From Zunongwangia endophytica (lineage in GTDB: Bacteria; Bacteroidota; Bacteroidia; Flavobacteriales; Flavobacteriaceae), in the NCBI RefSeq assembly GCF_030409505.1, contig NZ_JAUFPZ010000002.1, positions 3,836,001 through 3,900,000 on the forward strand: a DNA stretch of 64,000 nucleotides, in the 5' to 3' direction. This document shows, piece by piece, positions 1-64,000 of this stretch. Positions within the stretch are counted from its first letter, which is position 1; every line of letters begins with the position of its first letter. Both the position numbers and the translations under genes were made by a program. The notes beneath the pieces were generated by a model that saw only the letters and a list, made by a program, of their open reading frames with translations, was not told the DNA's origin and did not search any database.

Positions 1-1
1 T

Positions 2-535
2 TTTAATGATTTTCACTCTCATGATCGGCTGCGACATCTTAATATTTCAGATAATAAAATAGAGGGAGAGGTTAGAATAAAGTCGATGCAGCGATTAAGG
101 AGTTTGGATATATCTAACAATTATATATCGAATTTAATATGTGAGGAAATACATCCCAAATTACAGCAGTTAGATGTTTCTTCTAATTCGATAAATGAGT
201 TATCTTTTTTGAGGTCTTTTGCAAATCTCACAAGTTTTGTGGCTTCAGATAATTTAATAAATAGTACAAATGAAATATCGAGTTTGATTCAGCTTAGAAT
301 ATTGTACTTATGGCATACAGGAATTAAAAATGTAACCGGATTAGAGCAGTTGAAAAATCTAGAGGAATTGGGAATTGCAGATAACAATATTGAGAGCATC
401 CTTAACCTGAAAGAACTAAAAAAAATAAAATTATTGCTAATTGGTGGTAATCATAAAATAGCTTCGGAAGAAATTCAACTTTTTAAAACTATAGTTGAAG
501 AAGATTTTAGATCTCCAGACTGGAAAGAGTTATAG
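2..535 (+). CDS. leucine-rich repeat protein, 5'-truncated by the window edge
   Basis: The reading frame is open from base 2, so the gene starts upstream of the window and only its last 177 codons are visible. An internal ATG at 86 is not the start, because repeat sequence of the form LRHLNISDNKI continues upstream of it. At least five leucine-rich repeats of about 22 residues can be seen (LRSLDISNNYIS, LQQLDVSSNSIN, LTSFVASDNLI, LRILYLWHTGI, LEELGIADNNI). LRR arrays form curved solenoids that bind proteins; location and partner cannot be told without the N-terminus. It ends just before a shared terminator hairpin. Confidence 0.8.
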   Translation, partial: FNDFHSHDRLRHLNISDNKIEGEVRIKSMQRLRSLDISNNYISNLICEEIHPKLQQLDVSSNSINELSFLRSFANLTSFVASDNLINSTNEISSLIQLRILYLWHTGIKNVTGLEQLKNLEELGIADNNIESILNLKELKKIKLLLIGGNHKIASEEIQLFKTIVEEDFRSPDWKEL

Positions 536-556
536 ACTGAATCACACTAAAATAAT

Positions 557-593
557 AAGCCAGAACATTACTTTTAGAGTCATGTTCTGGCTT
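557..593. terminator. bidirectional terminator hairpin between convergent genes
   Basis: A 12-bp perfect stem (AAGCCAGAACAT / ATGTTCTGGCTT) with a 13-nt loop lies between the ends of the LRR gene and the convergent lipoprotein gene. The flanks are AT-rich, with no long T run. Confidence 0.65.
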
Positions 594-616
594 TAATATT
601 CTATAAAAAATGAAGT

Positions 617-1315
617 TTATTTTACTGAAATATCAGTAAAGTATAGTTGAAAACTTCCGTCTTCAGATTTGTGCATTTTTGCGATTGGTATATTTTTGAA
701 AGTTTCGTAATCTTCCCATGTTGTAGCCATTTCTCGGTCGCCACCAGAGGCTTTATAAACCCATTCTTTGATCATATGATCTTTTCCATAATAAATATCA
801 TAAGTATCGCCAGGAGTGTAACCACCAGCAGAATTATAAGCAACTTCTAATTTTGTAAGCGTATCACCGCTAATTGGCGCAGCAACTTCTTTTTCTTCAG
901 TAAGATTAGCATCGCTCCATACTAATTGATATGGAAATAATAACCAGTAAGAATCATTGATGAATTTTGAATCTATAGATTTCTTATCTTCTGGAATCGA
1001 GTCGGTTTTGGTGTAACTTGTTGTTTCGTCCCCTTCAGTTAAGCTAATTTCATTAGATTTTGTATTCCATTTCCAATGCCGAGAACTTCTTAGTGAATCC
1101 TGAATTTTTACATTAAAGGTAAATTCAATTTCCTCAGCTTCTTCAAATTTATCTAAGCCATTTGCCATAGCGATAGTATTGCCGATGCCGTCTTTTTCTT
1201 CCGAAGCATTTACTTCGGTTTCAGTATTCATTTCAGAAGAAGAAGTATCATTTTCGGTGTTTTTACAGGCGATGATACTTAGTGCAAATAGAAAGGGTAG
1301 AATAGTTTTTTTCAT
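617..1315 (-). CDS. hypothetical lipoprotein, 232 aa
   Basis: The N-terminus MKKTILPFLFALSIIAC is a lipoprotein signal peptide with the lipid-modified Cys at residue 17. A short acidic Ser/Glu-rich linker follows. The rest (residues 50-232) is a soluble domain with motifs WKWNTK, FINDSYWLLFPY, GGYTPGDTYDIYY and TTWEDY. These resemble an uncharacterised Bacteroidetes family (possibly DUF6503) of LolA-like appearance, but I could not check this. No enzymatic motif is visible. It is probably anchored in the outer or inner membrane facing the periplasm, and it looks monocistronic. Confidence 0.75.
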   Translation of the reverse strand: MKKTILPFLFALSIIACKNTENDTSSSEMNTETEVNASEEKDGIGNTIAMANGLDKFEEAEEIEFTFNVKIQDSLRSSRHWKWNTKSNEISLTEGDETTSYTKTDSIPEDKKSIDSKFINDSYWLLFPYQLVWSDANLTEEKEVAAPISGDTLTKLEVAYNSAGGYTPGDTYDIYYGKDHMIKEWVYKASGGDREMATTWEDYETFKNIPIAKMHKSEDGSFQLYFTDISVK

Positions 1316-1392
1316 CTTTAAAATTTTAGCGTAGTCATAAAGTTACAAAACAATTTATAATGGGTACTAATTAATTAGCGCTATAAATAACA

Positions 1393-1417
1393 AAACCTCT
1401 TGAAGATCAAGAGGTTT
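1393..1417 (-). terminator. intrinsic terminator
   Basis: An 11-bp stem (AAACCTCTTGA / TCAAGAGGTTT) with a 3-nt loop is followed on the minus strand by TTTTGTTATTT. It sits just downstream of the 51-aa membrane peptide gene. Confidence 0.65.
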
Positions 1418-1442
1418 GTGAAATTTTATAAAAGCAATTTAA

Positions 1443-1598
1443 TTATAACTTACGTCCTGTGAGTAGTTTATACAATATCAAGATTACAGCAATAACAATT
1501 AGGATATGTATGATGCTTCCTAAATCTGGAAATGCAAAATAACCTATAAGCCATCCTATAACTAGTAACACAATAATTAGCCAAATTAAATCTCTCAT
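1443..1598 (-). CDS. small lmo0937-like membrane peptide, 51 aa
   Basis: A short gene with ATG at 1598 encodes MRDLIWLIIVLLVIGWLIGY, a short loop (FAFPDLGS), a second hydrophobic stretch (IIHILIVIAVILILY) and a basic tail KLLTGRKL. Two closely spaced membrane spans with this pattern match the very small lmo0937-type membrane proteins common in Bacteroidetes and Firmicutes, whose function is unknown and which are often stress-induced. It has its own terminator downstream. Confidence 0.7.
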   Translation of the reverse strand: MRDLIWLIIVLLVIGWLIGYFAFPDLGSIIHILIVIAVILILYKLLTGRKL

Positions 1599-1761
1599 TT
1601 CAGTCGGTTTTTTAGTGGTATGAACACCACGTTAGTTAATTGTTAGTTTAATTTTTTGGTCGGTCAGTAAGCATATAAATGCTTTCTCAACAGTTAGTTG
1701 AGGCTAATTTAGATAAAAGCTGAAATGGCTAAAACTATTTAACTCGTAATTAACTCGTATG

Positions 1762-3309
1762 TTAAAATAGTGATGGGTTTTTAATAATTTTAGAAGCGCG
1801 TTCCTTGATATTGCTTAATTCTTCAGGCGATTTTTTTTCTAATAAACTCATCATCATATTCATTCGCTGATTGTCTTTGAAGTACTCTTTTTTGTCATCC
1901 AGAAAATTCCAGTACAGGCTATTAAAAGGGCAGGCATCTTCTTCGGTTTTTTTGCTTACGCTGTAATGGCAACTTTTGCAATAGTTACTCATCTTATTAA
2001 TATAGCTTCCGCTAGAAACATAAGGTTTTGTAGCCACAATTCCGCCATCGGCAAACTGGCTCATACCTCGAGTATTCGTAATTTCTACCCATTCAATCGC
2101 ATCAATATAAATTCCCAAATACCAGGCGTCAACTTCATCGGGGTGGCATTGCGTGAGTAAAGCATAATTTCCGGTAATCATTAAACGCTGAATATGGTGC
2201 GCGTATGCATTATCTAAACTCTGCGTTACTGCATGATGCAAGCAATTCATCTTTGTATTGCCATCCCAGTAAAAATCGGGTAATTTATTCTGATTGTCTA
2301 GCTTATTACTTCTGCGATATCCAGGCATTTTTAACCAATAAATGCCTCGCATATATTCGCGCCAACCTAATATTTGCCTAACAAAACCTTCAACCTGGGA
2401 AATATCAATTTCTTCGGTATGATCATAATAATATCCAACAACCGAATCGATAACCTCTTTTGGACTTAGCATTTTTGTATTCATGCAGAACGAAAGCCGA
2501 GAGTGAAAAAGATAAGCTTTATCGGTATGCAACGCATCTTGAAAATCCCCAAAATGAACCAGTAGATTTTTGCAGAAATAATTAAGCACCGACAAACTAT
2601 CTTCTCTAGACGTTGGCCAGTTGAAGCTTTTCCCGTTGATGTTTCCCATCGTTTTGATTTCGGCTTCTTCGATTTCTTCTAGCAAAGCCGAAATATCTTT
2701 TCTAAAACCACGTTCATGCGGAATTTCGGGAGAGCCTTTCCATTTCTTACGGTTCGACTTATCAAAGTTCCATTTTCCGCCTTCGGGATCGTTCCTGGTA
2801 GCCATCATGATATCATATTTCTTCCGCATATCGCGGTAAAAATATTCCATCGTCATCTGCTTTTTACCTTTATAAAAGTTTTCGAGATCGTTTCGTTTGG
2901 TTAGAAAATGCTCGGTATTGTAAACTTCAGAATCTATAGAAAGTGACTCGCAGATTTCCTTCAACTGTTCATCAAGTCGATATTCATCTGGTAATTGATA
3001 TTCGAACTGTTCGATATCTTTTTCAGCAATAAGTCGCTCGATGTTTTTCGCTAAGTCTTGCTGATTACCGTTATCGTTAATATGATAGTAAATAACATCG
3101 TGATCACGTTCTCTAAGATATTCAGCAAAATTGCGCATCGCTAAAAAGAAACCCACTATTTTCTGGATATGATGCACTGTATAATCTGTTTCTTGGCGCA
3201 TTTCCATAAAAACATAAGTAGTGTTTTCCTGCTCTTCTTTAAACCAGCTGTGTTGATGATTTAACTGATCGCCTAAAATTAATCGTAGTCTTTTTAATGT
3301 TGCAGCCAT
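1762..3309 (-). CDS. cryptochrome/photolyase, FeS-BCP type (PhrB-like (6-4) photolyase)
   Basis: A 515-aa flavoprotein beginning LRLILGDQLNHQHSWF, the hallmark of the iron-sulphur bacterial cryptochrome/photolyase family, whose characterised members repair (6-4) photoproducts with light, FAD and a 4Fe-4S cluster. The expected cluster cysteines are visible: one in MNCLHHAV, two in CKSCHY and one in ACPFN. The conserved C-terminal FAD half contains QILGWREYMRGIYW and DAIEWVEITNTRGMSQFADGG. It is last in an operon and its start overlaps the end of the cryptochrome DASH gene by 16 nt. Photolyase activity is inferred from the family; a sensory role is the alternative. Confidence 0.9.
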   Translation of the reverse strand: MAATLKRLRLILGDQLNHQHSWFKEEQENTTYVFMEMRQETDYTVHHIQKIVGFFLAMRNFAEYLRERDHDVIYYHINDNGNQQDLAKNIERLIAEKDIEQFEYQLPDEYRLDEQLKEICESLSIDSEVYNTEHFLTKRNDLENFYKGKKQMTMEYFYRDMRKKYDIMMATRNDPEGGKWNFDKSNRKKWKGSPEIPHERGFRKDISALLEEIEEAEIKTMGNINGKSFNWPTSREDSLSVLNYFCKNLLVHFGDFQDALHTDKAYLFHSRLSFCMNTKMLSPKEVIDSVVGYYYDHTEEIDISQVEGFVRQILGWREYMRGIYWLKMPGYRRSNKLDNQNKLPDFYWDGNTKMNCLHHAVTQSLDNAYAHHIQRLMITGNYALLTQCHPDEVDAWYLGIYIDAIEWVEITNTRGMSQFADGGIVATKPYVSSGSYINKMSNYCKSCHYSVSKKTEEDACPFNSLYWNFLDDKKEYFKDNQRMNMMMSLLEKKSPEELSNIKERASKIIKNPSLF

Positions 3310-4583
3310 GTATCCTGATGTTCTTTGTTTGGATCGTAACGATCTGCTTGAGATTTAATATTAAATTTTCTATCGCGAGGATCGTTCCCAACACCGCTAT
3401 TGTACATCCAATTTCCCCAATTGCTATGCACATCGTAATCAATCAACATACTTTCAAAATAAGCCGCTCCCGCACGCCAATCCTGTTTTAATTGTTTCGC
3501 CCAATAGCTATTTACATTTTGCCGACCACGATTACTCATAAATCCGGTGGCGGCAATTTCTTTCATATTGGCATCTACAAAAGCTTCTTTAGTTTTACCT
3601 TCCATCCATTTTTCTAAAGCGATATTGTCGAAATTCCATTCTAATTTTTTGTCTAAAATACCTCCAAGTTTAAAAATGGAATTCCCATGTTTTAGCGAAA
3701 TATATTTGAAAAAATCTCTCCAAATAAGCTCAAAGATCAACCAATAGGTATCTTGATTTTTAGTGACTTCTTTCTCAAATTTCTTTACCTCGTGATAAAT
3801 ACTTACTGCGGAAATACTTCCGTTTGCCAACCAGGCAGAAAGTTTAGAACTATAGTCTTTACCCAGCAGTCCGTTTCGAGTTTGTTTATATGCTGAAAGG
3901 TTTTTAGTATTCCAAAAATACTCCTGAATTCTTTTCCACGCTTCGTCTTCGCCACCTTCAAAAGGAAATGCAGTTCTAGAGTCCTGCTGAAATTCTTCAA
4001 GTCCCAGATCACTAAGATTCGGGATTTCTGAAGTGTTTTCTAAAAGATTGTTTTCAGATTTTTGCTGCGGAATTTCAATTTCATCTCTAACATCAACCTG
4101 TTTCTCGCATTTTTTCCGAAACTCAGTATACACTTTCGGGATCTTACTAAAATCCTCGTAGGGTATATCTTCAGGATGAAATAAAAACTGACTATAAAAA
4201 GATCGAAATTCGGTATTAGGAAGTTTATTTCTTACCGCTTCGATAACTTCTTTTTCTTCGGAAGTCCATTCTTTCTGAAAATAAATTACCTCAACTTTAT
4301 GATTTTCGACAATTTCAGGAATAATATCTTCTGGCTTTTTCTGAAAGATGAGAAGGCTAATATTTAGTTTTTCAAGATTCTGCTGAAGTTGCGTAATACT
4401 TTCAAGTAAAAATTTTGCTCTAAATTTTCCGGTTTTTGGAAAACCATATTTGGTAATTTCAAATTTTCTGGGATCAAAGCAATAAATAGCAATTGTGCGA
4501 TCATGACTTTTACAAGCTTCAGCTAAAGCTTCGTTATCTTTTATTCTCAGGTTATTTTCAAACCAGATTAATCCTGTACTCAT
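3294..4583 (-). CDS. cryptochrome DASH / photolyase
   Basis: A 429-aa protein. Residues 1-130 form the Rossmann-like antenna domain (GLIWFENNLRIKDNEAL) and the C-terminal half is the helical FAD domain. The C-terminus carries typical DASH motifs: TGFMSNRGRQNV, NWGNWMYNSGVGNDPR and QADRYDP. DASH proteins repair cyclobutane dimers in single-stranded or looped DNA and may also signal. The gene starts 2 nt after the DUF2256 stop and runs 16 nt into the next photolyase gene, so the two photoreceptors are probably translated in a coupled way. Confidence 0.93.
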   Translation of the reverse strand: MSTGLIWFENNLRIKDNEALAEACKSHDRTIAIYCFDPRKFEITKYGFPKTGKFRAKFLLESITQLQQNLEKLNISLLIFQKKPEDIIPEIVENHKVEVIYFQKEWTSEEKEVIEAVRNKLPNTEFRSFYSQFLFHPEDIPYEDFSKIPKVYTEFRKKCEKQVDVRDEIEIPQQKSENNLLENTSEIPNLSDLGLEEFQQDSRTAFPFEGGEDEAWKRIQEYFWNTKNLSAYKQTRNGLLGKDYSSKLSAWLANGSISAVSIYHEVKKFEKEVTKNQDTYWLIFELIWRDFFKYISLKHGNSIFKLGGILDKKLEWNFDNIALEKWMEGKTKEAFVDANMKEIAATGFMSNRGRQNVNSYWAKQLKQDWRAGAAYFESMLIDYDVHSNWGNWMYNSGVGNDPRDRKFNIKSQADRYDPNKEHQDTWLQH

Positions 4584-4585
4584 GT

Positions 4586-4729
4586 TTATTTTGCTTTATT
4601 TCTGCGACATTTTTCACTGCAATACACTACATTTTCCCAATCTTTAGCCCATTTTTTTCGCCATGAAAATGGGCGATTGCAAACAGGGCAAATCTTATGT
4701 GGGAGATTTTCTTTGCTTACATTCTTCAA
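4586..4729 (-). CDS. DUF2256 zinc-ribbon protein, TTG start
   Basis: A 47-aa product with two CxxC-type knuckles ([20 protein letters not shown] and [10 protein letters not shown]) is the DUF2256 family, which is often found beside cryptochrome/photolyase genes. There is no ATG; the best start is TTG at 4729, whose TTGA overlaps the TGA stop of the flavin reductase by 4 nt, giving translational coupling. It ends 2 nt before the cryptochrome DASH start. The four Cys suggest zinc binding. The function is unknown; a partner role to the photolyase is inferred from position only. Confidence 0.85.
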
Positions 4730-5382
4730 TCTTCACTATTATTTTGATCAAAAAAGCTTTTAATTTCTTGTCCTGGTCTTGCATAATGAAATCTGTCTAA
4801 AAGCGTTGGCAGGGCGTAACCATCGAGACCATTTATAGCAACAGTACCTGCATCCTCTAATCGTAACCATCCATCTGGAGTCTGGATACTTTCATCAAAA
4901 TAAACATGTTTAATTGCGCCAACAACTAGTGCAGTTCCGTTTTCTTCGATTTTATATTCATTTACATATTCGCATCCAATCTTAACAGCACATTGTTTTA
5001 CGTAAGGCGCAAAAAATCCATCTAAATATTCTTCTTGTAAGCCCGTTTTGGTGAATTCAGAAACTTCTTCATCATATTTCGCAGCAGTCTGGTGCGCTTT
5101 AGCGATCATGTCTTGATGGATATGATTTACCGTAAAATACTTATTGTCTTTAATATTTTTGTAGGTATTTCTAGGGACAGTGTCTGGTCGTGTAATAAAT
5201 CCCAGCAAAGCAGGATCGCTTCCCAAATGGGTAATCGAACTAAAAACTGCAACGTTGACTCCTTTGTCCTTGGATTTAGTGGCGATAAGATTGGCACTTT
5301 TGTAGCCGGTGATACTATTTACAAGATTTAATCGAAAGATTTTTTCCATGCTCTCGATTTCTTTTGCGCTAACATGTTTCAT
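4726..5382 (-). CDS. flavin reductase family protein (FMN-binding split barrel)
   Basis: A 218-aa protein of the flavin reductase-like split-barrel family, with the typical N-terminal segment ([38 protein letters not shown]) and the motif TVNHIHQDM. Such proteins bind FMN and reduce flavins or act on NAD(P)H. It is first in the operon with DUF2256, cryptochrome DASH and the FeS photolyase. A role in supplying or reducing flavin for the photolyases is plausible but inferred only from gene order. Confidence 0.88.
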
Positions 5383-5415
5383 GACAAAACTATTTTATAG
5401 GTGGTGATTTTAAAC

Positions 5416-5447
5416 AAAAAAGAGGTCAGTTTTTTAAAACTGACCTC
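5416..5447 (-). terminator. intrinsic terminator
   Basis: A 12-bp stem (GAGGTCAGTTTT / AAAACTGACCTC) is followed on the minus strand by TTTTTTG. It ends the 81-aa gene and separates it from the photolyase operon. Confidence 0.75.
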
Positions 5448-5492
5448 AATTTACTAATCCAATTTCATATCGGCTGTTAATGGATTTTTAAA

Positions 5493-5738
5493 TTAACCCT
5501 GATTTTCCAGCTGATTTATTTTCATTTCAAAATCTTCCATCGCTTCAGATACCGCTTCAACATTATCAGATGATTTTTGGTGCGCGCTTTCCATTGCTTT
5601 TTCCAGTTCTTTGTCTGGATGCTCAAAAAGATCGGTAATTACATGATTTATTTTATCGATAATACTTTCTTGACTATTTTTTATGTCTTCGAGTTTTGTT
5701 AAAGTCGAACGCATATTATCAATTTTCGCTTGATCCAT
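5493..5738 (-). CDS. small acidic helical protein, 81 aa, unknown
   Basis: I do not recognise this protein. It is rich in Glu, Asp, Lys and Ile and predicted by eye to be fully helical, with a likely coiled coil (ITDLFEHPDKELEKAMESA, EAVSEAMEDFEMKINQLE). There is no signal peptide and no cysteine. It is flanked by a terminator and a 200-nt AT-rich spacer, so it is transcribed alone. The coding potential is convincing from the clean ATG, terminator and composition. Confidence 0.65.
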   Translation of the reverse strand: MDQAKIDNMRSTLTKLEDIKNSQESIIDKINHVITDLFEHPDKELEKAMESAHQKSSDNVEAVSEAMEDFEMKINQLENQG

Positions 5739-5897
5739 AATTTTTAATTTTAGATAGACTTTAAAATTATAATTTAAAACGGTTCGAAATCTATCTATTA
5801 ACCAACTTTAATATGGTTTTAATGAAAGATTATGAAATTAAAAATTTCAATTTACCCTAATAAATCAACTGTAATTTAGTCTTAAATGTTGCGGAAA

Positions 5898-5921
5898 TAT
5901 TAAAGGCAAGGCCCTTTAATA
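5898..5921. promoter_or_regulatory. candidate operator upstream of kmo
   Basis: A perfect 9-bp inverted repeat (TATTAAAGG / CCTTTAATA) with a 6-nt spacer ends 9 nt before the -7 box of the kmo promoter. This is where a repressor or activator dimer could act. Confidence 0.4.
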
Positions 5922-5930
5922 AAATATCTG

Positions 5931-5938
5931 TATTTTTG
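5931..5938 (+). promoter_or_regulatory. -7 element (TATTTTTG) of the kmo promoter
   Basis: It matches the Bacteroidetes -7 consensus TAnnTTTG. The box overlaps an upstream in-frame ATG at 5936, which supports the later start at 5993. No clear -33 TTTG is seen at the usual distance. Confidence 0.5.
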
Positions 5939-5992
5939 TGTTCTAACAGCATTTGTCGTGGAATACACAAATGTGGTACTTCAAAGAAATTC

Positions 5993-7348
5993 ATGCAACA
6001 ATCCAAAAATATCGCAATTGTAGGCTCTGGTCTTGTAGGCTCATTGCTTGCAATTTATCTAATTAAAGCAGGTCACCAGGTAACAGTTTTTGATCGGCGT
6101 CCAGATGTTCGTAAAGTCGAATTTTCTGGTAGATCTATCAATCTAGCCATGTCTAACCGAGGTTGGGATGCATTACGTAGGATAGGTTTGGAAGATGAGG
6201 TTCGTAAATTAGCGCTGCCTTTGGATAAAAGAGCGATGCATGTAAACGAAAAGCCATTGTATTTCCAAAAATATGGTAAAGACGGCGAAGCTATTTATTC
6301 TATTTCCCGCGGAATTTTAAACCGAAAGATGATTGACCTTGCTGAAGAGGCCGGCACGGTTTTCAAATTCGAAGAAAAAGTGTGGGATATCGATATGAAG
6401 CAAACCACCTTGTATACCGGCGATGCAGAAACTACACCTTGGAATAAATATAAGTTCGATCTTATTTTTGGTGCCGATGGTGCTTTTTCTAGAGTTCGCC
6501 ATAAAATGCAGCGACAAAGCCGCTTTAATTATTCCCAGCATTTTATAGACGTAGGTTATAAGGAACTTACCATTCCGGCTAATAGTGATGGATCGCATAA
6601 ATTAGATAACTCCTCTTTTCATATTTGGCCCAGAGGAAAATTTATGCTTATCGCCATGCCTAATTTGAACGGAAGCTTTACCTGTACTTTATTTATGCCT
6701 TTTGAAGGCGAAGTTTCTTTTGAAAGTATAGATACAGAAATGAAAGCTGATGCGTTTTTTGAGCGATATTTCCCGGATATTAAAGAAGATATTTCTAATC
6801 TGAAGAAGGATTTCTTTGCTAATCCTACCAGTGCCATGGTGACGATAAAATGTTTTCCCTGGCGTTACGGAGATAAGGTGGCGTTAGTGGGCGATTCGGC
6901 TCATGCTATTGTACCGTTTTACGGACAAGGTATGAATGCCGGATTCGAAGATATTTCAGTGCTTTTTGATAAGATGGAAGCGCATGGAGATGATTGGAAG
7001 AAAATCTTTTCAGAATATGAAATCTCCAGAAAACCAAATGCTGATGCTATTGCGGAATTAAGTTACCGTAATTTTATCGAGATGAGTAGTAAGACGGCAG
7101 ATGCTAAATTTTTACTTCAGAAAAAAATTGAAAAGAAATTTGCTGAAAATCACCCGGAATCCTGGGTTCCTTTGTATTCTAGAGTAACCTTTTCTAATCA
7201 CTCTTATGCTGAAGCGCTAAAAACTGGAGATAAGCAGGAAGCAATAATGAAGGAGGTTATGAATATTCCTAAAATTGAAGAAAAATGGGATACTATTGAA
7301 GTTGAACATAAAATCCTGGAATTACTTGGGGAAGAAATTCCGGCCTAG
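5993..7348 (+). CDS. kmo: kynurenine 3-monooxygenase
   Basis: A 451-aa FAD-dependent aromatic hydroxylase converting L-kynurenine to 3-hydroxykynurenine with NADPH and oxygen. The N-terminal Rossmann motif is NIAIVGSGLVGSLLA, followed by VTVFDRRPD. The second FAD motif is KVALVGDSAHAIVPFYGQGM, and KMO-type segments include GRSINLAMSNRGWDAL and HIWPRG. ATG at 5993 is preferred because the Rossmann strand follows directly and the frame upstream overlaps the promoter. It stands alone: no other kynurenine or quinolinate gene is nearby. It ends 2 nt from the convergent antiporter gene. Confidence 0.92.
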   Translation: MQQSKNIAIVGSGLVGSLLAIYLIKAGHQVTVFDRRPDVRKVEFSGRSINLAMSNRGWDALRRIGLEDEVRKLALPLDKRAMHVNEKPLYFQKYGKDGEAIYSISRGILNRKMIDLAEEAGTVFKFEEKVWDIDMKQTTLYTGDAETTPWNKYKFDLIFGADGAFSRVRHKMQRQSRFNYSQHFIDVGYKELTIPANSDGSHKLDNSSFHIWPRGKFMLIAMPNLNGSFTCTLFMPFEGEVSFESIDTEMKADAFFERYFPDIKEDISNLKKDFFANPTSAMVTIKCFPWRYGDKVALVGDSAHAIVPFYGQGMNAGFEDISVLFDKMEAHGDDWKKIFSEYEISRKPNADAIAELSYRNFIEMSSKTADAKFLLQKKIEKKFAENHPESWVPLYSRVTFSNHSYAEALKTGDKQEAIMKEVMNIPKIEEKWDTIEVEHKILELLGEEIPA

Positions 7349-7350
7349 TT

Positions 7351-8841
7351 TCACAGAGCTATTCTTTCTGCTTGATCATTTTTTAGTTCCAGCGTATTGT
7401 AAACCTGAGTCATCGTACGATCGTCTTCGCTAAGAACGATTAAAATATCGTTAGCTTCAATTTCAGTAGTTCCTTTTGGAGTGATAAACTGTTCTTGTCT
7501 CGATATCATAGCTATAATGGCTTTCTTAGGAAATCCAAGATCAACAATACGTTTTCCTACAGCATGATTTTTTTCGGGTACGGGGATTTCTCGAAGTACA
7601 GATTTTGCACCTTCAGATAAAAAACTTTCTACCTGGCTTTTAGGTTTCACTTTGTTTGGTAAAGCTACGTGTAACCATTTGGCAACTATGGCGAGGCTTG
7701 TCCCCTGAATGATCACCGAGCTAAGGGAAACAAAGAAAACAATATTAAAAATAAAATTAGCATTATCTACACCTGCTAAAAGGGGATAAGTTGCAAAAAC
7801 AATAGGAACAGCACCGCGTAATCCTACCCAACTCACATACCAGCGTCGTCTCATCTTCATTTTGAAAAAAGAAAGGCTAATAAATACGCCTAGCGGTCGT
7901 GCTACGAAAATTAAAAATAAAGAAATTACAATACCAATTCCTACTACGGGAACGATCTGGCTTGGATAAACCAATAGTCCTAAAGTCAGGAAAAGAACGA
8001 TTTGCATTAACCACGCAAGACCATCAAACATTTGCATGATAGTTTTCTTGCGGATAAGATTTTGATTCCCCAGGTAAACTCCACTTAAATACACCGCCAG
8101 GAATCCGTTACCACCCATGAAATTGGTCGTTGAAAAAACGATAAACATTAATGCAATGGCCAATACCGGATAAAGTCCGTCGAAATCTAATTTTATCTTA
8201 TTGATTACAACCTTACAGAGTTTGCCAAATATGAATCCTAATAAACCACCAATTAATATTTGCTGAATAAATAGCGGGATAATGCTCCAAATGCTTTCTT
8301 CGGGGTTTAAAACCAACCCTAAAAAAGCTATGGTTAGAAAATAAGCCATTGGATCGTTACTACCACTTTCTAGCTCTAGCGTAGGTCGTAGATGGGATTT
8401 TAGGGCGAGATTTTTTGATCTTAAAATAGAGAATACTGCAGCAGCATCTGTAGAGGAAACAATCGCACCTAGTAGCAAACCTTCGTAAATTGAAAAATCG
8501 GTTATCGCCCAAACAAAAGTACCGACTCCAAGGGCTGTAAATAAAACGCCAAAAGTGGATAATGATATTCCCTGCCAGACAACGGGTTTAATACTTTTCC
8601 AATTAGTATCTAATCCCCCCGAGAATAAGATGAAATTTAAAGAAGCAATACCTATAAATTGAGCAATCTCAGGATCATTAAAATAAATACCTCCCAAACC
8701 TTCACTACCTGCTAAAATGCCCACAGAAAGGAATAATACTAATGTGGGAACACCAAATCGATACGAAGTTTTACCAGCAAGTATGCTGATAAAAAGTAGG
8801 AGTGAACCTACCAAGAGAATGTTCTCGATCGTAATGCTCAT
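7351..8841 (-). CDS. K+/H+ antiporter, CPA1 family (NhaP2/CvrA-like)
   Basis: A 496-aa inner-membrane protein with about 12 hydrophobic spans (residues 1-390), typical of cation/proton antiporters, including the conserved segment LGAIVSSTDAAAVFSILR with the ion-site Asp, and ELESGSNDPMAYFLTI. The C-terminal 80 residues form a TrkA-C (RCK-C) regulatory domain (VGKRIVDLGFPKKAIIAMI, ANDILIVLSEDD), which places it in the NhaP2 potassium/proton group. It probably exports K+ or Na+ in exchange for protons. It is monocistronic. Confidence 0.87.
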   Translation of the reverse strand: MSITIENILLVGSLLLFISILAGKTSYRFGVPTLVLFLSVGILAGSEGLGGIYFNDPEIAQFIGIASLNFILFSGGLDTNWKSIKPVVWQGISLSTFGVLFTALGVGTFVWAITDFSIYEGLLLGAIVSSTDAAAVFSILRSKNLALKSHLRPTLELESGSNDPMAYFLTIAFLGLVLNPEESIWSIIPLFIQQILIGGLLGFIFGKLCKVVINKIKLDFDGLYPVLAIALMFIVFSTTNFMGGNGFLAVYLSGVYLGNQNLIRKKTIMQMFDGLAWLMQIVLFLTLGLLVYPSQIVPVVGIGIVISLFLIFVARPLGVFISLSFFKMKMRRRWYVSWVGLRGAVPIVFATYPLLAGVDNANFIFNIVFFVSLSSVIIQGTSLAIVAKWLHVALPNKVKPKSQVESFLSEGAKSVLREIPVPEKNHAVGKRIVDLGFPKKAIIAMISRQEQFITPKGTTEIEANDILIVLSEDDRTMTQVYNTLELKNDQAERIAL

Positions 8842-8976
8842 GGGGTAGCTAAAATTTTAATGCTAAAATACACTTTTACTCGATTATGCAGGCGTAAATA
8901 GTCGGATCCTTGTAGGATAACCAACATGCTTAAATGTTTAATTAGAAATAAAACTTGAATCTTAAGATTTCTAATA

Positions 8977-9018
8977 AAAAAAGCTACCCGAAATTGTATA
9001 ATTTCGGGTAGCTTTTTT
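8977..9018 (-). terminator. strong intrinsic terminator
   Basis: A perfect 18-bp stem (AAAAAAGCTACCCGAAAT and its complement) with a 6-nt loop and flanking A and T runs lies just downstream of msrA. It would also work in the other direction. Confidence 0.85.
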
Positions 9019-9034
9019 ATAAAATATCTCTTAT

Positions 9035-9697
9035 TTAATGAGCGTTTTCTTTTAATAATTCAGGAAATTTTTTCTTAAATTTATTAATTCTTGGTATCGA
9101 AACACTGCGGATGTATGGATTTTCAAGATGATTCCTTTCGTAATCCTGATGGTAATCTTCTGCTACCCAGAATTTCTGAAATGGTAAAACTTCGGCTGCG
9201 ATCGGTTTATTATAATCTTTAGCAACTTCAGCTTTTACTTTTTCTATAGTTTGCTTCTGCTCTTGATTTTGATAAAATATTATCGAGCGATATTGAGACC
9301 CGCGATCAGGTCCCTGTCCGTTTACCTGTGTAGGATTTTGAGATCCAAAATATACCCGCACCAAAGTTTCAAAGCTTACGACATTCGGATCGTAAATGAT
9401 TTCTACACTTTCGGCGTGGCCGGTTCTACCGGTATTGCTTTGTTCGTAGGTTGGGTTTTTGGTATGTCCACCAGCGTATCCAGAGATAGACTCTTCAACA
9501 CCTTTTACACTTTCGTAAACAGCTTCTACACACCAAAAGCAACCACTGGCAAAATAGGCTTTTTCCATTCCGTTTTCGGCTGGAACTTCAACAGGATCGG
9601 CATTCGCTATTTCAGGTTTTGTAACTGTTTTATTTTGTGCGTTATTTCCGCAGGCAAAAAAAATAAGACTTATGGTCGTTAAAAATAATCGCTTCAT
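9035..9697 (-). CDS. msrA: peptide-methionine (S)-S-oxide reductase, exported lipoprotein form
   Basis: A 220-aa MsrA with the active-site motif GCFWC (catalytic Cys53), GYAGGHTKNPTYEQ and GRTGHAESVEI. It repairs oxidised methionine. Unlike the cytoplasmic enzyme it starts with MKRLFLTTISLIFFAC, a signal peptide with a somewhat relaxed lipobox, and a 30-residue linker, so it probably acts in the periplasm on envelope proteins. I chose ATG at 9697: a longer version would need GTG at 9724, would overlap the upstream gene and would spoil the signal peptide. It follows a lipoprotein gene by 7 nt. Confidence 0.92.
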   Translation of the reverse strand: MKRLFLTTISLIFFACGNNAQNKTVTKPEIANADPVEVPAENGMEKAYFASGCFWCVEAVYESVKGVEESISGYAGGHTKNPTYEQSNTGRTGHAESVEIIYDPNVVSFETLVRVYFGSQNPTQVNGQGPDRGSQYRSIIFYQNQEQKQTIEKVKAEVAKDYNKPIAAEVLPFQKFWVAEDYHQDYERNHLENPYIRSVSIPRINKFKKKFPELLKENAH

Positions 9698-9704
9698 ATT
9701 GTAA

Positions 9705-10277
9705 TTAGATTTTTTTGAAATCACCTTCTAAAGTTTTTTTTCCGAAGATGGCGTAATCTGATGCTATTTTTCCATCAATTTTAAAACCTATCCAATCAAG
9801 TTTTAGGCCATTATTGGTGGGATTCAATTTCGCTATAGGATCTTCTTTAGAAAAATCTGCCCAGGGCAAATCTTTGTTTTTGTTTTTAGAAGATGGGCTT
9901 ACATAAAAGGCATGATATTCATTACCCATTTTTTCGAACCTCACATTAATATAAATTTGATCTGGCTGAAGACAGAATTCAGAATTTCCGGTTAGGCTTA
10001 CTTCAACGCAGTAACAGCTGCAAGCTTCATCCATTTTCCCTTCTTTACTATATCTTCCTGAAATATCTCCCGCTGTGCTATTAGTTTTTGAAGTATCTAT
10101 GGAGTCTGAAAGATTATCGATATTATCGTAACGATTAATATCGCTTTCTTCATCTACATTTCTTTCATTGCTTTCAACCGGAACTTCATTTGAATCAATA
10201 TCTGCATCTTTTTTGTCTTCATTTTTACAAGCAAATGCAAGCAATAGTAGTGCTATAAAAATTGGTTTCTTTATCAT
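9705..10277 (-). CDS. hypothetical lipoprotein, 190 aa
   Basis: The signal peptide MIKKPIFIALLLLAFAC has a clear lipobox. Residues 20-70 are a very acidic linker rich in Asp, Asn, Glu and Ser. The C-terminal 110 residues form a small domain beginning DISGRYSKEGKMDEACSCYCVEV, with three more Cys, and containing FCLQPDQIYINVRFEKMGNEYHAFYVSP. I do not recognise the family. It lies directly upstream of msrA and is probably co-transcribed with it. Confidence 0.7.
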   Translation of the reverse strand: MIKKPIFIALLLLAFACKNEDKKDADIDSNEVPVESNERNVDEESDINRYDNIDNLSDSIDTSKTNSTAGDISGRYSKEGKMDEACSCYCVEVSLTGNSEFCLQPDQIYINVRFEKMGNEYHAFYVSPSSKNKNKDLPWADFSKEDPIAKLNPTNNGLKLDWIGFKIDGKIASDYAIFGKKTLEGDFKKI

Positions 10278-10370
10278 TATAATTTGTACTGATTATCAGG
10301 ATAAAGGTACGCTTTTAGCTATGTTTTATTGTGAAAACCTTGTTAATCAATGATCTTGAGTTTACTGTAT

Positions 10371-10410
10371 AAAAAAACTGCTTAAACATAAATTTTACGT
10401 TTAAGCAGTT
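10371..10410 (-). terminator. intrinsic terminator
   Basis: A 12-bp stem (AACTGCTTAAAC / GTTTAAGCAGTT) is followed on the minus strand by a run of T. It ends the Nif3-coiled-coil operon. Confidence 0.8.
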
Positions 10411-10444
10411 TCGATATAAATTTAATCTAATTCGTTCTAAGCAA

Positions 10445-11224
10445 TTACATGCTTTGGAATAATTGATTCATTTTTTCTTTCTCTTCGTTAGCTAGCTCTT
10501 CATCAACCAAGATACGACCACTATGCTCGTCGGTAATTATTTTCTTTCTACCAGCGATTTCCATGATCACCTGTGGTGGAATAGTAAAGTAAGAACCTCC
10601 AGATGCACCACGCTCTACAGGTACGATAGCTAATCCATTCTTCACGTTAGTACGAATACGTTTATAAGCTTTTACTAAACGTGTATCAATTTCTGTTTCG
10701 TATTGCTCAGATCTGTCGATAAGGGCTTGCTCTTCTTTTTCTGTTTCAGACAAGATAGCATCAAGCTCTCCTTTTTTGTGCTCTAAGTGTGCCTCACGGT
10801 CTTTAAGACGACCTTGAGTTTGCTCGATAATCTGTTTCTTTTGTTCGATTTGAACTTTGTATTCTTTAATGTGCTTCTCAGCAAGTTCGATTTCCAATTC
10901 CTGAAATTCAACTTCTTTACTCAAAGCGTTGAATTCTCTGTTGTTACGAACATTTTTTTGTTGCTCAGAATATTTTTTGATGGTCGTTTTAGACTCGTCA
11001 ATAAGATTCTTTTTGCTTTTGATATCGGCGTTTATCACATCGATATCATCGTCTAATTTTTGTAAACGTTTATTTAGTCCGGCTACCTCATCTTCTAAAT
11101 CCTCTACCTCTAAAGGAAGTTCGCCTCGCACGTTTCGAATTTCATCAATTCTGGAATCTACCAACTGAAGATCGTATAAAGCTCTTAACTTCTCTTCTAC
11201 AGTAAGATCATTTTTCTTTGCCAT
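10445..11224 (-). CDS. coiled-coil protein with a degenerate C4 zinc ribbon
   Basis: A 259-aa protein: a long coiled coil (residues 10-180, rich in Glu, Lys, Ile) followed by what is in relatives a C4-type zinc-ribbon domain. Here the metal ligands are gone: where the family has a CxxC knuckle the sequence is RGASGGSYFTIPPQ, and the second knuckle reads KIITDEHSGRILVDEEL. The fold probably survives without zinc. It sits 2 nt downstream of the Nif3-like gene, the usual pairing in bacteria. The family is proposed to bind nucleic acid; the function is not established. Confidence 0.85.
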   Translation of the reverse strand: MAKKNDLTVEEKLRALYDLQLVDSRIDEIRNVRGELPLEVEDLEDEVAGLNKRLQKLDDDIDVINADIKSKKNLIDESKTTIKKYSEQQKNVRNNREFNALSKEVEFQELEIELAEKHIKEYKVQIEQKKQIIEQTQGRLKDREAHLEHKKGELDAILSETEKEEQALIDRSEQYETEIDTRLVKAYKRIRTNVKNGLAIVPVERGASGGSYFTIPPQVIMEIAGRKKIITDEHSGRILVDEELANEEKEKMNQLFQSM

Positions 11225-11226
11225 AC

Positions 11227-12321
11227 TTAAATATACTTGATAGGATTGCTATTTGTCTCTGCTAAAATAAGTGCAAAATTACTAAATTTTTTCGTTAAAA
11301 AAGAATATAGTAAATTTTTTGTAAATTGTTCACTTTCATAGTGTCCAATATCGGCTAAAATGATGCTATTCTCGGCCTTATAAAAATCATGATATTTTAA
11401 ATCTGCCGTGATGTAGACATCTGCACCCGCACTCTTAGCGTTTTCGATCGCAAAGCTACCGCTTCCGCCCAACACGGCAACCTTTTTAATTGGTTTTTCT
11501 AATAAAGCCGAATGTCTTACACATCCCGCCTTAAATGTCGATTTTACAGATTTTAGAAAGGTTTTTTCGTCTTGAGATTCTTTCAGTTCTCCAATCATTC
11601 CCATACCAAGGTGTTGATTGGTGTTTTCTAGCGTATAAATTTCGTACGCTACTTCTTCATAAGGATGAGCTAAAAACATGGCATTCAAGATTTTACCCTC
11701 TAGATGTGCCGGAAATGTAATTCCTATTTGCGTTTCTTCTCCATAATGAATAGTGCCTCGTTCGCCAATAACGGGATTCGAAGATTCATTTCCTTTAAAG
11801 CTTCCTTCTCCTTTTACATTAAAACTGCAATGATCATAATTCCCTATGCTACCGCCACCAGCTTCAAATAGGGCCTCCCGCACTTTTTCCGCATCTTTAA
11901 TAGGAACATAGGTGAGCAGTTTTTTGATACTTTGTTTTCTGGGAATTAAGATTTGACGATTTACAAGGCCAATTTTCTCGCAAATCATATCGTTAACTCC
12001 CTTGTGTTGGTTGTCTAAGGCCGTATGTATTGCATAAATAGCAATATCATTTTTAATGGCTTTTAGAACTACTCGCTCTACATAATTTTTTCCGGTAATT
12101 TTTTTAAGTCCGGAAAATATGATAGGGTGGAAACTTACAATAAGATTGCAATTATTAGAGATGGCTTCGTCTACAGTAGCTTCAAGAGTATCTAAGGTTA
12201 TTAGAGCTCCGGTGGCTTCCGCATTTTTATCGCCTACTAAGAGGCCGACATTGTCGAAATCCTCAGCATAATTTAACGGAGCAAATGCTTCAATTTCTTT
12301 TATGATATCCTGAATAATCAT
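11227..12321 (-). CDS. Nif3-like dinuclear metal centre protein
   Basis: A 364-aa member of the Nif3/YbgI family (NGG1-interacting factor 3), with metal-binding motifs FDNVGLLVGD, FHPIIFSGLKKI, AIHTALDNQHKGVND, ITADLKYHDFY and ILADIGHYESE. An extra middle domain (residues 130-230) is typical of the long version. Nif3 proteins form hexamers with two metals per subunit; the substrate is unknown, although some databases call them GTP cyclohydrolase I type 2. It leads an operon with the coiled-coil protein. Confidence 0.9.
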   Translation of the reverse strand: MIIQDIIKEIEAFAPLNYAEDFDNVGLLVGDKNAEATGALITLDTLEATVDEAISNNCNLIVSFHPIIFSGLKKITGKNYVERVVLKAIKNDIAIYAIHTALDNQHKGVNDMICEKIGLVNRQILIPRKQSIKKLLTYVPIKDAEKVREALFEAGGGSIGNYDHCSFNVKGEGSFKGNESSNPVIGERGTIHYGEETQIGITFPAHLEGKILNAMFLAHPYEEVAYEIYTLENTNQHLGMGMIGELKESQDEKTFLKSVKSTFKAGCVRHSALLEKPIKKVAVLGGSGSFAIENAKSAGADVYITADLKYHDFYKAENSIILADIGHYESEQFTKNLLYSFLTKKFSNFALILAETNSNPIKYI

Positions 12322-12504
12322 ATTTTTAAGTTTTGAAAACCTTTTTAGGTGTTTTTAAAGATCCTTTAGCGAAAAGTGCGCGATGAAATTAATATATCAA
12401 ATTTGATTAATTTATCAGCAGTAGATTGGTAAATAATCAAGTTTTATTTAATGCAATAATCGCTAAAATTAGATGTCAAAGATAAATATTATAGCCTGGC
12501 TAAT

Positions 12505-13506
12505 ATGAATTTACTACGAAAATTACTCTTTCCTTTTGCTCTTGTTTACGGAGTAATTGTTTGGTTTAGGAATAAATTTTTTGATGCTCGAATACTAAAA
12601 AGTACGTCGTACGATTTCCCGGTGATCTGTGTGGGGAATCTTAGTGCCGGCGGAACAGGAAAATCACCGATGATAGAATATTTACTTCGGAAGTTGAATT
12701 ACAAAAATATTGCGGTTTTAAGCAGAGGCTATAAAAGATCTACTGAAGGGTTTTTATTATTGAATGGAAATGAGCAAGCAATAGAAACCGGAGACGAACC
12801 TTTGCAATTCAAAACTAAATTTCCAGAAGTTAAGGTTGCCGTTGATGCCGATCGTAGAAATGGAATTGCTGAGCTTAGAAAAGAAAATGCTGAAATTGTA
12901 CTTTTAGACGATGCCTTTCAGCATCGCAAAGTAAAAGCAGGATTCAATATTCTACTTACGGCGTATGGCGATTTATACGCGAATGATTTTATGCTGCCAA
13001 CAGGAAATCTTAGAGAAACCTATTCGGGTGCAGATCGTGCTCAGGTAATTGTAGTCACTAAATGCCCAAAATCGATTACGTTAAAAGAGCGAGAGCATAT
13101 TAGATTTAAACTTCAAATTAAGCAATATCAGGAATTGTATTTTTCAACTATAAAATATGCTGAAAAAATTTCTGACGGTGCAAATGAATTTTTATTTGAT
13201 AAGTTGTCCAATAACTATTCGGTAGTTACTGGTATAGCCAAACCAGAACCTTTTATTTCTTTTCTGAAAACTAAAAATGCGAATTTTGAACATCTTAAGT
13301 TTCCGGATCATCATAATTTTAGCGATGCTGAAATAGCTTCCTTAAACACCAAAGATTGTATTTTGACTACCGAAAAGGATTATATGCGTTTAAAAGATAA
13401 AGTAAACACGCAATTATTTTATTTACCTATAGAAACCGATTTTGTTGAAAATGAGCAATCTTTTTTAAAACGAATCAACAAGTTTATCACCGAATCAAAA
13501 GCCTAA
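12505..13506 (+). CDS. lpxK: tetraacyldisaccharide 4'-kinase
   Basis: A 333-aa inner-membrane-associated kinase that phosphorylates the lipid A disaccharide precursor at the 4' position. It shows an N-terminal membrane anchor (LLFPFALVYGVIVWF), a P-loop NLSAGGTGKSP near residue 50, and the family motifs LSRGYKR, GDEPLQ and LLDDAFQHRKV. The length matches the family. It shows that the organism makes lipid A. It is divergent from the Nif3 operon and convergent with the histidine kinase. Confidence 0.94.
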   Translation: MNLLRKLLFPFALVYGVIVWFRNKFFDARILKSTSYDFPVICVGNLSAGGTGKSPMIEYLLRKLNYKNIAVLSRGYKRSTEGFLLLNGNEQAIETGDEPLQFKTKFPEVKVAVDADRRNGIAELRKENAEIVLLDDAFQHRKVKAGFNILLTAYGDLYANDFMLPTGNLRETYSGADRAQVIVVTKCPKSITLKEREHIRFKLQIKQYQELYFSTIKYAEKISDGANEFLFDKLSNNYSVVTGIAKPEPFISFLKTKNANFEHLKFPDHHNFSDAEIASLNTKDCILTTEKDYMRLKDKVNTQLFYLPIETDFVENEQSFLKRINKFITESKA

Positions 13507-13554
13507 AAATATAATGCTAGGGTTTAGCTCTTAGATAGAATTTTCTATAAAGTG

Positions 13555-15783
13555 TTAGCCTTTTTTGATTTTAAGATGCTTGTTTATTTTTCTATAAAAT
13601 TCATCTGTTTTATAAGGCTTCGGGATGATATCGTTAAAACCATTTAGATAAAATTCATCCAGATTGTCATCTAGCGTTACCGCGGTTAAAGCAATAATAG
13701 GTATTTCAGAATTAAATTTTCTAATTTGTTTTGTAGCTTCAATCCCGCTTATGCCCGGCATATGAATGTCCATCAAAACTAAATTGAAATTAGAGTCTTT
13801 AACGAGTTCGACAGCTTTGGTGCCGTTGTCTGCAACTTCACATACCGCATTTCTTTTCTCTAAGATCTTTTTGGTAATCATTTGATTAATCTTGTTATCC
13901 TCTACTACAAGGATTTCTTTACCAACTAAAGAATCGCTATTAATTTCTGTAAGATCTAGTTGGTTTCCTTCGGCGTGTGGAGCAGATTCGATTACTAAAA
14001 ATTTCAGATCAAACCAAAATTTAGAGCCTTCGCCAAGCTCACTTTCTAAGTTTATTTTACTTCCCATTAAATTAAGAAGATTCTTAACAATAGATAAACC
14101 TAAGCCGGTACCACCAAATTTACGGTTAATTTGCGTAGATCCTTGTATAAAGTTTTCAAAAATGGTCTCTTGTTTTTCTCGCGAAATCCCTTCACCATTA
14201 TCCTTAATTTCGAAGCGCAAATGTACATCGTCTTTACTTTCTCTAACTTGAGAAACGTTTATCCAGATGTCTCCATCTTCAGTAAACTTAATGGAATTGC
14301 CGATAAGGTTAATTAAAATTTGTGATAGCTTAAGTGGGTCACCTTTTAATTTCTGCGGAATAGACGTATCAAAATCAAAATGAATGTCGATATTTTTATC
14401 GTCGGCCGAATTTTTTAGTGCTACTAACACATCTGAAATTCTTTTTCTTAGATCAAAATCAGAGTAGAGGATTTCAACCTTATTGGCTTCTAATTTGTTG
14501 AGATCCAGAATATTGTTTATAAGGCTTAATAGATATTCGCCTGAAAATTTTAGTGAATTTAGATGTTCCTTTTGGTTGGGAGTAGGATTCTCTTCCAGTA
14601 AAAGGTGCGTGAGTCCGGTAACCGCATAGAGCGGCGTTCGAAGCTCGTGGGTAATTGTACTTAAAAACTGAGCTTTAGCTTTAGTTGCACGTTCCGCATT
14701 CTCTTTAGCAAGGGTAAGTTCACGATTTTTCTTTTGCAATAATCCGTTTGCTCTTGCTCTAAGATTATTGTTTTTATATAGAGATAAGGTAAGTAAAGAT
14801 AATATAGTAATTAAAGCTACACTTAAAATGGTAGTCAGTTTATTAACTTTTAAAGATCTTTCATTTTCCTTTCTCTTTTCAGATAATTCTTTGATTTCAC
14901 TTTTTAACACATCATTGCCATAAGCGGTATAGGATTCTTTGCCTAATGTTTTCGAGTTGAGTTTAAAAAGTTGATCCCTCTCCTTATTGCCTAATTTGAG
15001 ATAACTAAGCGCTTCAGATTCGTTGTCCTGCTCTTCGTAAATGCTGCTAAGAAGATTGTAGTTGCTCATTACCATGCCGTTAAAATCATTTTTCTTAGCG
15101 GCATCCAAGCTTAAATTAGCGTATTTATCAGCTTCAGTCGCGTTTTTTCGAGCTAATTCTGTTTTCGCTAAATAGTAATATAATCGGCTATACTCATAAG
15201 AGGAAATCTCTGGATCTATACTTTTACTGGCTTTTTTCAAATATTTAAAAGCTTCGTTTGGGACTTGATCCAGGTTGAGGGCAATTATTCCTCTTTGAAG
15301 ATTTAGTAAAGAAAGATATCTTTCTAAATTCTGGTTATTCGATTTGTTATAATGCTTTTCAGAAAGGTTTAAATAATCAAAAGCTCCCTGTCTATTGTTT
15401 TGAGCTGTTAATATTTTGGAAAGGCTAAGGTAGCTATAAGCAAGACCGGTTTCATCTATAGTTTCTCTTTGTATGTCAATAGCTCTGTTAAGTGAAACTA
15501 TGGCGTCGCTATAATCATGAAGTATATATTCAAGTTTAGAGGTTATGCTGCTAGCTAAAGCAGTATACCTCTTGTGATTGATGTCCTGAGCTAATTTTAA
15601 TGATCGGTTAAGTTCATCAGTGGCTTTATCAAACTGGTATTTATTTACAGAAACTTCTGCTTTTTCTAATAAACTATCAATTTGATGGGTGATTTCTTCT
15701 CTATTTTGAATTTTTTGGGCATTAGAAGAAAAAACTATAAAGCACGAAAATAGCAGGAAATACGTAAGCTTCAACTTATCCAT
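13555..15783 (-). CDS. TPR-containing hybrid sensor histidine kinase / response regulator
   Basis: A 742-aa membrane sensor. In order: signal peptide (residues 1-22), periplasmic helical tetratricopeptide-like repeats (about 30-290), one transmembrane helix (LTTILSVALITILSLLTLSLY), a coiled coil, HisKA with phospho-acceptor His in FLSTITHELRTPLY (near residue 380), HATPase with N box (LINLIGNSIKFTE) and G boxes (DNGEGIS, GGTGLGLSI), and a C-terminal receiver with Asp in NLVLMDIHMPG (near residue 670). The signal is unknown. There is no DNA-binding domain, so output must go through another protein. It lies 42 nt after gapA. Confidence 0.92.
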   Translation of the reverse strand: MDKLKLTYFLLFSCFIVFSSNAQKIQNREEITHQIDSLLEKAEVSVNKYQFDKATDELNRSLKLAQDINHKRYTALASSITSKLEYILHDYSDAIVSLNRAIDIQRETIDETGLAYSYLSLSKILTAQNNRQGAFDYLNLSEKHYNKSNNQNLERYLSLLNLQRGIIALNLDQVPNEAFKYLKKASKSIDPEISSYEYSRLYYYLAKTELARKNATEADKYANLSLDAAKKNDFNGMVMSNYNLLSSIYEEQDNESEALSYLKLGNKERDQLFKLNSKTLGKESYTAYGNDVLKSEIKELSEKRKENERSLKVNKLTTILSVALITILSLLTLSLYKNNNLRARANGLLQKKNRELTLAKENAERATKAKAQFLSTITHELRTPLYAVTGLTHLLLEENPTPNQKEHLNSLKFSGEYLLSLINNILDLNKLEANKVEILYSDFDLRKRISDVLVALKNSADDKNIDIHFDFDTSIPQKLKGDPLKLSQILINLIGNSIKFTEDGDIWINVSQVRESKDDVHLRFEIKDNGEGISREKQETIFENFIQGSTQINRKFGGTGLGLSIVKNLLNLMGSKINLESELGEGSKFWFDLKFLVIESAPHAEGNQLDLTEINSDSLVGKEILVVEDNKINQMITKKILEKRNAVCEVADNGTKAVELVKDSNFNLVLMDIHMPGISGIEATKQIRKFNSEIPIIALTAVTLDDNLDEFYLNGFNDIIPKPYKTDEFYRKINKHLKIKKG

Positions 15784-15825
15784 TCTACAGCTAACTGCTA
15801 AAAATTGCTGCTAAATATAATGAAA

Positions 15826-16827
15826 TTAATAGAAAGAAGAAATTAAATCTATCAACCTACTAGAATATCCGATTTCATTATCATACCATCCAATAAGCTT
15901 TATTAGTTTTCCGTCAATTACGGAAGTCATTTCTGCATCAAAAATACAGGAATGTGTATTCCCAGAAATATCTTTAGAAACAATAGGATCTTCTGTAAAA
16001 CTTAAAATCCCTTTTAATGTGGTTTCTGAAGCTTTTTTGAAAATACTATTAACTTCTTTTATGGAAGTTGCTTTAGTGACATTGATAGTCATATCTGTTA
16101 AAGAGCCATTAGGCACGGGAACTCTAATTCCGCAGCCGCCAATAACATCGCTTAGATCTGGAAAAATACCTGTTAATGCCTTTGCAGCACCTGTAGTGGT
16201 AGGAATTATAGATTGGGTTGCCGCTCTACTTCGTCGCAAATCTCGATGTGGTTGATCATGTAAGCTTTGGTCTGAAGTAAATGAATGCACAGTTGTTATG
16301 TACGCTTGCTCCACTTTAAAATGCTCATGGATTAACTTCAGCATTGGTGCAGCATTGTTGGTAGTACAAGAAGCATTAGAGATAATATCTTCACTACCAT
16401 CTAAAATATGCTCATTGACACCTAAGACAATCATTTTGATTGATTCGTCCTGTGGCGGTACCGATAAAACGACTTTTTTTACACTTCCGCTAAGGTGATT
16501 TTCAAGCTCAGGGCGTGTTTTAAATTTCCCGGTAGCTTCAACTACTATATCCGTTTCAGTAGTGTTCCAATCGATTTTGGAAGGATGATCTTGGTTAAAA
16601 ACAGCCGTCTTTTTTCCGTTTACAATTAAAGTATTTCCTTCCGTAGTTATTTCAGCATCAAAAATACCATGTATACTATCGTATTTAAGAAGATGCGCCA
16701 GTGTTTTAGCATCAGCTAAATCATTGATCGCAACAACATTTATCTGAGGATTATCAATAAGTAATCTGAACAAATTTCGGCCAATGCGGCCAAAACCGTT
16801 AATTCCAAGATTAATGATTTTAGGCAT
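15826..16827 (-). CDS. gapA: glyceraldehyde-3-phosphate dehydrogenase, type I
   Basis: A 333-aa NAD-dependent glycolytic dehydrogenase. It has the Rossmann start INLGINGFGRIGRNLFRLL, the catalytic Cys in SNASCTTNNAAP, the phosphate site HSFTSDQSLHDQPH.DLRRSRAA and the C-terminal WYDNEIGYSSRL. Length and motifs are standard. It starts 4 nt after lipA and is probably co-transcribed with it, an unusual pairing functionally. Bacteroidetes often have a second GAPDH elsewhere, so the direction of flux cannot be told. Confidence 0.95.
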   Translation of the reverse strand: MPKIINLGINGFGRIGRNLFRLLIDNPQINVVAINDLADAKTLAHLLKYDSIHGIFDAEITTEGNTLIVNGKKTAVFNQDHPSKIDWNTTETDIVVEATGKFKTRPELENHLSGSVKKVVLSVPPQDESIKMIVLGVNEHILDGSEDIISNASCTTNNAAPMLKLIHEHFKVEQAYITTVHSFTSDQSLHDQPHRDLRRSRAATQSIIPTTTGAAKALTGIFPDLSDVIGGCGIRVPVPNGSLTDMTINVTKATSIKEVNSIFKKASETTLKGILSFTEDPIVSKDISGNTHSCIFDAEMTSVIDGKLIKLIGWYDNEIGYSSRLIDLISSFY

Positions 16828-16831
16828 TGTC

Positions 16832-17710
16832 TTAGTTGATGTGCTTTTGGGCTTTATAAGAAGATCTTACCAGAGCGCTACTTTCTACATGTCTAAATCC
16901 AAGATCTAGTCCAATAGCTTCGTATTTTTTAAATTGATCTGGAGTGATAAATTGCTTTACGGGCAAGTGACGTTTACTTGGCTGTAAATATTGGCCAATG
17001 GTAACTACATCTACATTTGCATCTTTTAGATCGTGTAGTGTTTGGATTACTTCTTCTTCAGTTTCGCCAAGACCAAGCATAATACCCGATTTTGTACGAT
17101 TAATACCTTGATCTTTTAAATAACGCAACACTTCTAAAGAGCGATCGTATTTTGCCTGGATTCTAACTTCACGTGTTAGGCGACGTACAGTCTCCATGTT
17201 GTGAGAAACAACTTCAGGAGCGACTTCTATAATACGATCGATATTTCTGGTATTTCCCTGAAAATCTGGAATCAGAGTTTCCAGTGTAGTTTCAGGATTC
17301 ATTCGGCGAATCGCTTTCACGGTTTCTGCCCAAATGATCGATCCCATATCTTTTAAGTCATCACGGTCTACACTTGTAACTACCGCATGCTTAATTTGCA
17401 TTAATTTTATAGAACGTGCTACTTTTTCTGGCTCATCCCAATCTACCGTTTCTGGTCTGCCGGTTTTTACGCCACAAAATCCACAAGATCGAGTACAAAT
17501 ATTACCCAATATCATAAAAGTAGCTGTTCCTTCGCTCCAACACTCACCCATGTTTGGGCAACTTCCCGATGTACAAATTGTATGTAGATCGTATTTGTCT
17601 ACAAGACTACGTAATTCGGTATATTTTTTACCTGTAGGAAGCTTCACACGAAGCCATTTTGGTTTTCCTTTAGGTGTTGTTTTTGAAGGTGTAAGTGTTT
17701 CTGTACTCAT
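16832..17710 (-). CDS. lipA: lipoyl synthase
   Basis: A 292-aa radical-SAM enzyme that inserts two sulphurs into octanoyl groups on the lipoyl domains of 2-oxo acid dehydrogenases. The SAM cluster motif is CTRSCGFC and the auxiliary cluster cysteines are in [12 protein letters not shown]. The C-terminal Arg-Ser-Ser-type ending ([12 protein letters not shown]) is present. No lipB is in the window. Confidence 0.96.
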
Positions 17711-17786
17711 AGCAAAAATCTCTTATTCAAAGATACAATATTCTATCTAATAGCATAATTAGACGTTGATAGTTTAAGAACCTTAA

Positions 17787-18356
17787 TTAGTTTTTACGAT
17801 CTTCTATAATTTCTGAAAGTAATTTCTTGGCTCTTAATAATTTAACCTTTACGTTATTCATAGGCTCTCCCAAAGATTCTGAGATTTCCTTATAGGATTT
17901 TTCCTGAAAAAAACGAAGATTCAAAACTTCTTGATAATGGGGTTTAAGCTTTTTTATGTCCTGAAGTAGCTGCGCTAAATTCTGTTCAGTAATTAACTTA
18001 TCTTCAATTGAAGGTGTTTCGTCAACAATCGTGTTTACTTTTTCAGTATCTTCAGAAATAGTATTCATGCGTAACTGACTATTTTTCTTCCGAAGAATAT
18101 CTACATGAATATTTTTAGAGATAGCGATAAGCCAGGTACTAAACGAATAATTTTCATCAAAAGTTTCAAGCCGTTTAAAAGCTTTTGAAAAAGTCTGAAT
18201 AGTAATATCTTCAGCTTCATACTCATTTTGAGTTTTTTTAAGCTGAAATCCATATACATTATTCCAAAATTGATCGAGCAAGTAATTAAAAGCCGATTGA
18301 CTTCCTTTTTTAGCTTCCTGGATTTTTTGTAATAAAAGCGCTTGGTTTACTTCCAA
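17787..18356 (-). CDS. RNA polymerase sigma-70 family factor (ECF-like), TTG start
   Basis: A 189-aa sigma factor with region 2 (FWNNVYGFQLKKTQNEYEAEDITIQTFSKAF, STWLIAISKNIHVDILRKK) and region 4 with a helix-turn-helix (VLNLRFFQEKSYKEISESL, NNVKVKLLRAKKLL). The start is TTG at 18356; no in-frame ATG lies near the N-terminus. The gene overlaps the glycosyltransferase stop by 10 nt, so translation is probably coupled. No anti-sigma gene is adjacent. Confidence 0.87.
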   Translation of the reverse strand: MEVNQALLLQKIQEAKKGSQSAFNYLLDQFWNNVYGFQLKKTQNEYEAEDITIQTFSKAFKRLETFDENYSFSTWLIAISKNIHVDILRKKNSQLRMNTISEDTEKVNTIVDETPSIEDKLITEQNLAQLLQDIKKLKPHYQEVLNLRFFQEKSYKEISESLGEPMNNVKVKLLRAKKLLSEIIEDRKN

Positions 18357-19450
18357 TGTGAAGGTTTTGAAATAGTATTTGCAATAAATATACCTAATTG
18401 CGATAGGATAAGAAAAGGTTCTAAAATAGGGAAAAGCCAGATTAGATCTTTTTCATCTAATTTATTAGCCGATTGAAAATATACAATACCTTCAATAATT
18501 AGCGTAAGTCCCAAGACACCTAAAACAAACTGCCAGTAAATTTTCAGACTTAATAGGATTACGAGCAATGTCCAAAAAAATAGTCTTGTGGTATAAAATG
18601 CACCTAATAAAAGTTTATCCTTTGTTTTGTAGAATTTCGCAACAGATGCGTGTCGTCTTTTTTGTCGAAACCAATCGATAATACTGGTTTTGGGAACGCT
18701 TCTGGTAATACTTTCGGCATGATCGCAAATAGAGATATTTTTACTAGTTGCTGCCTCGTTTACAAAAAGATCATCATCGCCCGATCGAACGTGTAAGTGC
18801 GATGCAAAGCCTTTTTGTTTATAAAATTGTTTAGAAGTATAGGCTAAATTTCTCCCTACGCCCATATAGGGATTGCCAAGTTTGGTGTAAGAAAAATATT
18901 GGATGGCTGTTAAAAGCGTTTCAAACCGAATCAGTTTATTGATAAACGATTTTTTATACTGAAAATAGCCACCGTAGCCCAGCACGATAGATTTCTCATC
19001 TGAAAAACCCGAAGCCATGTGCTGCAGCCAGTGTATGGATTGTGGTGCACAATCGGCATCTGTAAAGATAAGATGGTCATTTTGTGCTTTTTTGATTCCT
19101 AATGTGAGGGCGTACTTTTTGTTGGCCCAAAAGGCTTCGTTATTTACAACATTGACCATTTTTATACGAGGATCTATTTGCTGAAATTCTTCAATAATAT
19201 CTAATGTATTATCTGAAGAAGCATCGTTAATAACGATCACCTCAAAATTTGGATAGTCCTGCTCTAAAATAGAAGGAAGGAAATTTTGTAGATTTAGAGC
19301 TTCATTTTTTGCACAAACAATCACGGAAACCGGAAATGAAGTTGCATAAGCTTCAGAGGATTCTGATCCAGAGAAACTAAAAAAAGCTAAAAAGTACCCA
19401 ATATTAATTGCCGCTAATAGAAGAAACAGGGCAAATAGAACTGTTGCCAT
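18347..19450 (-). CDS. membrane glycosyltransferase, family 2
   Basis: A 367-aa GT2 enzyme. An N-terminal transmembrane helix (residues 2-27) precedes the GT-A domain with VSVIVCAKNEALNLQNFLPSI near residue 43, VINDASSDNT and the DxD-like TDADC. The acceptor-side motif is IDWFRQKRRHASVAKFY. Two or three C-terminal membrane helices follow (residues 285-360). It probably adds sugars to a lipid-linked or surface polymer; the substrate is unknown. It follows a 67-aa membrane protein by 6 nt and overlaps the sigma factor gene. Confidence 0.87.
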   Translation of the reverse strand: MATVLFALFLLLAAINIGYFLAFFSFSGSESSEAYATSFPVSVIVCAKNEALNLQNFLPSILEQDYPNFEVIVINDASSDNTLDIIEEFQQIDPRIKMVNVVNNEAFWANKKYALTLGIKKAQNDHLIFTDADCAPQSIHWLQHMASGFSDEKSIVLGYGGYFQYKKSFINKLIRFETLLTAIQYFSYTKLGNPYMGVGRNLAYTSKQFYKQKGFASHLHVRSGDDDLFVNEAATSKNISICDHAESITRSVPKTSIIDWFRQKRRHASVAKFYKTKDKLLLGAFYTTRLFFWTLLVILLSLKIYWQFVLGVLGLTLIIEGIVYFQSANKLDEKDLIWLFPILEPFLILSQLGIFIANTISKPSHWK

Positions 19451-19456
19451 TCAGCA

Positions 19457-19660
19457 TTAATTGGTCTGTTGTTGTGGATTTTTACATTTTTCTTCAGGCA
19501 TCTTTCCGCAATAACTACAAGCTTCGCCCTCTTTATTTAAAAACGGACTTTGGCTGGCACAAGTTCCTGCAAACTCACCATCCTTTTTTGCCCAAATTTT
19601 AATTGCAATACCCGCAAAAGCTAATCCTAATAAAACCGCTGTTATGATAAATAGTTCCAT
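19457..19660 (-). CDS. small membrane protein with cysteine-rich tail, 67 aa
   Basis: One N-terminal transmembrane helix (LFIITAVLLGLAFAGIAIKIW) is followed by a soluble tail with four Cys, one in FAGTCASQSP and three in ACSYCGKMPEEKC. The Cys could bind a metal or form disulphides. I do not recognise a named family. It is first in the apparent operon with the glycosyltransferase and sigma factor. Confidence 0.65.
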   Translation of the reverse strand: MELFIITAVLLGLAFAGIAIKIWAKKDGEFAGTCASQSPFLNKEGEACSYCGKMPEEKCKNPQQQTN

Positions 19661-19792
19661 AATTACATCTTGTTTTGCAAAAATACGAATTATTCGCTTT
19701 TATTTAAAATAAGTCGGACGTTTAGTAAATGCTTTACAATATTTAACGAACTTTTACCGCAGCTAAAACTCAAGCTGCTGTAATTTAATGAT

Positions 19793-20365
19793 ATGAAAAA
19801 TATTTTATTTCTTTTTGTAGTGTTTTTCTCCTTGCTTGGTTGCAAGAAAATGAAGCAACATCAACATGAAATTGTTGTTGAAGAAGTAGAAGAGGAGGAA
19901 AGTGTTGCTGATGAGCGCCAGGAGCAGCAAAATGAAGAGCTGCAAGAATCAAGAAGCATAGCTGTACTAATTGCCGAGAATGCAGAATTTACTGACTTTC
20001 ATTTTTTACTTCAGAAAGCTGATTTAGCCACAAATTTACTGGAGAATCATGGGCCTTATACCGTTTTTATTCCAACAAACGGCAGTTTAGAAAGTTCTGA
20101 AGTTGATAATCTTGATGATAAAGAGACTGCTGAATTCGCTAAATATTATATACTGAATAGTTCTTTTTCTTATGAAGACCTAAAAGCTGAAATTGGTGAA
20201 AATAAAGGCGAATTTTTTCTAGAGAATAGTCTTGGTTCTACCCTTCAATTTGCTGAAAAGGAAGACGGAATCTATTTAAAAACTTTAAGTGGAGACTTTA
20301 TGAAAGTTGAAAAATATACTGAAGCTTCAAATGGTTACCTCTATAAAATTGAAGTAAATAATTAA
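19793..20365 (+). CDS. fasciclin (FAS1) domain lipoprotein
   Basis: A 190-aa protein with lipoprotein signal MKNILFLFVVFFSLLGC and a strongly acidic, Glu-rich linker (residues 25-50). It carries one FAS1 domain with the family elements SIAVLIAENAEFTDFHFLLQKADL, GPYTVFIPTN (H1-like) and AKYYILNSSF. FAS1 domains mediate adhesion and polymer contacts at the cell surface. It ends with a 4-nt overlap onto the convergent murB gene. Confidence 0.85.
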   Translation: MKNILFLFVVFFSLLGCKKMKQHQHEIVVEEVEEEESVADERQEQQNEELQESRSIAVLIAENAEFTDFHFLLQKADLATNLLENHGPYTVFIPTNGSLESSEVDNLDDKETAEFAKYYILNSSFSYEDLKAEIGENKGEFFLENSLGSTLQFAEKEDGIYLKTLSGDFMKVEKYTEASNGYLYKIEVNN

Positions 20366-21369
20366 ATAATATTCACTTCCGGTTCCAGATCAATCCCAAA
20401 TTTTTCTTTGACAACAGCTCTAACTTTCTTCGATAATTCTAAAATATCGTTACCGCTGGCATTTCCATAATTCACTAAAACTAATGCCTGTTTTTTATGT
20501 ACGCCGGCATCGCCATCGCGATAACCTTTTAGACCCGCTTGGTCTATAAGCCATCCAGCAGGAACCTTAACTTCGTTTTCGCTGATTTTGTAACTAGGAG
20601 CTTCAGGGAATTTTTGTTGTAAATTTTTAAAAGCTTCCGTAGAAATAATGGGATTTTTAAAAAAGCTTCCAGAATTACCAATCTCAGCTGGATTTGGGAG
20701 TTTACTTTCTCGAATTCGGATGATAGCATTAGAAATATCGGTTATTTTGGGGTTTTCGATCTGTTTTAATTCAGATTTGATATCTCCGTAATCAATTTTA
20801 AGTTGATGGTTTTTTGTGCTCAGCTTAAAGTTTACGCTTGTAATAATGTATTGCCCTTTCAGTTTGTTTTTAAAAACTGAATTTCGATAATCAAACTCGC
20901 AATCTTCTAAAGAAAAAGTTTTAGTCTCTAAAGTCTGAATATCTATGGCTTCACAGGAAACAAAAGTGTCTTTAAGTTCCACTCCATAAGCACCAATATT
21001 CTGGATAGGCGAGGTGCCTACATTTCCCGGGATAAGCGAAAGATTTTCTAATCCTCCAAAATTTTGTTTAAGTGTCCATAAAACAAACTCATGCCAGTTT
21101 TCACCAGCATGAGCTTTTATGATTACATAATTATCTTTTTCTTCTAGAACTTGTTTTCCTTTTAAACGAATTTGGAGCACGGTTTTAGAAATATCATCGG
21201 TTAGAAGCATATTGCTGCCACCGCCAAGGATAAAAAGTTCTTCAGCATAGGTTTTCCTTAAGATTTTCTTTAAACCTTCTATAGTTCGGATCTTGATGAA
21301 TTTATTTGCTCTAACATCAATTCCAAAAGTGTTATACGGTTTTAAAGAAACATTGTGGATAACCTTCAT
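20362..21369 (-). CDS. murB: UDP-N-acetylenolpyruvoylglucosamine reductase
   Basis: A 335-aa FAD-dependent enzyme that reduces UDP-GlcNAc-enolpyruvate to UDP-MurNAc for peptidoglycan. The FAD site shows LFILGGGSNMLLTDD and IPGNVGTSPIQNIGAYG; catalytic segments include SFFKNPI (proton-donor Ser) and PAGWLIDQAGLKG. The length is that of the type I (E. coli-like) enzyme. It lies 5 nt downstream of an aminotransferase gene and is probably in one operon with it. Confidence 0.95.
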   Translation of the reverse strand: MKVIHNVSLKPYNTFGIDVRANKFIKIRTIEGLKKILRKTYAEELFILGGGSNMLLTDDISKTVLQIRLKGKQVLEEKDNYVIIKAHAGENWHEFVLWTLKQNFGGLENLSLIPGNVGTSPIQNIGAYGVELKDTFVSCEAIDIQTLETKTFSLEDCEFDYRNSVFKNKLKGQYIITSVNFKLSTKNHQLKIDYGDIKSELKQIENPKITDISNAIIRIRESKLPNPAEIGNSGSFFKNPIISTEAFKNLQQKFPEAPSYKISENEVKVPAGWLIDQAGLKGYRDGDAGVHKKQALVLVNYGNASGNDILELSKKVRAVVKEKFGIDLEPEVNII

Positions 21370-21374
21370 GTGTT

Positions 21375-22568
21375 TTATTTACTGGTATATTCTTTAATCG
21401 CTACTTCTAAAATCTCTAGCGCGCGTTCCAGATTTTCTCTTTTAAGGACGTAGGCAATACGAACCTGATTTAGCCCTGTGTTTGGTGTAGAATAAAAACC
21501 GGCAGCAGGAGCAACCATAACTGTTTCACCTTCGTATTCAAAATCTTCTAACAGCCATTGTGCAAAATCATCTGCACTTTTTATAGGAAGTTCTGCGATG
21601 CAATAGAATGCTCCTTTTGGTTTAGCGACTTTTACGCCTTCCATTTTCTCAAGACCTTCTACAAGAATATTTCTTCGTAATGTATATTCTTCGTTTACCT
21701 CTTCAAAATATTCCTGTGGCGTATCCAAAGCCGCTTCACTAGCAATTTGTGCTAAAGTTGGCGGGCTTAATCTTGCTTGCGCAAATTTCATTGCCGTGGT
21801 AATTACGTCTTTGTTTTTGGAAACTAAGCATCCAATACGTGCACCACACATGCTAAAACGCTTAGAAACCGAATCGACCATAATTGCGTTGTTAGCCAAT
21901 TCTGGAATACTCATAATACTATTATGCTTCACACCATCGTAAGTGAATTCACGATACACTTCATCGGCAACAACAAAAAGATCGTGTTTTAAAGCAAGAT
22001 CGGCAATTTGCTGCACTTCTTCTTTAGTATATAAATATCCGGTTGGATTACCGGGATTGCAAAGAAGTATGGCTTTTGTGTTTTCTGTAATTAATTGTTC
22101 AAATTCAGAAATTGGAGGTAATGCAAAGTTATTTTCTATAGAAGATTCTATAGGTACAATTTTAACTCCAGATGAAACTGCAAAACCATTATAATTCGCG
22201 TAAAATGGTTCAGGAATAATCACTTCATCTCCGGTATCGGTAATGGTCCCCATCGCAAATAATAGCGCTTCAGAGCCACCAGTAGTTACAATAATATCTT
22301 CAGAAACAACATGAATGTCATTTCTTTCGTAATATTTAGCTAGTTTTTCCCGGTAACTTGCAAACCCTGCAGAATGGCTGTACGATAATACTTCAATGTT
22401 ATTATCTTTTACGGCCTGCATGGCAGCTTCCGGAGTTTTAATGTCTGGCTGTCCTATATTGAGCTGGTAAATCTTTTTACCTTTTTTGGCTGCAGCTTCT
22501 GCAAATGGTACTAATTTCCTTATCGGAGATTCGGGCATGCTGAGCCCTTTTTTAGAAATAGAAGGCAT
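21375..22568 (-). CDS. pyridoxal phosphate-dependent aminotransferase, class I/II
   Basis: A 397-aa fold-type I aminotransferase of the aspartate-aminotransferase group. Motifs: IYQLNIGQPDIKTP, TTGGSEALLFAMG, LCNPGNPTGYLYT, VADEVYREFTYDG and the PLP lysine in DSVSKRFSMCGARIG. The C-terminal arginine region is NQVRIAYVLKRENL. Substrate specificity cannot be assigned; aspartate or a related amino acid is likely. Confidence 0.88.
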   Translation of the reverse strand: MPSISKKGLSMPESPIRKLVPFAEAAAKKGKKIYQLNIGQPDIKTPEAAMQAVKDNNIEVLSYSHSAGFASYREKLAKYYERNDIHVVSEDIIVTTGGSEALLFAMGTITDTGDEVIIPEPFYANYNGFAVSSGVKIVPIESSIENNFALPPISEFEQLITENTKAILLCNPGNPTGYLYTKEEVQQIADLALKHDLFVVADEVYREFTYDGVKHNSIMSIPELANNAIMVDSVSKRFSMCGARIGCLVSKNKDVITTAMKFAQARLSPPTLAQIASEAALDTPQEYFEEVNEEYTLRRNILVEGLEKMEGVKVAKPKGAFYCIAELPIKSADDFAQWLLEDFEYEGETVMVAPAAGFYSTPNTGLNQVRIAYVLKRENLERALEILEVAIKEYTSK

Positions 22569-22671
22569 TATTTAGCAATTTATGTTTGATGCAAAAATGC
22601 AAAATTAAAGTAAGAATACTGGGAGGATTTGTTGAAATTTAAGAGATGTTAACTTCGAAAAATAAAAGCAT

Positions 22672-22698
22672 AAAAAAACTCCCTATAGAAGGGAGTTT
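22672..22698 (-). terminator. intrinsic terminator
   Basis: A 9-bp stem (AAACTCCCT / AGGGAGTTT) with a 5-nt loop, followed on the minus strand by a T run, lies downstream of the DUF1573 gene. Confidence 0.8.
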
Positions 22699-22716
22699 GT
22701 ATAAAATCTTAAGCGT

Positions 22717-23130
22717 TTATTTGGTGTCTGTTTCGTCGCTGTCATCTGTATTCCCATCATCCAAAACCCTTCCTTTAATCTTTAAAGCTTTGGTAGGTTC
22801 TTCAGCATTAGAATATACTGTGACTGTTTTTCTTATAGGTCCAGGAATATTTGTGTTGTATTTTACTTCAATTTTTCCAGTTTCGCCAGGTTTTACAGGG
22901 CTCTCTGGTTTTGTAGGTATCGTGCAACCACAGCTAGAAGTTACATCTTTTATAACCAAATCGATATCGCCAGTATTTGTAAATTCAAATACACGAACGC
23001 CATCACTTCCTTTTTTTATTTCACCATAGTCTATAGTTTCAGACTTAAATTGCATTTTTGCGGCTTTTTGCGCCACGGCAGAATTAAATCCTACAAATGC
23101 CAAAACGGTAATTAAAACTAGTTTTTTCAT
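22717..23130 (-). CDS. DUF1573 domain exported protein
   Basis: A 137-aa protein: signal peptide (MKKLVLITVLAFVGFNSAVAQ) followed by one DUF1573 immunoglobulin-like domain with the signature VFEFTNTGDIDLVIKDVTSSCGCTIP and KPGETGKIEVKYNT. This family is abundant and mostly uncharacterised in Bacteroidetes and is periplasmic or surface-exposed. The tail (residues 122-137) is Asp-rich. It is divergent from valS and transcribed alone. Confidence 0.85.
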   Translation of the reverse strand: MKKLVLITVLAFVGFNSAVAQKAAKMQFKSETIDYGEIKKGSDGVRVFEFTNTGDIDLVIKDVTSSCGCTIPTKPESPVKPGETGKIEVKYNTNIPGPIRKTVTVYSNAEEPTKALKIKGRVLDDGNTDDSDETDTK

Positions 23131-23227
23131 AATTCAAAATTTATCGGAATAGTAAATATACACTGAATTGCAATAGGTTCAAAAATTATATTCAATTCAA
23201 CTTCTTTTAAATTCCTTCACTTATAAT

Positions 23228-23235
23228 TACTTTTG
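23228..23235 (+). promoter_or_regulatory. candidate -7 element (TACTTTTG) of valS
   Basis: It matches TAnnTTTG and lies 27 nt upstream of the preferred valS ATG. It overlaps an alternative in-frame upstream start at 23233 and so argues against it. No TTG is present at the -33 distance. Confidence 0.4.
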
Positions 23236-23262
23236 CTTTTATTTTCAAAAATTAGACCAATT

Positions 23263-25893
23263 ATGGCAATCGCTTCACAATACAGCGCAAATAAAGTAGA
23301 AGATAAATGGTATAAATACTGGATGGATAATAAGTATTTCCATTCAGAGGTAGACGAAAGAGAACCTTATACTATTGTTATCCCGCCACCAAACGTAACA
23401 GGAGTCCTACATATGGGGCACATGCTGAATAATACTATTCAGGATGTTTTGGTGAGAAGAGCTCGTTTAAAAGGATTTAATGCGTGCTGGGTACCGGGTA
23501 CAGATCATGCTTCTATCGCTACAGAAGCGAAAGTGGTGGCTAAACTTAAGAACGAGGGCATTAGTAAAAATGATCTTTCTCGTGAGGAGTTTTTGGAACA
23601 TGCCTGGGAATGGACACATAAACATGGTGGTATTATTCTAGATCAGCTTAAAAAGTTAGGAGCTTCTTGTGATTGGGATCGTACTAAGTTTACGATGGAT
23701 GACGACATGTCTGCCTCTGTAATTAAAGTTTTTGTAGATCTTCATGAAAAAGGTTTGGTTTACCGAGGTTTTAGAATGGTAAACTGGGATCCTGAAGCCA
23801 AAACTACATTGTCTGATGAAGAAGTAATTTACCAGGAAAAGCAGGGCCACTTATATTATCTTAATTATAAAGTTGAAGGTAGTGATGAGGTAGTAACTAT
23901 TGCCACCACCCGTCCTGAAACTATCCTTGGAGATTCTGCCATTTGTATAAATCCTAATGACGAGCGTTTTACTCATCTAAAAGGTAAGAAAGCAATTGTG
24001 CCGATCTGCGGAAGAGTAATTCCCATCATCGAAGATGAATATGTAGATCTAGAATTTGGTACAGGTTGTTTAAAAGTAACTCCGGCTCACGACGAGAATG
24101 ACAAAATGCTAGGAGATAAGCATAATCTTGAAATCATCGATATTTTTAATGATGATGCTACGCTTAATGACTTCGGAATGCATTATGCTGGTAAAGATCG
24201 ATTTGTAGTTAGAAAAGAAATTGTTACTGAATTAAAGGAATCTGGAGTTTTAGTAAAAACTGAAGAGCACACCAATAAAGTGGGAACCAGTGAACGTACC
24301 GGCGCGGTAATCGAACCAAAACTGAGCGACCAGTGGTTTTTGAAAATGAAAGATTTAGCCCAGCCAGCTATAGACGCTGTTGTTGGTGATGATATAAATT
24401 TAGTGCCAGAAAAGTTCTTAAGCACGTACCGCCACTGGATGGAAAATGTACGCGATTGGAATATTTCTCGCCAATTATGGTGGGGACATCAAATCCCGGC
24501 ATATTACTTTGGTGATGGTACAAACGATTTTGTAGTTGCTGAATCGCTTGAGGATGCCGTTAAAAAAGCACAGAAAAAATCTGGAAACTCAGCTTTAACT
24601 GCAGAAGATCTTACTCAGGATAAGGATGCGTTAGATACCTGGTTTTCTTCTTGGTTATGGCCAATGAGTGTTTTTAACGGAGTTCTAGAGCCAGAAAATA
24701 AAGAAATAAACTATTACTATCCTACCAATGATCTAGTAACCGCTCCAGAAATTTTATTTTTCTGGGTAGCAAGAATGATCATTGCAGGTTACGAATATCG
24801 TGGTGAACGACCATTCAAAAACGTTTACTTAACAGGAATTGTTAGAGATAAACAACGTCGTAAGATGTCTAAATCTTTAGGGAATTCACCAGATCCACTT
24901 GGATTGATCGATCAATATGGCGCCGATGGTGTACGGGTAGGAATGTTGCTAAGTTCTCCTGCCGGTAATGATTTGATGTTTGATGAAGATCTTTGTAAGC
25001 AGGGTAGTGGATTTAGCAATAAGATTTGGAATGCCTTTCGTTTAGTGATGGGATGGGAAGTTTCAGAAGAAATAGAACAACCGGAAACTTCAAAAATAGC
25101 GATCGACTGGTATAAAGCAAAATTTCAGAAAAGCTTAGCAGAAATTGAAGATCACTATTCTAAATATAGAATTAGTGATGCTTTAATGGGAACTTATAAA
25201 CTTATTTGGGACGATTACTGTAGCTGGTTTTTAGAAATGGTGAAACCTGGTTACGAGCAACCAATCGATAAGAAAACATTTGATGCGGTTATTGCTATTT
25301 TAGAAGATAACTTAAGAATACTGCATCCTTTTATGCCTTTTGTTACCGAAGAGATCTGGCAAACTATTAGCGAACGTACTCCCAAGGAAGCTTTGATTGT
25401 GGCAAAATGGCCAGAGCAAACTACTTATGATGAAAAGATGATTGGTGAATTTTCTTTTGCTTCTGAAGTGATTTCTGGAATCAGAAAAATTAGAACCGAT
25501 AAGAACATCGCGTTTAAAAATACGATCGATCTTAAAATTCAGAATAACGATAATGTTTCCGATTCATTTGATCAGGTAATCTCTAAAATGGGGAATATCG
25601 AAAATCTGGGATATGTAAACGAGCAGGTTGAAGGTGCTTTATCATTCCGTGTAAAATCTAACGATTACTTTATTCCGGTAGTAGGAGCAATAGATGTAGA
25701 AGCTGAAATTGCTAAATTAGAAGAGGAATTAAAATATACTGAAGGTTTCCTTAAATCTGTAGATAAAAAGCTTTCTAACGAGCGCTTTGTGAATAATGCA
25801 CCACAGAAAGTAGTTGCTATTGAAAAAGCTAAAAAAGCTGATGCTGAAGCTAAAATCGAAGCCTTAAAAGCTAGTTTAGCGAGTTTGAGATAA
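23263..25893 (+). CDS. valS: valyl-tRNA synthetase
   Basis: An 876-aa class I aminoacyl-tRNA synthetase. HIGH motif: [16 protein letters not shown]; editing domain: [25 protein letters not shown] loop: [18 protein letters not shown]-terminal coiled coil: [19 protein letters not shown] to the end. ATG at 23263 gives the usual N-terminus ([20 protein letters not shown]); ten extra codons upstream would overlap a promoter-like box. It is monocistronic with its own terminator. Confidence 0.96.
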
Positions 25894-25921
25894 CAAGGGA
25901 ATAAAATCAATTATCAATATG

Positions 25922-25948
25922 AGCCTCACTATCTAGTGGGGCTTTTTT
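25922..25948 (+). terminator. valS terminator
   Basis: AGCCTCACTA pairs with TAGTGGGGCT (one G-T pair) and is followed by TTTTTT, 28 nt after the valS stop. Confidence 0.8.
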
Positions 25949-26122
25949 GTTGGGAGTATTTTACTGAAAAGACCACGTAACTGCATTACTAGAAATGAGA
26001 AGCATTGATTAAGAAATTAAAAGAGGGAAATAGAAGCTTGATTTTTCAAATCCTGAAATTGTTGAGAAAAAATTTATCGAAATAGGTCTTATAACCTTCA
26101 GACTTTTATTTATCTCAAATCT

Positions 26123-26398
26123 CTATTCAGGAACTTTGCCAATGTGCTCTTCGACTAAGTCAATATATCTTTGCTCGGCTTCTTCTTTAGTCAGATTTTT
26201 TACCTGAAATAGCGCATTTATCTTGAAAGCACTTCTAAGATCTCCACCGTCTGAAGGTGGGATGTAAAAACCATTTTGCTCTGTTGCTCTCTTGTAATAA
26301 GAGTAGAAGTGAAGCATGATATCTGGAGGCAATTTTTTGTTGGTATTGCTGGCTATTTCGTAGGCTTTCAAAAAACGGTTCCTGTTACTTTCAGGCAT
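26123..26398 (-). CDS. acyl-CoA-binding protein
   Basis: A 91-aa four-helix acyl-CoA-binding protein: FLKAYEIASNTNKKLPPDIMLHFYSYYKRAT carries the conserved Tyr and Lys of the ligand pocket, and GDLRSAFKINALFQVKNLTKEEAEQRYIDLV completes the fold (the usual GK.KWxAW motif is divergent). It binds long-chain acyl-CoA in the cytoplasm. It is last in the phospholipid cluster cdsA-psd, consistent with a lipid role. Confidence 0.85.
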   Translation of the reverse strand: MPESNRNRFLKAYEIASNTNKKLPPDIMLHFYSYYKRATEQNGFYIPPSDGGDLRSAFKINALFQVKNLTKEEAEQRYIDLVEEHIGKVPE

Positions 26399-26413
26399 AA
26401 CTAAAACATAAAA

Positions 26414-27064
26414 TTAAACTTCAGCAATAACGGTAATTCCGCCTTTTACTTTTTCATTTAATGCAACTTTTAACGGAGTGCCAATAGGTAAAAATACATC
26501 TACACGAGAGCCAAACTTAATAAATCCACTATCACTTCCCTGTACTACCTCATTCCCTTCTTCAGCATAATTTACTATTCGCTTAGCTAAAGCTCCAGCT
26601 ATCTGACGATATAAGATAGGTCCTGTTACAGGATTTTCTACAACAACGGTTGTTCTTTCGTTTTCCTCGCTGGATTTCGGATGCCATGCTACCAAAAATT
26701 TACCTGGGTGATATTTGCTGTATTTCACGTTTCCTCCAACAGGATGTCTTGTTACATGCACGTTAAGCGGAGACATAAAAATACTTACCTGCAGTTTCTT
26801 TTCCTGAAAAAATTCTTTCTCAAAAACCTCTTCTATAACTACAACCTTGCCATCTACAGGAGCAACAACATTGTTGTCATTTAAAGCTGTTTGTCGGCTT
26901 GGATTTCTAAAAAACTGTACAATTAATACAAAGAAAAGTATGGATGCCGCTAAAATGGCAAACTTAATCCAGTATTGATTTATTAACGAATAAGAACCAA
27001 TGTTTATTACTATCAGTGAAACTGCAGTAATAGCCATGATTTTGTAGCCTTCTTTATGAAACAT
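26414..27064 (-). CDS. psd: phosphatidylserine decarboxylase family protein
   Basis: A 216-aa short-type phosphatidylserine decarboxylase. Two N-terminal hydrophobic segments (residues 8-47) anchor it. Conserved motifs are VVAPVDGKVVVIEEV, IFMSPLNVHVTRHPVGG and the C-terminal self-cleavage site GlySer in IKFGSRVDVFLP, where Ser becomes the pyruvoyl group. It makes phosphatidylethanolamine. It overlaps cdsA by 11 nt and precedes the acyl-CoA-binding protein by 15 nt. Confidence 0.92.
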   Translation of the reverse strand: MFHKEGYKIMAITAVSLIVINIGSYSLINQYWIKFAILAASILFFVLIVQFFRNPSRQTALNDNNVVAPVDGKVVVIEEVFEKEFFQEKKLQVSIFMSPLNVHVTRHPVGGNVKYSKYHPGKFLVAWHPKSSEENERTTVVVENPVTGPILYRQIAGALAKRIVNYAEEGNEVVQGSDSGFIKFGSRVDVFLPIGTPLKVALNEKVKGGITVIAEV

Positions 27065-27857
27065 AATTTAAAAGGTATAAGTAAGCATAGACAAATGGGG
27101 CGGCAAAAATAATACTATCTAATCGGTCAAACAAGCCACCGTGCCCCGGCATCAAGTTTCCGCTATCTTTTACGCCTGCCTGACGTTTAAACTTAGATTG
27201 AATTAGATCACCTAAAGTACCAAAAACACTGATGAAAATAGCTAAACCAACCCAGTCTATCGGATTTAAAAATGCAGTATAATCTGCTATAAAATAACTT
27301 ACAATTGCGGTAAATATTATTCCTCCAATAAAGCCTTCAACAGTCTTGTTAGGAGATATTCTTTCAAATAATTTACGTTTACCGAAGTTCTTACCTACAA
27401 TATAGGCAAAAGTATCGTTAGTCCAAATTAAGCCAAATATCCCTACAACTAACTTCGGTTTAAACTCTCCATCGATAGTAGGAATGAGCGTTAAAAATAT
27501 AACTGAAGAAATAAGATAGAATATTATAATAATATATTTTTTCTTTTCGAAAACCGGTATTTTTCGAATAACAAGTAAATCTTTAACTAAAAATAGATTT
27601 ACAAATATGGTAACTGCCAAGAGAATTAAAGTGGCATTTTGGTCAAACTTTAAAAAACTAAAAAGATAAAATAGTAAGGCTTGTACACCATATAATGCGT
27701 AGCTTTTTAAATGCAATAATTTTTGCATTTCAATTAAGCAAATGAGCCCAAGGATATAGAAAAGACCAATAAATATTAATTCTGAAGAAAGGATAGAGGC
27801 TACTAATATTGATATATATAGTAATCCTGATACTGTTCTTATTATCGCTTCCTTCAT
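27054..27857 (-). CDS. cdsA: phosphatidate cytidylyltransferase (CDP-diglyceride synthase)
   Basis: A 267-aa integral membrane protein with about seven to eight hydrophobic segments. The family signature near the C-terminus is SGNLMPGHGGLFDRLDSIIFAAP, and SPNKTVEGFIGG is also typical. It makes CDP-diacylglycerol, the precursor of all phospholipids, including the serine lipid used by the product of the overlapping downstream gene psd. It starts 6 nt after the LUD-domain gene. Confidence 0.94.
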   Translation of the reverse strand: MKEAIIRTVSGLLYISILVASILSSELIFIGLFYILGLICLIEMQKLLHLKSYALYGVQALLFYLFSFLKFDQNATLILLAVTIFVNLFLVKDLLVIRKIPVFEKKKYIIIIFYLISSVIFLTLIPTIDGEFKPKLVVGIFGLIWTNDTFAYIVGKNFGKRKLFERISPNKTVEGFIGGIIFTAIVSYFIADYTAFLNPIDWVGLAIFISVFGTLGDLIQSKFKRQAGVKDSGNLMPGHGGLFDRLDSIIFAAPFVYAYLYLLNYVS

Positions 27858-27863
27858 AAAATA

Positions 27864-28478
27864 TTAAAGATCTTCCAGAAGAAGCAAATACAAGTTTTTA
27901 CTACTGCTACCGTAGCTCATAAAGTCACTTTCTTTCTGTGGTTCAAAATTCTTAATGGTGGTGATATTTGAAGGGATTCGTTGTTTATTTTTAAACTTAA
28001 TACCTCGCAAACCTTCACCAATGGTGTCTATTAGTTGGCTTGTTGAAGATAAGATAATAAAATCTGCCGGTAACTCTCTAAGTTTGCGCTCTTTTATCTG
28101 GTTGCTGGAAATTAAAATAGATCCATCATTGGCAATTAGATATTCGCAAGTAGAAAGAAAAAAGGGAGCGTTTGCAGATAAATTAAAATCTAAATTGAAA
28201 CTATCAAATTTATTTTTTAGATTTTCATCAAAGCAACAACACTGCTTTTCGTACCAATCGTTTTCTAAAAGAATATTATCAAAGGCTTCTTGAATTTCAG
28301 CCTCATCTTCACAATACAAAAATTTACCCCCGTTATTTTTAAAATTCAGCATAAAACGCTCGTCGGTAGGGAGTTTTACCTCAGGCATATACTTCCCACG
28401 ATCAGCTTTATCAGGAGTATCCTGATCTTTATCTGATTTAGATTTATTAGGGTTTAAGAATCTTCTAAATAGATTCAT
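27864..28478 (-). CDS. LUD-domain protein (LutC/YkgG-like)
   Basis: A 204-aa protein. The first 40 residues are basic and charged (FLNPNKSKSDKDQDTPDKAD); the remainder is a LUD domain with ADFIILSSTSQLIDTIGEGL, ISSNQIKERKLRELP and YLIANDGSILIS. LutC-type proteins take part in lactate oxidation complexes, but LutA and LutB are absent here. Instead it heads the cdsA-psd operon, a placement seen in flavobacteria, so its role is probably different and unknown. Confidence 0.8.
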   Translation of the reverse strand: MNLFRRFLNPNKSKSDKDQDTPDKADRGKYMPEVKLPTDERFMLNFKNNGGKFLYCEDEAEIQEAFDNILLENDWYEKQCCCFDENLKNKFDSFNLDFNLSANAPFFLSTCEYLIANDGSILISSNQIKERKLRELPADFIILSSTSQLIDTIGEGLRGIKFKNKQRIPSNITTIKNFEPQKESDFMSYGSSSKNLYLLLLEDL

Positions 28479-28520
28479 ATAGTTTTGGGTGTGGTTGTAA
28501 ACATCATTTTAACCAAAGGT

Positions 28521-28561
28521 AAAAAATCTTAATTTAACGCTTACGTAAATTAAGATTTTTT
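28521..28561 (-). terminator. strong terminator between ftsH and the LUD gene
   Basis: A 16-bp AT-rich perfect stem (AAAAAATCTTAATTTA and its complement) with a 9-nt loop. It splits rsfS-ftsH from the downstream LUD-cdsA-psd unit. Confidence 0.75.
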
Positions 28562-28578
28562 AGCAGTTGATCTAAATT

Positions 28579-30621
28579 TTATTTATCTAATGAAGGATTA
28601 TTTGCGATTCCTTCATTACTTGATTGTGCAGGTGTACTTGGATTTGAAGTAGATGGAGCAGATTCTTCGCTTTCTCTAACCTCATTTAAATGAGAAGTAT
28701 CTTTCCCGAAAGGACGCTCTCCAAAGATATTTTGTAAATCATCTTTAAAGATAACCTCCTTATCTAATAAAATTTCAGCAAGCTGAGTAAGTTTATCTCT
28801 GTTCTCAGTTAATAGATCTAAAGCTCTTTGATATTGACTTTCAATTAAATTAGAAATTTCTTTGTCAATAAGCTCTGAAGTTTTCTCACTATATGGTTTT
28901 GTGAAATTGTATTCACTTTGGCCAGATGAATCGTAATAAGTTAGGTTTCCTACTTTCTCATTAAGACCGTAAATAGTAACCATCGCTTTCGCTTGTTTAG
29001 TTACTTTTTCAAGATCACTTAAAGCTCCGGTAGAGATTTTATCAAAAATAACTTTTTCTGCTGCACGTCCACCAAGAGCGGCGCACATTTCGTCTAACAT
29101 CTGTTCTGGTCTAACGATTAAACGTTCTTCAGGTAAATACCATGCAGCTCCTAAAGATTGTCCACGTGGTACAATGGTAACTTTAACAAGTGGAGCAGCA
29201 TGTTCTAACATCCAACTTACTGTTGCGTGACCAGCTTCATGAAAAGCAATTGCTTTTTTCTCATTTGGAGTAATGATCTTATTTTTCTTTTCAAGACCTC
29301 CAACAATACGATCTACCGCATCTAAGAAATCTTGTTTCCCAACCGCCTTGTTACCTTTTCTAGCAGCGATAAGCGCAGCTTCATTACAAACATTAGCGAT
29401 ATCTGCACCAGAGAAACCTGGAGTTTGCTTAGCTAAGAATTCGGTATCAAGCTCTTCTGCAACTTTCTTAAGTGGTTTTAAATGTACTTCAAAGATCTCA
29501 CGTCTTTCATTAAGATCTGGAAGGTCTACATAAATTTGTCTGTCAAAACGACCAGCACGCATTAAGGCTTTATCTAAAACATCAGCACGGTTGGTTGCTG
29601 CAATAACGATTACATTAGTGTTTGTTCCAAAACCATCCATTTCAGTCAATAGTTGGTTTAAGGTATTCTCACGTTCATCATTAGAACCTGAAAAATTACT
29701 TTTCCCACGAGCACGACCAATAGCATCAATCTCATCAATAAAAATTATTGAAGGAGATTTTTCTTTAGCTTGTTTAAATAAATCACGAACTCTAGAAGCT
29801 CCAACTCCAACAAACATCTCTACGAAGTCTGATCCTGAAAGAGAGAAGAAAGGTACTTTAGCTTCACCGGCAACGGCTTTAGCTAATAAGGTTTTACCAG
29901 TTCCCGGAGGTCCTACTAAAAGAGCTCCCTTTGGAATTTTACCACCTAAGCTGGTATATTTTTCTGGCTGTTTAAGGAAATCTACAATTTCCTGAACTTC
30001 TTCTTTAGCGCCTTCAAGTCCGGCAACATTTTTAAAAGAAGTCTTCACATCTGTATTTTGATCGAATAATTTTGCTTTAGATTTCCCAATATTAAAAATC
30101 TGTCCACCGGCACCTCCTGCGCCACCAGAACTCATTTTACGCATAATGAAAATCCAAATACCGATGATCAGTACGAATGGAAGAAGCGTAATTAGAATAT
30201 CTCCCCAAACATTACTGTCGCTATCGAAGCTAAGTTCAGCATCTACATTATCTTCTTTCTCAATAGTATCTATATCTTCCTGAAATTTCTCTAAACTTCC
30301 TATTTGAAAGCTGTAATCTGGACCTCCACCAGTACTTAAGAAATCAGATTCTCCACTTTTTTTGTGGATAGCCTTTTCTTTAGCCTCATCGGTAAGATAT
30401 ACCTTGGCGATCGATCTATTTATTACTACTGTTTTATCTATGTCTCCCTCAGAAAGGTAGTTCATATACTGTTGAGGAGTAATTTTCGATGATTCATTAA
30501 AACTATTTCCTCCAAAAAAGTTAATTCCTAAAAACACCAATATGATAACTGCATATATCCAATACGCACTAAACTTAGGTTTTTTAGGATCTATTTTTTT
30601 ATTTGATTGCTTTTTAGCCAT
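28579..30621 (-). CDS. ftsH: ATP-dependent zinc metalloprotease FtsH
   Basis: A 680-aa inner-membrane AAA+ protease. N-terminal membrane helix ([20 protein letters not shown]), periplasmic segment, second helix ([19 protein letters not shown]), Walker [19 protein letters not shown], Walker [12 protein letters not shown], second region of homology ([19 protein letters not shown]), and HEAGH zinc motif in [15 protein letters not shown]. The C-terminus is Ser/Pro-rich. It degrades membrane and regulatory proteins. It starts 21 nt after rsfS. Confidence 0.97.
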
Positions 30622-30642
30622 TCTTGGTCTTCTTCTAAATAA

Positions 30643-31014
30643 TTAATATTTTGTTTCGATCGACGTGATCTTCGCATCACCCCACAGACTTCCGATGTCG
30701 TAAAACTCTCTAATGTGTTTCTGGAATACATGAACAACCACATTTACATAATCCATCAAAACCCACTCAGCATTTTCGCTACCTTCGATATGCCAAGGTT
30801 TATCTTTTAAAGCTTTGCTTACAGATTTTTGAACGGAATTTACTATGGCGTTTACCTGTGTGTTGGAAGTACCGTTGCAGATAACAAAATAATCACAAAC
30901 TGTATTTTCAATCTCTCTTAAGTCGAGGATGTCGATATCATTTCCCTTTACATCTTCAATTCCCTTAATGATATGTGCTATAAGTTGATCGTTGTTTGTT
31001 TCTTTTTTCGTCAT
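30643..31014 (-). CDS. rsfS: ribosome silencing factor RsfS
   Basis: A 123-aa member of the Iojap/RsfS family: DILDLREIENTVCDYFVICNGTSNTQVNAI, KPWHIEGSENAEWVLMDYVNVVVHVF and REFYDIGSLWGDAK are all classic. It binds uL14 on the large ribosomal subunit and blocks subunit joining on starvation. It is transcribed with ftsH and divergent from birA, the standard Bacteroidetes order. Confidence 0.95.
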   Translation of the reverse strand: MTKKETNNDQLIAHIIKGIEDVKGNDIDILDLREIENTVCDYFVICNGTSNTQVNAIVNSVQKSVSKALKDKPWHIEGSENAEWVLMDYVNVVVHVFQKHIREFYDIGSLWGDAKITSIETKY

Positions 31015-31107
31015 TAAATTTATTTATTTACGCAAAGTTATGTTTTTTTGGCTTTTTATAGACCTACTTAACACAACATTTAGCGACAATCTTTTCATTA
31101 GTCTATT

Positions 31108-31839
31108 ATGCGTATAATCAAAGTTGATGCCATCCCCTCTACAAACGACTTCGTGAAGCAATATTATACAGGTGATTCCACTTTCGAGCCGGTATGTGTT
31201 TCAGCTCGTTTTCAAACGAATGGCAAGGGGCAAAGAGGAGCAATTTGGAATGTAAGTGCTGGCAAAAATCTAACATTCAGCTTGCTTTATCCTAAAATTA
31301 AGGTAACGGTAAACCATCATTTTTTGTTAAGCGCGGTGGTATCGTTATCGATAATAAAGGTTCTTGATAAGTTTTATGTTCCCAAATTACGGGTAAAATG
31401 GCCTAACGACATTATGTCAGCAAATTTTAAGATATGCGGCATTTTAATCGAAAATATTTTAAAGCATACTGACATCGCGGCTAGTGTAATCGGAATTGGC
31501 TTAAATGTGAACCAAGATGATTTTGGTGATTTAAAGCAGGCTTCTTCAATGAAATTGCAAACCGGTGAAAACTTTAATCTCGAAGAGGTTTTAGCTGAAA
31601 TTTTAGAAGAATTATCTGCGAAGCTTGAATTACTTTCCGCAGAAACAGAAACCTTAATACTTGAAGAATATGCTTCGCTAATGTTTAAAAAAGATGTTGT
31701 TTCTACTTTCCAGTGGTCAAATGGCGAATATTTTAGCGGAATTATACGCGGAGTGACCACCCAGGGACTTTTAAATGTCGAAGTTGAAGACGCTGTTTTT
31801 AGAACTTTCGATTTGAAAGAAGTAAAATTGATGTACTAA
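31108..31839 (+). CDS. birA: biotin--[acetyl-CoA-carboxylase] ligase
   Basis: A 243-aa biotin protein ligase without the N-terminal DNA-binding domain, so not a repressor. Motifs: IPSTNDFVKQYY, ARFQTNGKGQRGAIW (the biotinyl-AMP loop, with N in place of the first G of GRGRRG-like sequences), LRVKWPNDIM and KICGILIEN, and IGIGLNVNQ. It attaches biotin to carboxyl carrier proteins. Confidence 0.93.
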   Translation: MRIIKVDAIPSTNDFVKQYYTGDSTFEPVCVSARFQTNGKGQRGAIWNVSAGKNLTFSLLYPKIKVTVNHHFLLSAVVSLSIIKVLDKFYVPKLRVKWPNDIMSANFKICGILIENILKHTDIAASVIGIGLNVNQDDFGDLKQASSMKLQTGENFNLEEVLAEILEELSAKLELLSAETETLILEEYASLMFKKDVVSTFQWSNGEYFSGIIRGVTTQGLLNVEVEDAVFRTFDLKEVKLMY

Positions 31840-31874
31840 AAAAAACTGCTTCAAAATATACAATTTCGAAGCAG
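31838..31874 (-). terminator. terminator between convergent birA and SRPBCC genes
   Basis: CTGCTTC / GAAGCAG with inner AAAT / ATTT pairs, followed on the minus strand by eight T residues. It can also serve birA. Confidence 0.7.
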
Positions 31875-31905
31875 CTGTTATTTAATTTGATCGAAAAATA
31901 ACGAT

Positions 31906-32295
31906 TTATAATTTTGAAATATTTTCGCTTAAGCTATTGATGAATTTCTGTAATGGACTTTTAACCATCATGGCCATCATCGCATTAAATTCACCATTGA
32001 AAAATAACTGAACTGCGCTGCCTGTTCCAGCTTCATCGATATGAATACTCAAGGTAAAAGGAAATTTATCTGATCCAGAACCTAAAACCACCAAATTAGG
32101 TTCGTCGGTATTCACAATTTTCAATGCAATTTCTGGCATTCCTTTAAGTTGAAAAATAAATTTTTCAGAAGATTTCACCTCAAATTTTTCCTTACTACTA
32201 GGCATAATTTGATCGTAGTTCTCAACATTAGTCAGGAAATTATACATTTCTTGCTTACTTTTACTAGCAGTTACTTTTGGGCTTTCTAAATTCAT
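31906..32295 (-). CDS. SRPBCC / START-like family protein
   Basis: A 129-aa helix-grip protein: NLESPKVTASKSKQEMYNFLTNVENYDQIMP at the N-terminus and a C-terminal helix (MMVKSPLQKFINSLSENISKL) surround a beta sheet that would form a hydrophobic cavity. Ligand and function are unknown. It starts 1 nt after pyrE, so it is certainly co-transcribed with it. Confidence 0.8.
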   Translation of the reverse strand: MNLESPKVTASKSKQEMYNFLTNVENYDQIMPSSKEKFEVKSSEKFIFQLKGMPEIALKIVNTDEPNLVVLGSGSDKFPFTLSIHIDEAGTGSAVQLFFNGEFNAMMAMMVKSPLQKFINSLSENISKL

Positions 32296-32296
32296 A

Positions 32297-32941
32297 TTAT
32301 TGCGGACTCCAATTTGCCGGATCTTTCCTCCAGCTTTTTAATATTTCAACTTCAGATTCTTGAATATAACTAGTGCGTTGCGCTGTATCGATAAGAAAGT
32401 CGTAATTACTTAAAGTGTGAACATCAAGATTGGCGTTTTCAATGTTCTCTTTTGCGATATCAAAACCATAGGAGAATATTGCAAGCATGCCTTTTACATT
32501 GGCACCGCTATCTCTAAGCGCTTTAACAGCATTTAGGCTACTTCCTCCTGTGCTAATAAGATCTTCAATTACCACCACAGTTTGGCCAGCCTCAAGATTA
32601 CCTTCAATTTGGTTTTTTCTTCCGTGAGATTTAGCCTCGGGGCGTACATACACAAATGGAAGACTTAGATACTCTGCAACGAGCATTCCTATGCCAATAG
32701 CACCGGTTGCTACCGCTGCGATCACATCTGGTTTTCCATAAATTTCTTCTACCTGTTTAGCGAAATTTTCTCGTATAAAATTCCTAATCAAAGGATAAGA
32801 TAATACGATACGATTGTCGCAGTAAATAGGAGACTTCCATCCACTGGCCCATGTAAATGGCTCTTGTGGTTCTAATTTAATTGCTTTAATTTGCAATAAT
32901 ACTTCAGCAGTTTTTATTGCTGTTTCTTTATTTAAAATCAT
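32297..32941 (-). CDS. pyrE: orotate phosphoribosyltransferase
   Basis: A 214-aa pyrimidine enzyme converting orotate and PRPP to OMP. PRPP motif: TVVVIEDLISTGGSSLNAV; other typical elements are FTWASGWKSPIYCDNR and FVYVRPEAKSHGRKNQIEG. Its ATG is only 7 nt from the divergent Nudix gene start, so its promoter must lie within that gene's coding region or overlap the start. Confidence 0.96.
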   Translation of the reverse strand: MILNKETAIKTAEVLLQIKAIKLEPQEPFTWASGWKSPIYCDNRIVLSYPLIRNFIRENFAKQVEEIYGKPDVIAAVATGAIGIGMLVAEYLSLPFVYVRPEAKSHGRKNQIEGNLEAGQTVVVIEDLISTGGSSLNAVKALRDSGANVKGMLAIFSYGFDIAKENIENANLDVHTLSNYDFLIDTAQRTSYIQESEVEILKSWRKDPANWSPQ

Positions 32942-32948
32942 ACTGCAA

Positions 32949-33572
32949 ATGTATAAAGTTTTTGTGAATGATACCCCGATAATTCTTTCTACAAATAAAG
33001 ATTTAGGAGGTGAGTATAAAACCTATTCCATCAAAACCGTACGATTAAAACGTTTAATTAGAAAAATTAATAAAGGGAAAATTACTCATGTGAACCTTTA
33101 TCATAAAAAGGAAGAAAAGTTACTTAAATTTCTACGGAAGAAGATAAAGCCGGTAATAGCGGGCGGTGGAAAGGTATATAATACTAAAGGAGAAATACTT
33201 TTTATTTATAGAAATGATAAGTGGGACTTGCCAAAGGGTAAGATTGAAAAAGGAGAGAGTATTGAAGAATGTGCGATAAGAGAAGTAGAAGAAGAAACTG
33301 CAATTTCAGGATTAGAAATTACTAGTTTTCTACGAACAACCTATCATATTTTTAAGCGGAAAGGAAAATTCAAGCTTAAAGAAACCTACTGGTACAACAT
33401 GAGTAGTGATTTCGATGGGAAACTTATTCCGCAGGAAAAAGAAGGGATTGAAAAGGTGAAATGGAAAAGCCCAAAAAAGGCTGAAAAAGCCCTGAAAAAT
33501 TCCTATGCAAATATCAAATTGTTATTTGAGGAAGAAGAAATTCCTGCTCCAAAAATTAACGTGGAATCCTAA
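32949..33572 (+). CDS. Nudix hydrolase
   Basis: A 207-aa protein with an N-terminal basic domain (residues 1-65) and a Nudix domain. The Nudix box reads GKIEKGESIEECAIREVEEETAI: the catalytic Glu residues and Arg are kept, but the usual final Gly is Ala. It probably hydrolyses a nucleoside diphosphate derivative; the substrate is unknown. It is divergent from pyrE with a 7-nt gap and its 3' end overlaps the convergent M14 peptidase gene by 17 nt. Confidence 0.88.
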   Translation: MYKVFVNDTPIILSTNKDLGGEYKTYSIKTVRLKRLIRKINKGKITHVNLYHKKEEKLLKFLRKKIKPVIAGGGKVYNTKGEILFIYRNDKWDLPKGKIEKGESIEECAIREVEEETAISGLEITSFLRTTYHIFKRKGKFKLKETYWYNMSSDFDGKLIPQEKEGIEKVKWKSPKKAEKALKNSYANIKLLFEEEEIPAPKINVES

Positions 33573-35307
33573 AAATCGGATATTGCATGTGTGCCGATTC
33601 GTAGTACTTAGAATGTTTATGAATCCAATCTAATTGCGCATACCAGTTTTTAGAAAAGTCGGGATCTTCCTTTTTCTTTTCTTCAAACGATGCCTTTAAA
33701 CTTGGATTATCATCTAATAATTCTTTGGCAATATCTTCAAAAACATAAGGTGAAAAATGTTCCTTTTGCTGAAGCACGGTATCAAAATAATTCCAGTTAA
33801 AAAACGAATCTTCAGCAGCTGGTTCTAGCATTTCTAGCAAATAGCGAGCGCCATCCTGAAACGTGCTTACATAATAATCTCCTTTTCTAAAAGAAACAGA
33901 ATCCATTCTTGCAGAAACCTCAGTGTTTTTGTGCATGTAGTGCCCCTCGTAAGCCGATTCTCCTGTTTCGTAATTTTCAATTTTATAGCGCTGAACATAC
34001 AAAGTTGTATCTTTTTCAAAAGGCTTCATTGTAATTTTATTCAACTTTAAAAGTTCAACCACGTTCCACCAAGCCTGCGGAATCACGTAAGCTCTTGGAA
34101 TATCGACGCGGTCTTCAGCAACAAAATTATCGTAATACTCAATTTCTTTAGTAAAGGGCTTTTTGCGATCATATTTTAGACGATCACCTCCAGTAACCTC
34201 ACTCGGTATCATTTCTCCTTCATATCCTTTGAACTTTCGTTTACTAGGATTCTCCATGTCTGGTTTAAAATGTATGGGATACCAACGTTTGGTAAGATAT
34301 TTTTTATTTTCAGCGGCACGTAATTGTTTGATCTTTTCAGATTGATTATCTGTAAAAGCAATCATCGAACGCATTAATTCGTAAGTACCATAAACACGTT
34401 TATCGTAAGGTTTTAACATGTGGGTTTCTACCATCATTCCTAAAGTATTCCACATGGTAGTATATCCAGTAGAATAACGAGGATAATCTACAAATTGAGA
34501 AAATCCTTTTTCAGGCACTTCATTAAAAACATTTACGTAAGGTGTAATATCAAGATTCTTCTTTTTTAGAGAATCTTCTAAAGCGGGCATCATGGTTTCA
34601 TCTAGATATTTGCCAATATCGCCGCCTAATCTATTGTGCTGAGTGAAAAGATGGGTTAAAACATATTGATAATCGGCACCATTACTTACATGGTTATCTA
34701 TAAAAACTTCAGGCTCTAAATAATGATATATTTTATAAAAAGCACGAGCATTTTTAGTATCTGCTTTAGCAAAATCTCTGTTTAGATCATAGTTACGAGC
34801 ATTTCCTCTAAAGCCATAAGCTTTTGGCCCATTTTGGTTGGTTCTTGAGGAAGTATTTCTATTAAGTGCTCCACCAATATTATAGACGGGAATGGTTGCT
34901 AACACTACATTCTCTGGAATTTTTATAGAATCTTGCGCCAAATCTCTAAAAAGCATCATTGTCGCATCGATACCATCACTTTCCCCGGGATGGATGCCAT
35001 TAAGCACTAATAAGACACTCTTGTCTTCTTTAATTTTATCAATATCAAACTGAGAATCTGGATTATAAATAGCAAGATGTAAAGGTTCTCCGCTATCGGT
35101 AGTGTCAAACGCCTTTAATTGTACTGAAGAATAAACTTTGGAAAGATCTTCGTAAAACTGAATTACATTAGGATAAATATCGGTTTCTTTTCCTTTAGAT
35201 TTTTCAAAACGAGTGGTAAAATCATACTCGTCCTCAAGCTGATATTTCGAAAAATCGCAGGAACTAAAGACAATAATTATTAAGCTGAAGAAAAGAAGTC
35301 TTTCCAT
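33556..35307 (-). CDS. M14 family zinc carboxypeptidase-like lipoprotein
   Basis: A 583-aa protein with lipoprotein signal MERLLFFSLIIIVFSSC. Zinc ligands of the M14 family are visible in LNGIHPGESDGIDA (HxxE) and in VFIDNHVSNG (third His), with NYDLNRDF between them. The C-terminal 250 residues form additional domains. It probably trims peptides at the cell surface or in the periplasm. It overlaps the convergent Nudix gene by 17 nt. Confidence 0.87.
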   Translation of the reverse strand: MERLLFFSLIIIVFSSCDFSKYQLEDEYDFTTRFEKSKGKETDIYPNVIQFYEDLSKVYSSVQLKAFDTTDSGEPLHLAIYNPDSQFDIDKIKEDKSVLLVLNGIHPGESDGIDATMMLFRDLAQDSIKIPENVVLATIPVYNIGGALNRNTSSRTNQNGPKAYGFRGNARNYDLNRDFAKADTKNARAFYKIYHYLEPEVFIDNHVSNGADYQYVLTHLFTQHNRLGGDIGKYLDETMMPALEDSLKKKNLDITPYVNVFNEVPEKGFSQFVDYPRYSTGYTTMWNTLGMMVETHMLKPYDKRVYGTYELMRSMIAFTDNQSEKIKQLRAAENKKYLTKRWYPIHFKPDMENPSKRKFKGYEGEMIPSEVTGGDRLKYDRKKPFTKEIEYYDNFVAEDRVDIPRAYVIPQAWWNVVELLKLNKITMKPFEKDTTLYVQRYKIENYETGESAYEGHYMHKNTEVSARMDSVSFRKGDYYVSTFQDGARYLLEMLEPAAEDSFFNWNYFDTVLQQKEHFSPYVFEDIAKELLDDNPSLKASFEEKKKEDPDFSKNWYAQLDWIHKHSKYYESAHMQYPIFRIPR

Positions 35308-35405
35308 AGATAAATACTAACACAAAAAATAGGCTGTAAACTTACTTAAAATAAGTTGAAGCTACTACTTTAGGAACTTTTTAATGGGGTTCACTGAAGA
35401 AATAG

Positions 35406-35422
35406 ACCTTCAATTTGAAGGT
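35406..35422. promoter_or_regulatory. palindrome in the divergent M14 / dehydrogenase spacer
   Basis: ACCTTCAA-T-TTGAAGGT is a perfect 17-bp dyad in the 240-nt spacer between two divergent genes, a typical place for an operator. No other dyad of this length is obvious there. Confidence 0.35.
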
Positions 35423-35547
35423 TTCCGGCTTTATTTTTCACAAAATATTTTATCTAATAGCTTTTCGCTGTTAAACTATACTTAATCATTGCTATTGATT
35501 TTCCCGTAGCCGTATTTCCGATTATTTTAGGGAAAAATGCTAAGAAC

Positions 35548-36837
35548 ATGAAAAAGAAAATTATAAGTGTAGGTTTACTAACCTTTATCGGTTTTTCTGG
35601 ATTTGCACAAATGCAGGAAAATTTAAGTAAGAAAAAGAAAAAAGAATTGGCAGATCAACCATCTGTAACGGTAGAGACAACTGTTGGTTCACTGGAATTG
35701 CCTTCTCCATATTCTTCGGAGTCTGTAGAAAAAAACAGCCAAATAGTGCCTTGGCCAGAAGGAAAAATGCCAGTAGCACCAAAAGGCTTTACTGTTTCTA
35801 AGTTTGCTGAAGGTCTGGATCATCCAAGAAGATCTTATGTAGCTCCAAACAGGAAAGATATTTTTGTAGTTGAAAGTGATGATGCGAAAAAGAGCGCGAA
35901 TAGAATTACACTTTTAAGAGATGCTAATCGAGACGGTAAGCCGGAAGAGCGATTTGTTTTTGCGGAAGATCTTAATCAGCCCTACGGAATGCTAATCTTA
36001 GACGGTTATTTTTATGTTGCTAATGTAGATGCGATTAAAAGATGGTCTTACAAAGATGGAATGACTGCTCTTGAAGGTAAAGGAGAAATGGTAAAAGAAT
36101 TGCCTGCTGGTGGTTACAATCACCATTGGACACGAAATTTAATTGCCAGTAAAGATGGTAAAAAATTAGTGGTAACTGTAGGTTCTTCAAGTAACGCAGG
36201 AGAACACGGCATGGAAAAAGAAAAAAGAAGAGCAAATGTGCTAATGATGGATCCTGATGGTTCTAACGAAGTGGTGTTTGCAGCGGGACTTAGAAATCCG
36301 GTTGGGGTAGATTATAATCCTATAACTGGGGAGCTTTGGGCAGCAGTTAACGAACGTGATAAATTAGGTGATAATCTAGTTCCAGATTACGTGACAAGCG
36401 TAAAACAAGGCGGCTGGTACGGTTGGCCATATTCCTATTATGGTGATATAAAAGATCCAAGATGGCATAAAGAACCACATAACGATATGGTTGAAAAAGC
36501 AATTATTCCAGATGTACCGGTTGGTTCTCACACCGCTTCTTTAGGGATTGCTTTTTATGATAAAGATAAATTCCCGGCACATTATAAAAATGGTGCATTT
36601 GTAGGACAACATGGTTCTTGGAATCGTTCTAATTTTGCAGGATACAAAGTGATTTTTATTCCTTTTGACGAAAACGGAAAACCACAACAACCAGAAGATT
36701 TCTTAACCGGCTTTATTGCTAGCGATGACGGAAGTAAGGTTTATGGACGCCCCGTAGGAGTTACAACTTTACCAAACGGAGATTTATTAGTAAACGATGA
36801 TAATGGAGGTGTCGTTTGGAGAGTTTCTGCGGAATAA
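35548..36837 (+). CDS. exported PQQ-type sugar dehydrogenase (sorbosone dehydrogenase-like)
   Basis: A 429-aa protein: signal peptide (MKKKIISVGLLTFIGFSGFAQ), a short linker, then a six-bladed propeller of the soluble glucose/sorbosone dehydrogenase family with LDHPRRSYVAPN, YNHHWTRNLIASKDGKKL, FAAGLRNPVGVDYNPITGELWAAVNERD, GWYGWPYSYYG and GQHGSWNRS. It likely oxidises a sugar or related alcohol in the periplasm using PQQ; the substrate is unknown. It is followed after 26 nt by a TonB receptor gene and is probably co-transcribed, suggesting coupled uptake and oxidation. Confidence 0.85.
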   Translation: MKKKIISVGLLTFIGFSGFAQMQENLSKKKKKELADQPSVTVETTVGSLELPSPYSSESVEKNSQIVPWPEGKMPVAPKGFTVSKFAEGLDHPRRSYVAPNRKDIFVVESDDAKKSANRITLLRDANRDGKPEERFVFAEDLNQPYGMLILDGYFYVANVDAIKRWSYKDGMTALEGKGEMVKELPAGGYNHHWTRNLIASKDGKKLVVTVGSSSNAGEHGMEKEKRRANVLMMDPDGSNEVVFAAGLRNPVGVDYNPITGELWAAVNERDKLGDNLVPDYVTSVKQGGWYGWPYSYYGDIKDPRWHKEPHNDMVEKAIIPDVPVGSHTASLGIAFYDKDKFPAHYKNGAFVGQHGSWNRSNFAGYKVIFIPFDENGKPQQPEDFLTGFIASDDGSKVYGRPVGVTTLPNGDLLVNDDNGGVVWRVSAE

Positions 36838-36863
36838 AATAATTTCGTTTTAAAAAGTAAGTA

Positions 36864-39152
36864 TTGAAAAAAATAATTATTACACTAATTTTAATAATTA
36901 GTGCTCAACAAACTTTTAGTCAAGAACTAAAAGGACAGATTTTAAATTCAACAACTTCTGAAGGTATTGCAGATGTAAACATCATAGCAGCTTCAAAAGT
37001 TGTTGCTATTTCAGATAGCGACGGTTTTTTTACCATTGAAAATATAGATTTTCCGATCGTTTTAAAATTCAGTAGTATTGGATTTGTAAGAATTGCAAGA
37101 AGATTTGAAGAAAGTGATTCAGATTTAAAGATTTATTTGAGCCCGTCGAGCGAATCTCTTTCCGAAGTAAAATTAAGAAGTACGCTAATTCCTACTGAAT
37201 TGCAGCAGACTCCGGCGGCGGTAAGTTTATTATCAAAAGCCGATCTTAAAAGGACCGATGCAGTAAATTTTGTAGGCAATCTCAATTATGTTCCGGGTGT
37301 TTATGTAAATCAGGGAGCTTTAAATACCAATAAAATAACTATTCGTGGGATTGGATCTAGAGCGCAATATTCTACCAATAGAATTCAGGCATATTTTGAC
37401 GGAATTCCGCTTGCAACAGCAGAAGGTTCGTTAACATTGGATGATATCGATCAAGAATCTTTAGAACGCGTTGAGGTAATAAAAGGACCTACAAGTAGTA
37501 TTTACGGTGCCGGCTTGGGTGGTTCCATAAACTTATATTCGGCAGATCCCGGCAAAAATGAAAGTAGAGTTGGCGTTAAAGTACAGGGCGGGAGTTACAA
37601 TACCTGGAAGAAATCTGATGTTGTTTCTATTAACGGAGAGAAAACTTCAGTTTTTGCGACTTACAATCACGTGCAAAGCGATGGATGGCGGGAAAATGGT
37701 GCTTACGATAGAAAATCTGGATTGGTAAATGCTAAACTGCTTACTTCAGAAAAAAATAGCCTGTCGTTTTTAGCGAATTTCGTTAAACTGAAGGCCTATA
37801 TTCCAAGTTCGATAAATGAAGATGATTTTTTAAACGATCCTGAAACTGCGGCTTATACTTGGGGGGCTGCGAAAGGGTATGAAAGTTACGATCGCGGTTT
37901 ATTAGGTGTTAGCTATCAACATCACATTTCTGAAAATTTCACGAATCAAACCAGTGTGTTTTTAAGTTTCAGAAATGGCTATGAACCCAGACCTTTTGAT
38001 ATTTTGAAAGAAGAACGACTTTCTGCCGGAGCACGAACCAATTTTAGTCTTTCTACGGCTATTTTTAATTTACCTTCAGAAATAAGCTTTGGTGCGCAAT
38101 ATTATAACGAGTGGTATGAGACCGGAACTTTTGAAAATTTATATGAAGATTTTGATAATATTGGTAGTGTAAGAGGAGCGCGATTAAGTAATAACGAACA
38201 GGATCGTCATTATGCCAATTTCTTTGCGCAGTTAAATATGAATTTGACCGAGAAGTTATTGCTGGAAGCAGGAATAAATTTTAATACCACCGGCTATAGT
38301 CTGGACGATTTATATGCTGAAGATGCCACCAATCAAACCGGAAATTATACGTTTGATGCGGTATTTTCACCAAGATTAGGTTTGTCTTATGAAGTAGCCG
38401 AAGATAAAAATCTTTATGCCTCTCTAAGCCATGGGTTTTCTACGCCGACAGTCGCTGAAACTTTAACTCCGGAAGGACAGATAAATACAGATCTAAAAGC
38501 AGAAAGTGGCTTTAATTACGAAATAGGCTTTAAAGGGAATTGGTTAAATAATAGATTGTATACTGAAGTTTCTGTGTATAGCATTCAGGTAAGGAATCTT
38601 TTAGTAGCACAGCGAGTTGCAGAAGATAGATACGTAGGAATTAACGCGGGTAAATCTGATCACAACGGAATTGAATTCTTCGGAAAATATACAATTCCGT
38701 TAGCTGAAAACTGGCAGTTAAGTCCTTTTGTAAATGCCGCATTCAATTTTTTTGAATTCGATCGTTTTGTAAATGAAGAAGTAGATTATTCAGGTAACGA
38801 GTTGCCCGGAGTGCCAAAGCATACCATTAACGCGGGACTGGATCTAAATACTGAATTTGGTTTCAGTTTTAATGCTTTGTATCGAAATGTAGGAGAAATT
38901 CCGCTTAACGATGCTAATGCGTTATATAGTGATGCTTACAATTTGGTGAATATTAAAGCTGCTTATACATTCAACATTATTGAAGATTTGCAACTAAATG
39001 TTTACGGCGGATTAAACAACGTTTTTGATGAACATTACGCAGCCAGTGTTTTGCCTAATGCAGTGGGTTTTGGCGGTGCGCAACCTAGATATTATTACCC
39101 GGGATATCCTCGTAATTTTTTTACAGGCCTGGCAGTTAATTATTTGTTTTAA
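36864..39152 (+). CDS. TonB-dependent outer-membrane receptor, TTG start
   Basis: A 762-aa receptor beginning with TTG at 36864 and a signal peptide (KKIIITLILIISAQQTFSQ). Residues 20-95 are a carboxypeptidase-regulatory-like domain, then the plug (TPAAVSLLSKADL, RVEVIKGPTSSIYGAGLGGSINLYS) and a 22-strand barrel ending LAVNYLF, with the typical terminal Phe. It resembles siderophore-type receptors more than SusC: there is no SusD partner. It follows the sugar dehydrogenase gene by 26 nt. Confidence 0.92.
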   Translation: MKKIIITLILIISAQQTFSQELKGQILNSTTSEGIADVNIIAASKVVAISDSDGFFTIENIDFPIVLKFSSIGFVRIARRFEESDSDLKIYLSPSSESLSEVKLRSTLIPTELQQTPAAVSLLSKADLKRTDAVNFVGNLNYVPGVYVNQGALNTNKITIRGIGSRAQYSTNRIQAYFDGIPLATAEGSLTLDDIDQESLERVEVIKGPTSSIYGAGLGGSINLYSADPGKNESRVGVKVQGGSYNTWKKSDVVSINGEKTSVFATYNHVQSDGWRENGAYDRKSGLVNAKLLTSEKNSLSFLANFVKLKAYIPSSINEDDFLNDPETAAYTWGAAKGYESYDRGLLGVSYQHHISENFTNQTSVFLSFRNGYEPRPFDILKEERLSAGARTNFSLSTAIFNLPSEISFGAQYYNEWYETGTFENLYEDFDNIGSVRGARLSNNEQDRHYANFFAQLNMNLTEKLLLEAGINFNTTGYSLDDLYAEDATNQTGNYTFDAVFSPRLGLSYEVAEDKNLYASLSHGFSTPTVAETLTPEGQINTDLKAESGFNYEIGFKGNWLNNRLYTEVSVYSIQVRNLLVAQRVAEDRYVGINAGKSDHNGIEFFGKYTIPLAENWQLSPFVNAAFNFFEFDRFVNEEVDYSGNELPGVPKHTINAGLDLNTEFGFSFNALYRNVGEIPLNDANALYSDAYNLVNIKAAYTFNIIEDLQLNVYGGLNNVFDEHYAASVLPNAVGFGGAQPRYYYPGYPRNFFTGLAVNYLF

Positions 39153-39174
39153 ATGACCTAATATTAAAAGCGCT

Positions 39175-39726
39175 ATGATTAGAAGTTATTATAATGAAGA
39201 ATGGAAAGATGTGGAATTTGATGATGGAATATCAGAGAATGAAAGCTATAAGATTTCAAATTTTGGACGATTAATTCGAATAAGAGAGGATAGAGATTTT
39301 CTTCAGAAAAAAACCTACACGAATGGTTATCAAGCGATACGCACGAGACTGAAATCTGGTTCCTGGTCTTCAAGATACGTGCATAAATTAATGGCTGAAC
39401 ATTTTTTGGAACGAAAGGAAGGACAACGTTTTGTAATTCATCTTAATTATGATAAAAAAGATAATAGTCTAGAAAATTTACAATGGGCTACTAAGCGGGA
39501 AAAAGAAATTCACCAGTTTAGTAATCCCGAAAATAAGAATATTGTTAGAAAACTGCCGAGTCATGCAAAATTGACGGAAACGAAGGTGAAATTTATTAAG
39601 CGAAAAATCTTTGATCCCAATCGCCGAACACGATTAAAAATGATCGCCAAGCAATTCGGTATTTCAGAAATGCAATTGTATCGAATCAAAACCGGAGAAA
39701 ACTGGGGGCACGTAAGGGAGTATTAG
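39175..39726 (+). CDS. NUMOD4/HNH-type endonuclease-like protein
   Basis: A 183-aa protein. N-terminal NUMOD4-like segment (EEWKDVEFDDGISENESYKISNFGRLIRI), an HNH-like core with VHKLMAEHFL and VIHLNYDKKDNSLENLQWATKREKE, and a C-terminal helix-turn-helix (LTETKVKFIKRKIF, MIAKQFGISEMQLYRI). Similar proteins occur as free-standing homing-endonuclease-like or phage genes. The HNH core has H, N, D and N residues in place, so activity is possible. It lies 22 nt after the TonB receptor, without a mobile-element border. Confidence 0.78.
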   Translation: MIRSYYNEEWKDVEFDDGISENESYKISNFGRLIRIREDRDFLQKKTYTNGYQAIRTRLKSGSWSSRYVHKLMAEHFLERKEGQRFVIHLNYDKKDNSLENLQWATKREKEIHQFSNPENKNIVRKLPSHAKLTETKVKFIKRKIFDPNRRTRLKMIAKQFGISEMQLYRIKTGENWGHVREY

Positions 39727-39853
39727 AGATTAGATTCTAGATGTTAGAGAATAGAAAATAGAAAAGAGATTTTTGGGATTTGATATTGTAGGGTTTTAGC
39801 AGTAATTTTAAAAAGCTTTTCATTTCGGCATAAAGTCTGAAATCGTAAATTCA

Positions 39854-39888
39854 CTAACTACTAACTACTAACTACTAACTACTAACTA
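39854..39888. repeat. 7-bp microsatellite, five tandem copies of CTAACTA
   Basis: Five perfect tandem copies with a further partial unit. The array crosses the coaD stop codon, so the last codons of coaD (Val-Val-Ser-Ser-stop) are encoded by the repeat. Confidence 0.9.
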
Positions 39889-40327
39889 CATCTGGCACCA
39901 TAAATTGATATTTTCCGCCGTGTTGCATCACATCTCTAACTACTGTAGAAGAAATATGCTCTAAGCCAGAGGAAGCAATAAGAAATACCGTTTCTATACC
40001 TTCCATTTTGTAATTGGTTTGCCCAATAGATTTCTCAAACTCAAGGTCAATACCGTTTCTTAATCCGCGTAGCAAAAACTTCGCATCTATCTCCTTACAG
40101 AAGTCAACCGTAAGTCCTTTATAAGTAGTAACCTTTATTTTAGGTTCGTTCTTGAAAGTTTTCTCAAGAAACTTTAATCGCTTTTCTAAAGAAAATAGAT
40201 ACTTTTTACTGCTATTGGTGCCAATGGCCAGGACTATTTCATCGAAAAGAGGTAATCCTCTTTCAATGATGTCTACATGGCCTAAAGTAATAGGATCAAA
40301 AGATCCCGGAAATACAGCTCTTCTCAT
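39875..40327 (-). CDS. coaD: phosphopantetheine adenylyltransferase
   Basis: A 150-aa enzyme of coenzyme A synthesis that joins 4'-phosphopantetheine and ATP. Motifs: AVFPGSFDPITLGHVDIIERG (T/HxGH), LLRGLRNGIDLEFE and HISSTVVRDVMQHGG. The C-terminus (VPDVVSS) is formed by the 7-bp tandem repeat; family members usually end close to here, so the change is mild. It lies convergent to the HNH gene with a 148-nt AT-rich spacer. Confidence 0.95.
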   Translation of the reverse strand: MRRAVFPGSFDPITLGHVDIIERGLPLFDEIVLAIGTNSSKKYLFSLEKRLKFLEKTFKNEPKIKVTTYKGLTVDFCKEIDAKFLLRGLRNGIDLEFEKSIGQTNYKMEGIETVFLIASSGLEHISSTVVRDVMQHGGKYQFMVPDVVSS

Positions 40328-40450
40328 GGAAAATAGATTGAAATACTAAGGTCTTATAAATAATGAAAACCACAAAATCTTATTTTGGGTTATAGAGGTA
40401 AGCGTTATTTTTTTATATTAGCGCCGCTCAATAGAGAAATCAATCAAAAA

Positions 40451-41008
40451 ATGAACAGAATCATCACATTATTTTTATTTCTGGTTTTAGGAAGTTCCAT
40501 TGCCAATGCCCAAAAATCCTCTGTAGAAGAATCATTGTTTGGCGTACAAACTGGCTTTCTAGGGATTTGGGGATATAACGAGCTGCGATTGGCAGACCAA
40601 TTAACCCTACGATCAGAAATTGGTTTTAATGCAGGGATATGGGGCGGTTCCAGTTACTCCAATACATTCAATTATATTTTCACTCCAACAATTACGATAG
40701 AGCCACGCTGGTATTATAATTTAAAAAAGCGTGCAGATAAGGGAAGAAGAACCTGGAATAACGGGGCCAACTTCCTAAGTTTAGAAACAAGTTTGCATCC
40801 TGATTTATTTACGATATCAAATCACGATAATGTTGCTGTGACCAATACGATCGCATTTATACCAAAATGGGGAATTAAACGTAATATTGGCCAGCATTTT
40901 GGTTTTGAAATTGCTGTAGGACCTTTAGGATATCGGATAAATTTAGATGATACTAGAAATAGTGGTACTACAGCGACATTAGATCTAAAAATCGGTTACA
41001 ATTTTTAA
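40451..41008 (+). CDS. outer-membrane beta-barrel-like protein, 185 aa
   Basis: The signal peptide MNRIITLFLFLVLGSSIANAQ is followed by alternating hydrophobic strands (ELRLADQLTLRSEIGFNAG, TPTITIEPRWYYNL, GFEIAVGPLGYRIN, TLDLKIGYNF) ending in Phe, the pattern of a small outer-membrane barrel. The start at 40451 is preferred; the frame continues 22 codons upstream but the signal peptide begins here. I do not recognise a specific family. It is convergent with ddl. Confidence 0.75.
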   Translation: MNRIITLFLFLVLGSSIANAQKSSVEESLFGVQTGFLGIWGYNELRLADQLTLRSEIGFNAGIWGGSSYSNTFNYIFTPTITIEPRWYYNLKKRADKGRRTWNNGANFLSLETSLHPDLFTISNHDNVAVTNTIAFIPKWGIKRNIGQHFGFEIAVGPLGYRINLDDTRNSGTTATLDLKIGYNF

Positions 41009-41013
41009 GAATC

Positions 41014-41988
41014 TTAGCTTAAAGCAGCTTCGATGGCGCTACCATATAATTCTTTTAAAGAAATTCCAGCCTTTGCTGCTTGCTGAGGTAAAATACTTGC
41101 CTGGCTGAGTCCGGGTGTGGTATTCATCTCAATAAAATGCGGTTCTCCGTTATGGAATATGAATTCAGATCTACTAAATCCTTTCATTTTTAATTTCTGA
41201 TAGATCAGTTTAGCGATTTCCTGAACCTTTTTTGTGTCTTCTTCAGAAATTCTTGCTGGTGTAATTTCTTGGGATTTCCCTAGATATTTAGCTTCATAAT
41301 CGAAGAATTCGTTTTCTGAAACAATCTCAGTTACCGGTAAAGCCAAAGCTTCACCATTATATGTAATTACACCTACAGAAACTTCAGTGCCGTCTAAGAA
41401 GGATTCAATTATAGCTTCATCATCTTCCTGAAATGCATTTTGGGCAGCTCTGTATAATTCGTCTTTTTGCTTCACTTTTGTGATTCCGAAGCTACTACCG
41501 GCACGATTTGCTTTTACAAAGCAGGGAAGTCCGACGGTATCTACAATAACATCTACATCCAAAACATCTTCTTTATTCAAAAAGAAATTTTTAGCGCATT
41601 TTATTCCGTAGGGCTTTAAAACGCTTATCAGGTCTCTTTTATTAAAAGTTAAAGCAGATTGGTAATGATCGGCTGCTGTTTGAGGAATATTCAATAATTC
41701 CAAATAGGCCTGTAATAGACCATTTTCACCAGGTGTACCATGTATTGTATTAAAAACACAGTCAAATTTTATAATCTCACCATCAATTTTAACCGTGAAA
41801 TCACTTTTGTTTATAGGATAGGGAGTATCATCTGCAGCAACGACAAACCATTCATTTTTTGAAATATGAACTCGGTAAGCTTCATAAATGCTGTTATCTA
41901 AATTCTGGTAAACCATGTTACCACTATTTATAGAAATGCGGTATTCGCTAGAGAAACCGCCCATTGCGATGGCAATTTTTTTCTTCAT
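41014..41988 (-). CDS. ddl: D-alanine--D-alanine ligase
   Basis: A 324-aa ATP-grasp enzyme making the D-Ala-D-Ala dipeptide of peptidoglycan. Motifs: KKIAIAMGGFSSEYRISINSG, FNTIHGTPGENGLLQAYLE, PCFVKANRAGSSFGITKV and FIEMNTTPGLSQASILPQQAA. I chose ATG at 41988; two codons upstream a TTG could also serve. It is divergent from the PASTA-rluD pair. Confidence 0.95.
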   Translation of the reverse strand: MKKKIAIAMGGFSSEYRISINSGNMVYQNLDNSIYEAYRVHISKNEWFVVAADDTPYPINKSDFTVKIDGEIIKFDCVFNTIHGTPGENGLLQAYLELLNIPQTAADHYQSALTFNKRDLISVLKPYGIKCAKNFFLNKEDVLDVDVIVDTVGLPCFVKANRAGSSFGITKVKQKDELYRAAQNAFQEDDEAIIESFLDGTEVSVGVITYNGEALALPVTEIVSENEFFDYEAKYLGKSQEITPARISEEDTKKVQEIAKLIYQKLKMKGFSRSEFIFHNGEPHFIEMNTTPGLSQASILPQQAAKAGISLKELYGSAIEAALS

Positions 41989-42094
41989 ACTCAATATCTA
42001 ATGCTAAGCTGCGTTTAAAACAAAAATATCACGAAAAAAGGGTGTCACCAAAACCAAGGCGTTTTTATATCTTTGCTTTTTATTTTGTAAATAT

Positions 42095-42715
42095 ATGGGA
42101 TTGTTCAGATTCATTTTTAGCAAAACATTTTTAATTCAGCTTGTACTAGCAATTATTTTTGTTGTAGTTCTAACATTTTTGGCCATGCAGTGGCTAGAGC
42201 ACACAACTAACCAGGGAGAACGTTTAGAAGTTCCCGATTTGGCAGAGATGTCCCTTAGCGAAGTGGAGACCAGATTAGATGAAATGGATCTTCGATATGA
42301 GATTTTAGATTCAGCGAATTTCAATCCAGATTATCCAAGATTTTCTGTTATCGAACAAGTTCCCAGAGCTGGTAATTATGTAAAGGAAAATCGGAAAATT
42401 TATCTGACGTTAAATCCATCGGGCTATAGAAAAGTAGTTATCCCAGATTTAATACGTAGAACAAGAAGACAAGCAGAACCTACGTTGAAATCTTTAGGCT
42501 TCGAAATTGGTGAAGTAACTTATAAGCCAGATATCGCCGAAGATGCCGTTCTAGAGCTTCGACATAATGGAAAACTAATCGAAGTAGGGGATGAGTTGAT
42601 GAAGACCTCTAAGATCGATCTTGTTTTAGGAGATGGATCAGGCAATTACCGACGCCCTACGGTAGATAGTACCGAAACTGAAGAAAATACTGACGAAGAT
42701 CAATTTGACTTTTAA
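42095..42715 (+). CDS. PASTA-domain membrane protein
   Basis: A 206-aa protein with one N-terminal transmembrane helix (TFLIQLVLAIIFVVVLTFLAM) and two PASTA domains (VPDLAEMSLSEVETRLDEMDL to VYLTLNPSG-like ITLNPSG region, and VIPDLIRRTRRQAEPTLKSLGF onward). The C-terminus is acidic. PASTA domains bind muropeptides or beta-lactam-like structures; here there is no kinase domain, so it is not a Stk-type kinase. It is joined to rluD by a TAATG overlap, a pairing I expect across flavobacteria. Confidence 0.85.
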   Translation: MGLFRFIFSKTFLIQLVLAIIFVVVLTFLAMQWLEHTTNQGERLEVPDLAEMSLSEVETRLDEMDLRYEILDSANFNPDYPRFSVIEQVPRAGNYVKENRKIYLTLNPSGYRKVVIPDLIRRTRRQAEPTLKSLGFEIGEVTYKPDIAEDAVLELRHNGKLIEVGDELMKTSKIDLVLGDGSGNYRRPTVDSTETEENTDEDQFDF

Positions 42716-43770
42716 TGAGCGAACACCCACAAGAAAATAACGAGCTGGAAGAACAAAATGATGAAACGCTTTACGAGCATCATAAGTTTACAGCAGAGAA
42801 AGGTCAAAATCCACTTCGTGTAGATAAATACCTAATGAATTATATCGAGAAAGCAACTCGTAATAAAATTCAGAAAGCAGCGAAGGACGGTAATATTTAT
42901 GTAAATGATATTGCGGTAAAACAAAACTATAAAGTAAAGGCCGGCGATGTGGTGCAGGTGATGTTTGAGCATCCACCTTACGAGTTTTTACTTACTCCGG
43001 AAGATATCCCAATTGATGTTGTTTACGAAGACGATACTTTATTAGTGGTTAATAAACCAGCCGGAATGGTAGTGCATCCTGGCCATGGAAATTATAGCGG
43101 AACTTTGATAAATGCCCTTATTTATCATTTTGAAAATCTTCCTAATAATAGTAGTGATCGCCCAGGTTTGGTACATCGAATAGATAAAGATACTAGCGGA
43201 CTTTTAGTGGTTGCAAAAACCGAACAAGCTATGGCGCATTTATCAAAACAGTTTTTCGATAAAACGAGTGAGCGAGAATATGTAGCGATGGTTTGGGGCA
43301 ATGTTGAAGAAGATGAAGGTACTGTAGAAGGAAACATCGGGAGACATCCAAAAAATAGATTACAAAACACCGTTTACGACGGTGATGAAGCTGAAAAAGG
43401 AAAACCAGCAGTAACTCATTTTAAAGTGTTGGAGCGTTTTGGTTATGTGACTTTGGTAGCATGTAAATTAGAAACCGGAAGAACACACCAAATTAGAGTG
43501 CATATGAAGCATATTGGTCATACACTTTTTAATGATGAACGCTATGGTGGTGAACGTATCTTAAAAGGAACAACTTTTACAAAGTATAAACAATTCGTAG
43601 AAAACTGTTTTAAGATTTTACCAAGACAGGCTTTACACGCAAAGACTTTGGGCTTTACACATCCCAAGACAGGGGAGTGGATGAGCTTTAATTCAGACTT
43701 GCCAGAGGATTTGGTTGGTGCTATTGAAAAATGGCAGAATTACGCCAGAAATCAAAAAGAAATGCTGTAA
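42715..43770 (+). CDS. rluD: 23S rRNA pseudouridine synthase, RluD family
   Basis: A 351-aa RluA/RluD-type enzyme. An S4 RNA-binding domain (residues 25-95, LRVDKYLMNYIEKATRNKIQKAAKDGNIYVN) precedes the catalytic domain with the Asp in LVHRIDKDTSGLLVVAKT and GRTHQIRVHMKHIGH. It modifies U residues in helix 69 of 23S rRNA if a true RluD; the exact target is inferred. Its ATG overlaps the PASTA gene stop by 1 nt. Confidence 0.9.
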   Translation: MSEHPQENNELEEQNDETLYEHHKFTAEKGQNPLRVDKYLMNYIEKATRNKIQKAAKDGNIYVNDIAVKQNYKVKAGDVVQVMFEHPPYEFLLTPEDIPIDVVYEDDTLLVVNKPAGMVVHPGHGNYSGTLINALIYHFENLPNNSSDRPGLVHRIDKDTSGLLVVAKTEQAMAHLSKQFFDKTSEREYVAMVWGNVEEDEGTVEGNIGRHPKNRLQNTVYDGDEAEKGKPAVTHFKVLERFGYVTLVACKLETGRTHQIRVHMKHIGHTLFNDERYGGERILKGTTFTKYKQFVENCFKILPRQALHAKTLGFTHPKTGEWMSFNSDLPEDLVGAIEKWQNYARNQKEML

Positions 43771-43795
43771 ATTTTATAGCTGAATTCTATAGAAC

Positions 43796-43842
43796 AAGAC
43801 CTTTCTATTGCTTTATAAATAAGTAATTGAAGGTCTTTTTTA
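43796..43842 (+). terminator. probable terminator of PASTA-rluD
   Basis: AAGACCTT pairs with AAGGTCTT across a 26-nt loop and is followed by TTTTTTATTTT. Confidence 0.5.
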
Positions 43843-43960
43843 TTTTCGGTAAAGGAAGGCTTATCTTTACTTTATAAACGGAAAATGTTCGAAGTTTGAT
43901 TTTAAATTATATCATAAAATAGTTCAGTTTTATGATTTCTTTTTCTGAATAATTTGATGT

Positions 43961-44042
43961 CGTCACCCTGAACTTGATTAAGGGTCTCATTTTCATGATC
44001 TTTTAATTTACTATGAGATTCCGGATCAAGTCCGGAATGACG
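43961..44042. repeat. intergenic inverted-repeat element, copy A
   Basis: About 30-nt imperfect arms, left beginning CGTCACCCTGAACTTGATTA and right ending CCGGAATGACG, face each other across a 22-nt AT-rich spacer. Each arm also has its own internal dyad (TCCGGA.. and CCCTGAAC..). Related copies lie at 47681-47789 and, inverted, at 49114-49181. No reading frame is present. Confidence 0.85.
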
Positions 44043-44091
44043 AAAATATCAATTATTAAAAACTACGGATAATTATAAATAGAAAAGAAAA

Positions 44092-44853
44092 ATGAAAATA
44101 GTTGTATCACCGGCTAAAAGTCTGGATTACGAATCGAAGTTACCGACCACCAGAGGAACTCAGCCTTCTTTTTTAGAAACTACCGCTAAGCTTAATCGCA
44201 AGCTCGCAAGAATGACTAAAAAAGAAATTTCAGAATTAATGAGTATCAGCGATAAGTTGGCTGATCTTAATTACACACGTTATCAGGATTTTGAAGAAGA
44301 TCATACCAAAAAGAATTCTCGCCCGGCGATGTATGCTTTTAATGGAGATGTTTATAATGGTTTAGATGCATATTCGATTCCGGAAGAGAAAATCGATAAT
44401 GTTCAAAATACACTTCGAATTTTATCTGGTTTGTACGGAATCCTAAAGCCATTGGATCTTATTCAGCCGTATCGTTTAGAAATGGGAACTAAAATCGGAA
44501 TCGAAAGTACCGATACACTTTACGAAGTTTGGAAAGAAAAGGTGACAGATTATTTGAATTCAGAATTAGAAGAAGACGAACTTTTTGTTAATCTCGCCAG
44601 TAACGAATATTTTAAGGCAGTAAACACGAAAGAATTAAAGACACCTGTAATCGCTCCGGTTTTTAAAGATTATAAAAATGGGAAATTAAAGATCATAAGT
44701 TTTTACGCCAAAAAAGCAAGAGGTGCTATGGTTCGTTATATTATTGATACTTCAGCAAAAACTTTAGACGATATCAAAGGTTTCGATTATGATGATTATA
44801 AATTTAGTGCAGAGCATACCGAGAAAGAAAACGAACCGGTATTTATACGTTAA
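44092..44853 (+). CDS. yaaA: peroxide stress protein YaaA
   Basis: A 253-aa protein of the YaaA/DUF328 family: [18 protein letters not shown] at the start, [44 protein letters not shown] and [18 protein letters not shown]. coli YaaA lowers free iron under peroxide stress and binds DNA; the biochemistry is only partly known. It is monocistronic, just after repeat copy A. Confidence 0.93.
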
Positions 44854-44938
44854 ACATCTAACGAAAGTTTAATATTTAAAATAGCTTTTTTTATCACTGC
44901 GGAATTATATTCGTGAAACTTCAAAAAACCTAGCAACA

Positions 44939-45604
44939 ATGGCTGAAATCAAAGCAGCAATATTCGATTTTGACGGTACTTTAGTAGATTCAGAACATTA
45001 TCATTTCAAATCCTGGACTGAAGTTTTAAAAGAATATGATGTCGATTTGGACTACGATTATTATATCAAAACTTACGCAGGAACTCCTTCGCCGATTAAT
45101 GCAAAAGCCATTATTGAGCAATTTGATCTACCAATCTCCAGAGAAGATCTTACGTATAAGCGCGAGCGAATGGCCGAAAAGTTGGTAAAAGAATCGGAAG
45201 TTGAATTTATGCCTTTTGCTATTGAAACACTCGAACTTTTCAAGAAGAAAGGAATTCCAATTTATTTGGTTACCGGAAGTCCTCGCAATAATGTAGAATT
45301 TCTTTTAGAGAAAACCGGAATCGATCATTATTTTGAGTTTACAATCACAAGAACTGATGTGAAAAATAGCAAACCAGATCCTGAAAGTTATCTAACTGCT
45401 ATCGAAAAGATTAATTTGCCTAAACAAAATATGATTGTTTTCGAAGATACTAAAACCGGAGTAGCTTCAGCAAAAGGAGCCGGCCTGGAATGTTTAGCAA
45501 TTCAGGCAGACGCCAATTTAAAAGATAACGTAAAAGCTGCCGATAAGATTTTTGATACGCTTCAGGAAGCCACGCAATATTTAGAAAAAGAAGGTCGAAT
45601 TTAA
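44939..45604 (+). CDS. HAD-family phosphatase / beta-phosphoglucomutase-like
   Basis: A 221-aa haloacid dehalogenase. Motif I FDFDGTLVDSEHYHF, motif II VTGSPRNN, motif III Lys and KPDPESY, motif IV VFEDTKTGVASAKGAGL. The cap is helical (type C1), as in phosphoglucomutase-like and pseudouridine phosphatase subgroups. Substrate unknown. It is 11 nt upstream of the uracil-DNA-glycosylase-like frame and probably in one operon with it. Confidence 0.88.
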   Translation: MAEIKAAIFDFDGTLVDSEHYHFKSWTEVLKEYDVDLDYDYYIKTYAGTPSPINAKAIIEQFDLPISREDLTYKRERMAEKLVKESEVEFMPFAIETLELFKKKGIPIYLVTGSPRNNVEFLLEKTGIDHYFEFTITRTDVKNSKPDPESYLTAIEKINLPKQNMIVFEDTKTGVASAKGAGLECLAIQADANLKDNVKAADKIFDTLQEATQYLEKEGRI

Positions 45605-45615
45605 AAAATATCGGT

Positions 45616-46278
45616 ATTTTTTATCACAAACACCCATACCCGCCATTTATTCCAGAGAGTGCTACCAAACTTATCGTCGGAACTTTACCGCCTCCCAGGT
45701 TTACACAACGTAAACTCAAGGAGCGCGATGTTGATTTTTGTTACGGAAGTCAGGATGGTTTACTTTGGCCAATTTTAGATCAAATTTTTGATCTGGAATT
45801 AATTTATGATACTTCAGAAAAAGCTATTGCACAACGAAAGGATTTTCTTCGGAAGCGAGGCATCGGGATTTGTGATGTTGTCGAAAGCAGTTATCGAGAA
45901 AAGATAGATGCTTCTGATTTGGGAATGAAAGATGTTGAACTTCGGAATATGCTTCAGATTTTACGAAATCATCCTAAAATCGATACGCTTTTATTTACGG
46001 GAGGAAACAGTAAAAATGGCCCCGAATATTTTTTCCGGAGACATTTAAAAAATTCCGAAGAAGAAAATATCAAACTGAAAGTTATCGATAATGAACCGCC
46101 AAGAATTCATCAGTTTGTTTTGGATGGACGATTAATTAAGACCGTTTCTTTAACTGCGCCTTCTGGTTCTGCCAATCGAGCAATAGGAAGCATGCAACTT
46201 TATAAAGAATTGAAGTCGAAAGATTCTAATTTCAATACCGTAGATTTTAGAATTCTTCAGTATAAAGAGTTTTTCTAA
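45616..46278 (+). CDS. uracil-DNA glycosylase-like protein with noncanonical start
   Basis: The frame encodes a full-length, well-conserved 220-residue product beginning FYHKHPYPPFIPESATKLIV, followed by GTLPPPRF, DVDFCYGSQDGLLWPILD, GICDVVESS and a C-terminal TAPSGSANRAI, as in Mug/UDG-superfamily proteins found in Bacteroidetes. No ATG, GTG or TTG lies between the in-frame TGA at 45553 and the conserved N-terminus. The first ATG in frame is 101 codons in (45919) and would remove the active-site half. ATT at 45616 stands exactly where relatives have Met. Either ATT is the start, or the start codon has been lost. Family assignment is by motif memory. Confidence 0.7.
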   Translation: MFYHKHPYPPFIPESATKLIVGTLPPPRFTQRKLKERDVDFCYGSQDGLLWPILDQIFDLELIYDTSEKAIAQRKDFLRKRGIGICDVVESSYREKIDASDLGMKDVELRNMLQILRNHPKIDTLLFTGGNSKNGPEYFFRRHLKNSEEENIKLKVIDNEPPRIHQFVLDGRLIKTVSLTAPSGSANRAIGSMQLYKELKSKDSNFNTVDFRILQYKEFF

Positions 46279-46295
46279 ACCCTCTAAAAAGTAAA

Positions 46296-46328
46296 AATCC
46301 CTGAAACTCAAATTGAATTTCAGGGATT
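46296..46328. terminator. hairpin between UDG-like and THX genes
   Basis: A perfect 11-bp stem (AATCCCTGAAA / TTTCAGGGATT) with an 11-nt loop lies 18 nt after the UDG-like stop. On the minus strand it is followed by TTTTTACTTTTT. It may stop transcription from both sides. Confidence 0.65.
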
Positions 46329-46438
46329 ATCATTTTGCAGATTATTTGCTCGATAATCGAGATTAAAAGCCGCGAGATTTGCCTCGAAATAATAAATTAA
46401 TTTCTTATAAATACCTCATAGCTTTAATTTTGGGTAAT

Positions 46439-46573
46439 TTACTGCAAAGCTTTTTTATCCTGTTCTGCGAGGGTCGTCGGCTTTACTTTAAATTTTTTAC
46501 GTTTAGGTCGTAGTTTTCCGCTAGTGCCGATCGCTATTTTCCCTCGTTTAGTTTTTTTATCGCCTCTTCCCAT
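46439..46573 (-). CDS. 30S ribosomal protein THX
   Basis: A 44-aa basic protein starting MGRGDKKTKRGKIAIGTSGK and continuing LRPKRKKFKVKPTT, clearly the THX family that sits at the head of the 30S subunit, known from Thermus and most Bacteroidetes. It is short enough to be missed by automatic annotation. It follows the 47-aa gene by 5 nt. Confidence 0.88.
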   Translation of the reverse strand: MGRGDKKTKRGKIAIGTSGKLRPKRKKFKVKPTTLAEQDKKALQ

Positions 46574-46578
46574 AGAAT

Positions 46579-46722
46579 CTATTTTTTGTTTTGTTGATCT
46601 TTAACTGTTTTTTCGTCGATATCTACTTCGTTGGTAGATTCGTTTCTATTTCCCGATGGTTGTGTCGGATTCTTTTGATCTGTTTTTCTAGTTCGGTGGT
46701 TATCTTCAATTGGCCCTCCCAT
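46579..46722 (-). CDS. small hydrophilic protein, 47 aa, unknown
   Basis: ATG at 46722 opens a frame for a disordered, charged peptide (MGGPIEDNHRTRKTDQKNP, then PSGNRNESTNEVDIDEKTV) rich in Asn, Asp, Gln and Lys with no Cys or hydrophobic core. It ends 5 nt before THX, which supports it being a real co-transcribed gene. Function unknown. Confidence 0.5.
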   Translation of the reverse strand: MGGPIEDNHRTRKTDQKNPTQPSGNRNESTNEVDIDEKTVKDQQNKK

Positions 46723-46799
46723 AATTCGTGTTTTTAAGATTCAACTTAAAGATACGAACCGCTTTTCTTAAAAGCTCCTAATACAGTGTTAGACTTTGG

Positions 46800-47567
46800 T
46801 TAAACCGGTCTAACCGTTTTTACAAACTCGTGGATACTGTCTTTCCCGTGCTTGTTTATGTGCTTTATAAATGCACTACCAATAATAGCACCTTTTGCAT
46901 ATTTAGTTGCTTGGTTAAAGGTATCTTCATCACTAATTCCAAATCCTACAATCTGGGGATTCTTCAAATTCATATCAGCAATCCTCTTAAAGTAAGCCTT
47001 AGTATCCTCTCCAAAACCTTTAGTCCCTCCAGTAACACTAGCGGTACTTACCATATAAATAAATCCGTTGGAAACTTCATCGATAAACCGAATACGCTCT
47101 TCGGAAGTCTGTGGCGTGATTAAGAATATATTTTTTAGTCCGTGTTTATCGAATATCGCTTTGTATTCGTCATTATAAACATCTACCGGAAGATCTGGAA
47201 TTATGAGTCCGTCGATTCCTACTTCTTCGCATTTTGCACAAAATTTTTCTACGCCAAATTGAAGTATCGGATTAAAATAACCCATAATGACTAGCGGAAT
47301 AGAAACTTCAGAACGAATATTTTTTAATTGTTCAAAGAGTTTATTGGTGGTCATTCCGCTTTTTAAAGCAATGGTAGAACTTTCCTGAATTGTTGGACCA
47401 TCAGCTAAAGGATCACTAAACGGAAGTCCAATTTCGATAAAATCGATTCCATTTTTTTCTAGATTTTTAATGATTTCTACCGTATCGTTAATTTCAGGAT
47501 ATCCTGAGGTAAAATATATAGAAAGAAGTTTTTTGTCTTCTTTCATTTTTTGATTAATTCTATTCAT
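46800..47567 (-). CDS. trpA: tryptophan synthase alpha chain
   Basis: A 255-aa TIM barrel that cleaves indole-3-glycerol phosphate. Catalytic Glu in FIEIGLPFSDPLADGPTIQ and Asp in IDGLIIPDLPVD are present; the phosphate loop is MVSTASVTGGTKG. It is the last gene of the trpEGDCFBA operon; the 256-nt gap to trpB is filled with repeats. Confidence 0.95.
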   Translation of the reverse strand: MNRINQKMKEDKKLLSIYFTSGYPEINDTVEIIKNLEKNGIDFIEIGLPFSDPLADGPTIQESSTIALKSGMTTNKLFEQLKNIRSEVSIPLVIMGYFNPILQFGVEKFCAKCEEVGIDGLIIPDLPVDVYNDEYKAIFDKHGLKNIFLITPQTSEERIRFIDEVSNGFIYMVSTASVTGGTKGFGEDTKAYFKRIADMNLKNPQIVGFGISDEDTFNQATKYAKGAIIGSAFIKHINKHGKDSIHEFVKTVRPV

Positions 47568-47618
47568 TTTTTTAAGCTTTTGGTTGTTTTGCTTTCAGCT
47601 TTTATTCTCACTTTCTTT

Positions 47619-47669
47619 TTCCATTGATGAAAAAGAAACAAAAAAATCTAGGCTTACAAATCTTGATTT
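47619..47669. repeat. intergenic repeat element D, copy 1 (partial)
   Basis: About 51 nt beginning TTCCATTGATGAAAAAGAAA and containing CTAGGCTTACAAA, almost identical to 50027-50077 (a few mismatches and single-base gaps). It lies in the trpB-trpA spacer, immediately beside repeat copy B. Confidence 0.8.
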
Positions 47670-47680
47670 TAATTTTATCT

Positions 47681-47789
47681 CGTCACCCTGAACTTGATTT
47701 AGGGTCTCATCCAATAATGGCTTCCTACAATTAGTTACGTACCGGTATGAGATTCCGTATCTACCGATAGCTATTGGGACGGAATGACG
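47681..47789. repeat. intergenic inverted-repeat element, copy B
   Basis: The left arm is almost identical to copy A (CGTCACCCTGAACTTGATTT, then AGGGTCTCAT). The right arm (ATGAGATTCCG ... CGGAATGACG) is interrupted by about 20 nt containing CCGATAGCTATTGGGA. It lies in the trpB-trpA spacer. Confidence 0.8.
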
Positions 47790-47824
47790 AAAACACTAAA
47801 ACTTCAGCATTTTAAATTTAATTT

Positions 47825-49006
47825 CTAAAGATCAAAATAATCGATATACGTATTTAGATCTTTATCGCCACGACCAGAAAGATTTACCACGATAATATCA
47901 TCTTCTTTAAATTTTCGATCTTCAAAAATTGCCAGAGCGTGAGAGGTTTCGATTGCAGGAATAATTCCTTCTAATTTTGCCAATTCTAAGCCGGCATCCA
48001 TGGCAGCTTTATCGGTGATTGAAATAAATTCGCCGCGACCGCTTCTAAATAGATTGGCGTGCATTGGGCCAACTCCCGGATAATCTAAACCAGCGGAAAT
48101 CGAATACGGTTCAGTTATTTGTCCGTCTTCAGTTTGCATCAAAAGCGTTTTGCTTCCGTGGATAATTCCTTCTTTTCCTAAAGCCGAAGTTGCTGCACTT
48201 TCTCCGGTATAAATTCCTTTTCCGGCAGCTTCTACCGCAATAATACCAACTTCAGGATTATCTAAATAATGGAAATACGCACCGGCCGCATTACTACCAC
48301 CTCCTACACAAGCCACAACATAATCTGGATTTTCCCGATTTTCTTTTTCTTTAAGTTGAACTTTAATTTCTTCTGAAATTATTGCTTGAAATCTCGCCAC
48401 CATATCTGGATAAGGATGAGGTCCCACCACAGATCCGATAATATAATGCGTGTCTAATGGATTGTTAATCCAATCCCGAATTGCTTCGTTAGTCGCATCT
48501 TTTAGGGTTTTACTACCCGATTTTGCCGGAACTACTTTTGCACCTAGCATCTTCATTCGGGCCACGTTTGGCGCCTGGCGTTCAATATCAATTTCGCCCA
48601 TGTACACAATACACTCAATTCCCATTAGTGCACAAACCGTAGCTGTAGCAACACCATGTTGGCCTGCACCGGTTTCAGCAATTATTCTATTTTTACCAAG
48701 ACGTTTGGCCATTAAAATTTGTCCAACAGTGTTGTTCACTTTATGAGCACCAGTATGACAAAGATCTTCTCGTTTTAAATATACTTTGGTATTGTATTTT
48801 TTACTGAAACGTTCTGCATAGTAAAGCGGAGTAGGGCGACCTACGTAATCTTTTAGAAGCGCTTTAAATTCTTTCTGAAAAGAATCTTCTTTCATAATGT
48901 CTAAATACTGCTTACGCAATTCTTCAACATTAGGATATAGCATTTCAGGAATAAAGGCGCCGCCAAACTCGCCGTAGTATCCTTTTTCGTCTGCTTGATA
49001 TGTCAT
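47825..49006 (-). CDS. trpB: tryptophan synthase beta chain
   Basis: A 393-aa PLP enzyme joining indole and serine. The PLP lysine is in [13 protein letters not shown]; other motifs are [31 protein letters not shown] and [13 protein letters not shown]. It is the standard TrpB1 type that forms an alpha-beta complex with TrpA, encoded next door. Confidence 0.96.
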
Positions 49007-49113
49007 TTTATTTAGCTTTTTAGCTTAGAGCTTTCAGCTTTCAGCTTAATTTTTATTCTTAGTTTATGGTTAACTGTTTTCAGTAAACAGTTTTAACTTT
49101 AATGTTTCCTATT

Positions 49114-49239
49114 TCATCATCCCAGATTTGATCCGGGAGCTCATAAGTTGTGTGAGACGCTGAATCAAGTTCAGCATGACGTTTTACTTGTATTATTTCC
49201 AAATCATCCTTTCTTCACGAGCAATTTTCGATAGGCCAT
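49114..49239. repeat. intergenic element copy C (inverted) plus tail of element D
   Basis: 49114-49181 is related to copies A and B but in the opposite orientation: its left side (CCCAGATTTGATCCGGGAG) matches the right arm of A, and its right side (TGAATCAAGTTCAGCATGACG region) the left arm. 49217-49239 (ACGAGCAATTTTCGATAGGC) matches the end of the D copy at 50162-50184. The 300-nt trpF-trpB spacer holds only this and AT-rich DNA, including a small hairpin AACTGTTT / AAACAGTT near 49070-49092. Confidence 0.75.
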
Positions 49240-49307
49240 TTTTCAATCTTATTCAATATTCAAAATAATTATTCCTCTTTCCATTATCAAATCACCACAT
49301 TGCCACA

Positions 49308-49958
49308 TTATGAAATTATTTCATCAACAAATTGTTTAAGTTTTTTTGCATTTTTAAGTCCGGGTTCATTTTCGAAAGCACTGTTTACATCTATAGCGTA
49401 TAATAAGTGTGCTTTACCGATTTTGCTGAAATAGGTATAAAATTCTTGTAGATCTTCTAATTGCTCTAATCCAATACCTCCACTTAAAAAAAATGGTTTT
49501 TCAGATGGGTAATCTTTAAGCAAAGTCCAGTCGAAAGTTTCGCCATTCCCGCCTTTATGTTTGCCTTTGGTATCGAAAAGGAAATAATCAACGGTGTCTT
49601 CAAAATCTGCTAATTGATTAAAATCGAATTCAGACTTTACGGAAAACACTTTTATAATTTCAATATTCGTTTCTTTTAAAACTGTTTTTAATTCTGCACA
49701 AAACTCAGCCGACTCACCACCATGAAGCTGAATTGCATTTAAATCGAATTCAGTGATTTTATCTAAAATTTCACTGATTTCAGATTCTATAAAAACACCG
49801 GTCTTTTTTATCGAATCTGAAATTTTAGGTATTTCAGTATTAAAAAAACGAGGTGTTTTTTCGTAGAAAATAAAACCCATATAATCTGGGTGCAATGCAG
49901 CGATTTCCTGAATATTTTCAGGATGTTTCATTCCGCATATTTTGAGTTTTAAGTTCAT
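49308..49958 (-). CDS. trpF: phosphoribosylanthranilate isomerase
   Basis: A 216-aa TIM barrel: LKICGMKHPENIQEIAALHPDYMGFIFY with the catalytic Cys, IQLHGGESAEFC, DYFLFDTKGKHKGGNGETFDW with the catalytic Asp, and FFLSGGIGLEQL. It converts phosphoribosylanthranilate to its ribulose isomer. It is a separate protein, not fused to TrpC. Confidence 0.94.
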   Translation of the reverse strand: MNLKLKICGMKHPENIQEIAALHPDYMGFIFYEKTPRFFNTEIPKISDSIKKTGVFIESEISEILDKITEFDLNAIQLHGGESAEFCAELKTVLKETNIEIIKVFSVKSEFDFNQLADFEDTVDYFLFDTKGKHKGGNGETFDWTLLKDYPSEKPFFLSGGIGLEQLEDLQEFYTYFSKIGKAHLLYAIDVNSAFENEPGLKNAKKLKQFVDEIIS

Positions 49959-50026
49959 GGTTTTTAAGTTTATGGTTTACAGTTTAAAGGCTATTATTAT
50001 TTAGCTATTAGTTCGTTTTTTCTTTT

Positions 50027-50184
50027 TTCCATTGCTGAAAAAAGAAACAAAAAAACTAGGCTTACAAACCTTGCTCTAAATTGTACGTTCTGAAGCTAAA
50101 TTTTAGGAATTCGCTACGCTCAAACAGCCTAAAATTTTATGCTTCTTTCACTTCCAATTTTACGAGCAATCTTTGATAGGCCAT
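50027..50184. repeat. intergenic repeat element D, long copy
   Basis: Starts TTCCATTGCTGAAAAAAG (matches 47619-47669). Holds an interrupted inverted repeat (GAAGC..AATTTTAGG at 50092-50107 against CCTAAAATT..GCTTC at 50128-50145) around GAATTCGCTACGCTCAAAC, and ends ACGAGCAATCTTTGATAGGC (matches 49217-49239). It fills much of the 335-nt trpC-trpF spacer, which has no gene. Confidence 0.75.
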
Positions 50185-50293
50185 ATTAACTTCAAAATAA
50201 TTATATTTCTTTTCTAATCTTCAAACCACCGCATCATCAAATCAACAAATCAAATTATCATATCTAACAGCGAAGCGATCTATACTCTATTTA

Positions 50294-51085
50294 CTAACTT
50301 CTAGTTTCTAATTCTTCAATAAAAGCTTTCGCACTTTCACCGGGATTATCGGTTTTCATAAAGTTTTCTCCAATTAAAAAACCTTCGTAACCATATTGTT
50401 TTAAATCGTTGATAGCCGCTACGGAACTGATTCCGCTTTCGCTAACTTTTACAAAATCATCAGGTATTTTTTCTGAAAGATCTTTGCTGGTTTGCGTGCT
50501 AACTTCAAAGGTTTTTAAGTTTCGGTTATTTACACCTAACATATCCAGGCTTGGCATAATCGATTTTTCTAACTCTTCTTGGTTATGCACTTCAAGCAAT
50601 ACATCTAAACCTAGATTTTTAGCAAACTCAGATAATTGTTTAATTTGTGATTGTTCTAAAACAGCCGCAATTAACAGAATAACATCGGCTCCATGAGCCT
50701 TTGCTTCTAATAATTGATATTCGTCAATTACAAACTCTTTTCTTAAAATAGGCATTCTTACTGAAGCTCTGGCGAAAAGCAAATCATCTAAAGAACCTCC
50801 AAAATACTTACCATCGGTTAAAACCGACATTCCACTAACTCCAGCATTTTCGTAACCTTTAGCGACATCTTCTACATTTAAACTGTGGTTAATTACCGAT
50901 TTAGAAGGAGAACGACGTTTATGTTCAGCAATAATTCCGCTTTTACTTTTTCGGAGAGCATTAGCTAAAGAAACAGTTTCTCTTTCAAACAACGCTGAAT
51001 TTTCCAATTGGGAAACCGGAACAACCAGTTTTTTTAAAACCAGTTCTTTATGTTTATCTGCTATTATTTTATCTAGAATATTCAT
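50294..51085 (-). CDS. trpC: indole-3-glycerol phosphate synthase
   Basis: A 263-aa TIM barrel: IIAEHKRRSPSKSVIN with the first catalytic Lys, SVLTDGKYFGGSLDDL, PILRKEFVIDEYQLLEAKAHGADVILLI, LGVNNRNLKTFEV and KVSESGISS. It closes the indole ring by decarboxylation. It follows trpD by 9 nt. Confidence 0.95.
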   Translation of the reverse strand: MNILDKIIADKHKELVLKKLVVPVSQLENSALFERETVSLANALRKSKSGIIAEHKRRSPSKSVINHSLNVEDVAKGYENAGVSGMSVLTDGKYFGGSLDDLLFARASVRMPILRKEFVIDEYQLLEAKAHGADVILLIAAVLEQSQIKQLSEFAKNLGLDVLLEVHNQEELEKSIMPSLDMLGVNNRNLKTFEVSTQTSKDLSEKIPDDFVKVSESGISSVAAINDLKQYGYEGFLIGENFMKTDNPGESAKAFIEELETRS

Positions 51086-51094
51086 AAGTTCTTA

Positions 51095-52084
51095 TTAGCT
51101 TAATTCTTGTAATTTTTTTAGTGCCTGTAAGGCTTTACCAGATTTGATAGAATCTTTAGCAGCATAAAATCCTTCTCGAGGTGTGATACCTTTTGCTGTA
51201 GAAATTGCCATTCCCGCATTAGCACAGACTACATTTTCCTGAGCTTCGGTACCTTGTCCTTTTAAGATATTTACTAAAATCATTGCTGAATTTTCTATAG
51301 TTCCGCCACCGTAAATTTCTTCTTGTTTTAATTTCTTAACTCCAAAATCACTAGGTTTTATTATACTTTCGGTGTTATTAGAAATTACTTTAGTATCGCT
51401 TGTTAACGAAATCTCGTCGTAACCATCTAATGCATATAAGATACTGAAATTTTTATCGGTGTTTTGATAAAGATACCCATACATTCTAGCTAATTCTAAA
51501 TTGAAAACACCCACTAACTGATTCTTCGGAAATGCAGGATTCACCATAGGACCCAACATGTTGAAAAAGGTTTTCACAGCTAAGCTTTTACGAATAGGAG
51601 CAACGTTTTTCATGGCTGGGTGAAATAGCGGCGCATGTAAAACACAGATTCCTGCTTTATCGATACATTTTTCTAAAAAGTCGGGGCGATTGCTGAATTT
51701 GATACCCAAATGTTCCATAGCATTTGAACTTCCGCTTACTGAAGAAACACCATAATTACCATGTTTTGCGACATGAACTCCGGCACCAGCAGTAACAAAA
51801 GATGAAGTTGTAGATATATTGAAGGTATTTTTACCATCGCCTCCCGTACCACAAAGATCGATAGGATCGTAAGCGCTTAGATCGATAGCTACACAAAGTT
51901 CTAGAAGTGCGTCCCTAAAACCTTCTAACTCGGCAATAGTTACACTTCGCATCATGTAAACGGTTAGAAAAGCAGCAATTTGACTTTCGTTATATTCTCC
52001 ATCTGATATATTGAATAAAGCTTGTTTAGCTTCTTCTTTACTGATGGTTTCGTGGTTAATTAACCTATTGAGTAATGCTTTCAT
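51095..52084 (-). CDS. trpD: anthranilate phosphoribosyltransferase
   Basis: A 329-aa enzyme with the glycine loop DLCGTGGDGKNTFNISTTSSFV, the PRPP site HGNYGVSSVSGSSNAMEHLG and NMLGPMVNPA. It transfers PRPP ribose-phosphate onto anthranilate. It is not fused to the TrpG glutaminase, which is a separate gene 78 nt upstream. Confidence 0.95.
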   Translation of the reverse strand: MKALLNRLINHETISKEEAKQALFNISDGEYNESQIAAFLTVYMMRSVTIAELEGFRDALLELCVAIDLSAYDPIDLCGTGGDGKNTFNISTTSSFVTAGAGVHVAKHGNYGVSSVSGSSNAMEHLGIKFSNRPDFLEKCIDKAGICVLHAPLFHPAMKNVAPIRKSLAVKTFFNMLGPMVNPAFPKNQLVGVFNLELARMYGYLYQNTDKNFSILYALDGYDEISLTSDTKVISNNTESIIKPSDFGVKKLKQEEIYGGGTIENSAMILVNILKGQGTEAQENVVCANAGMAISTAKGITPREGFYAAKDSIKSGKALQALKKLQELS

Positions 52085-52162
52085 TATATAAGAAATGCTC
52101 CGTTAAAAAACGGAAGATAAATGTATATGTTTTGAAAATTAGATGTTTGCTTCGTTTTTACT

Positions 52163-52735
52163 TTATGAATCTGCTTTTACCCAATTTTCGATCATTTTCT
52201 TTCCTTCTGGAGTTAAAACTGATTCCGGATGAAACTGAACGCCGCGAACATCATATTCTCTATGGCGTAGTGACATGATTTGTCCTTTATCATCAAAAGC
52301 GGTAGCTTCCAAAGCATCTGGTAAATCTTTTAAAACTACCCAAGAATGATAACGACCAACTTTTATCTTTTTATCTAAACCAGCAAATAAGGGTTCATCT
52401 TCTACTACAATATCTATATCTGTAGCAATACCATGATATACCGAGTCTAGATTCCCTAAAGTACCGCCGTAAACTTCGCCGATGGCTTGCTGGCCTAAGC
52501 AAACACCAAAAATACTTTTGGTTGCTCCGTATTTTTCTATAATCGGTTTTAAAAGTCCGGCTTCTGAAGGGATACCAGGACCGGGAGACAATAATATTTT
52601 ATCGAAATTTTCTACAAAATCGATATCTAATTGATCGTTTCTTCTTACTGTAACGTCGCAATCTAGATCTTCTAGATAATGTACCAGGTTGTACACAAAC
52701 GAATCGTAATTATCTATAACTAATACTTTTTTCAT
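52163..52735 (-). CDS. trpG: anthranilate synthase glutaminase subunit
   Basis: A 190-aa class I glutamine amidotransferase: VLVIDNYDSFVYNLVHYLE, LSPGPGIPSEAG, the nucleophile Cys in FGVCLGQQAIGEVYG and the His-Glu dyad in GVQFHPESVLT. It supplies ammonia to TrpE. A role shared with p-aminobenzoate synthesis (PabA) is possible, as in other bacteria. Confidence 0.93.
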   Translation of the reverse strand: MKKVLVIDNYDSFVYNLVHYLEDLDCDVTVRRNDQLDIDFVENFDKILLSPGPGIPSEAGLLKPIIEKYGATKSIFGVCLGQQAIGEVYGGTLGNLDSVYHGIATDIDIVVEDEPLFAGLDKKIKVGRYHSWVVLKDLPDALEATAFDDKGQIMSLRHREYDVRGVQFHPESVLTPEGKKMIENWVKADS

Positions 52736-52842
52736 TTTCTATCCCTCATTGAGGTTTTTATTGTTCGGTAGAATTTCCCGAAATTTTAATTATTCTCGAT
52801 TTTCATACTCTTAGGTTTCCCTAGAGTTTGTGGATCTGTTTG

Positions 52843-52940
52843 CGTTAGGGATTGAGGTATTGTTGGAGCTCTTTTTAAACGAGTTAGCGTTTAAAAAAGC
52901 GACTACCGAAAGCCCGACCACCCGTTAGGGAGGTAACGCC
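52843..52940. repeat. hairpin-rich intergenic element E in the trpE-trpG spacer
   Basis: Runs from GCGTTAGGGATTGAGGTATT through a 10-bp perfect stem (TTTTTAAACG / CGTTTAAAAA at 52872-52897) to CCCGTTAGGGAGGTAACGCC, so GTTAGGGA appears near both ends. It ends 1 nt before the trpE stop and lies inside the operon. Only one copy is in the window, so its repeat nature is inferred from its form. Confidence 0.5.
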
Positions 52941-52941
52941 A

Positions 52942-54339
52942 TTATTCAACATTTTCAGCTATTTCTAATGCGTTTGTTAGTGCGCCTAGTTTGTTATATA
53001 CTTCTTGTAATTCGTTTTCGTTTTTAGATTCTGAAACGACACCGGCACCTGCCTGATAGTGCAAGTGGTGATTTTTACTTACAAAAGATCTGATGATGAT
53101 GGCGTGGTTGAAGTTTCCGTGGAAATCCATAAATCCTATCGCACCGCCGTAGGCATCTCTATTTACATTTTCGCATTCTTCGATAAGCTTCATTGCGCTG
53201 TGTTTTGGTGCGCCACTTAACGTTCCTGCCGGGAATGTATCGGCAACGACCTGCATTGTCGAGGTATCTGGATTTTTTGTTCCGGTAACTTTACTCACCA
53301 GGTGAATAACGTGAGAGAAAAACTGAATTTCGCGATAGGTTTCTACCTTTACATTGCTTCCGTTTCGACTAAGGTCGTTACGAGCAAGATCTACCAACAT
53401 TACATGTTCTGCGTTTTCTTTCTCGTCGGCACTTAATTGTTTGGCAATTTCGGCATCTTTTTCATCGTTTCCGGTACGTTTAAAAGTTCCGGCAATAGGG
53501 TGAATTTCAGCCTGACCTTCGTCTACAACTAATTGCGCTTCTGGAGAGCTTCCGAAGATTTTAAAGTTTCCGTAGTCAAAATAGAATAGGTAAGGCGAGG
53601 GGTTTATGCTTCGTAAAGCGCGGTATACGTTAAATTCGTCTCCTTTAAACTTTTGAGAAAATCGTCTGGAAAGTACAATCTGAAAAACATCTCCGCGAAA
53701 ACAGTGTTTTTTACCGAATTTCACTTGTTCGATAAACTCGTCGTCGGATAAATTACTTTGGGTTTCGCCGTCGCGATAAAAATTATAGGTTGAGAAATTC
53801 TTTACGCTAATAAGCTGCTCGATTTCTGCAATTTTATTGTCACCATCGTACGAATGGTTAAAAATAAAAGCTTGATTATTGAAATGATTTATTGCAATAA
53901 TATTTTGATAGACCGCATAATACATATCCGGTAATTCTAGATCGCCTTTTTTCTTTTTGATTTCAATATCTTCAAAATAACGTACACCATCGTAAGAGAT
54001 ATAGCCGAAGAGACCGTTATTTATAAATTTGAAATCTAAATCTTCAGTATCGAACAATTTCCCAAAATCCTGAATTTTATTAGGAATGTTGATGTCTGAA
54101 GTAATTTTTGTCGTAGTAGAAGTTCCATCAGGAAATTCCTCAATTATTTCTTCATTTTGTACTCTTATAGATGCAATTGGATTACAGCAGATATAAGAAA
54201 AACTGTTTTTATTTGCATGATAATCGCTACTTTCTAGTAGAAGACTATTTGGATATTTATCGCGTACTTTTAAATATACGCTTACCGGAGTAATCGTATC
54301 TGCAAGTAATTTTTTGTGATTGGTTTTAAGTTTGTACAT
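52942..54339 (-). CDS. trpE: anthranilate synthase component I
   Basis: A 465-aa chorismate-utilising enzyme. The N-terminal feedback region has the Trp-binding LLESSDYHANKNSFSYIC, a form of the LLES motif, so inhibition by tryptophan is expected. The catalytic half has FQIVLSRRFSQ, YLFYFDYGNFKIFGSSPE, HPIAGTFKRTGNDEKDAE, DLARNDLSRNG and FPAGTLSGAPKHSAM. It is the first structural gene after the attenuator, 12 nt below the terminator's T run. Confidence 0.95.
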   Translation of the reverse strand: MYKLKTNHKKLLADTITPVSVYLKVRDKYPNSLLLESSDYHANKNSFSYICCNPIASIRVQNEEIIEEFPDGTSTTTKITSDINIPNKIQDFGKLFDTEDLDFKFINNGLFGYISYDGVRYFEDIEIKKKKGDLELPDMYYAVYQNIIAINHFNNQAFIFNHSYDGDNKIAEIEQLISVKNFSTYNFYRDGETQSNLSDDEFIEQVKFGKKHCFRGDVFQIVLSRRFSQKFKGDEFNVYRALRSINPSPYLFYFDYGNFKIFGSSPEAQLVVDEGQAEIHPIAGTFKRTGNDEKDAEIAKQLSADEKENAEHVMLVDLARNDLSRNGSNVKVETYREIQFFSHVIHLVSKVTGTKNPDTSTMQVVADTFPAGTLSGAPKHSAMKLIEECENVNRDAYGGAIGFMDFHGNFNHAIIIRSFVSKNHHLHYQAGAGVVSESKNENELQEVYNKLGALTNALEIAENVE

Positions 54340-54351
54340 ATTTAAGGCGAA

Positions 54352-54389
54352 TTGAAATAAAAAAAGGCTTGTCGTGAGACAAGCCTTTT
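54352..54389 (-). terminator. trp attenuator terminator
   Basis: A perfect 12-bp stem (AAAAGGCTTGTC / GACAAGCCTTTT) with the 4-nt loop TCAC is followed on the minus strand by TTTATTT, just ahead of trpE. The segment CTCACGA (minus strand, 54372-54378) covering the loop and the start of the 3' arm is the complement of TCGTGAG in the leader ORF (54421-54427), which allows a competing antiterminator. Confidence 0.88.
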
Positions 54390-54416
54390 GGTTATATATT
54401 ATTATACAATGGCAGT

Positions 54417-54479
54417 TTAGCTCACGAAGTTTGCACGTAAGTTAGACCACCACCAAGTATTTGCTATTCTGTTTTTCAT
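54417..54479 (-). CDS. trpL: trp operon leader peptide, three consecutive Trp codons
   Basis: A 20-codon frame with ATG at 54479 encodes MKNRIANTWWWSNLRA followed by NFVS and a TAA stop. The three adjacent TGG codons (54447-54455) precede a terminator and the trpE gene. Chance occurrence of WWW in such a place is very unlikely. It should act as a tryptophan-sensing stall site: a ribosome waiting on Trp codons leaves TCGTGAG free to pair with the terminator, while a ribosome at the stop codon covers it. Confidence 0.9.
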   Translation of the reverse strand: MKNRIANTWWWSNLRANFVS

Positions 54480-54484
54480 CTTTT

Positions 54485-54515
54485 CAAAGATAGTTATGAT
54501 ATTTGAAAGGACAAA
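54485..54515 (-). promoter_or_regulatory. trp operon promoter
   Basis: On the minus strand TTTG (54515-54512), a 19-nt spacer and TATCTTTG (54492-54485) fit the Bacteroidetes consensus exactly. The ATG of the leader peptide begins 5 nt after the -7 box, so the transcript should be leaderless or nearly so. Confidence 0.8.
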
Positions 54516-54524
54516 TAAAAAAGC

Positions 54525-54567
54525 TCAAAAAAATAATCCCGTAATCTGTAGGGGAGATTACGGGATT
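54525..54567 (-). terminator. terminator of the marR-nitroreductase-yceI operon
   Basis: A perfect 13-bp stem (AATCCCGTAATCT / AGATTACGGGATT) with a 7-nt loop is followed by a T-rich run. It isolates the trp promoter from the upstream operon. Confidence 0.85.
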
Positions 54568-54587
54568 GCGTTAGAGTGTTAGGGGTA

Positions 54588-55157
54588 TTAAAATTTTAAA
54601 TCTACAGCGATCTCAAATTCATCGTAGATTGTTTTATCTCCTAAATTATCGAAGAAACTACCAGAACCATAACGTACATCATATTTTGTACGATCTATGG
54701 TAAGATCTGCAGTTGCAGATTTTCCATCATAGTTCATATCAAATGTAACCGGGTTAGTGATTCCTTTAATAGTTAAATCTGCAACAACACCATAAGTGTT
54801 TTCAGATTTTTTAGAAGCAGTATTAATCACAAGTTTAGCTTCTGGGTGGTTGGATACACCAAAAAAGTCATCAGATTTTAGGTGGCCTTCCAATTTACCT
54901 TTACCTTCTCCTTCTAAATCGGTTACATCGATCGAGGTCATATCCATTACAAATTCGCCACCTGTAATTTTATCTCCTTCAACATCTAGAAAACCCGATT
55001 TAAGATCGATATTTCCATTGTGAGATCCGGTAACTTTTTCACCAGTCCATTCTACGGTACTATTTTTAACATTTACCTTTTCGATAATACTTGTGAAAGA
55101 CATCATAGCGATCACAACAAGTGAAGCTAAAGCTCCTTTTAAAACATTCTTTTTCAT
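54588..55157 (-). CDS. YceI family periplasmic protein
   Basis: A 189-aa lipocalin-like YceI protein with a signal peptide (residues 1-22) and the motifs STVEWTGEKVTGSHNGNIDLKSG, HLKSDDFFGVSNHPEA and RTKYDVRYGSGSFFDNLGD. YceI proteins bind isoprenoid-like lipids in a barrel and are often stress-induced. It is the last gene of an operon under a MarR regulator. Confidence 0.9.
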   Translation of the reverse strand: MKKNVLKGALASLVVIAMMSFTSIIEKVNVKNSTVEWTGEKVTGSHNGNIDLKSGFLDVEGDKITGGEFVMDMTSIDVTDLEGEGKGKLEGHLKSDDFFGVSNHPEAKLVINTASKKSENTYGVVADLTIKGITNPVTFDMNYDGKSATADLTIDRTKYDVRYGSGSFFDNLGDKTIYDEFEIAVDLKF

Positions 55158-55178
55158 AGCAATTTTTGTATTTGACGT

Positions 55179-55811
55179 TTATATAAAATTAAATAAATCC
55201 TCTTTCGACTTTCTTACTTTAGCTGCATGTTGCATATCGTCTTCTTCACTTCTATATCCTATACATGCGATAACACCTGTATGAAGTCCTTTCTCTTCTA
55301 AACCTAAAATTTTATCAAATTCTTCAGCAGAGAAACCTTCCATAGGGCACACATCAATTTTTAAACTAGCTGCTGTAGTCAGTAAAAAACCAAGTGCGAT
55401 GTAAGATTGCTTCTGTGCCCATTCGTTTTGTTTATCATCAGGTAATTGAAGCGTAGAATTTTTGATCGTATCGGCCATTCCCTGAAGATCTTCTACATCC
55501 ATATTCCTTGTTTGAGCAATATTTTTTATATAGTTATCTACGTAGGCTTCGTCTAACTTTTTATGGTTAGCAAAAACAATTACCTGCGAGCCTTCTGTCA
55601 ATTGAGATTGATTGAATGCAGCTGTTTTTAATTTTTCTCTAATCTCAGGGTTTTCAATTACAAAGATTTGGTAAGGTTGTAAGCCGTAAGATGAAGCAGA
55701 CAACTGAACTCCTTCTAGAAGAGTGTCTAGATCATTTTTTGATATTTTTTTAGTAGCATCAAATTGCTTTGTAGCATATCTCCATTTTAAATCTTCAATT
55801 GTAGTATCCAT
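55179..55811 (-). CDS. NAD(P)H-dependent nitroreductase family oxidoreductase
   Basis: A 210-aa FMN enzyme of the NfsB type: DLKWRYATKQFDATKKIS with the FMN-binding Arg, GVQLSASSYGLQPYQIFVIEN, and DVCPMEGFSAEEFDKILGL near the C-terminus. It reduces quinones, nitro compounds or flavins with NAD(P)H. Lying between MarR and YceI, it is likely part of a stress or redox response. Confidence 0.9.
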   Translation of the reverse strand: MDTTIEDLKWRYATKQFDATKKISKNDLDTLLEGVQLSASSYGLQPYQIFVIENPEIREKLKTAAFNQSQLTEGSQVIVFANHKKLDEAYVDNYIKNIAQTRNMDVEDLQGMADTIKNSTLQLPDDKQNEWAQKQSYIALGFLLTTAASLKIDVCPMEGFSAEEFDKILGLEEKGLHTGVIACIGYRSEEDDMQHAAKVRKSKEDLFNFI

Positions 55812-55822
55812 AATTCTATAAT

Positions 55823-56275
55823 TTAGGTTCTAATTTTTTCTAAGCTTGTATTCAGTAAGACTAATTCTTCCTCAGATAGCGATTCGGCAAAGTCATTTTC
55901 AACCTGTTCTACTAAAGGATCTAATTTATCTAGCAGTGCCAAACCATCCTCTGTAATTGCAATTTCTACTTTACGTCTATTCTGTTCGCAAATATGGCGC
56001 TGAACAAGGTTCTTTTTTATTAGCTTATCAACTAAACGAGTCGTATTACTCATCTTATTGACCATTCTTTCCTGAATAGTGTTTAGATTTGCTGGATTTC
56101 CCTTTTGACCTCTTAAGATTCTCAACACATTAAATTGCTGCATAGAAACATCGTACGGTTTTAAGACATCACCCATCATAGTGGTAACTTTACTAGCGCA
56201 CAATAATACGTTTATAGCGAACTTCTTGTTTTCGCTTAATTTATGTTCGGTTTGAATCAGTTTCTCTACTTTCAT
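55823..56275 (-). CDS. MarR family transcriptional regulator
   Basis: A 150-aa winged-helix dimer protein: VSMQQFNVLRILRGQKGNPANLNTIQERMVNKMSNTTRLVDKLIKKNLVQR holds the DNA-recognition helix and the wing follows (RRKVEIAITEDGLALL). One Cys at LLCASKV near residue 26 might sense oxidants, which is inference. It heads the operon with the nitroreductase and YceI genes, and an inverted repeat lies in its own promoter. Confidence 0.9.
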   Translation of the reverse strand: MKVEKLIQTEHKLSENKKFAINVLLCASKVTTMMGDVLKPYDVSMQQFNVLRILRGQKGNPANLNTIQERMVNKMSNTTRLVDKLIKKNLVQRHICEQNRRKVEIAITEDGLALLDKLDPLVEQVENDFAESLSEEELVLLNTSLEKIRT

Positions 56276-56287
56276 TGTCTAAACAAC

Positions 56288-56312
56288 ATTTGTCTATACA
56301 AATATATATTTG
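56288..56312 (-). promoter_or_regulatory. marR promoter -7 element with overlapping palindromes
   Basis: ATTTGT-CTAT-ACAAAT is a perfect dyad and overlaps the 14-bp palindrome CAAATATATATTTG. The minus-strand -7 box TATATTTG (56306-56299) lies inside both, so MarR bound here would block its own operon. It is 13 nt upstream of the marR ATG. Confidence 0.55.
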
Positions 56313-56425
56313 ATGATTTAGTATTTTATTAAAATATTGTTAAAAAAAGGGGTTTGTTTTTCAGAGTTTAGTTATGGTTTTTTTTAGAACAGTATATTTA
56401 CTGCGATAATTAGAAAATTGAAATT

Positions 56426-56740
56426 ATGAAAGAGCTTTCACAAGAAGAATGGAGTAAACAATTAGCGGCAGATAGCGATGCAGTTGTTTTAGATGTTCGT
56501 ACGGAAGAAGAAGTTGAAGAAGGATATATTCCTGAATCTAAGAATATTGATATTTACCAGGGACAGGGATTTATAGATGAAGTTGAAAAGCTTGATAAAA
56601 GTAAGAACTTCTATGTTTATTGTCGTTCCGGGAAGCGTAGCGCCCAGGCTTGTACTATTCTTGATCAACTTGGCTATGCAAATACTTATAATTTGCAAGG
56701 TGGTTTTATGGAATGGGAAGGCGAAACTGCACAAGACTAA
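56426..56740 (+). CDS. rhodanese-like domain protein
   Basis: A 104-aa single-domain cytoplasmic rhodanese. The active-site Cys is in FYVYCRSGKRSAQAC and the acidic motif is AVVLDVRTEEEVEEGYIPE. It could transfer sulphur to cyanide or a protein acceptor; the substrate is unknown. Its stop overlaps the next gene's ATG by 1 nt (TAATG), so the two are coupled. Confidence 0.92.
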   Translation: MKELSQEEWSKQLAADSDAVVLDVRTEEEVEEGYIPESKNIDIYQGQGFIDEVEKLDKSKNFYVYCRSGKRSAQACTILDQLGYANTYNLQGGFMEWEGETAQD

Positions 56741-57129
56741 TGAGAAGTGGGCTTCTTGTTTTAGTCCTATTACTTCTATCCTTACAAGCATGCAAGGAAG
56801 TGGAAGCAAGTGAGATCGATATGATTTCTCCTGAAGAAATGTTAGAGCGTCTAAATGAAGAAGAATTTCAGGTATTGGATGTACGATCTGAAGAAGAATT
56901 CGCTGATGCACATATACTAAAGGCTAAGAATATCATTCTTAACGAGAATAGTGACAATTCATTATTTTTTGATACGCTTTCTAAAGACAAGCCGATAGTT
57001 ATTTACGGCGAGGATAAAGAAAATACTAAGAAAGCGATCAAAATTCTTAAAAAAGATGGTTTTAATGAAGTATACGAACTCGAAGGTGGTATTCAGGATT
57101 GGATACTTTTAGGTGGTGAGGTTTACTAG
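56740..57129 (+). CDS. rhodanese-like lipoprotein lacking the catalytic Cys
   Basis: A 129-aa protein: lipoprotein signal peptide MRSGLLVLVLLLLSLQAC, then a rhodanese domain (FQVLDVRSEEEFADAHILKAKNI). At the active-site loop, where the upstream paralogue has YCRSGKRS, this one has YGEDKENT: the Cys is Gly, so sulphur transfer is not expected. The start at 56740 is chosen because it opens the lipoprotein signal; nine more codons upstream overlap the first gene out of phase. It probably arose by tandem duplication and moved to the envelope. Confidence 0.85.
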   Translation: MRSGLLVLVLLLLSLQACKEVEASEIDMISPEEMLERLNEEEFQVLDVRSEEEFADAHILKAKNIILNENSDNSLFFDTLSKDKPIVIYGEDKENTKKAIKILKKDGFNEVYELEGGIQDWILLGGEVY

Positions 57130-57242
57130 AAACAATTTTACTTTTAAAATGGAAACTATAAAACAGTTTCCATTTTTTATATCTAATATGCTCCAAATGT
57201 TAAATATATTCTATATTTAGCTCGAATTTTATATACAGTTCT

Positions 57243-57944
57243 ATGAGAAAAATTTTTACACTGCTTTCTTTTCTATTATTTTCGGTAACAACTTCCTTGG
57301 CGCAACAAGACCTAATAATAGGAGTAAAGGCCGGAGTTAATTATGTTTTTGGAGCTGAGATAGAAACACAAGGCGTACCTGTCACTGGCTTTAATGGCGG
57401 AACTCTAGAATCTGAATTTAAGGAAGGATTTCATGGAGGTATATACGGGCAGAAAAGCTTCGGTAAACTTTTTTTACGCCTGGAAGGTTTATATAATACG
57501 GCGAAATCAGACTTTGCTTTTGATAAACGTTTTGCTTCGTACTCTTACGACAAAATAAGTGTTCCTATACTTCTAGGCTATCATATTTATGAGCCATTCG
57601 ATGTGTATGTAGGACCTGGTTTAAGTATGATGGTTGGAGATGCTGTTTTAGAATACGAAGAGTCTTTTCCTGATGGAGCAATACCTACCGATAAATCTTA
57701 TATTTCTGCTAATATAGGAGCCAAAGCTCATTTTGGCCGTTTTGAGGTCGATTTAAGGTATGAGCATAATTTTAAAAGTTCAGAAGAAACAGATGTGCTA
57801 TTAGACTATACTTCTTTCGGCGGAATAAATTCAGTTTTTAAAAATAAACGTTTTAATCAATTAATGTTAAGTGTGTCTTTCATCATATTTGATTCAAATT
57901 ATCGTCCACAGAAATCCAAAAGTCGTGGTTGTTACTTCAATTAA
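57243..57944 (+). CDS. outer-membrane beta-barrel protein (PorT-like), 233 aa
   Basis: The signal peptide (MRKIFTLLSFLLFSVTTSLAQ) is followed by strands typical of the PorT/outer-membrane-barrel family of Bacteroidetes: LIIGVKAGVNYVFGAEI, GGIYGQKSFGKLFLRLEGLYNT, VPILLGYHIYEPFDVYVGPGLS and HFGRFEVDLRYEHNF. It ends VSFIIFDSNYR plus a basic tail (KSKSRGCYFN). It has its own terminator. Function unknown. Confidence 0.82.
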   Translation: MRKIFTLLSFLLFSVTTSLAQQDLIIGVKAGVNYVFGAEIETQGVPVTGFNGGTLESEFKEGFHGGIYGQKSFGKLFLRLEGLYNTAKSDFAFDKRFASYSYDKISVPILLGYHIYEPFDVYVGPGLSMMVGDAVLEYEESFPDGAIPTDKSYISANIGAKAHFGRFEVDLRYEHNFKSSEETDVLLDYTSFGGINSVFKNKRFNQLMLSVSFIIFDSNYRPQKSKSRGCYFN

Positions 57945-57963
57945 CTAGTAGAGAACCATACAT

Positions 57964-57995
57964 AAAAAAAGCCTCGACATTGTCGAGGCTTTTTT
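57964..57995 (+). terminator. strong intrinsic terminator
   Basis: AAAAAAGCCTCGACA and its complement with a short loop, followed by T residues, 19 nt after the barrel gene. Confidence 0.85.
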
Positions 57996-58277
57996 AATTC
58001 AAAATGAGCAGTAGTAGCTAAAAAAATGAGAAACAAATTGTTTAAGAACCACCAATAAAACAATCAAACTACTGCCCGTTAACCTAACCAATAACCATCA
58101 ATACTTGATACTTCAAATATACATACGAAGAGTATATGCTATTCTTGAAATTAGATGAATAGCTGTTCTTGTTTAGGCGAATAGTATAATCTATAAGATA
58201 AGCGGAATAATATCCGGTTAGGAGAATCTAAGATTTAGATTATTAGAAATCTAATATTGGTCAAAAACGGCAACAAA
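57996..58277. other. gene-free AT-rich spacer
   Basis: This 280-nt stretch between two facing terminators holds no credible gene; a 10-codon ATG frame at 58026 is too short and has no ribosome site. It contains short dyads such as AATCTAAGATTTAGATT near 58227-58243. Confidence 0.6.
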
Positions 58278-58308
58278 AAAAGACCGGCTTCATATAAGCC
58301 GGTCTTTT
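58278..58308 (-). terminator. terminator of thrS-infC-rpmI-rplT
   Basis: A 13-bp stem (AAAAGACCGGCTT / AAGCCGGTCTTTT) with loop CATAT, followed on the minus strand by TTT. Confidence 0.85.
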
Positions 58309-58332
58309 ATAAGAGAGTATAATTGTTTTTAT

Positions 58333-58677
58333 TTATTTTACTTTATCAACAATTGCTTTAAACGCATCTGGGTGGTTCATCGCTAAATCAGCTAAAACCT
58401 TACGGTTTAATCCGATTTCATTAGCTTTTACTTTTCCCATAAACTGCGAATAAGACATTCCTTGTTGACGAGCTGCAGCATTAATACGCATAATCCATAA
58501 TGAACGGAAGTTACGTTTTTTAGCTTTACGGTCTCTATAAGAGTAAAGCATTGCTTTTTCAACTGCATTTTTTGCTACTGTCCAAACGTTCTTACGACGT
58601 CCAAAGTAGCCTTTTGCTTGCTTAAGAACTTTTTTTCTTCTAGCTCTTTTCGCAACAGAATTTACTGATCTTGGCAT
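58333..58677 (-). CDS. rplT: 50S ribosomal protein L20
   Basis: A 114-aa basic protein: [30 protein letters not shown] and [25 protein letters not shown]20 starts assembly of the large subunit and, in many bacteria, represses its own operon. It is last in the thrS-infC-rpmI-rplT order. The 106-nt gap before it carries a long palindrome. Confidence 0.97.
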
Positions 58678-58720
58678 AATTTTTAGATTTTGTAGCAGGC
58701 GATCGAAAATCGATACTTTT

Positions 58721-58738
58721 AAATTAAAATTTTAATTT
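58721..58738. promoter_or_regulatory. 18-bp perfect palindrome in the rpmI-rplT spacer
   Basis: AAATTAAAATTTTAATTT is fully self-complementary. A nearby hairpin (GGTTTA / TATAAACC on the minus strand) also exists. L20 autoregulation sites often lie in this region, but the AT-only sequence makes chance possible. Confidence 0.3.
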
Positions 58739-58783
58739 GCCCAACTCCAGGGTTTATAATGAATTTAAACCGTTAACTTTCAG

Positions 58784-58981
58784 TTACTTTAAACGTAATT
58801 GAAGTTTAACATTATTTGTATCAGCATCAGATACTAGAGTACTGTGCGTCAACTTAAGCTTACGTTTCTTAGACTTCTTTGTTAAGATGTGACTTTTAAA
58901 CGCGTGCTTTCTTTTAATCTTTCCAGAACCTGTTAGCTTAAAACGCTTCTTTGCGCTGGATTTCGTTTTCATCTTAGGCAT
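58784..58981 (-). CDS. rpmI: 50S ribosomal protein L35
   Basis: A 65-aa basic protein, [20 protein letters not shown], then [22 protein letters not shown]. The order infC-rpmI-rplT is the standard bacterial one. It follows infC by 36 nt. Confidence 0.97.
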
Positions 58982-59017
58982 GCTATCCTTCTTTTATAAT
59001 TATAACTCTCTTATTTC

Positions 59018-59581
59018 TTATTTTTTCTTAGAAGTTGTAGGTGACATGAACATCGTCATTCGTTTCCCTTCAAGCTTTGGCATTTGCTCAACCTTTCCGA
59101 ATTCTTCAAGATCTGTCGCTAATCTTAATAAAAGGATTTCTCCTTTATCTTTAAATACAATAGAACGACCTTTAAAGAAAACAAATGCTTTTAATTTAGC
59201 ACCATCCTTCAGGAACTTCTCAGCATTTTTCTTTTTGAATTCGTAATCGTGGTCATCTGTATTTGGCCCAAAACGAATTTCCTTAACGACAACTTTGCTC
59301 GCTTTAGCCTTCATGACTTTTTCGCGCTTCTTTTGTTCGTAAAGGAACTTCTTATAATCCATCGCCTTAACCACAGGTGGCTTGGCATCAGGAGAAATTT
59401 CAACCAAATCAAGTCCCAGTTCTTCAGCAATAGCTAAAGCTTTTTCGATCGGGTAAACATCCATTTCCACATTATCCCCAACCAATCGAACTTCACTAGC
59501 TCTAATCTTCTGGTTAATTTTGTGTTGATCTTCCTTACGAGTTACTCTTTGTTGTCTCGATTTTTTTCTTCGTATTGCTAT
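59018..59581 (-). CDS. infC: translation initiation factor IF-3, ATA start
   Basis: A 187-aa IF-3. The conserved N-terminal domain starts [22 protein letters not shown] and is followed by [23 protein letters not shown]; the C-terminal domain has [25 protein letters not shown] and [13 protein letters not shown]. The frame has no ATG, GTG or TTG before the TTG within RLVGD, which would cut off conserved sequence. ATA at 59581 gives the usual Met-Ala-Ile-Arg-Arg-Lys beginning and lies 16 nt after thrS. A noncanonical start of infC is known from E. coli (AUU), where IF-3 limits its own synthesis. Confidence 0.92.
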
Positions 59582-59597
59582 GGCTTCAAGTTTTTAG

Positions 59598-61544
59598 TTA
59601 TACTTCAAACGCTTTTAGCGTTTTTCTAATTTCGTTATTTATAATTTCAGCAAAGTCTTCTACTGGCATAGTGCCAATATCGCCTTCGCCATGTTTACGT
59701 ACAGAAACCGTACCATCTTTAGCTTCCTGTTCTCCAACTATAAGCATATAAGGGAATTTTTGCACTTCGGCTTCCCTTATTTTCTTTCCGATAGTTTCAT
59801 TTCTGTTATCTACTACGCTGCGAATTTCGTGATTTTCTAATAAACTTAAAACTTTTTGGCTATAATTTTCATATTTCTCACTGAGAGAGAGTATAGTAGC
59901 CTGTTCTGGCATCAACCATAGTGGGAAATTACCTCCAGTGTGTTCTAATAAGATGGCAATAAATCTTTCCATGCTTCCAAATGGAGCTCTGTGGATCATT
60001 ACAGGTCTATGTGTATTATTGTCACTTCCTTTATATGTCAGGTCAAAACGTTCCGGTAAATTATAATCTACCTGAATAGTGCCAAGTTGCCAGCTTCTGC
60101 CAAGTGCATCTTTTACCATGAAGTCTAACTTTGGCCCATAAAATGCTGCTTCACCGGTTTCGATTACATAATCTAAACCTTTTTCTTTAGCTGCATTAAT
60201 AATGGCAGTTTCCGCTTTTTCCCAAACATCATCACTACCTATATATTTTTCTTTATTCTCAGGATCTCTTAAAGAAACCTGTGCCGTAAAGTTTTCAAAG
60301 CCTAAACTATCGAATACGTATAAGGTAAGATCGATAACTTTTTTAAATTCATCGTCTAACTGTTCTGGCATACAGAAAATATGAGCATCATCCTGAGTAA
60401 AGCCACGAACACGGGTTAATCCATGCAGCTCTCCGCTTTGTTCATAACGATAAACGGTTCCAAATTCAGCAAATCGTTTTGGTAAATCTCTATAGCTCCA
60501 GGATTGTGAATTGTATATTTCACAATGATGAGGGCAATTCATTGGCTTTAATAAAAACTCTTCTCCTTCGTGCGGTGTTTTAATTGGTTGGAAACTATCT
60601 TCGCCATATTTGGCATAATGCCCAGAAGTTACATATAGATCTTTATTACCTATATGGGGGCTAACGACCATTTCATATCCGGCTTTCCTTTGTGCTTTCT
60701 TAAGAAAGTTCTCTAAGCGCTCCCGTAAAGCGGCGCCTTTAGGTAGCCATAATGGTAAACCTTGTCCAACTTTTTGCGAAAAGGTGAAAAGTTCTAGTTC
60801 TTTTCCAAGTTTTCTATGATCCCTCTTTTTCGCTTCTTCTAAAAGTTCAAGATATTCTTTTAGTTCTTTTTGTTTGGGGAAACTTGTACCGTAAACACGG
60901 GTAAGTTGTGGATTATTTTCATCACCTCGCCAATAAGCTCCCGCAACACTCATTAATTTTACCGCTTTAATAATTCCGGTATTAGGAATATGTCCTCCAC
61001 GGCATAAATCTGTAAACGTGTCATGGTCACAGAAGGTAATAGTGCCATCCTCAAGATTTTCAATCAATTCAACTTTAAAGGGATTTCCTACCTCCTTATA
61101 AAAGTTAAGCGCTTCATCCTTCGTAACCGATCTCATGCTGAAGTCGTGTTTACCTCTGGCGATTTCCAACATGCGATTTTCGATTTTGGCGAAATCATTC
61201 TCAGAAATTTTATGCTCACCAAAATCCACGTCATAATAAAATCCATTTTCTATAGATGGGCCAATCGTTAATTTAGCACCTGGATAAAGATCTTGGATGG
61301 CTTGAGCCATTACGTGAGAAGTAGAATGCCAAAAAGCTTGTTTTCCTTCTTTGTCTTTCCATGTATATAAGGTAAGGGTGCCATCAGATTCTAAAGGAGT
61401 AGAAGTTTCTACTGTACTATCATTATATTTTGCAGAAATTACATTCCTGGCAAGCCCACTACTTATACTTTGGGCTACATCCATAGGAGTAGAGCCTTTT
61501 TCAAATTCCTTAATACTGCCATCTGGCAATGTTACCTTTATCAT
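59598..61544 (-). CDS. thrS: threonyl-tRNA synthetase
   Basis: A 648-aa class II synthetase. N-terminal TGS domain ([23 protein letters not shown]), editing domain with [16 protein letters not shown] and [12 protein letters not shown], catalytic core ([48 protein letters not shown]) and the anticodon-binding C-terminus. It is the first gene of the infC-rpmI-rplT operon. No Thr-rich leader or T-box is visible upstream. Confidence 0.96.
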
Positions 61545-61870
61545 GTCTATATATTATAGTCGTTATTATAGGTAGCAAAGATAATAGTTGTTATTGTTTG
61601 CGCAATACTACTATTTAGTATTTTATGGGTGTTTCCCTATAATTGCAATTATAGGGATCGGGCTATCCACTATATCTTGGCGCTACTATTATAGATGAAA
61701 TTTATTTTTGAGACGTAAAACTTCATTGAGAGGACATGTTTATCTGTAAAAATTATAGCGCCAAGGATGCCGTTGCTATCCCTAACACAATTTTAGTTTT
61801 CTTAAATAGTTGTGTATTAAAATCTTGAAATCTAATTTTAAATTATTTTTAAATTTTGTTTATTTTTTCA
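61545..61870. other. spacer between thrS and the rRNA promoters; dyads only
   Basis: No gene is visible. It contains a 22-bp perfect palindrome at 61635-61656 (half site CCCTATAATTG). It also contains a long-range inverted repeat, CTTGGCGCTA at 61676-61685 against TAGCGCCAAG at 61756-61765, separated by 70 nt. GGGAT and ATCCC motifs recur around them, as in flavobacterial intergenic repeats. Confidence 0.6.
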
Positions 61871-61900
61871 TTGTCAAAATAGAATTAGGATATATATTTG
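61871..61900 (+). promoter_or_regulatory. rRNA promoter P1
   Basis: TTG (61871-61873), a 19-nt spacer and TATATTTG (61893-61900), followed by CACCCGCTT. This fits the Bacteroidetes consensus for strong stable-RNA promoters. Confidence 0.75.
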
Positions 61901-61991
61901 CACCCGCTTAGCGCTGTAATGATTGGTTGTGAGGGCGGGAGTTCATTGATAAATACGGAAGAAGGGATCGAAAAAAAAACTTAAAAAAAGT

Positions 61992-62024
61992 TTTGGTGGT
62001 TAAAGAAAAAGGGTCGTATATTTG
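61992..62024 (+). promoter_or_regulatory. rRNA promoter P2
   Basis: TTTG (61992-61995), a 21-nt spacer and TATATTTG (62017-62024), followed by CATCCGCTT, nearly the same start region as P1 and P3. Confidence 0.72.
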
Positions 62025-62095
62025 CATCCGCTTTGACAGCGATGTTCTTTGGAAGTAGCGTTTAAAATTAAGAAAAAAATATTTTTATTTTTTAC

Positions 62096-62125
62096 TTGTG
62101 AGTTTTAAAAAGAGTTGTATATTTG
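62096..62125 (+). promoter_or_regulatory. rRNA promoter P3
   Basis: TTG (62096-62098), a 19-nt spacer and TATATTTG (62118-62125), followed by CAACCGCTTT. The roughly 300-nt leader that follows holds no gene. Confidence 0.75.
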
Positions 62126-62427
62126 CAACCGCTTTAAGAAAAACTTAAAACGCTCTTAAAATACTGATTAACTAGGAAATACCGCTTGGGGTTGTAGTAA
62201 GGTTCGAGTCCTTTGTTTCTATCGAAGGGATTTTTATCCCGGACTTTTAAATGAGTTCATTGACATATTGAATTGACAAACGACATTACTTGAAATTACT
62301 TTATTGTAATTTTAGGAAATGGAAGTGTAGAATTAAGAATTAAGACTAGAAAGTCGTCTTTTGAGCTTTAAACTTCTTATTTATATAAGAACGCAAACTT
62401 ACGATTTGATTGTTACAAAATAATGAA

Positions 62428-63960
<1,533 letters not shown>

Positions 63961-64000
63961 AGAGCAGAACCTTATTTTAATAAGGAACTGGCAATTAGAT
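63961..64000 (+). other. start of the 16S-23S internal spacer
   Basis: 40 nt after the 16S gene, with a small dyad CCTTATT / AATAAGG. Any tRNA genes of the spacer would lie beyond the window. Confidence 0.8.

Follow-up and report, generated by a model that had tools for sequence, protein, structure and literature searches.

Leader anatomy

What kind of control element separates the promoter of the Zunongwangia endophytica trp operon from trpE, and has such an element been described before? The sequence in question lies on the minus strand of the window, by which we mean the whole 64,000-nucleotide stretch of DNA that was analysed. An earlier note on this DNA had read here, in order, a promoter, a 20-codon ORF with three consecutive Trp codons, a 12-bp terminator and trpE, and had pointed to two complementary segments, TCGTGAG (54427-54421) and CTCACGA (54378-54372). 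We find both segments where they were placed, and every coordinate of the four-part arrangement is correct. The features of the locus are as follows:

54485..54515, minus strand: Bacteroidota-type promoter, TTTG-N19-TATCTTTG, read from the sequence
54515-54512, minus strand: TTTG element of the promoter, followed by a 19-nt spacer
54492-54485, minus strand: promoter box TATCTTTG, 5 nt before the leader ATG
54417..54479, minus strand: leader ORF MKNRIANTWWWSNLRANFVS, 20 codons, ATG at 54479 and stop codon TAA at 54419-54417
54447..54455, minus strand: three Trp codons in a row (WWW), the proposed sensor
54436..54441, minus strand: protector strand CTTACG, with partner CGTGAG; predicted pairing probability (P) 0.99-1.00 without a ribosome
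54421..54427, minus strand: putative antiterminator strand TCGTGAG, from conservation, spacing and nascent folding
54372..54378, minus strand: putative antiterminator target CTCACGA, from conservation and folding
54362..54389, minus strand: intrinsic terminator AAAAGGCTTGTC-TCAC-GACAAGCCTTTT, 12 bp, with a T-rich tail to about 54355
54378..54499, minus strand: RF01692 Bacteroid-trp match, 64.4 bits (cut-off 49)
52942..54339, minus strand: trpE, the first gene after the leader (PF00425 and PF04715; ATG at 54339)
52163-52735, minus strand: trpG, from general Pfam family and operon position
51095-52084, minus strand: trpD, from general Pfam family and operon position
50294-51085, minus strand: trpC, from ORF and Pfam
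49308-49958, minus strand: trpF, from ORF and Pfam
47825-49006, minus strand: trpB, from general Pfam family and operon position
46800-47567, minus strand: trpA, from ORF and Pfam

Two of the features by which an attenuator is recognised are immediately visible, namely a short ORF carrying consecutive codons for the amino acid made by the pathway (WWW within 20 codons) and an intrinsic terminator before the first structural gene (54389-54362 plus the T run). The target CTCACGA begins with the final base of the terminator 5' arm, spans the four-base loop and runs two bases into the 3' arm. The 128-nt leader is predicted to fold with an energy of -35.7 kcal/mol (z = -4.81), and none of 200 shuffled sequences is as stable. 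Downstream, the operon runs in the order trpEGDCFBA (46800..54339, minus strand).

Relationship to a described RNA family

The leader matches RF01692 Bacteroid-trp (Rfam release 15) over the full length of the model (positions 1-131 of 131) and, lying directly before trpEGDCFBA, has the place upstream of tryptophan biosynthesis genes that characterizes the family. By sequence and position, the element is a member of the already described RF01692 family, which settles its identity. A comparative study of attenuators was reportedly made by Lopatovskaya et al. in 2010, as cited by PMC4833913. Whilst the earlier note was unsure whether a Bacteroidetes form had been described, the family was catalogued and published in 2010: a passage by Weinberg et al. 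lists Bacteroid-trp as a leader RNA before trp genes in Bacteroidetes (PMC2864571), which is the same element as that seen here. In Flavobacterium psychrophilum, Bacteroid-trp is stated to be conserved upstream of the trp operon and is likened to the E. coli leader (in a passage of PMC6414381), and strong clues of leader-peptide attenuation are likewise noted upstream of the amino-acid operons of that species (in a passage of PMC9723704). These passages on F. psychrophilum do not describe the antiterminator pairing or its spacing, and the RF01692 model itself stops in the terminator 5' arm, so that the exchange between antiterminator and terminator falls outside it. Measured against the open-access literature, the 15-20 nt spacing and the breadth of occurrence beyond RF01692 that we set out below are modest additions, which we do not claim to be unreported.

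The Rfam scan also places a Flavo-1 RNA (RF01705) at window positions 61652-61790 on the minus strand (44.1 bits, cut-off 42) and a 16S rRNA gene at 62431-63958 on the plus strand.

Conservation of Trp-codon leaders before trpE

We scanned for ORFs of 6-40 codons that contain WW or WxW and are followed within 110 nt by a hairpin plus T run, the search being anchored on the ORF. On both strands of the 64-kb window, the only match is the present leader. The near set to which the scan was applied has 110 loci, namely the top 30 trpE loci from 60 relatives and the 80 best among 514 confirmed loci. This sample is biased to close relatives; removal of the duplicate upstreams L006, L033 and L037 left 107 upstreams of about 400 nt each. 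A WW/WxW ORF with a terminator is found in 98 of these 107 in the sense orientation and in none in the antisense orientation. Tripled Trp with a terminator occurs in 93 of the 107, against 3 of 107 for the best other tripled residue; in a wider set of 80 upstreams (see below) the corresponding figures are 45 for tripled Trp and 6 for the next-best residue.

Of the nine near upstreams missed by the scan, there are seven in which an inserted GIY-YIG-type ORF separates trpE from the leader and terminator, both of which lie farther upstream. L058 has a WWW ORF and lacks a terminator by the scan's rule, and L098 has the terminator alone, at a locus that holds little upstream sequence. The inserted ORFs, of 71-101 aa, stand between the trp terminator and trpE (L034, L035, L036, L072, L083, L088 and L102), with leader and terminator intact upstream in all seven; PF01541 is confirmed in two of them (L034 and L083). 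Such an ORF would come under Trp control if it is co-transcribed.

Some other bacteria regulate trp genes by TRAP-like, T-box or riboswitch leaders. With regulation of this kind established elsewhere, the present leader might be one that binds tryptophan or a protein, its Trp codons being incidental. Within the window no match above the Rfam cut-off was obtained to any T-box or riboswitch family (for the T-box, the gathering cut-off), and the enterobacterial-type Trp_leader, the proteobacterial Trp leader family RF00513, is not among the Rfam matches. The 128-nt leader contains one UAG and one GAG, with no repeat run, and a TRAP-type series of about eleven such repeats was not found in it; a TRAP-regulated trp leader is described as having 11 GAG/UAG repeats (in a passage of PMC4027176). 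Trp is moreover the only residue whose runs are enriched, at 93 of 107 against 3 of 107 for the next best, and we regard a binding leader as exceedingly unlikely.

A different origin for the terminator was considered, in which it marks the end of the transcript of a YceI-like gene that lies upstream on the same strand, with the leader ORF present by chance. Between that gene and the leader there is a separate hairpin with a T run, aatcccgtaatct-CCCCTAC-agattacgggatt, which is itself followed by promoter-like sequence, and the leader ORF, the Trp run and the pairing are all conserved. We give an origin of the terminator in the YceI-like transcript virtually no credence.

Promoter and 5' end of the leader RNA

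A TAnnTTTG box, which is given as the flavobacterial -7 box in a passage of PMC9723704, is found in 95 of the 98 near leaders, no more than 60 nt before the leader start. Its distance to the ATG is 5 nt in 30 of the 98, with a second mode at 16-18 nt. A -7 box 5 nt from the ATG would imply a leaderless or nearly leaderless RNA; passages of PMC9723704 put leaderless mRNAs at 5.5% of those mapped in F. psychrophilum and describe Bacteroidota messages as being without Shine-Dalgarno sequences. The suggestion that the leader has essentially no 5' UTR thus probably holds for this locus, where the box is 5 nt from the ATG, but a compact 5' end is not universal, the distance being 16-18 nt in 23 of the 98 near leaders.

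Spacing of the antiterminator strand

In 91 of the 98 near leaders there is an exact pairing of at least 6 bases that touches the terminator loop, and the other seven have fewer than 6 exact pairs. The start of the pairing lies 15-20 nt after the last Trp codon in all 91. Relative to the stop codon, the start ranges from -13 to +6 nt, and in 12 of the 91 it is at or after the first base beyond the ORF stop. This combination of a variable distance to the stop codon and a constant distance to the Trp codons implies that TCGTGA is maintained as RNA and not as codons. The comparison suggests that the place of the antiterminator is tied to the Trp codons, in keeping with the needs of a ribosome footprint. 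The near-constant 15-20 nt amounts to a testable rule, in which the design depends on the ribosome footprint rather than on where the stop codon lies.

Conservation and covariation of the proposed antiterminator and the terminator

Pairing was assessed in an alignment of 104 leaders that was thinned by similarity to 79. The six core pairs TCGTGA/TCACGA are paired in 96.8% of cells, a value reached by none of 500 shuffles (mean 95.8%), and pairing falls to 2.7-56.5% when the partner is slid by 1-3 columns. Likewise, none of the 500 shuffles reaches the antiterminator covariation score, the number of pairs with double changes or the number of cells with them, and 2 of 500 reach the number of antiterminator pair types. 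Certain slides come close to or exceed the true register in covariation: at a slide of -2, double changes appear in 3 pairs and 6 cells, compared with 3 pairs and 4 cells in the true register, and the slide of +3 gives a covariation score of 0.064 against 0.069. Row-by-row inspection leaves double changes in register at 2 of the 6 antiterminator pairs. One is G:C to A:U, shared by two Dokdonia rows (L068 and L094) in which it may have arisen only once; the other is A:U to U:A in L067. A count of three compensated pairs was rejected, the C:G in L164 being an accident of register; read directly, L164 pairs TCGCGA with TCGCGA in its own register, and L170 pairs GCGAG with CTCGC. We consider the antiterminator covariation real but thin, and the case for this pairing rests mainly on conservation, spacing and the wider set. 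Alignment of trpE upstream regions, as proposed in the earlier note, accordingly bears out conservation of the WWW run and of the complementary pair, but the compensatory changes are confined to two pairs of six.

The terminator is the more strongly marked of the two structures, being paired in 99.8% of cells across the 79 leaders. Compensatory changes affect 6 of its 12 pairs, and double changes occur in 22 cells, a number that no slide reaches. The conserved hairpin bears on the possibility that control is exerted not by transcription termination but by passage of the ribosome, with translational coupling or reinitiation at trpE. Leader ORFs that lie a short distance before genes may raise translation through reinitiation (in a passage of PMC4833913, which gives a peak distance between leader gene and structural gene of 11-14 bp in Bacteroidetes). 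The distance from leader stop to trpE is 77 nt here, with a strong terminator in between, and the hairpin and T run are conserved with compensatory changes, all of which makes coupling at trpE very improbable as the mode of control.

Outside the antiterminator target, the terminator sequence is nearly fixed, with columns 86:105, 85:106 and 84:107 identical in 78, 77 and 74 of the 79 leaders. The pattern GCTTGTC-loop-GACAAGC is present in 17 of 36 genomes searched; G006 has one extra site, and in G007 the sole site is away from trpE. The near-fixed sequence is not required by attenuation alone. In 15 of the 17 pattern-bearing genomes the pattern occurs only at the trp leader, next to trpE, and this sole occurrence, together with the near-invariance of the hairpin, raises the idea that the terminated leader RNA, of about 120-125 nt and starting at or next to the AUG, might have a second, rnTrpL-like function in trans. 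According to passages of PMC7298713, the trpL leader RNA of Sinorhizobium meliloti also starts with the ATG of the leader ORF, and the terminated RNA (rnTrpL) and the peptide act in trans in that organism. We judge a trans function here conceivable but unlikely.

Folding of the nascent leader

We folded the nascent leader in six states, one without a ribosome and five with a ribosome placed at the start, on Trp codon 1, 2 or 3, or at the stop. All bases up to the 3' edge of the ribosome were barred from pairing, and this edge was assumed to lie 12 nt from the A-site codon's first base. At RNA lengths of 108-110, a ribosome on any Trp codon gives an antiterminator P of 0.96-0.98. At the same lengths, the protector hairpin prevails without a ribosome (P 0.99, antiterminator 0.00) and with a ribosome at the start (P 0.97-0.99, antiterminator 0.01-0.03), and neither structure forms with the ribosome at the stop. 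By length 113, the antiterminator P has changed to 0.06, 0.45 and 0.74 for a ribosome on Trp codons 1, 2 and 3, respectively. From length 114 the terminator is favored in all six states, and in the full-length leader its P is 0.96-0.97 whatever the ribosome state. The antiterminator is thus lost once 7-8 of the 12 bases of the terminator 3' arm are out.

In a control with E. coli trpL, for which best structures only were considered, the antiterminator is confined to the stalled states and to lengths at which the terminator is still incomplete; it is the best fold up to length 130, with the T run starting at 134. We rejected equilibrium folding as a proof of switching, the terminator winning at full length in all six states, as it likewise does in E. 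coli trpL. It follows from this result that, on these models, switching both here and in E. coli trpL would have to be kinetic and co-transcriptional, and the earlier loss of the antiterminator than in E. coli suggests that the time window for switching may be narrower here. An alternative antiterminator that a stalled ribosome permits, a further defining feature of an attenuator, is accordingly found in silico, from nascent folds and conservation, in a kinetic and not an equilibrium sense. Folding with and without a ribosome footprint, also proposed in the earlier note, therefore gives the expected antiterminator in nascent RNA with the ribosome on Trp codons, but always the terminator at full length.

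A model for control of the trp operon

What the analysis shows is the anatomy of the leader, its membership of the family, its conservation and spacing, a number of compensatory changes, and its behaviour when folded in silico. From comparative sequence and modelled folds, we consider it very probable that the element is a ribosome-mediated transcription attenuator of the trp operon and a member of RF01692. In this model, the RNA would start on the leader AUG or, at most, a few bases away from it. With ample charged tRNA-Trp, the ribosome would pass the three Trp codons, reach the stop codon and cover TCGTGAG, whereupon the 12-bp terminator would form and transcription would stop before trpE. 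Under Trp shortage, the ribosome would wait on a Trp codon and cover the base of the protector hairpin, leaving TCGTGAG free to pair with CTCACGA in the emerging terminator loop; this pairing would delay closure of the hairpin while RNA polymerase passes the T run, with readthrough into trpE as the predicted outcome. If the leader is not translated, the protector hairpin would hide TCGTGAG and the terminator would form by default.

The proposal that the leader works by ribosome stalling is strengthened by conservation of the Trp run and the complementary pair, by the fixed spacing, and by the nascent folds with ribosome footprints; its proposed likeness to E. coli trpL is supported by the trpL control, which folds alike with footprints. 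The two leaders share Trp codons, a protector hairpin, an antiterminator, a terminator, and their in silico response to footprints. They differ in sequence and in having three Trp codons here against two in E. coli; in addition, the present 5' UTR is probably very short or absent, and the terminator loop is the main partner of the present antiterminator strand.

Trp leaders across the Bacteroidota

The wider set comprises 80 hand-chosen upstreams (L144-L223), of which 8 are from the window's own family (L144, L145, L160, L164, L165, L166, L169 and L170), 60 from the same class or order, and 12 from other classes, picked from 76 matching genomes. Contig ends shorten L194 (168 nt), L211 (344 nt) and L168 (407 nt), and 40 of the 80 loci have about 600 nt or less upstream, too short a stretch to reveal a leader that precedes a longer operon. 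A WW/WxW leader with a terminator is present in 72 of the 80 upstreams (71 with an ATG start) and in none of the 80 antisense. Outside the window's family the count is 65 of 72, with 57 among the 60 loci of the same class or order plus 8 among the 12 from other classes; as these 12 were hand-picked, they give no more than an outline of how deep the trait goes in the phylum. L167 and L168 each carry a tandem pair of WWW leaders before trpE, every one of these leaders having a separate terminator, which is possibly a two-step attenuator.

In all, the wider set contains 74 leaders, two loci having two each. Their pairing sequences vary, as in TGAACAG/CTGTTCA and CTCAGTGA/TCACTGAG. The longest exact loop pairing averages 4.55 bases against 2.95 when partners are permuted, with none of 5000 permutations as high, which is not a strict probability as the 74 include relatives; duplex energy averages -12.0 kcal/mol against -8.7 kcal/mol permuted (sd 0.3). 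Pairings of at least 6 bases occur in 27 of 74 own pairs and 516 of 5402 mismatched pairs, and the start lies 15-22 nt after the last Trp codon in 24 of the 27 own pairings, compared with 36% of the 516 mismatched. Exact loop pairing of at least 6 bases was not found in 47 of the 74 wider leaders, nor of at least 4 in 13 of them, and only 20% of the 74 have their own partner within the top 5% of duplexes.

RF01692 reaches its cut-off in 6 of the 80 wider upstreams (L166, L169, L209, L213, L214 and L215), of which L169 is missed by the WW/WxW scan. At L209, L213, L214 and L215 the leader is about 1.4 kb before trpE and probably precedes a trpB-first operon. In a separate sample of the phylum, RF01692 is above cut-off in 28 of 296 genomes, and at E up to 0.001 in 30 of 296. 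These comparisons suggest that RF01692 at its cut-off misses most trp leaders of the wider sample. Much likelier, in our view, than a trans function of the leader RNA is an old origin in the Bacteroidota for trp attenuation with a footprint-spaced antiterminator, most of it lying outside RF01692. The analysis supplies comparative support for the antiterminator step in this phylum.

Candidate leaders before other amino-acid genes

Further candidates were seen before other amino-acid genes. No clear leader was seen in the region upstream of ilvD. In the Z. endophytica genome, the locus upstream of hisG (L225, G000:C2 near 1410987) has a TAnnTTTG box, a His leader, MRTIQLHHHHFYYCAHAR, and a terminator-like hairpin; the longest exact pairing between leader and terminator is 5 bases. 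For a thrA-like gene, L230, 183 nt before its first in-frame ATG, shows a possible Thr/Ile leader that ends MIITRTIITPLG, accompanied by a short CCCCTTTGGGG hairpin. Before a prephenate dehydratase gene of the Z. endophytica genome there is a Phe-rich leader, MNHLITWNTFFYFYFYFKE, with a terminator-like hairpin (L226, G000:C2 near 2299846) and a 6-base pairing, AGATCG/CGATCT.
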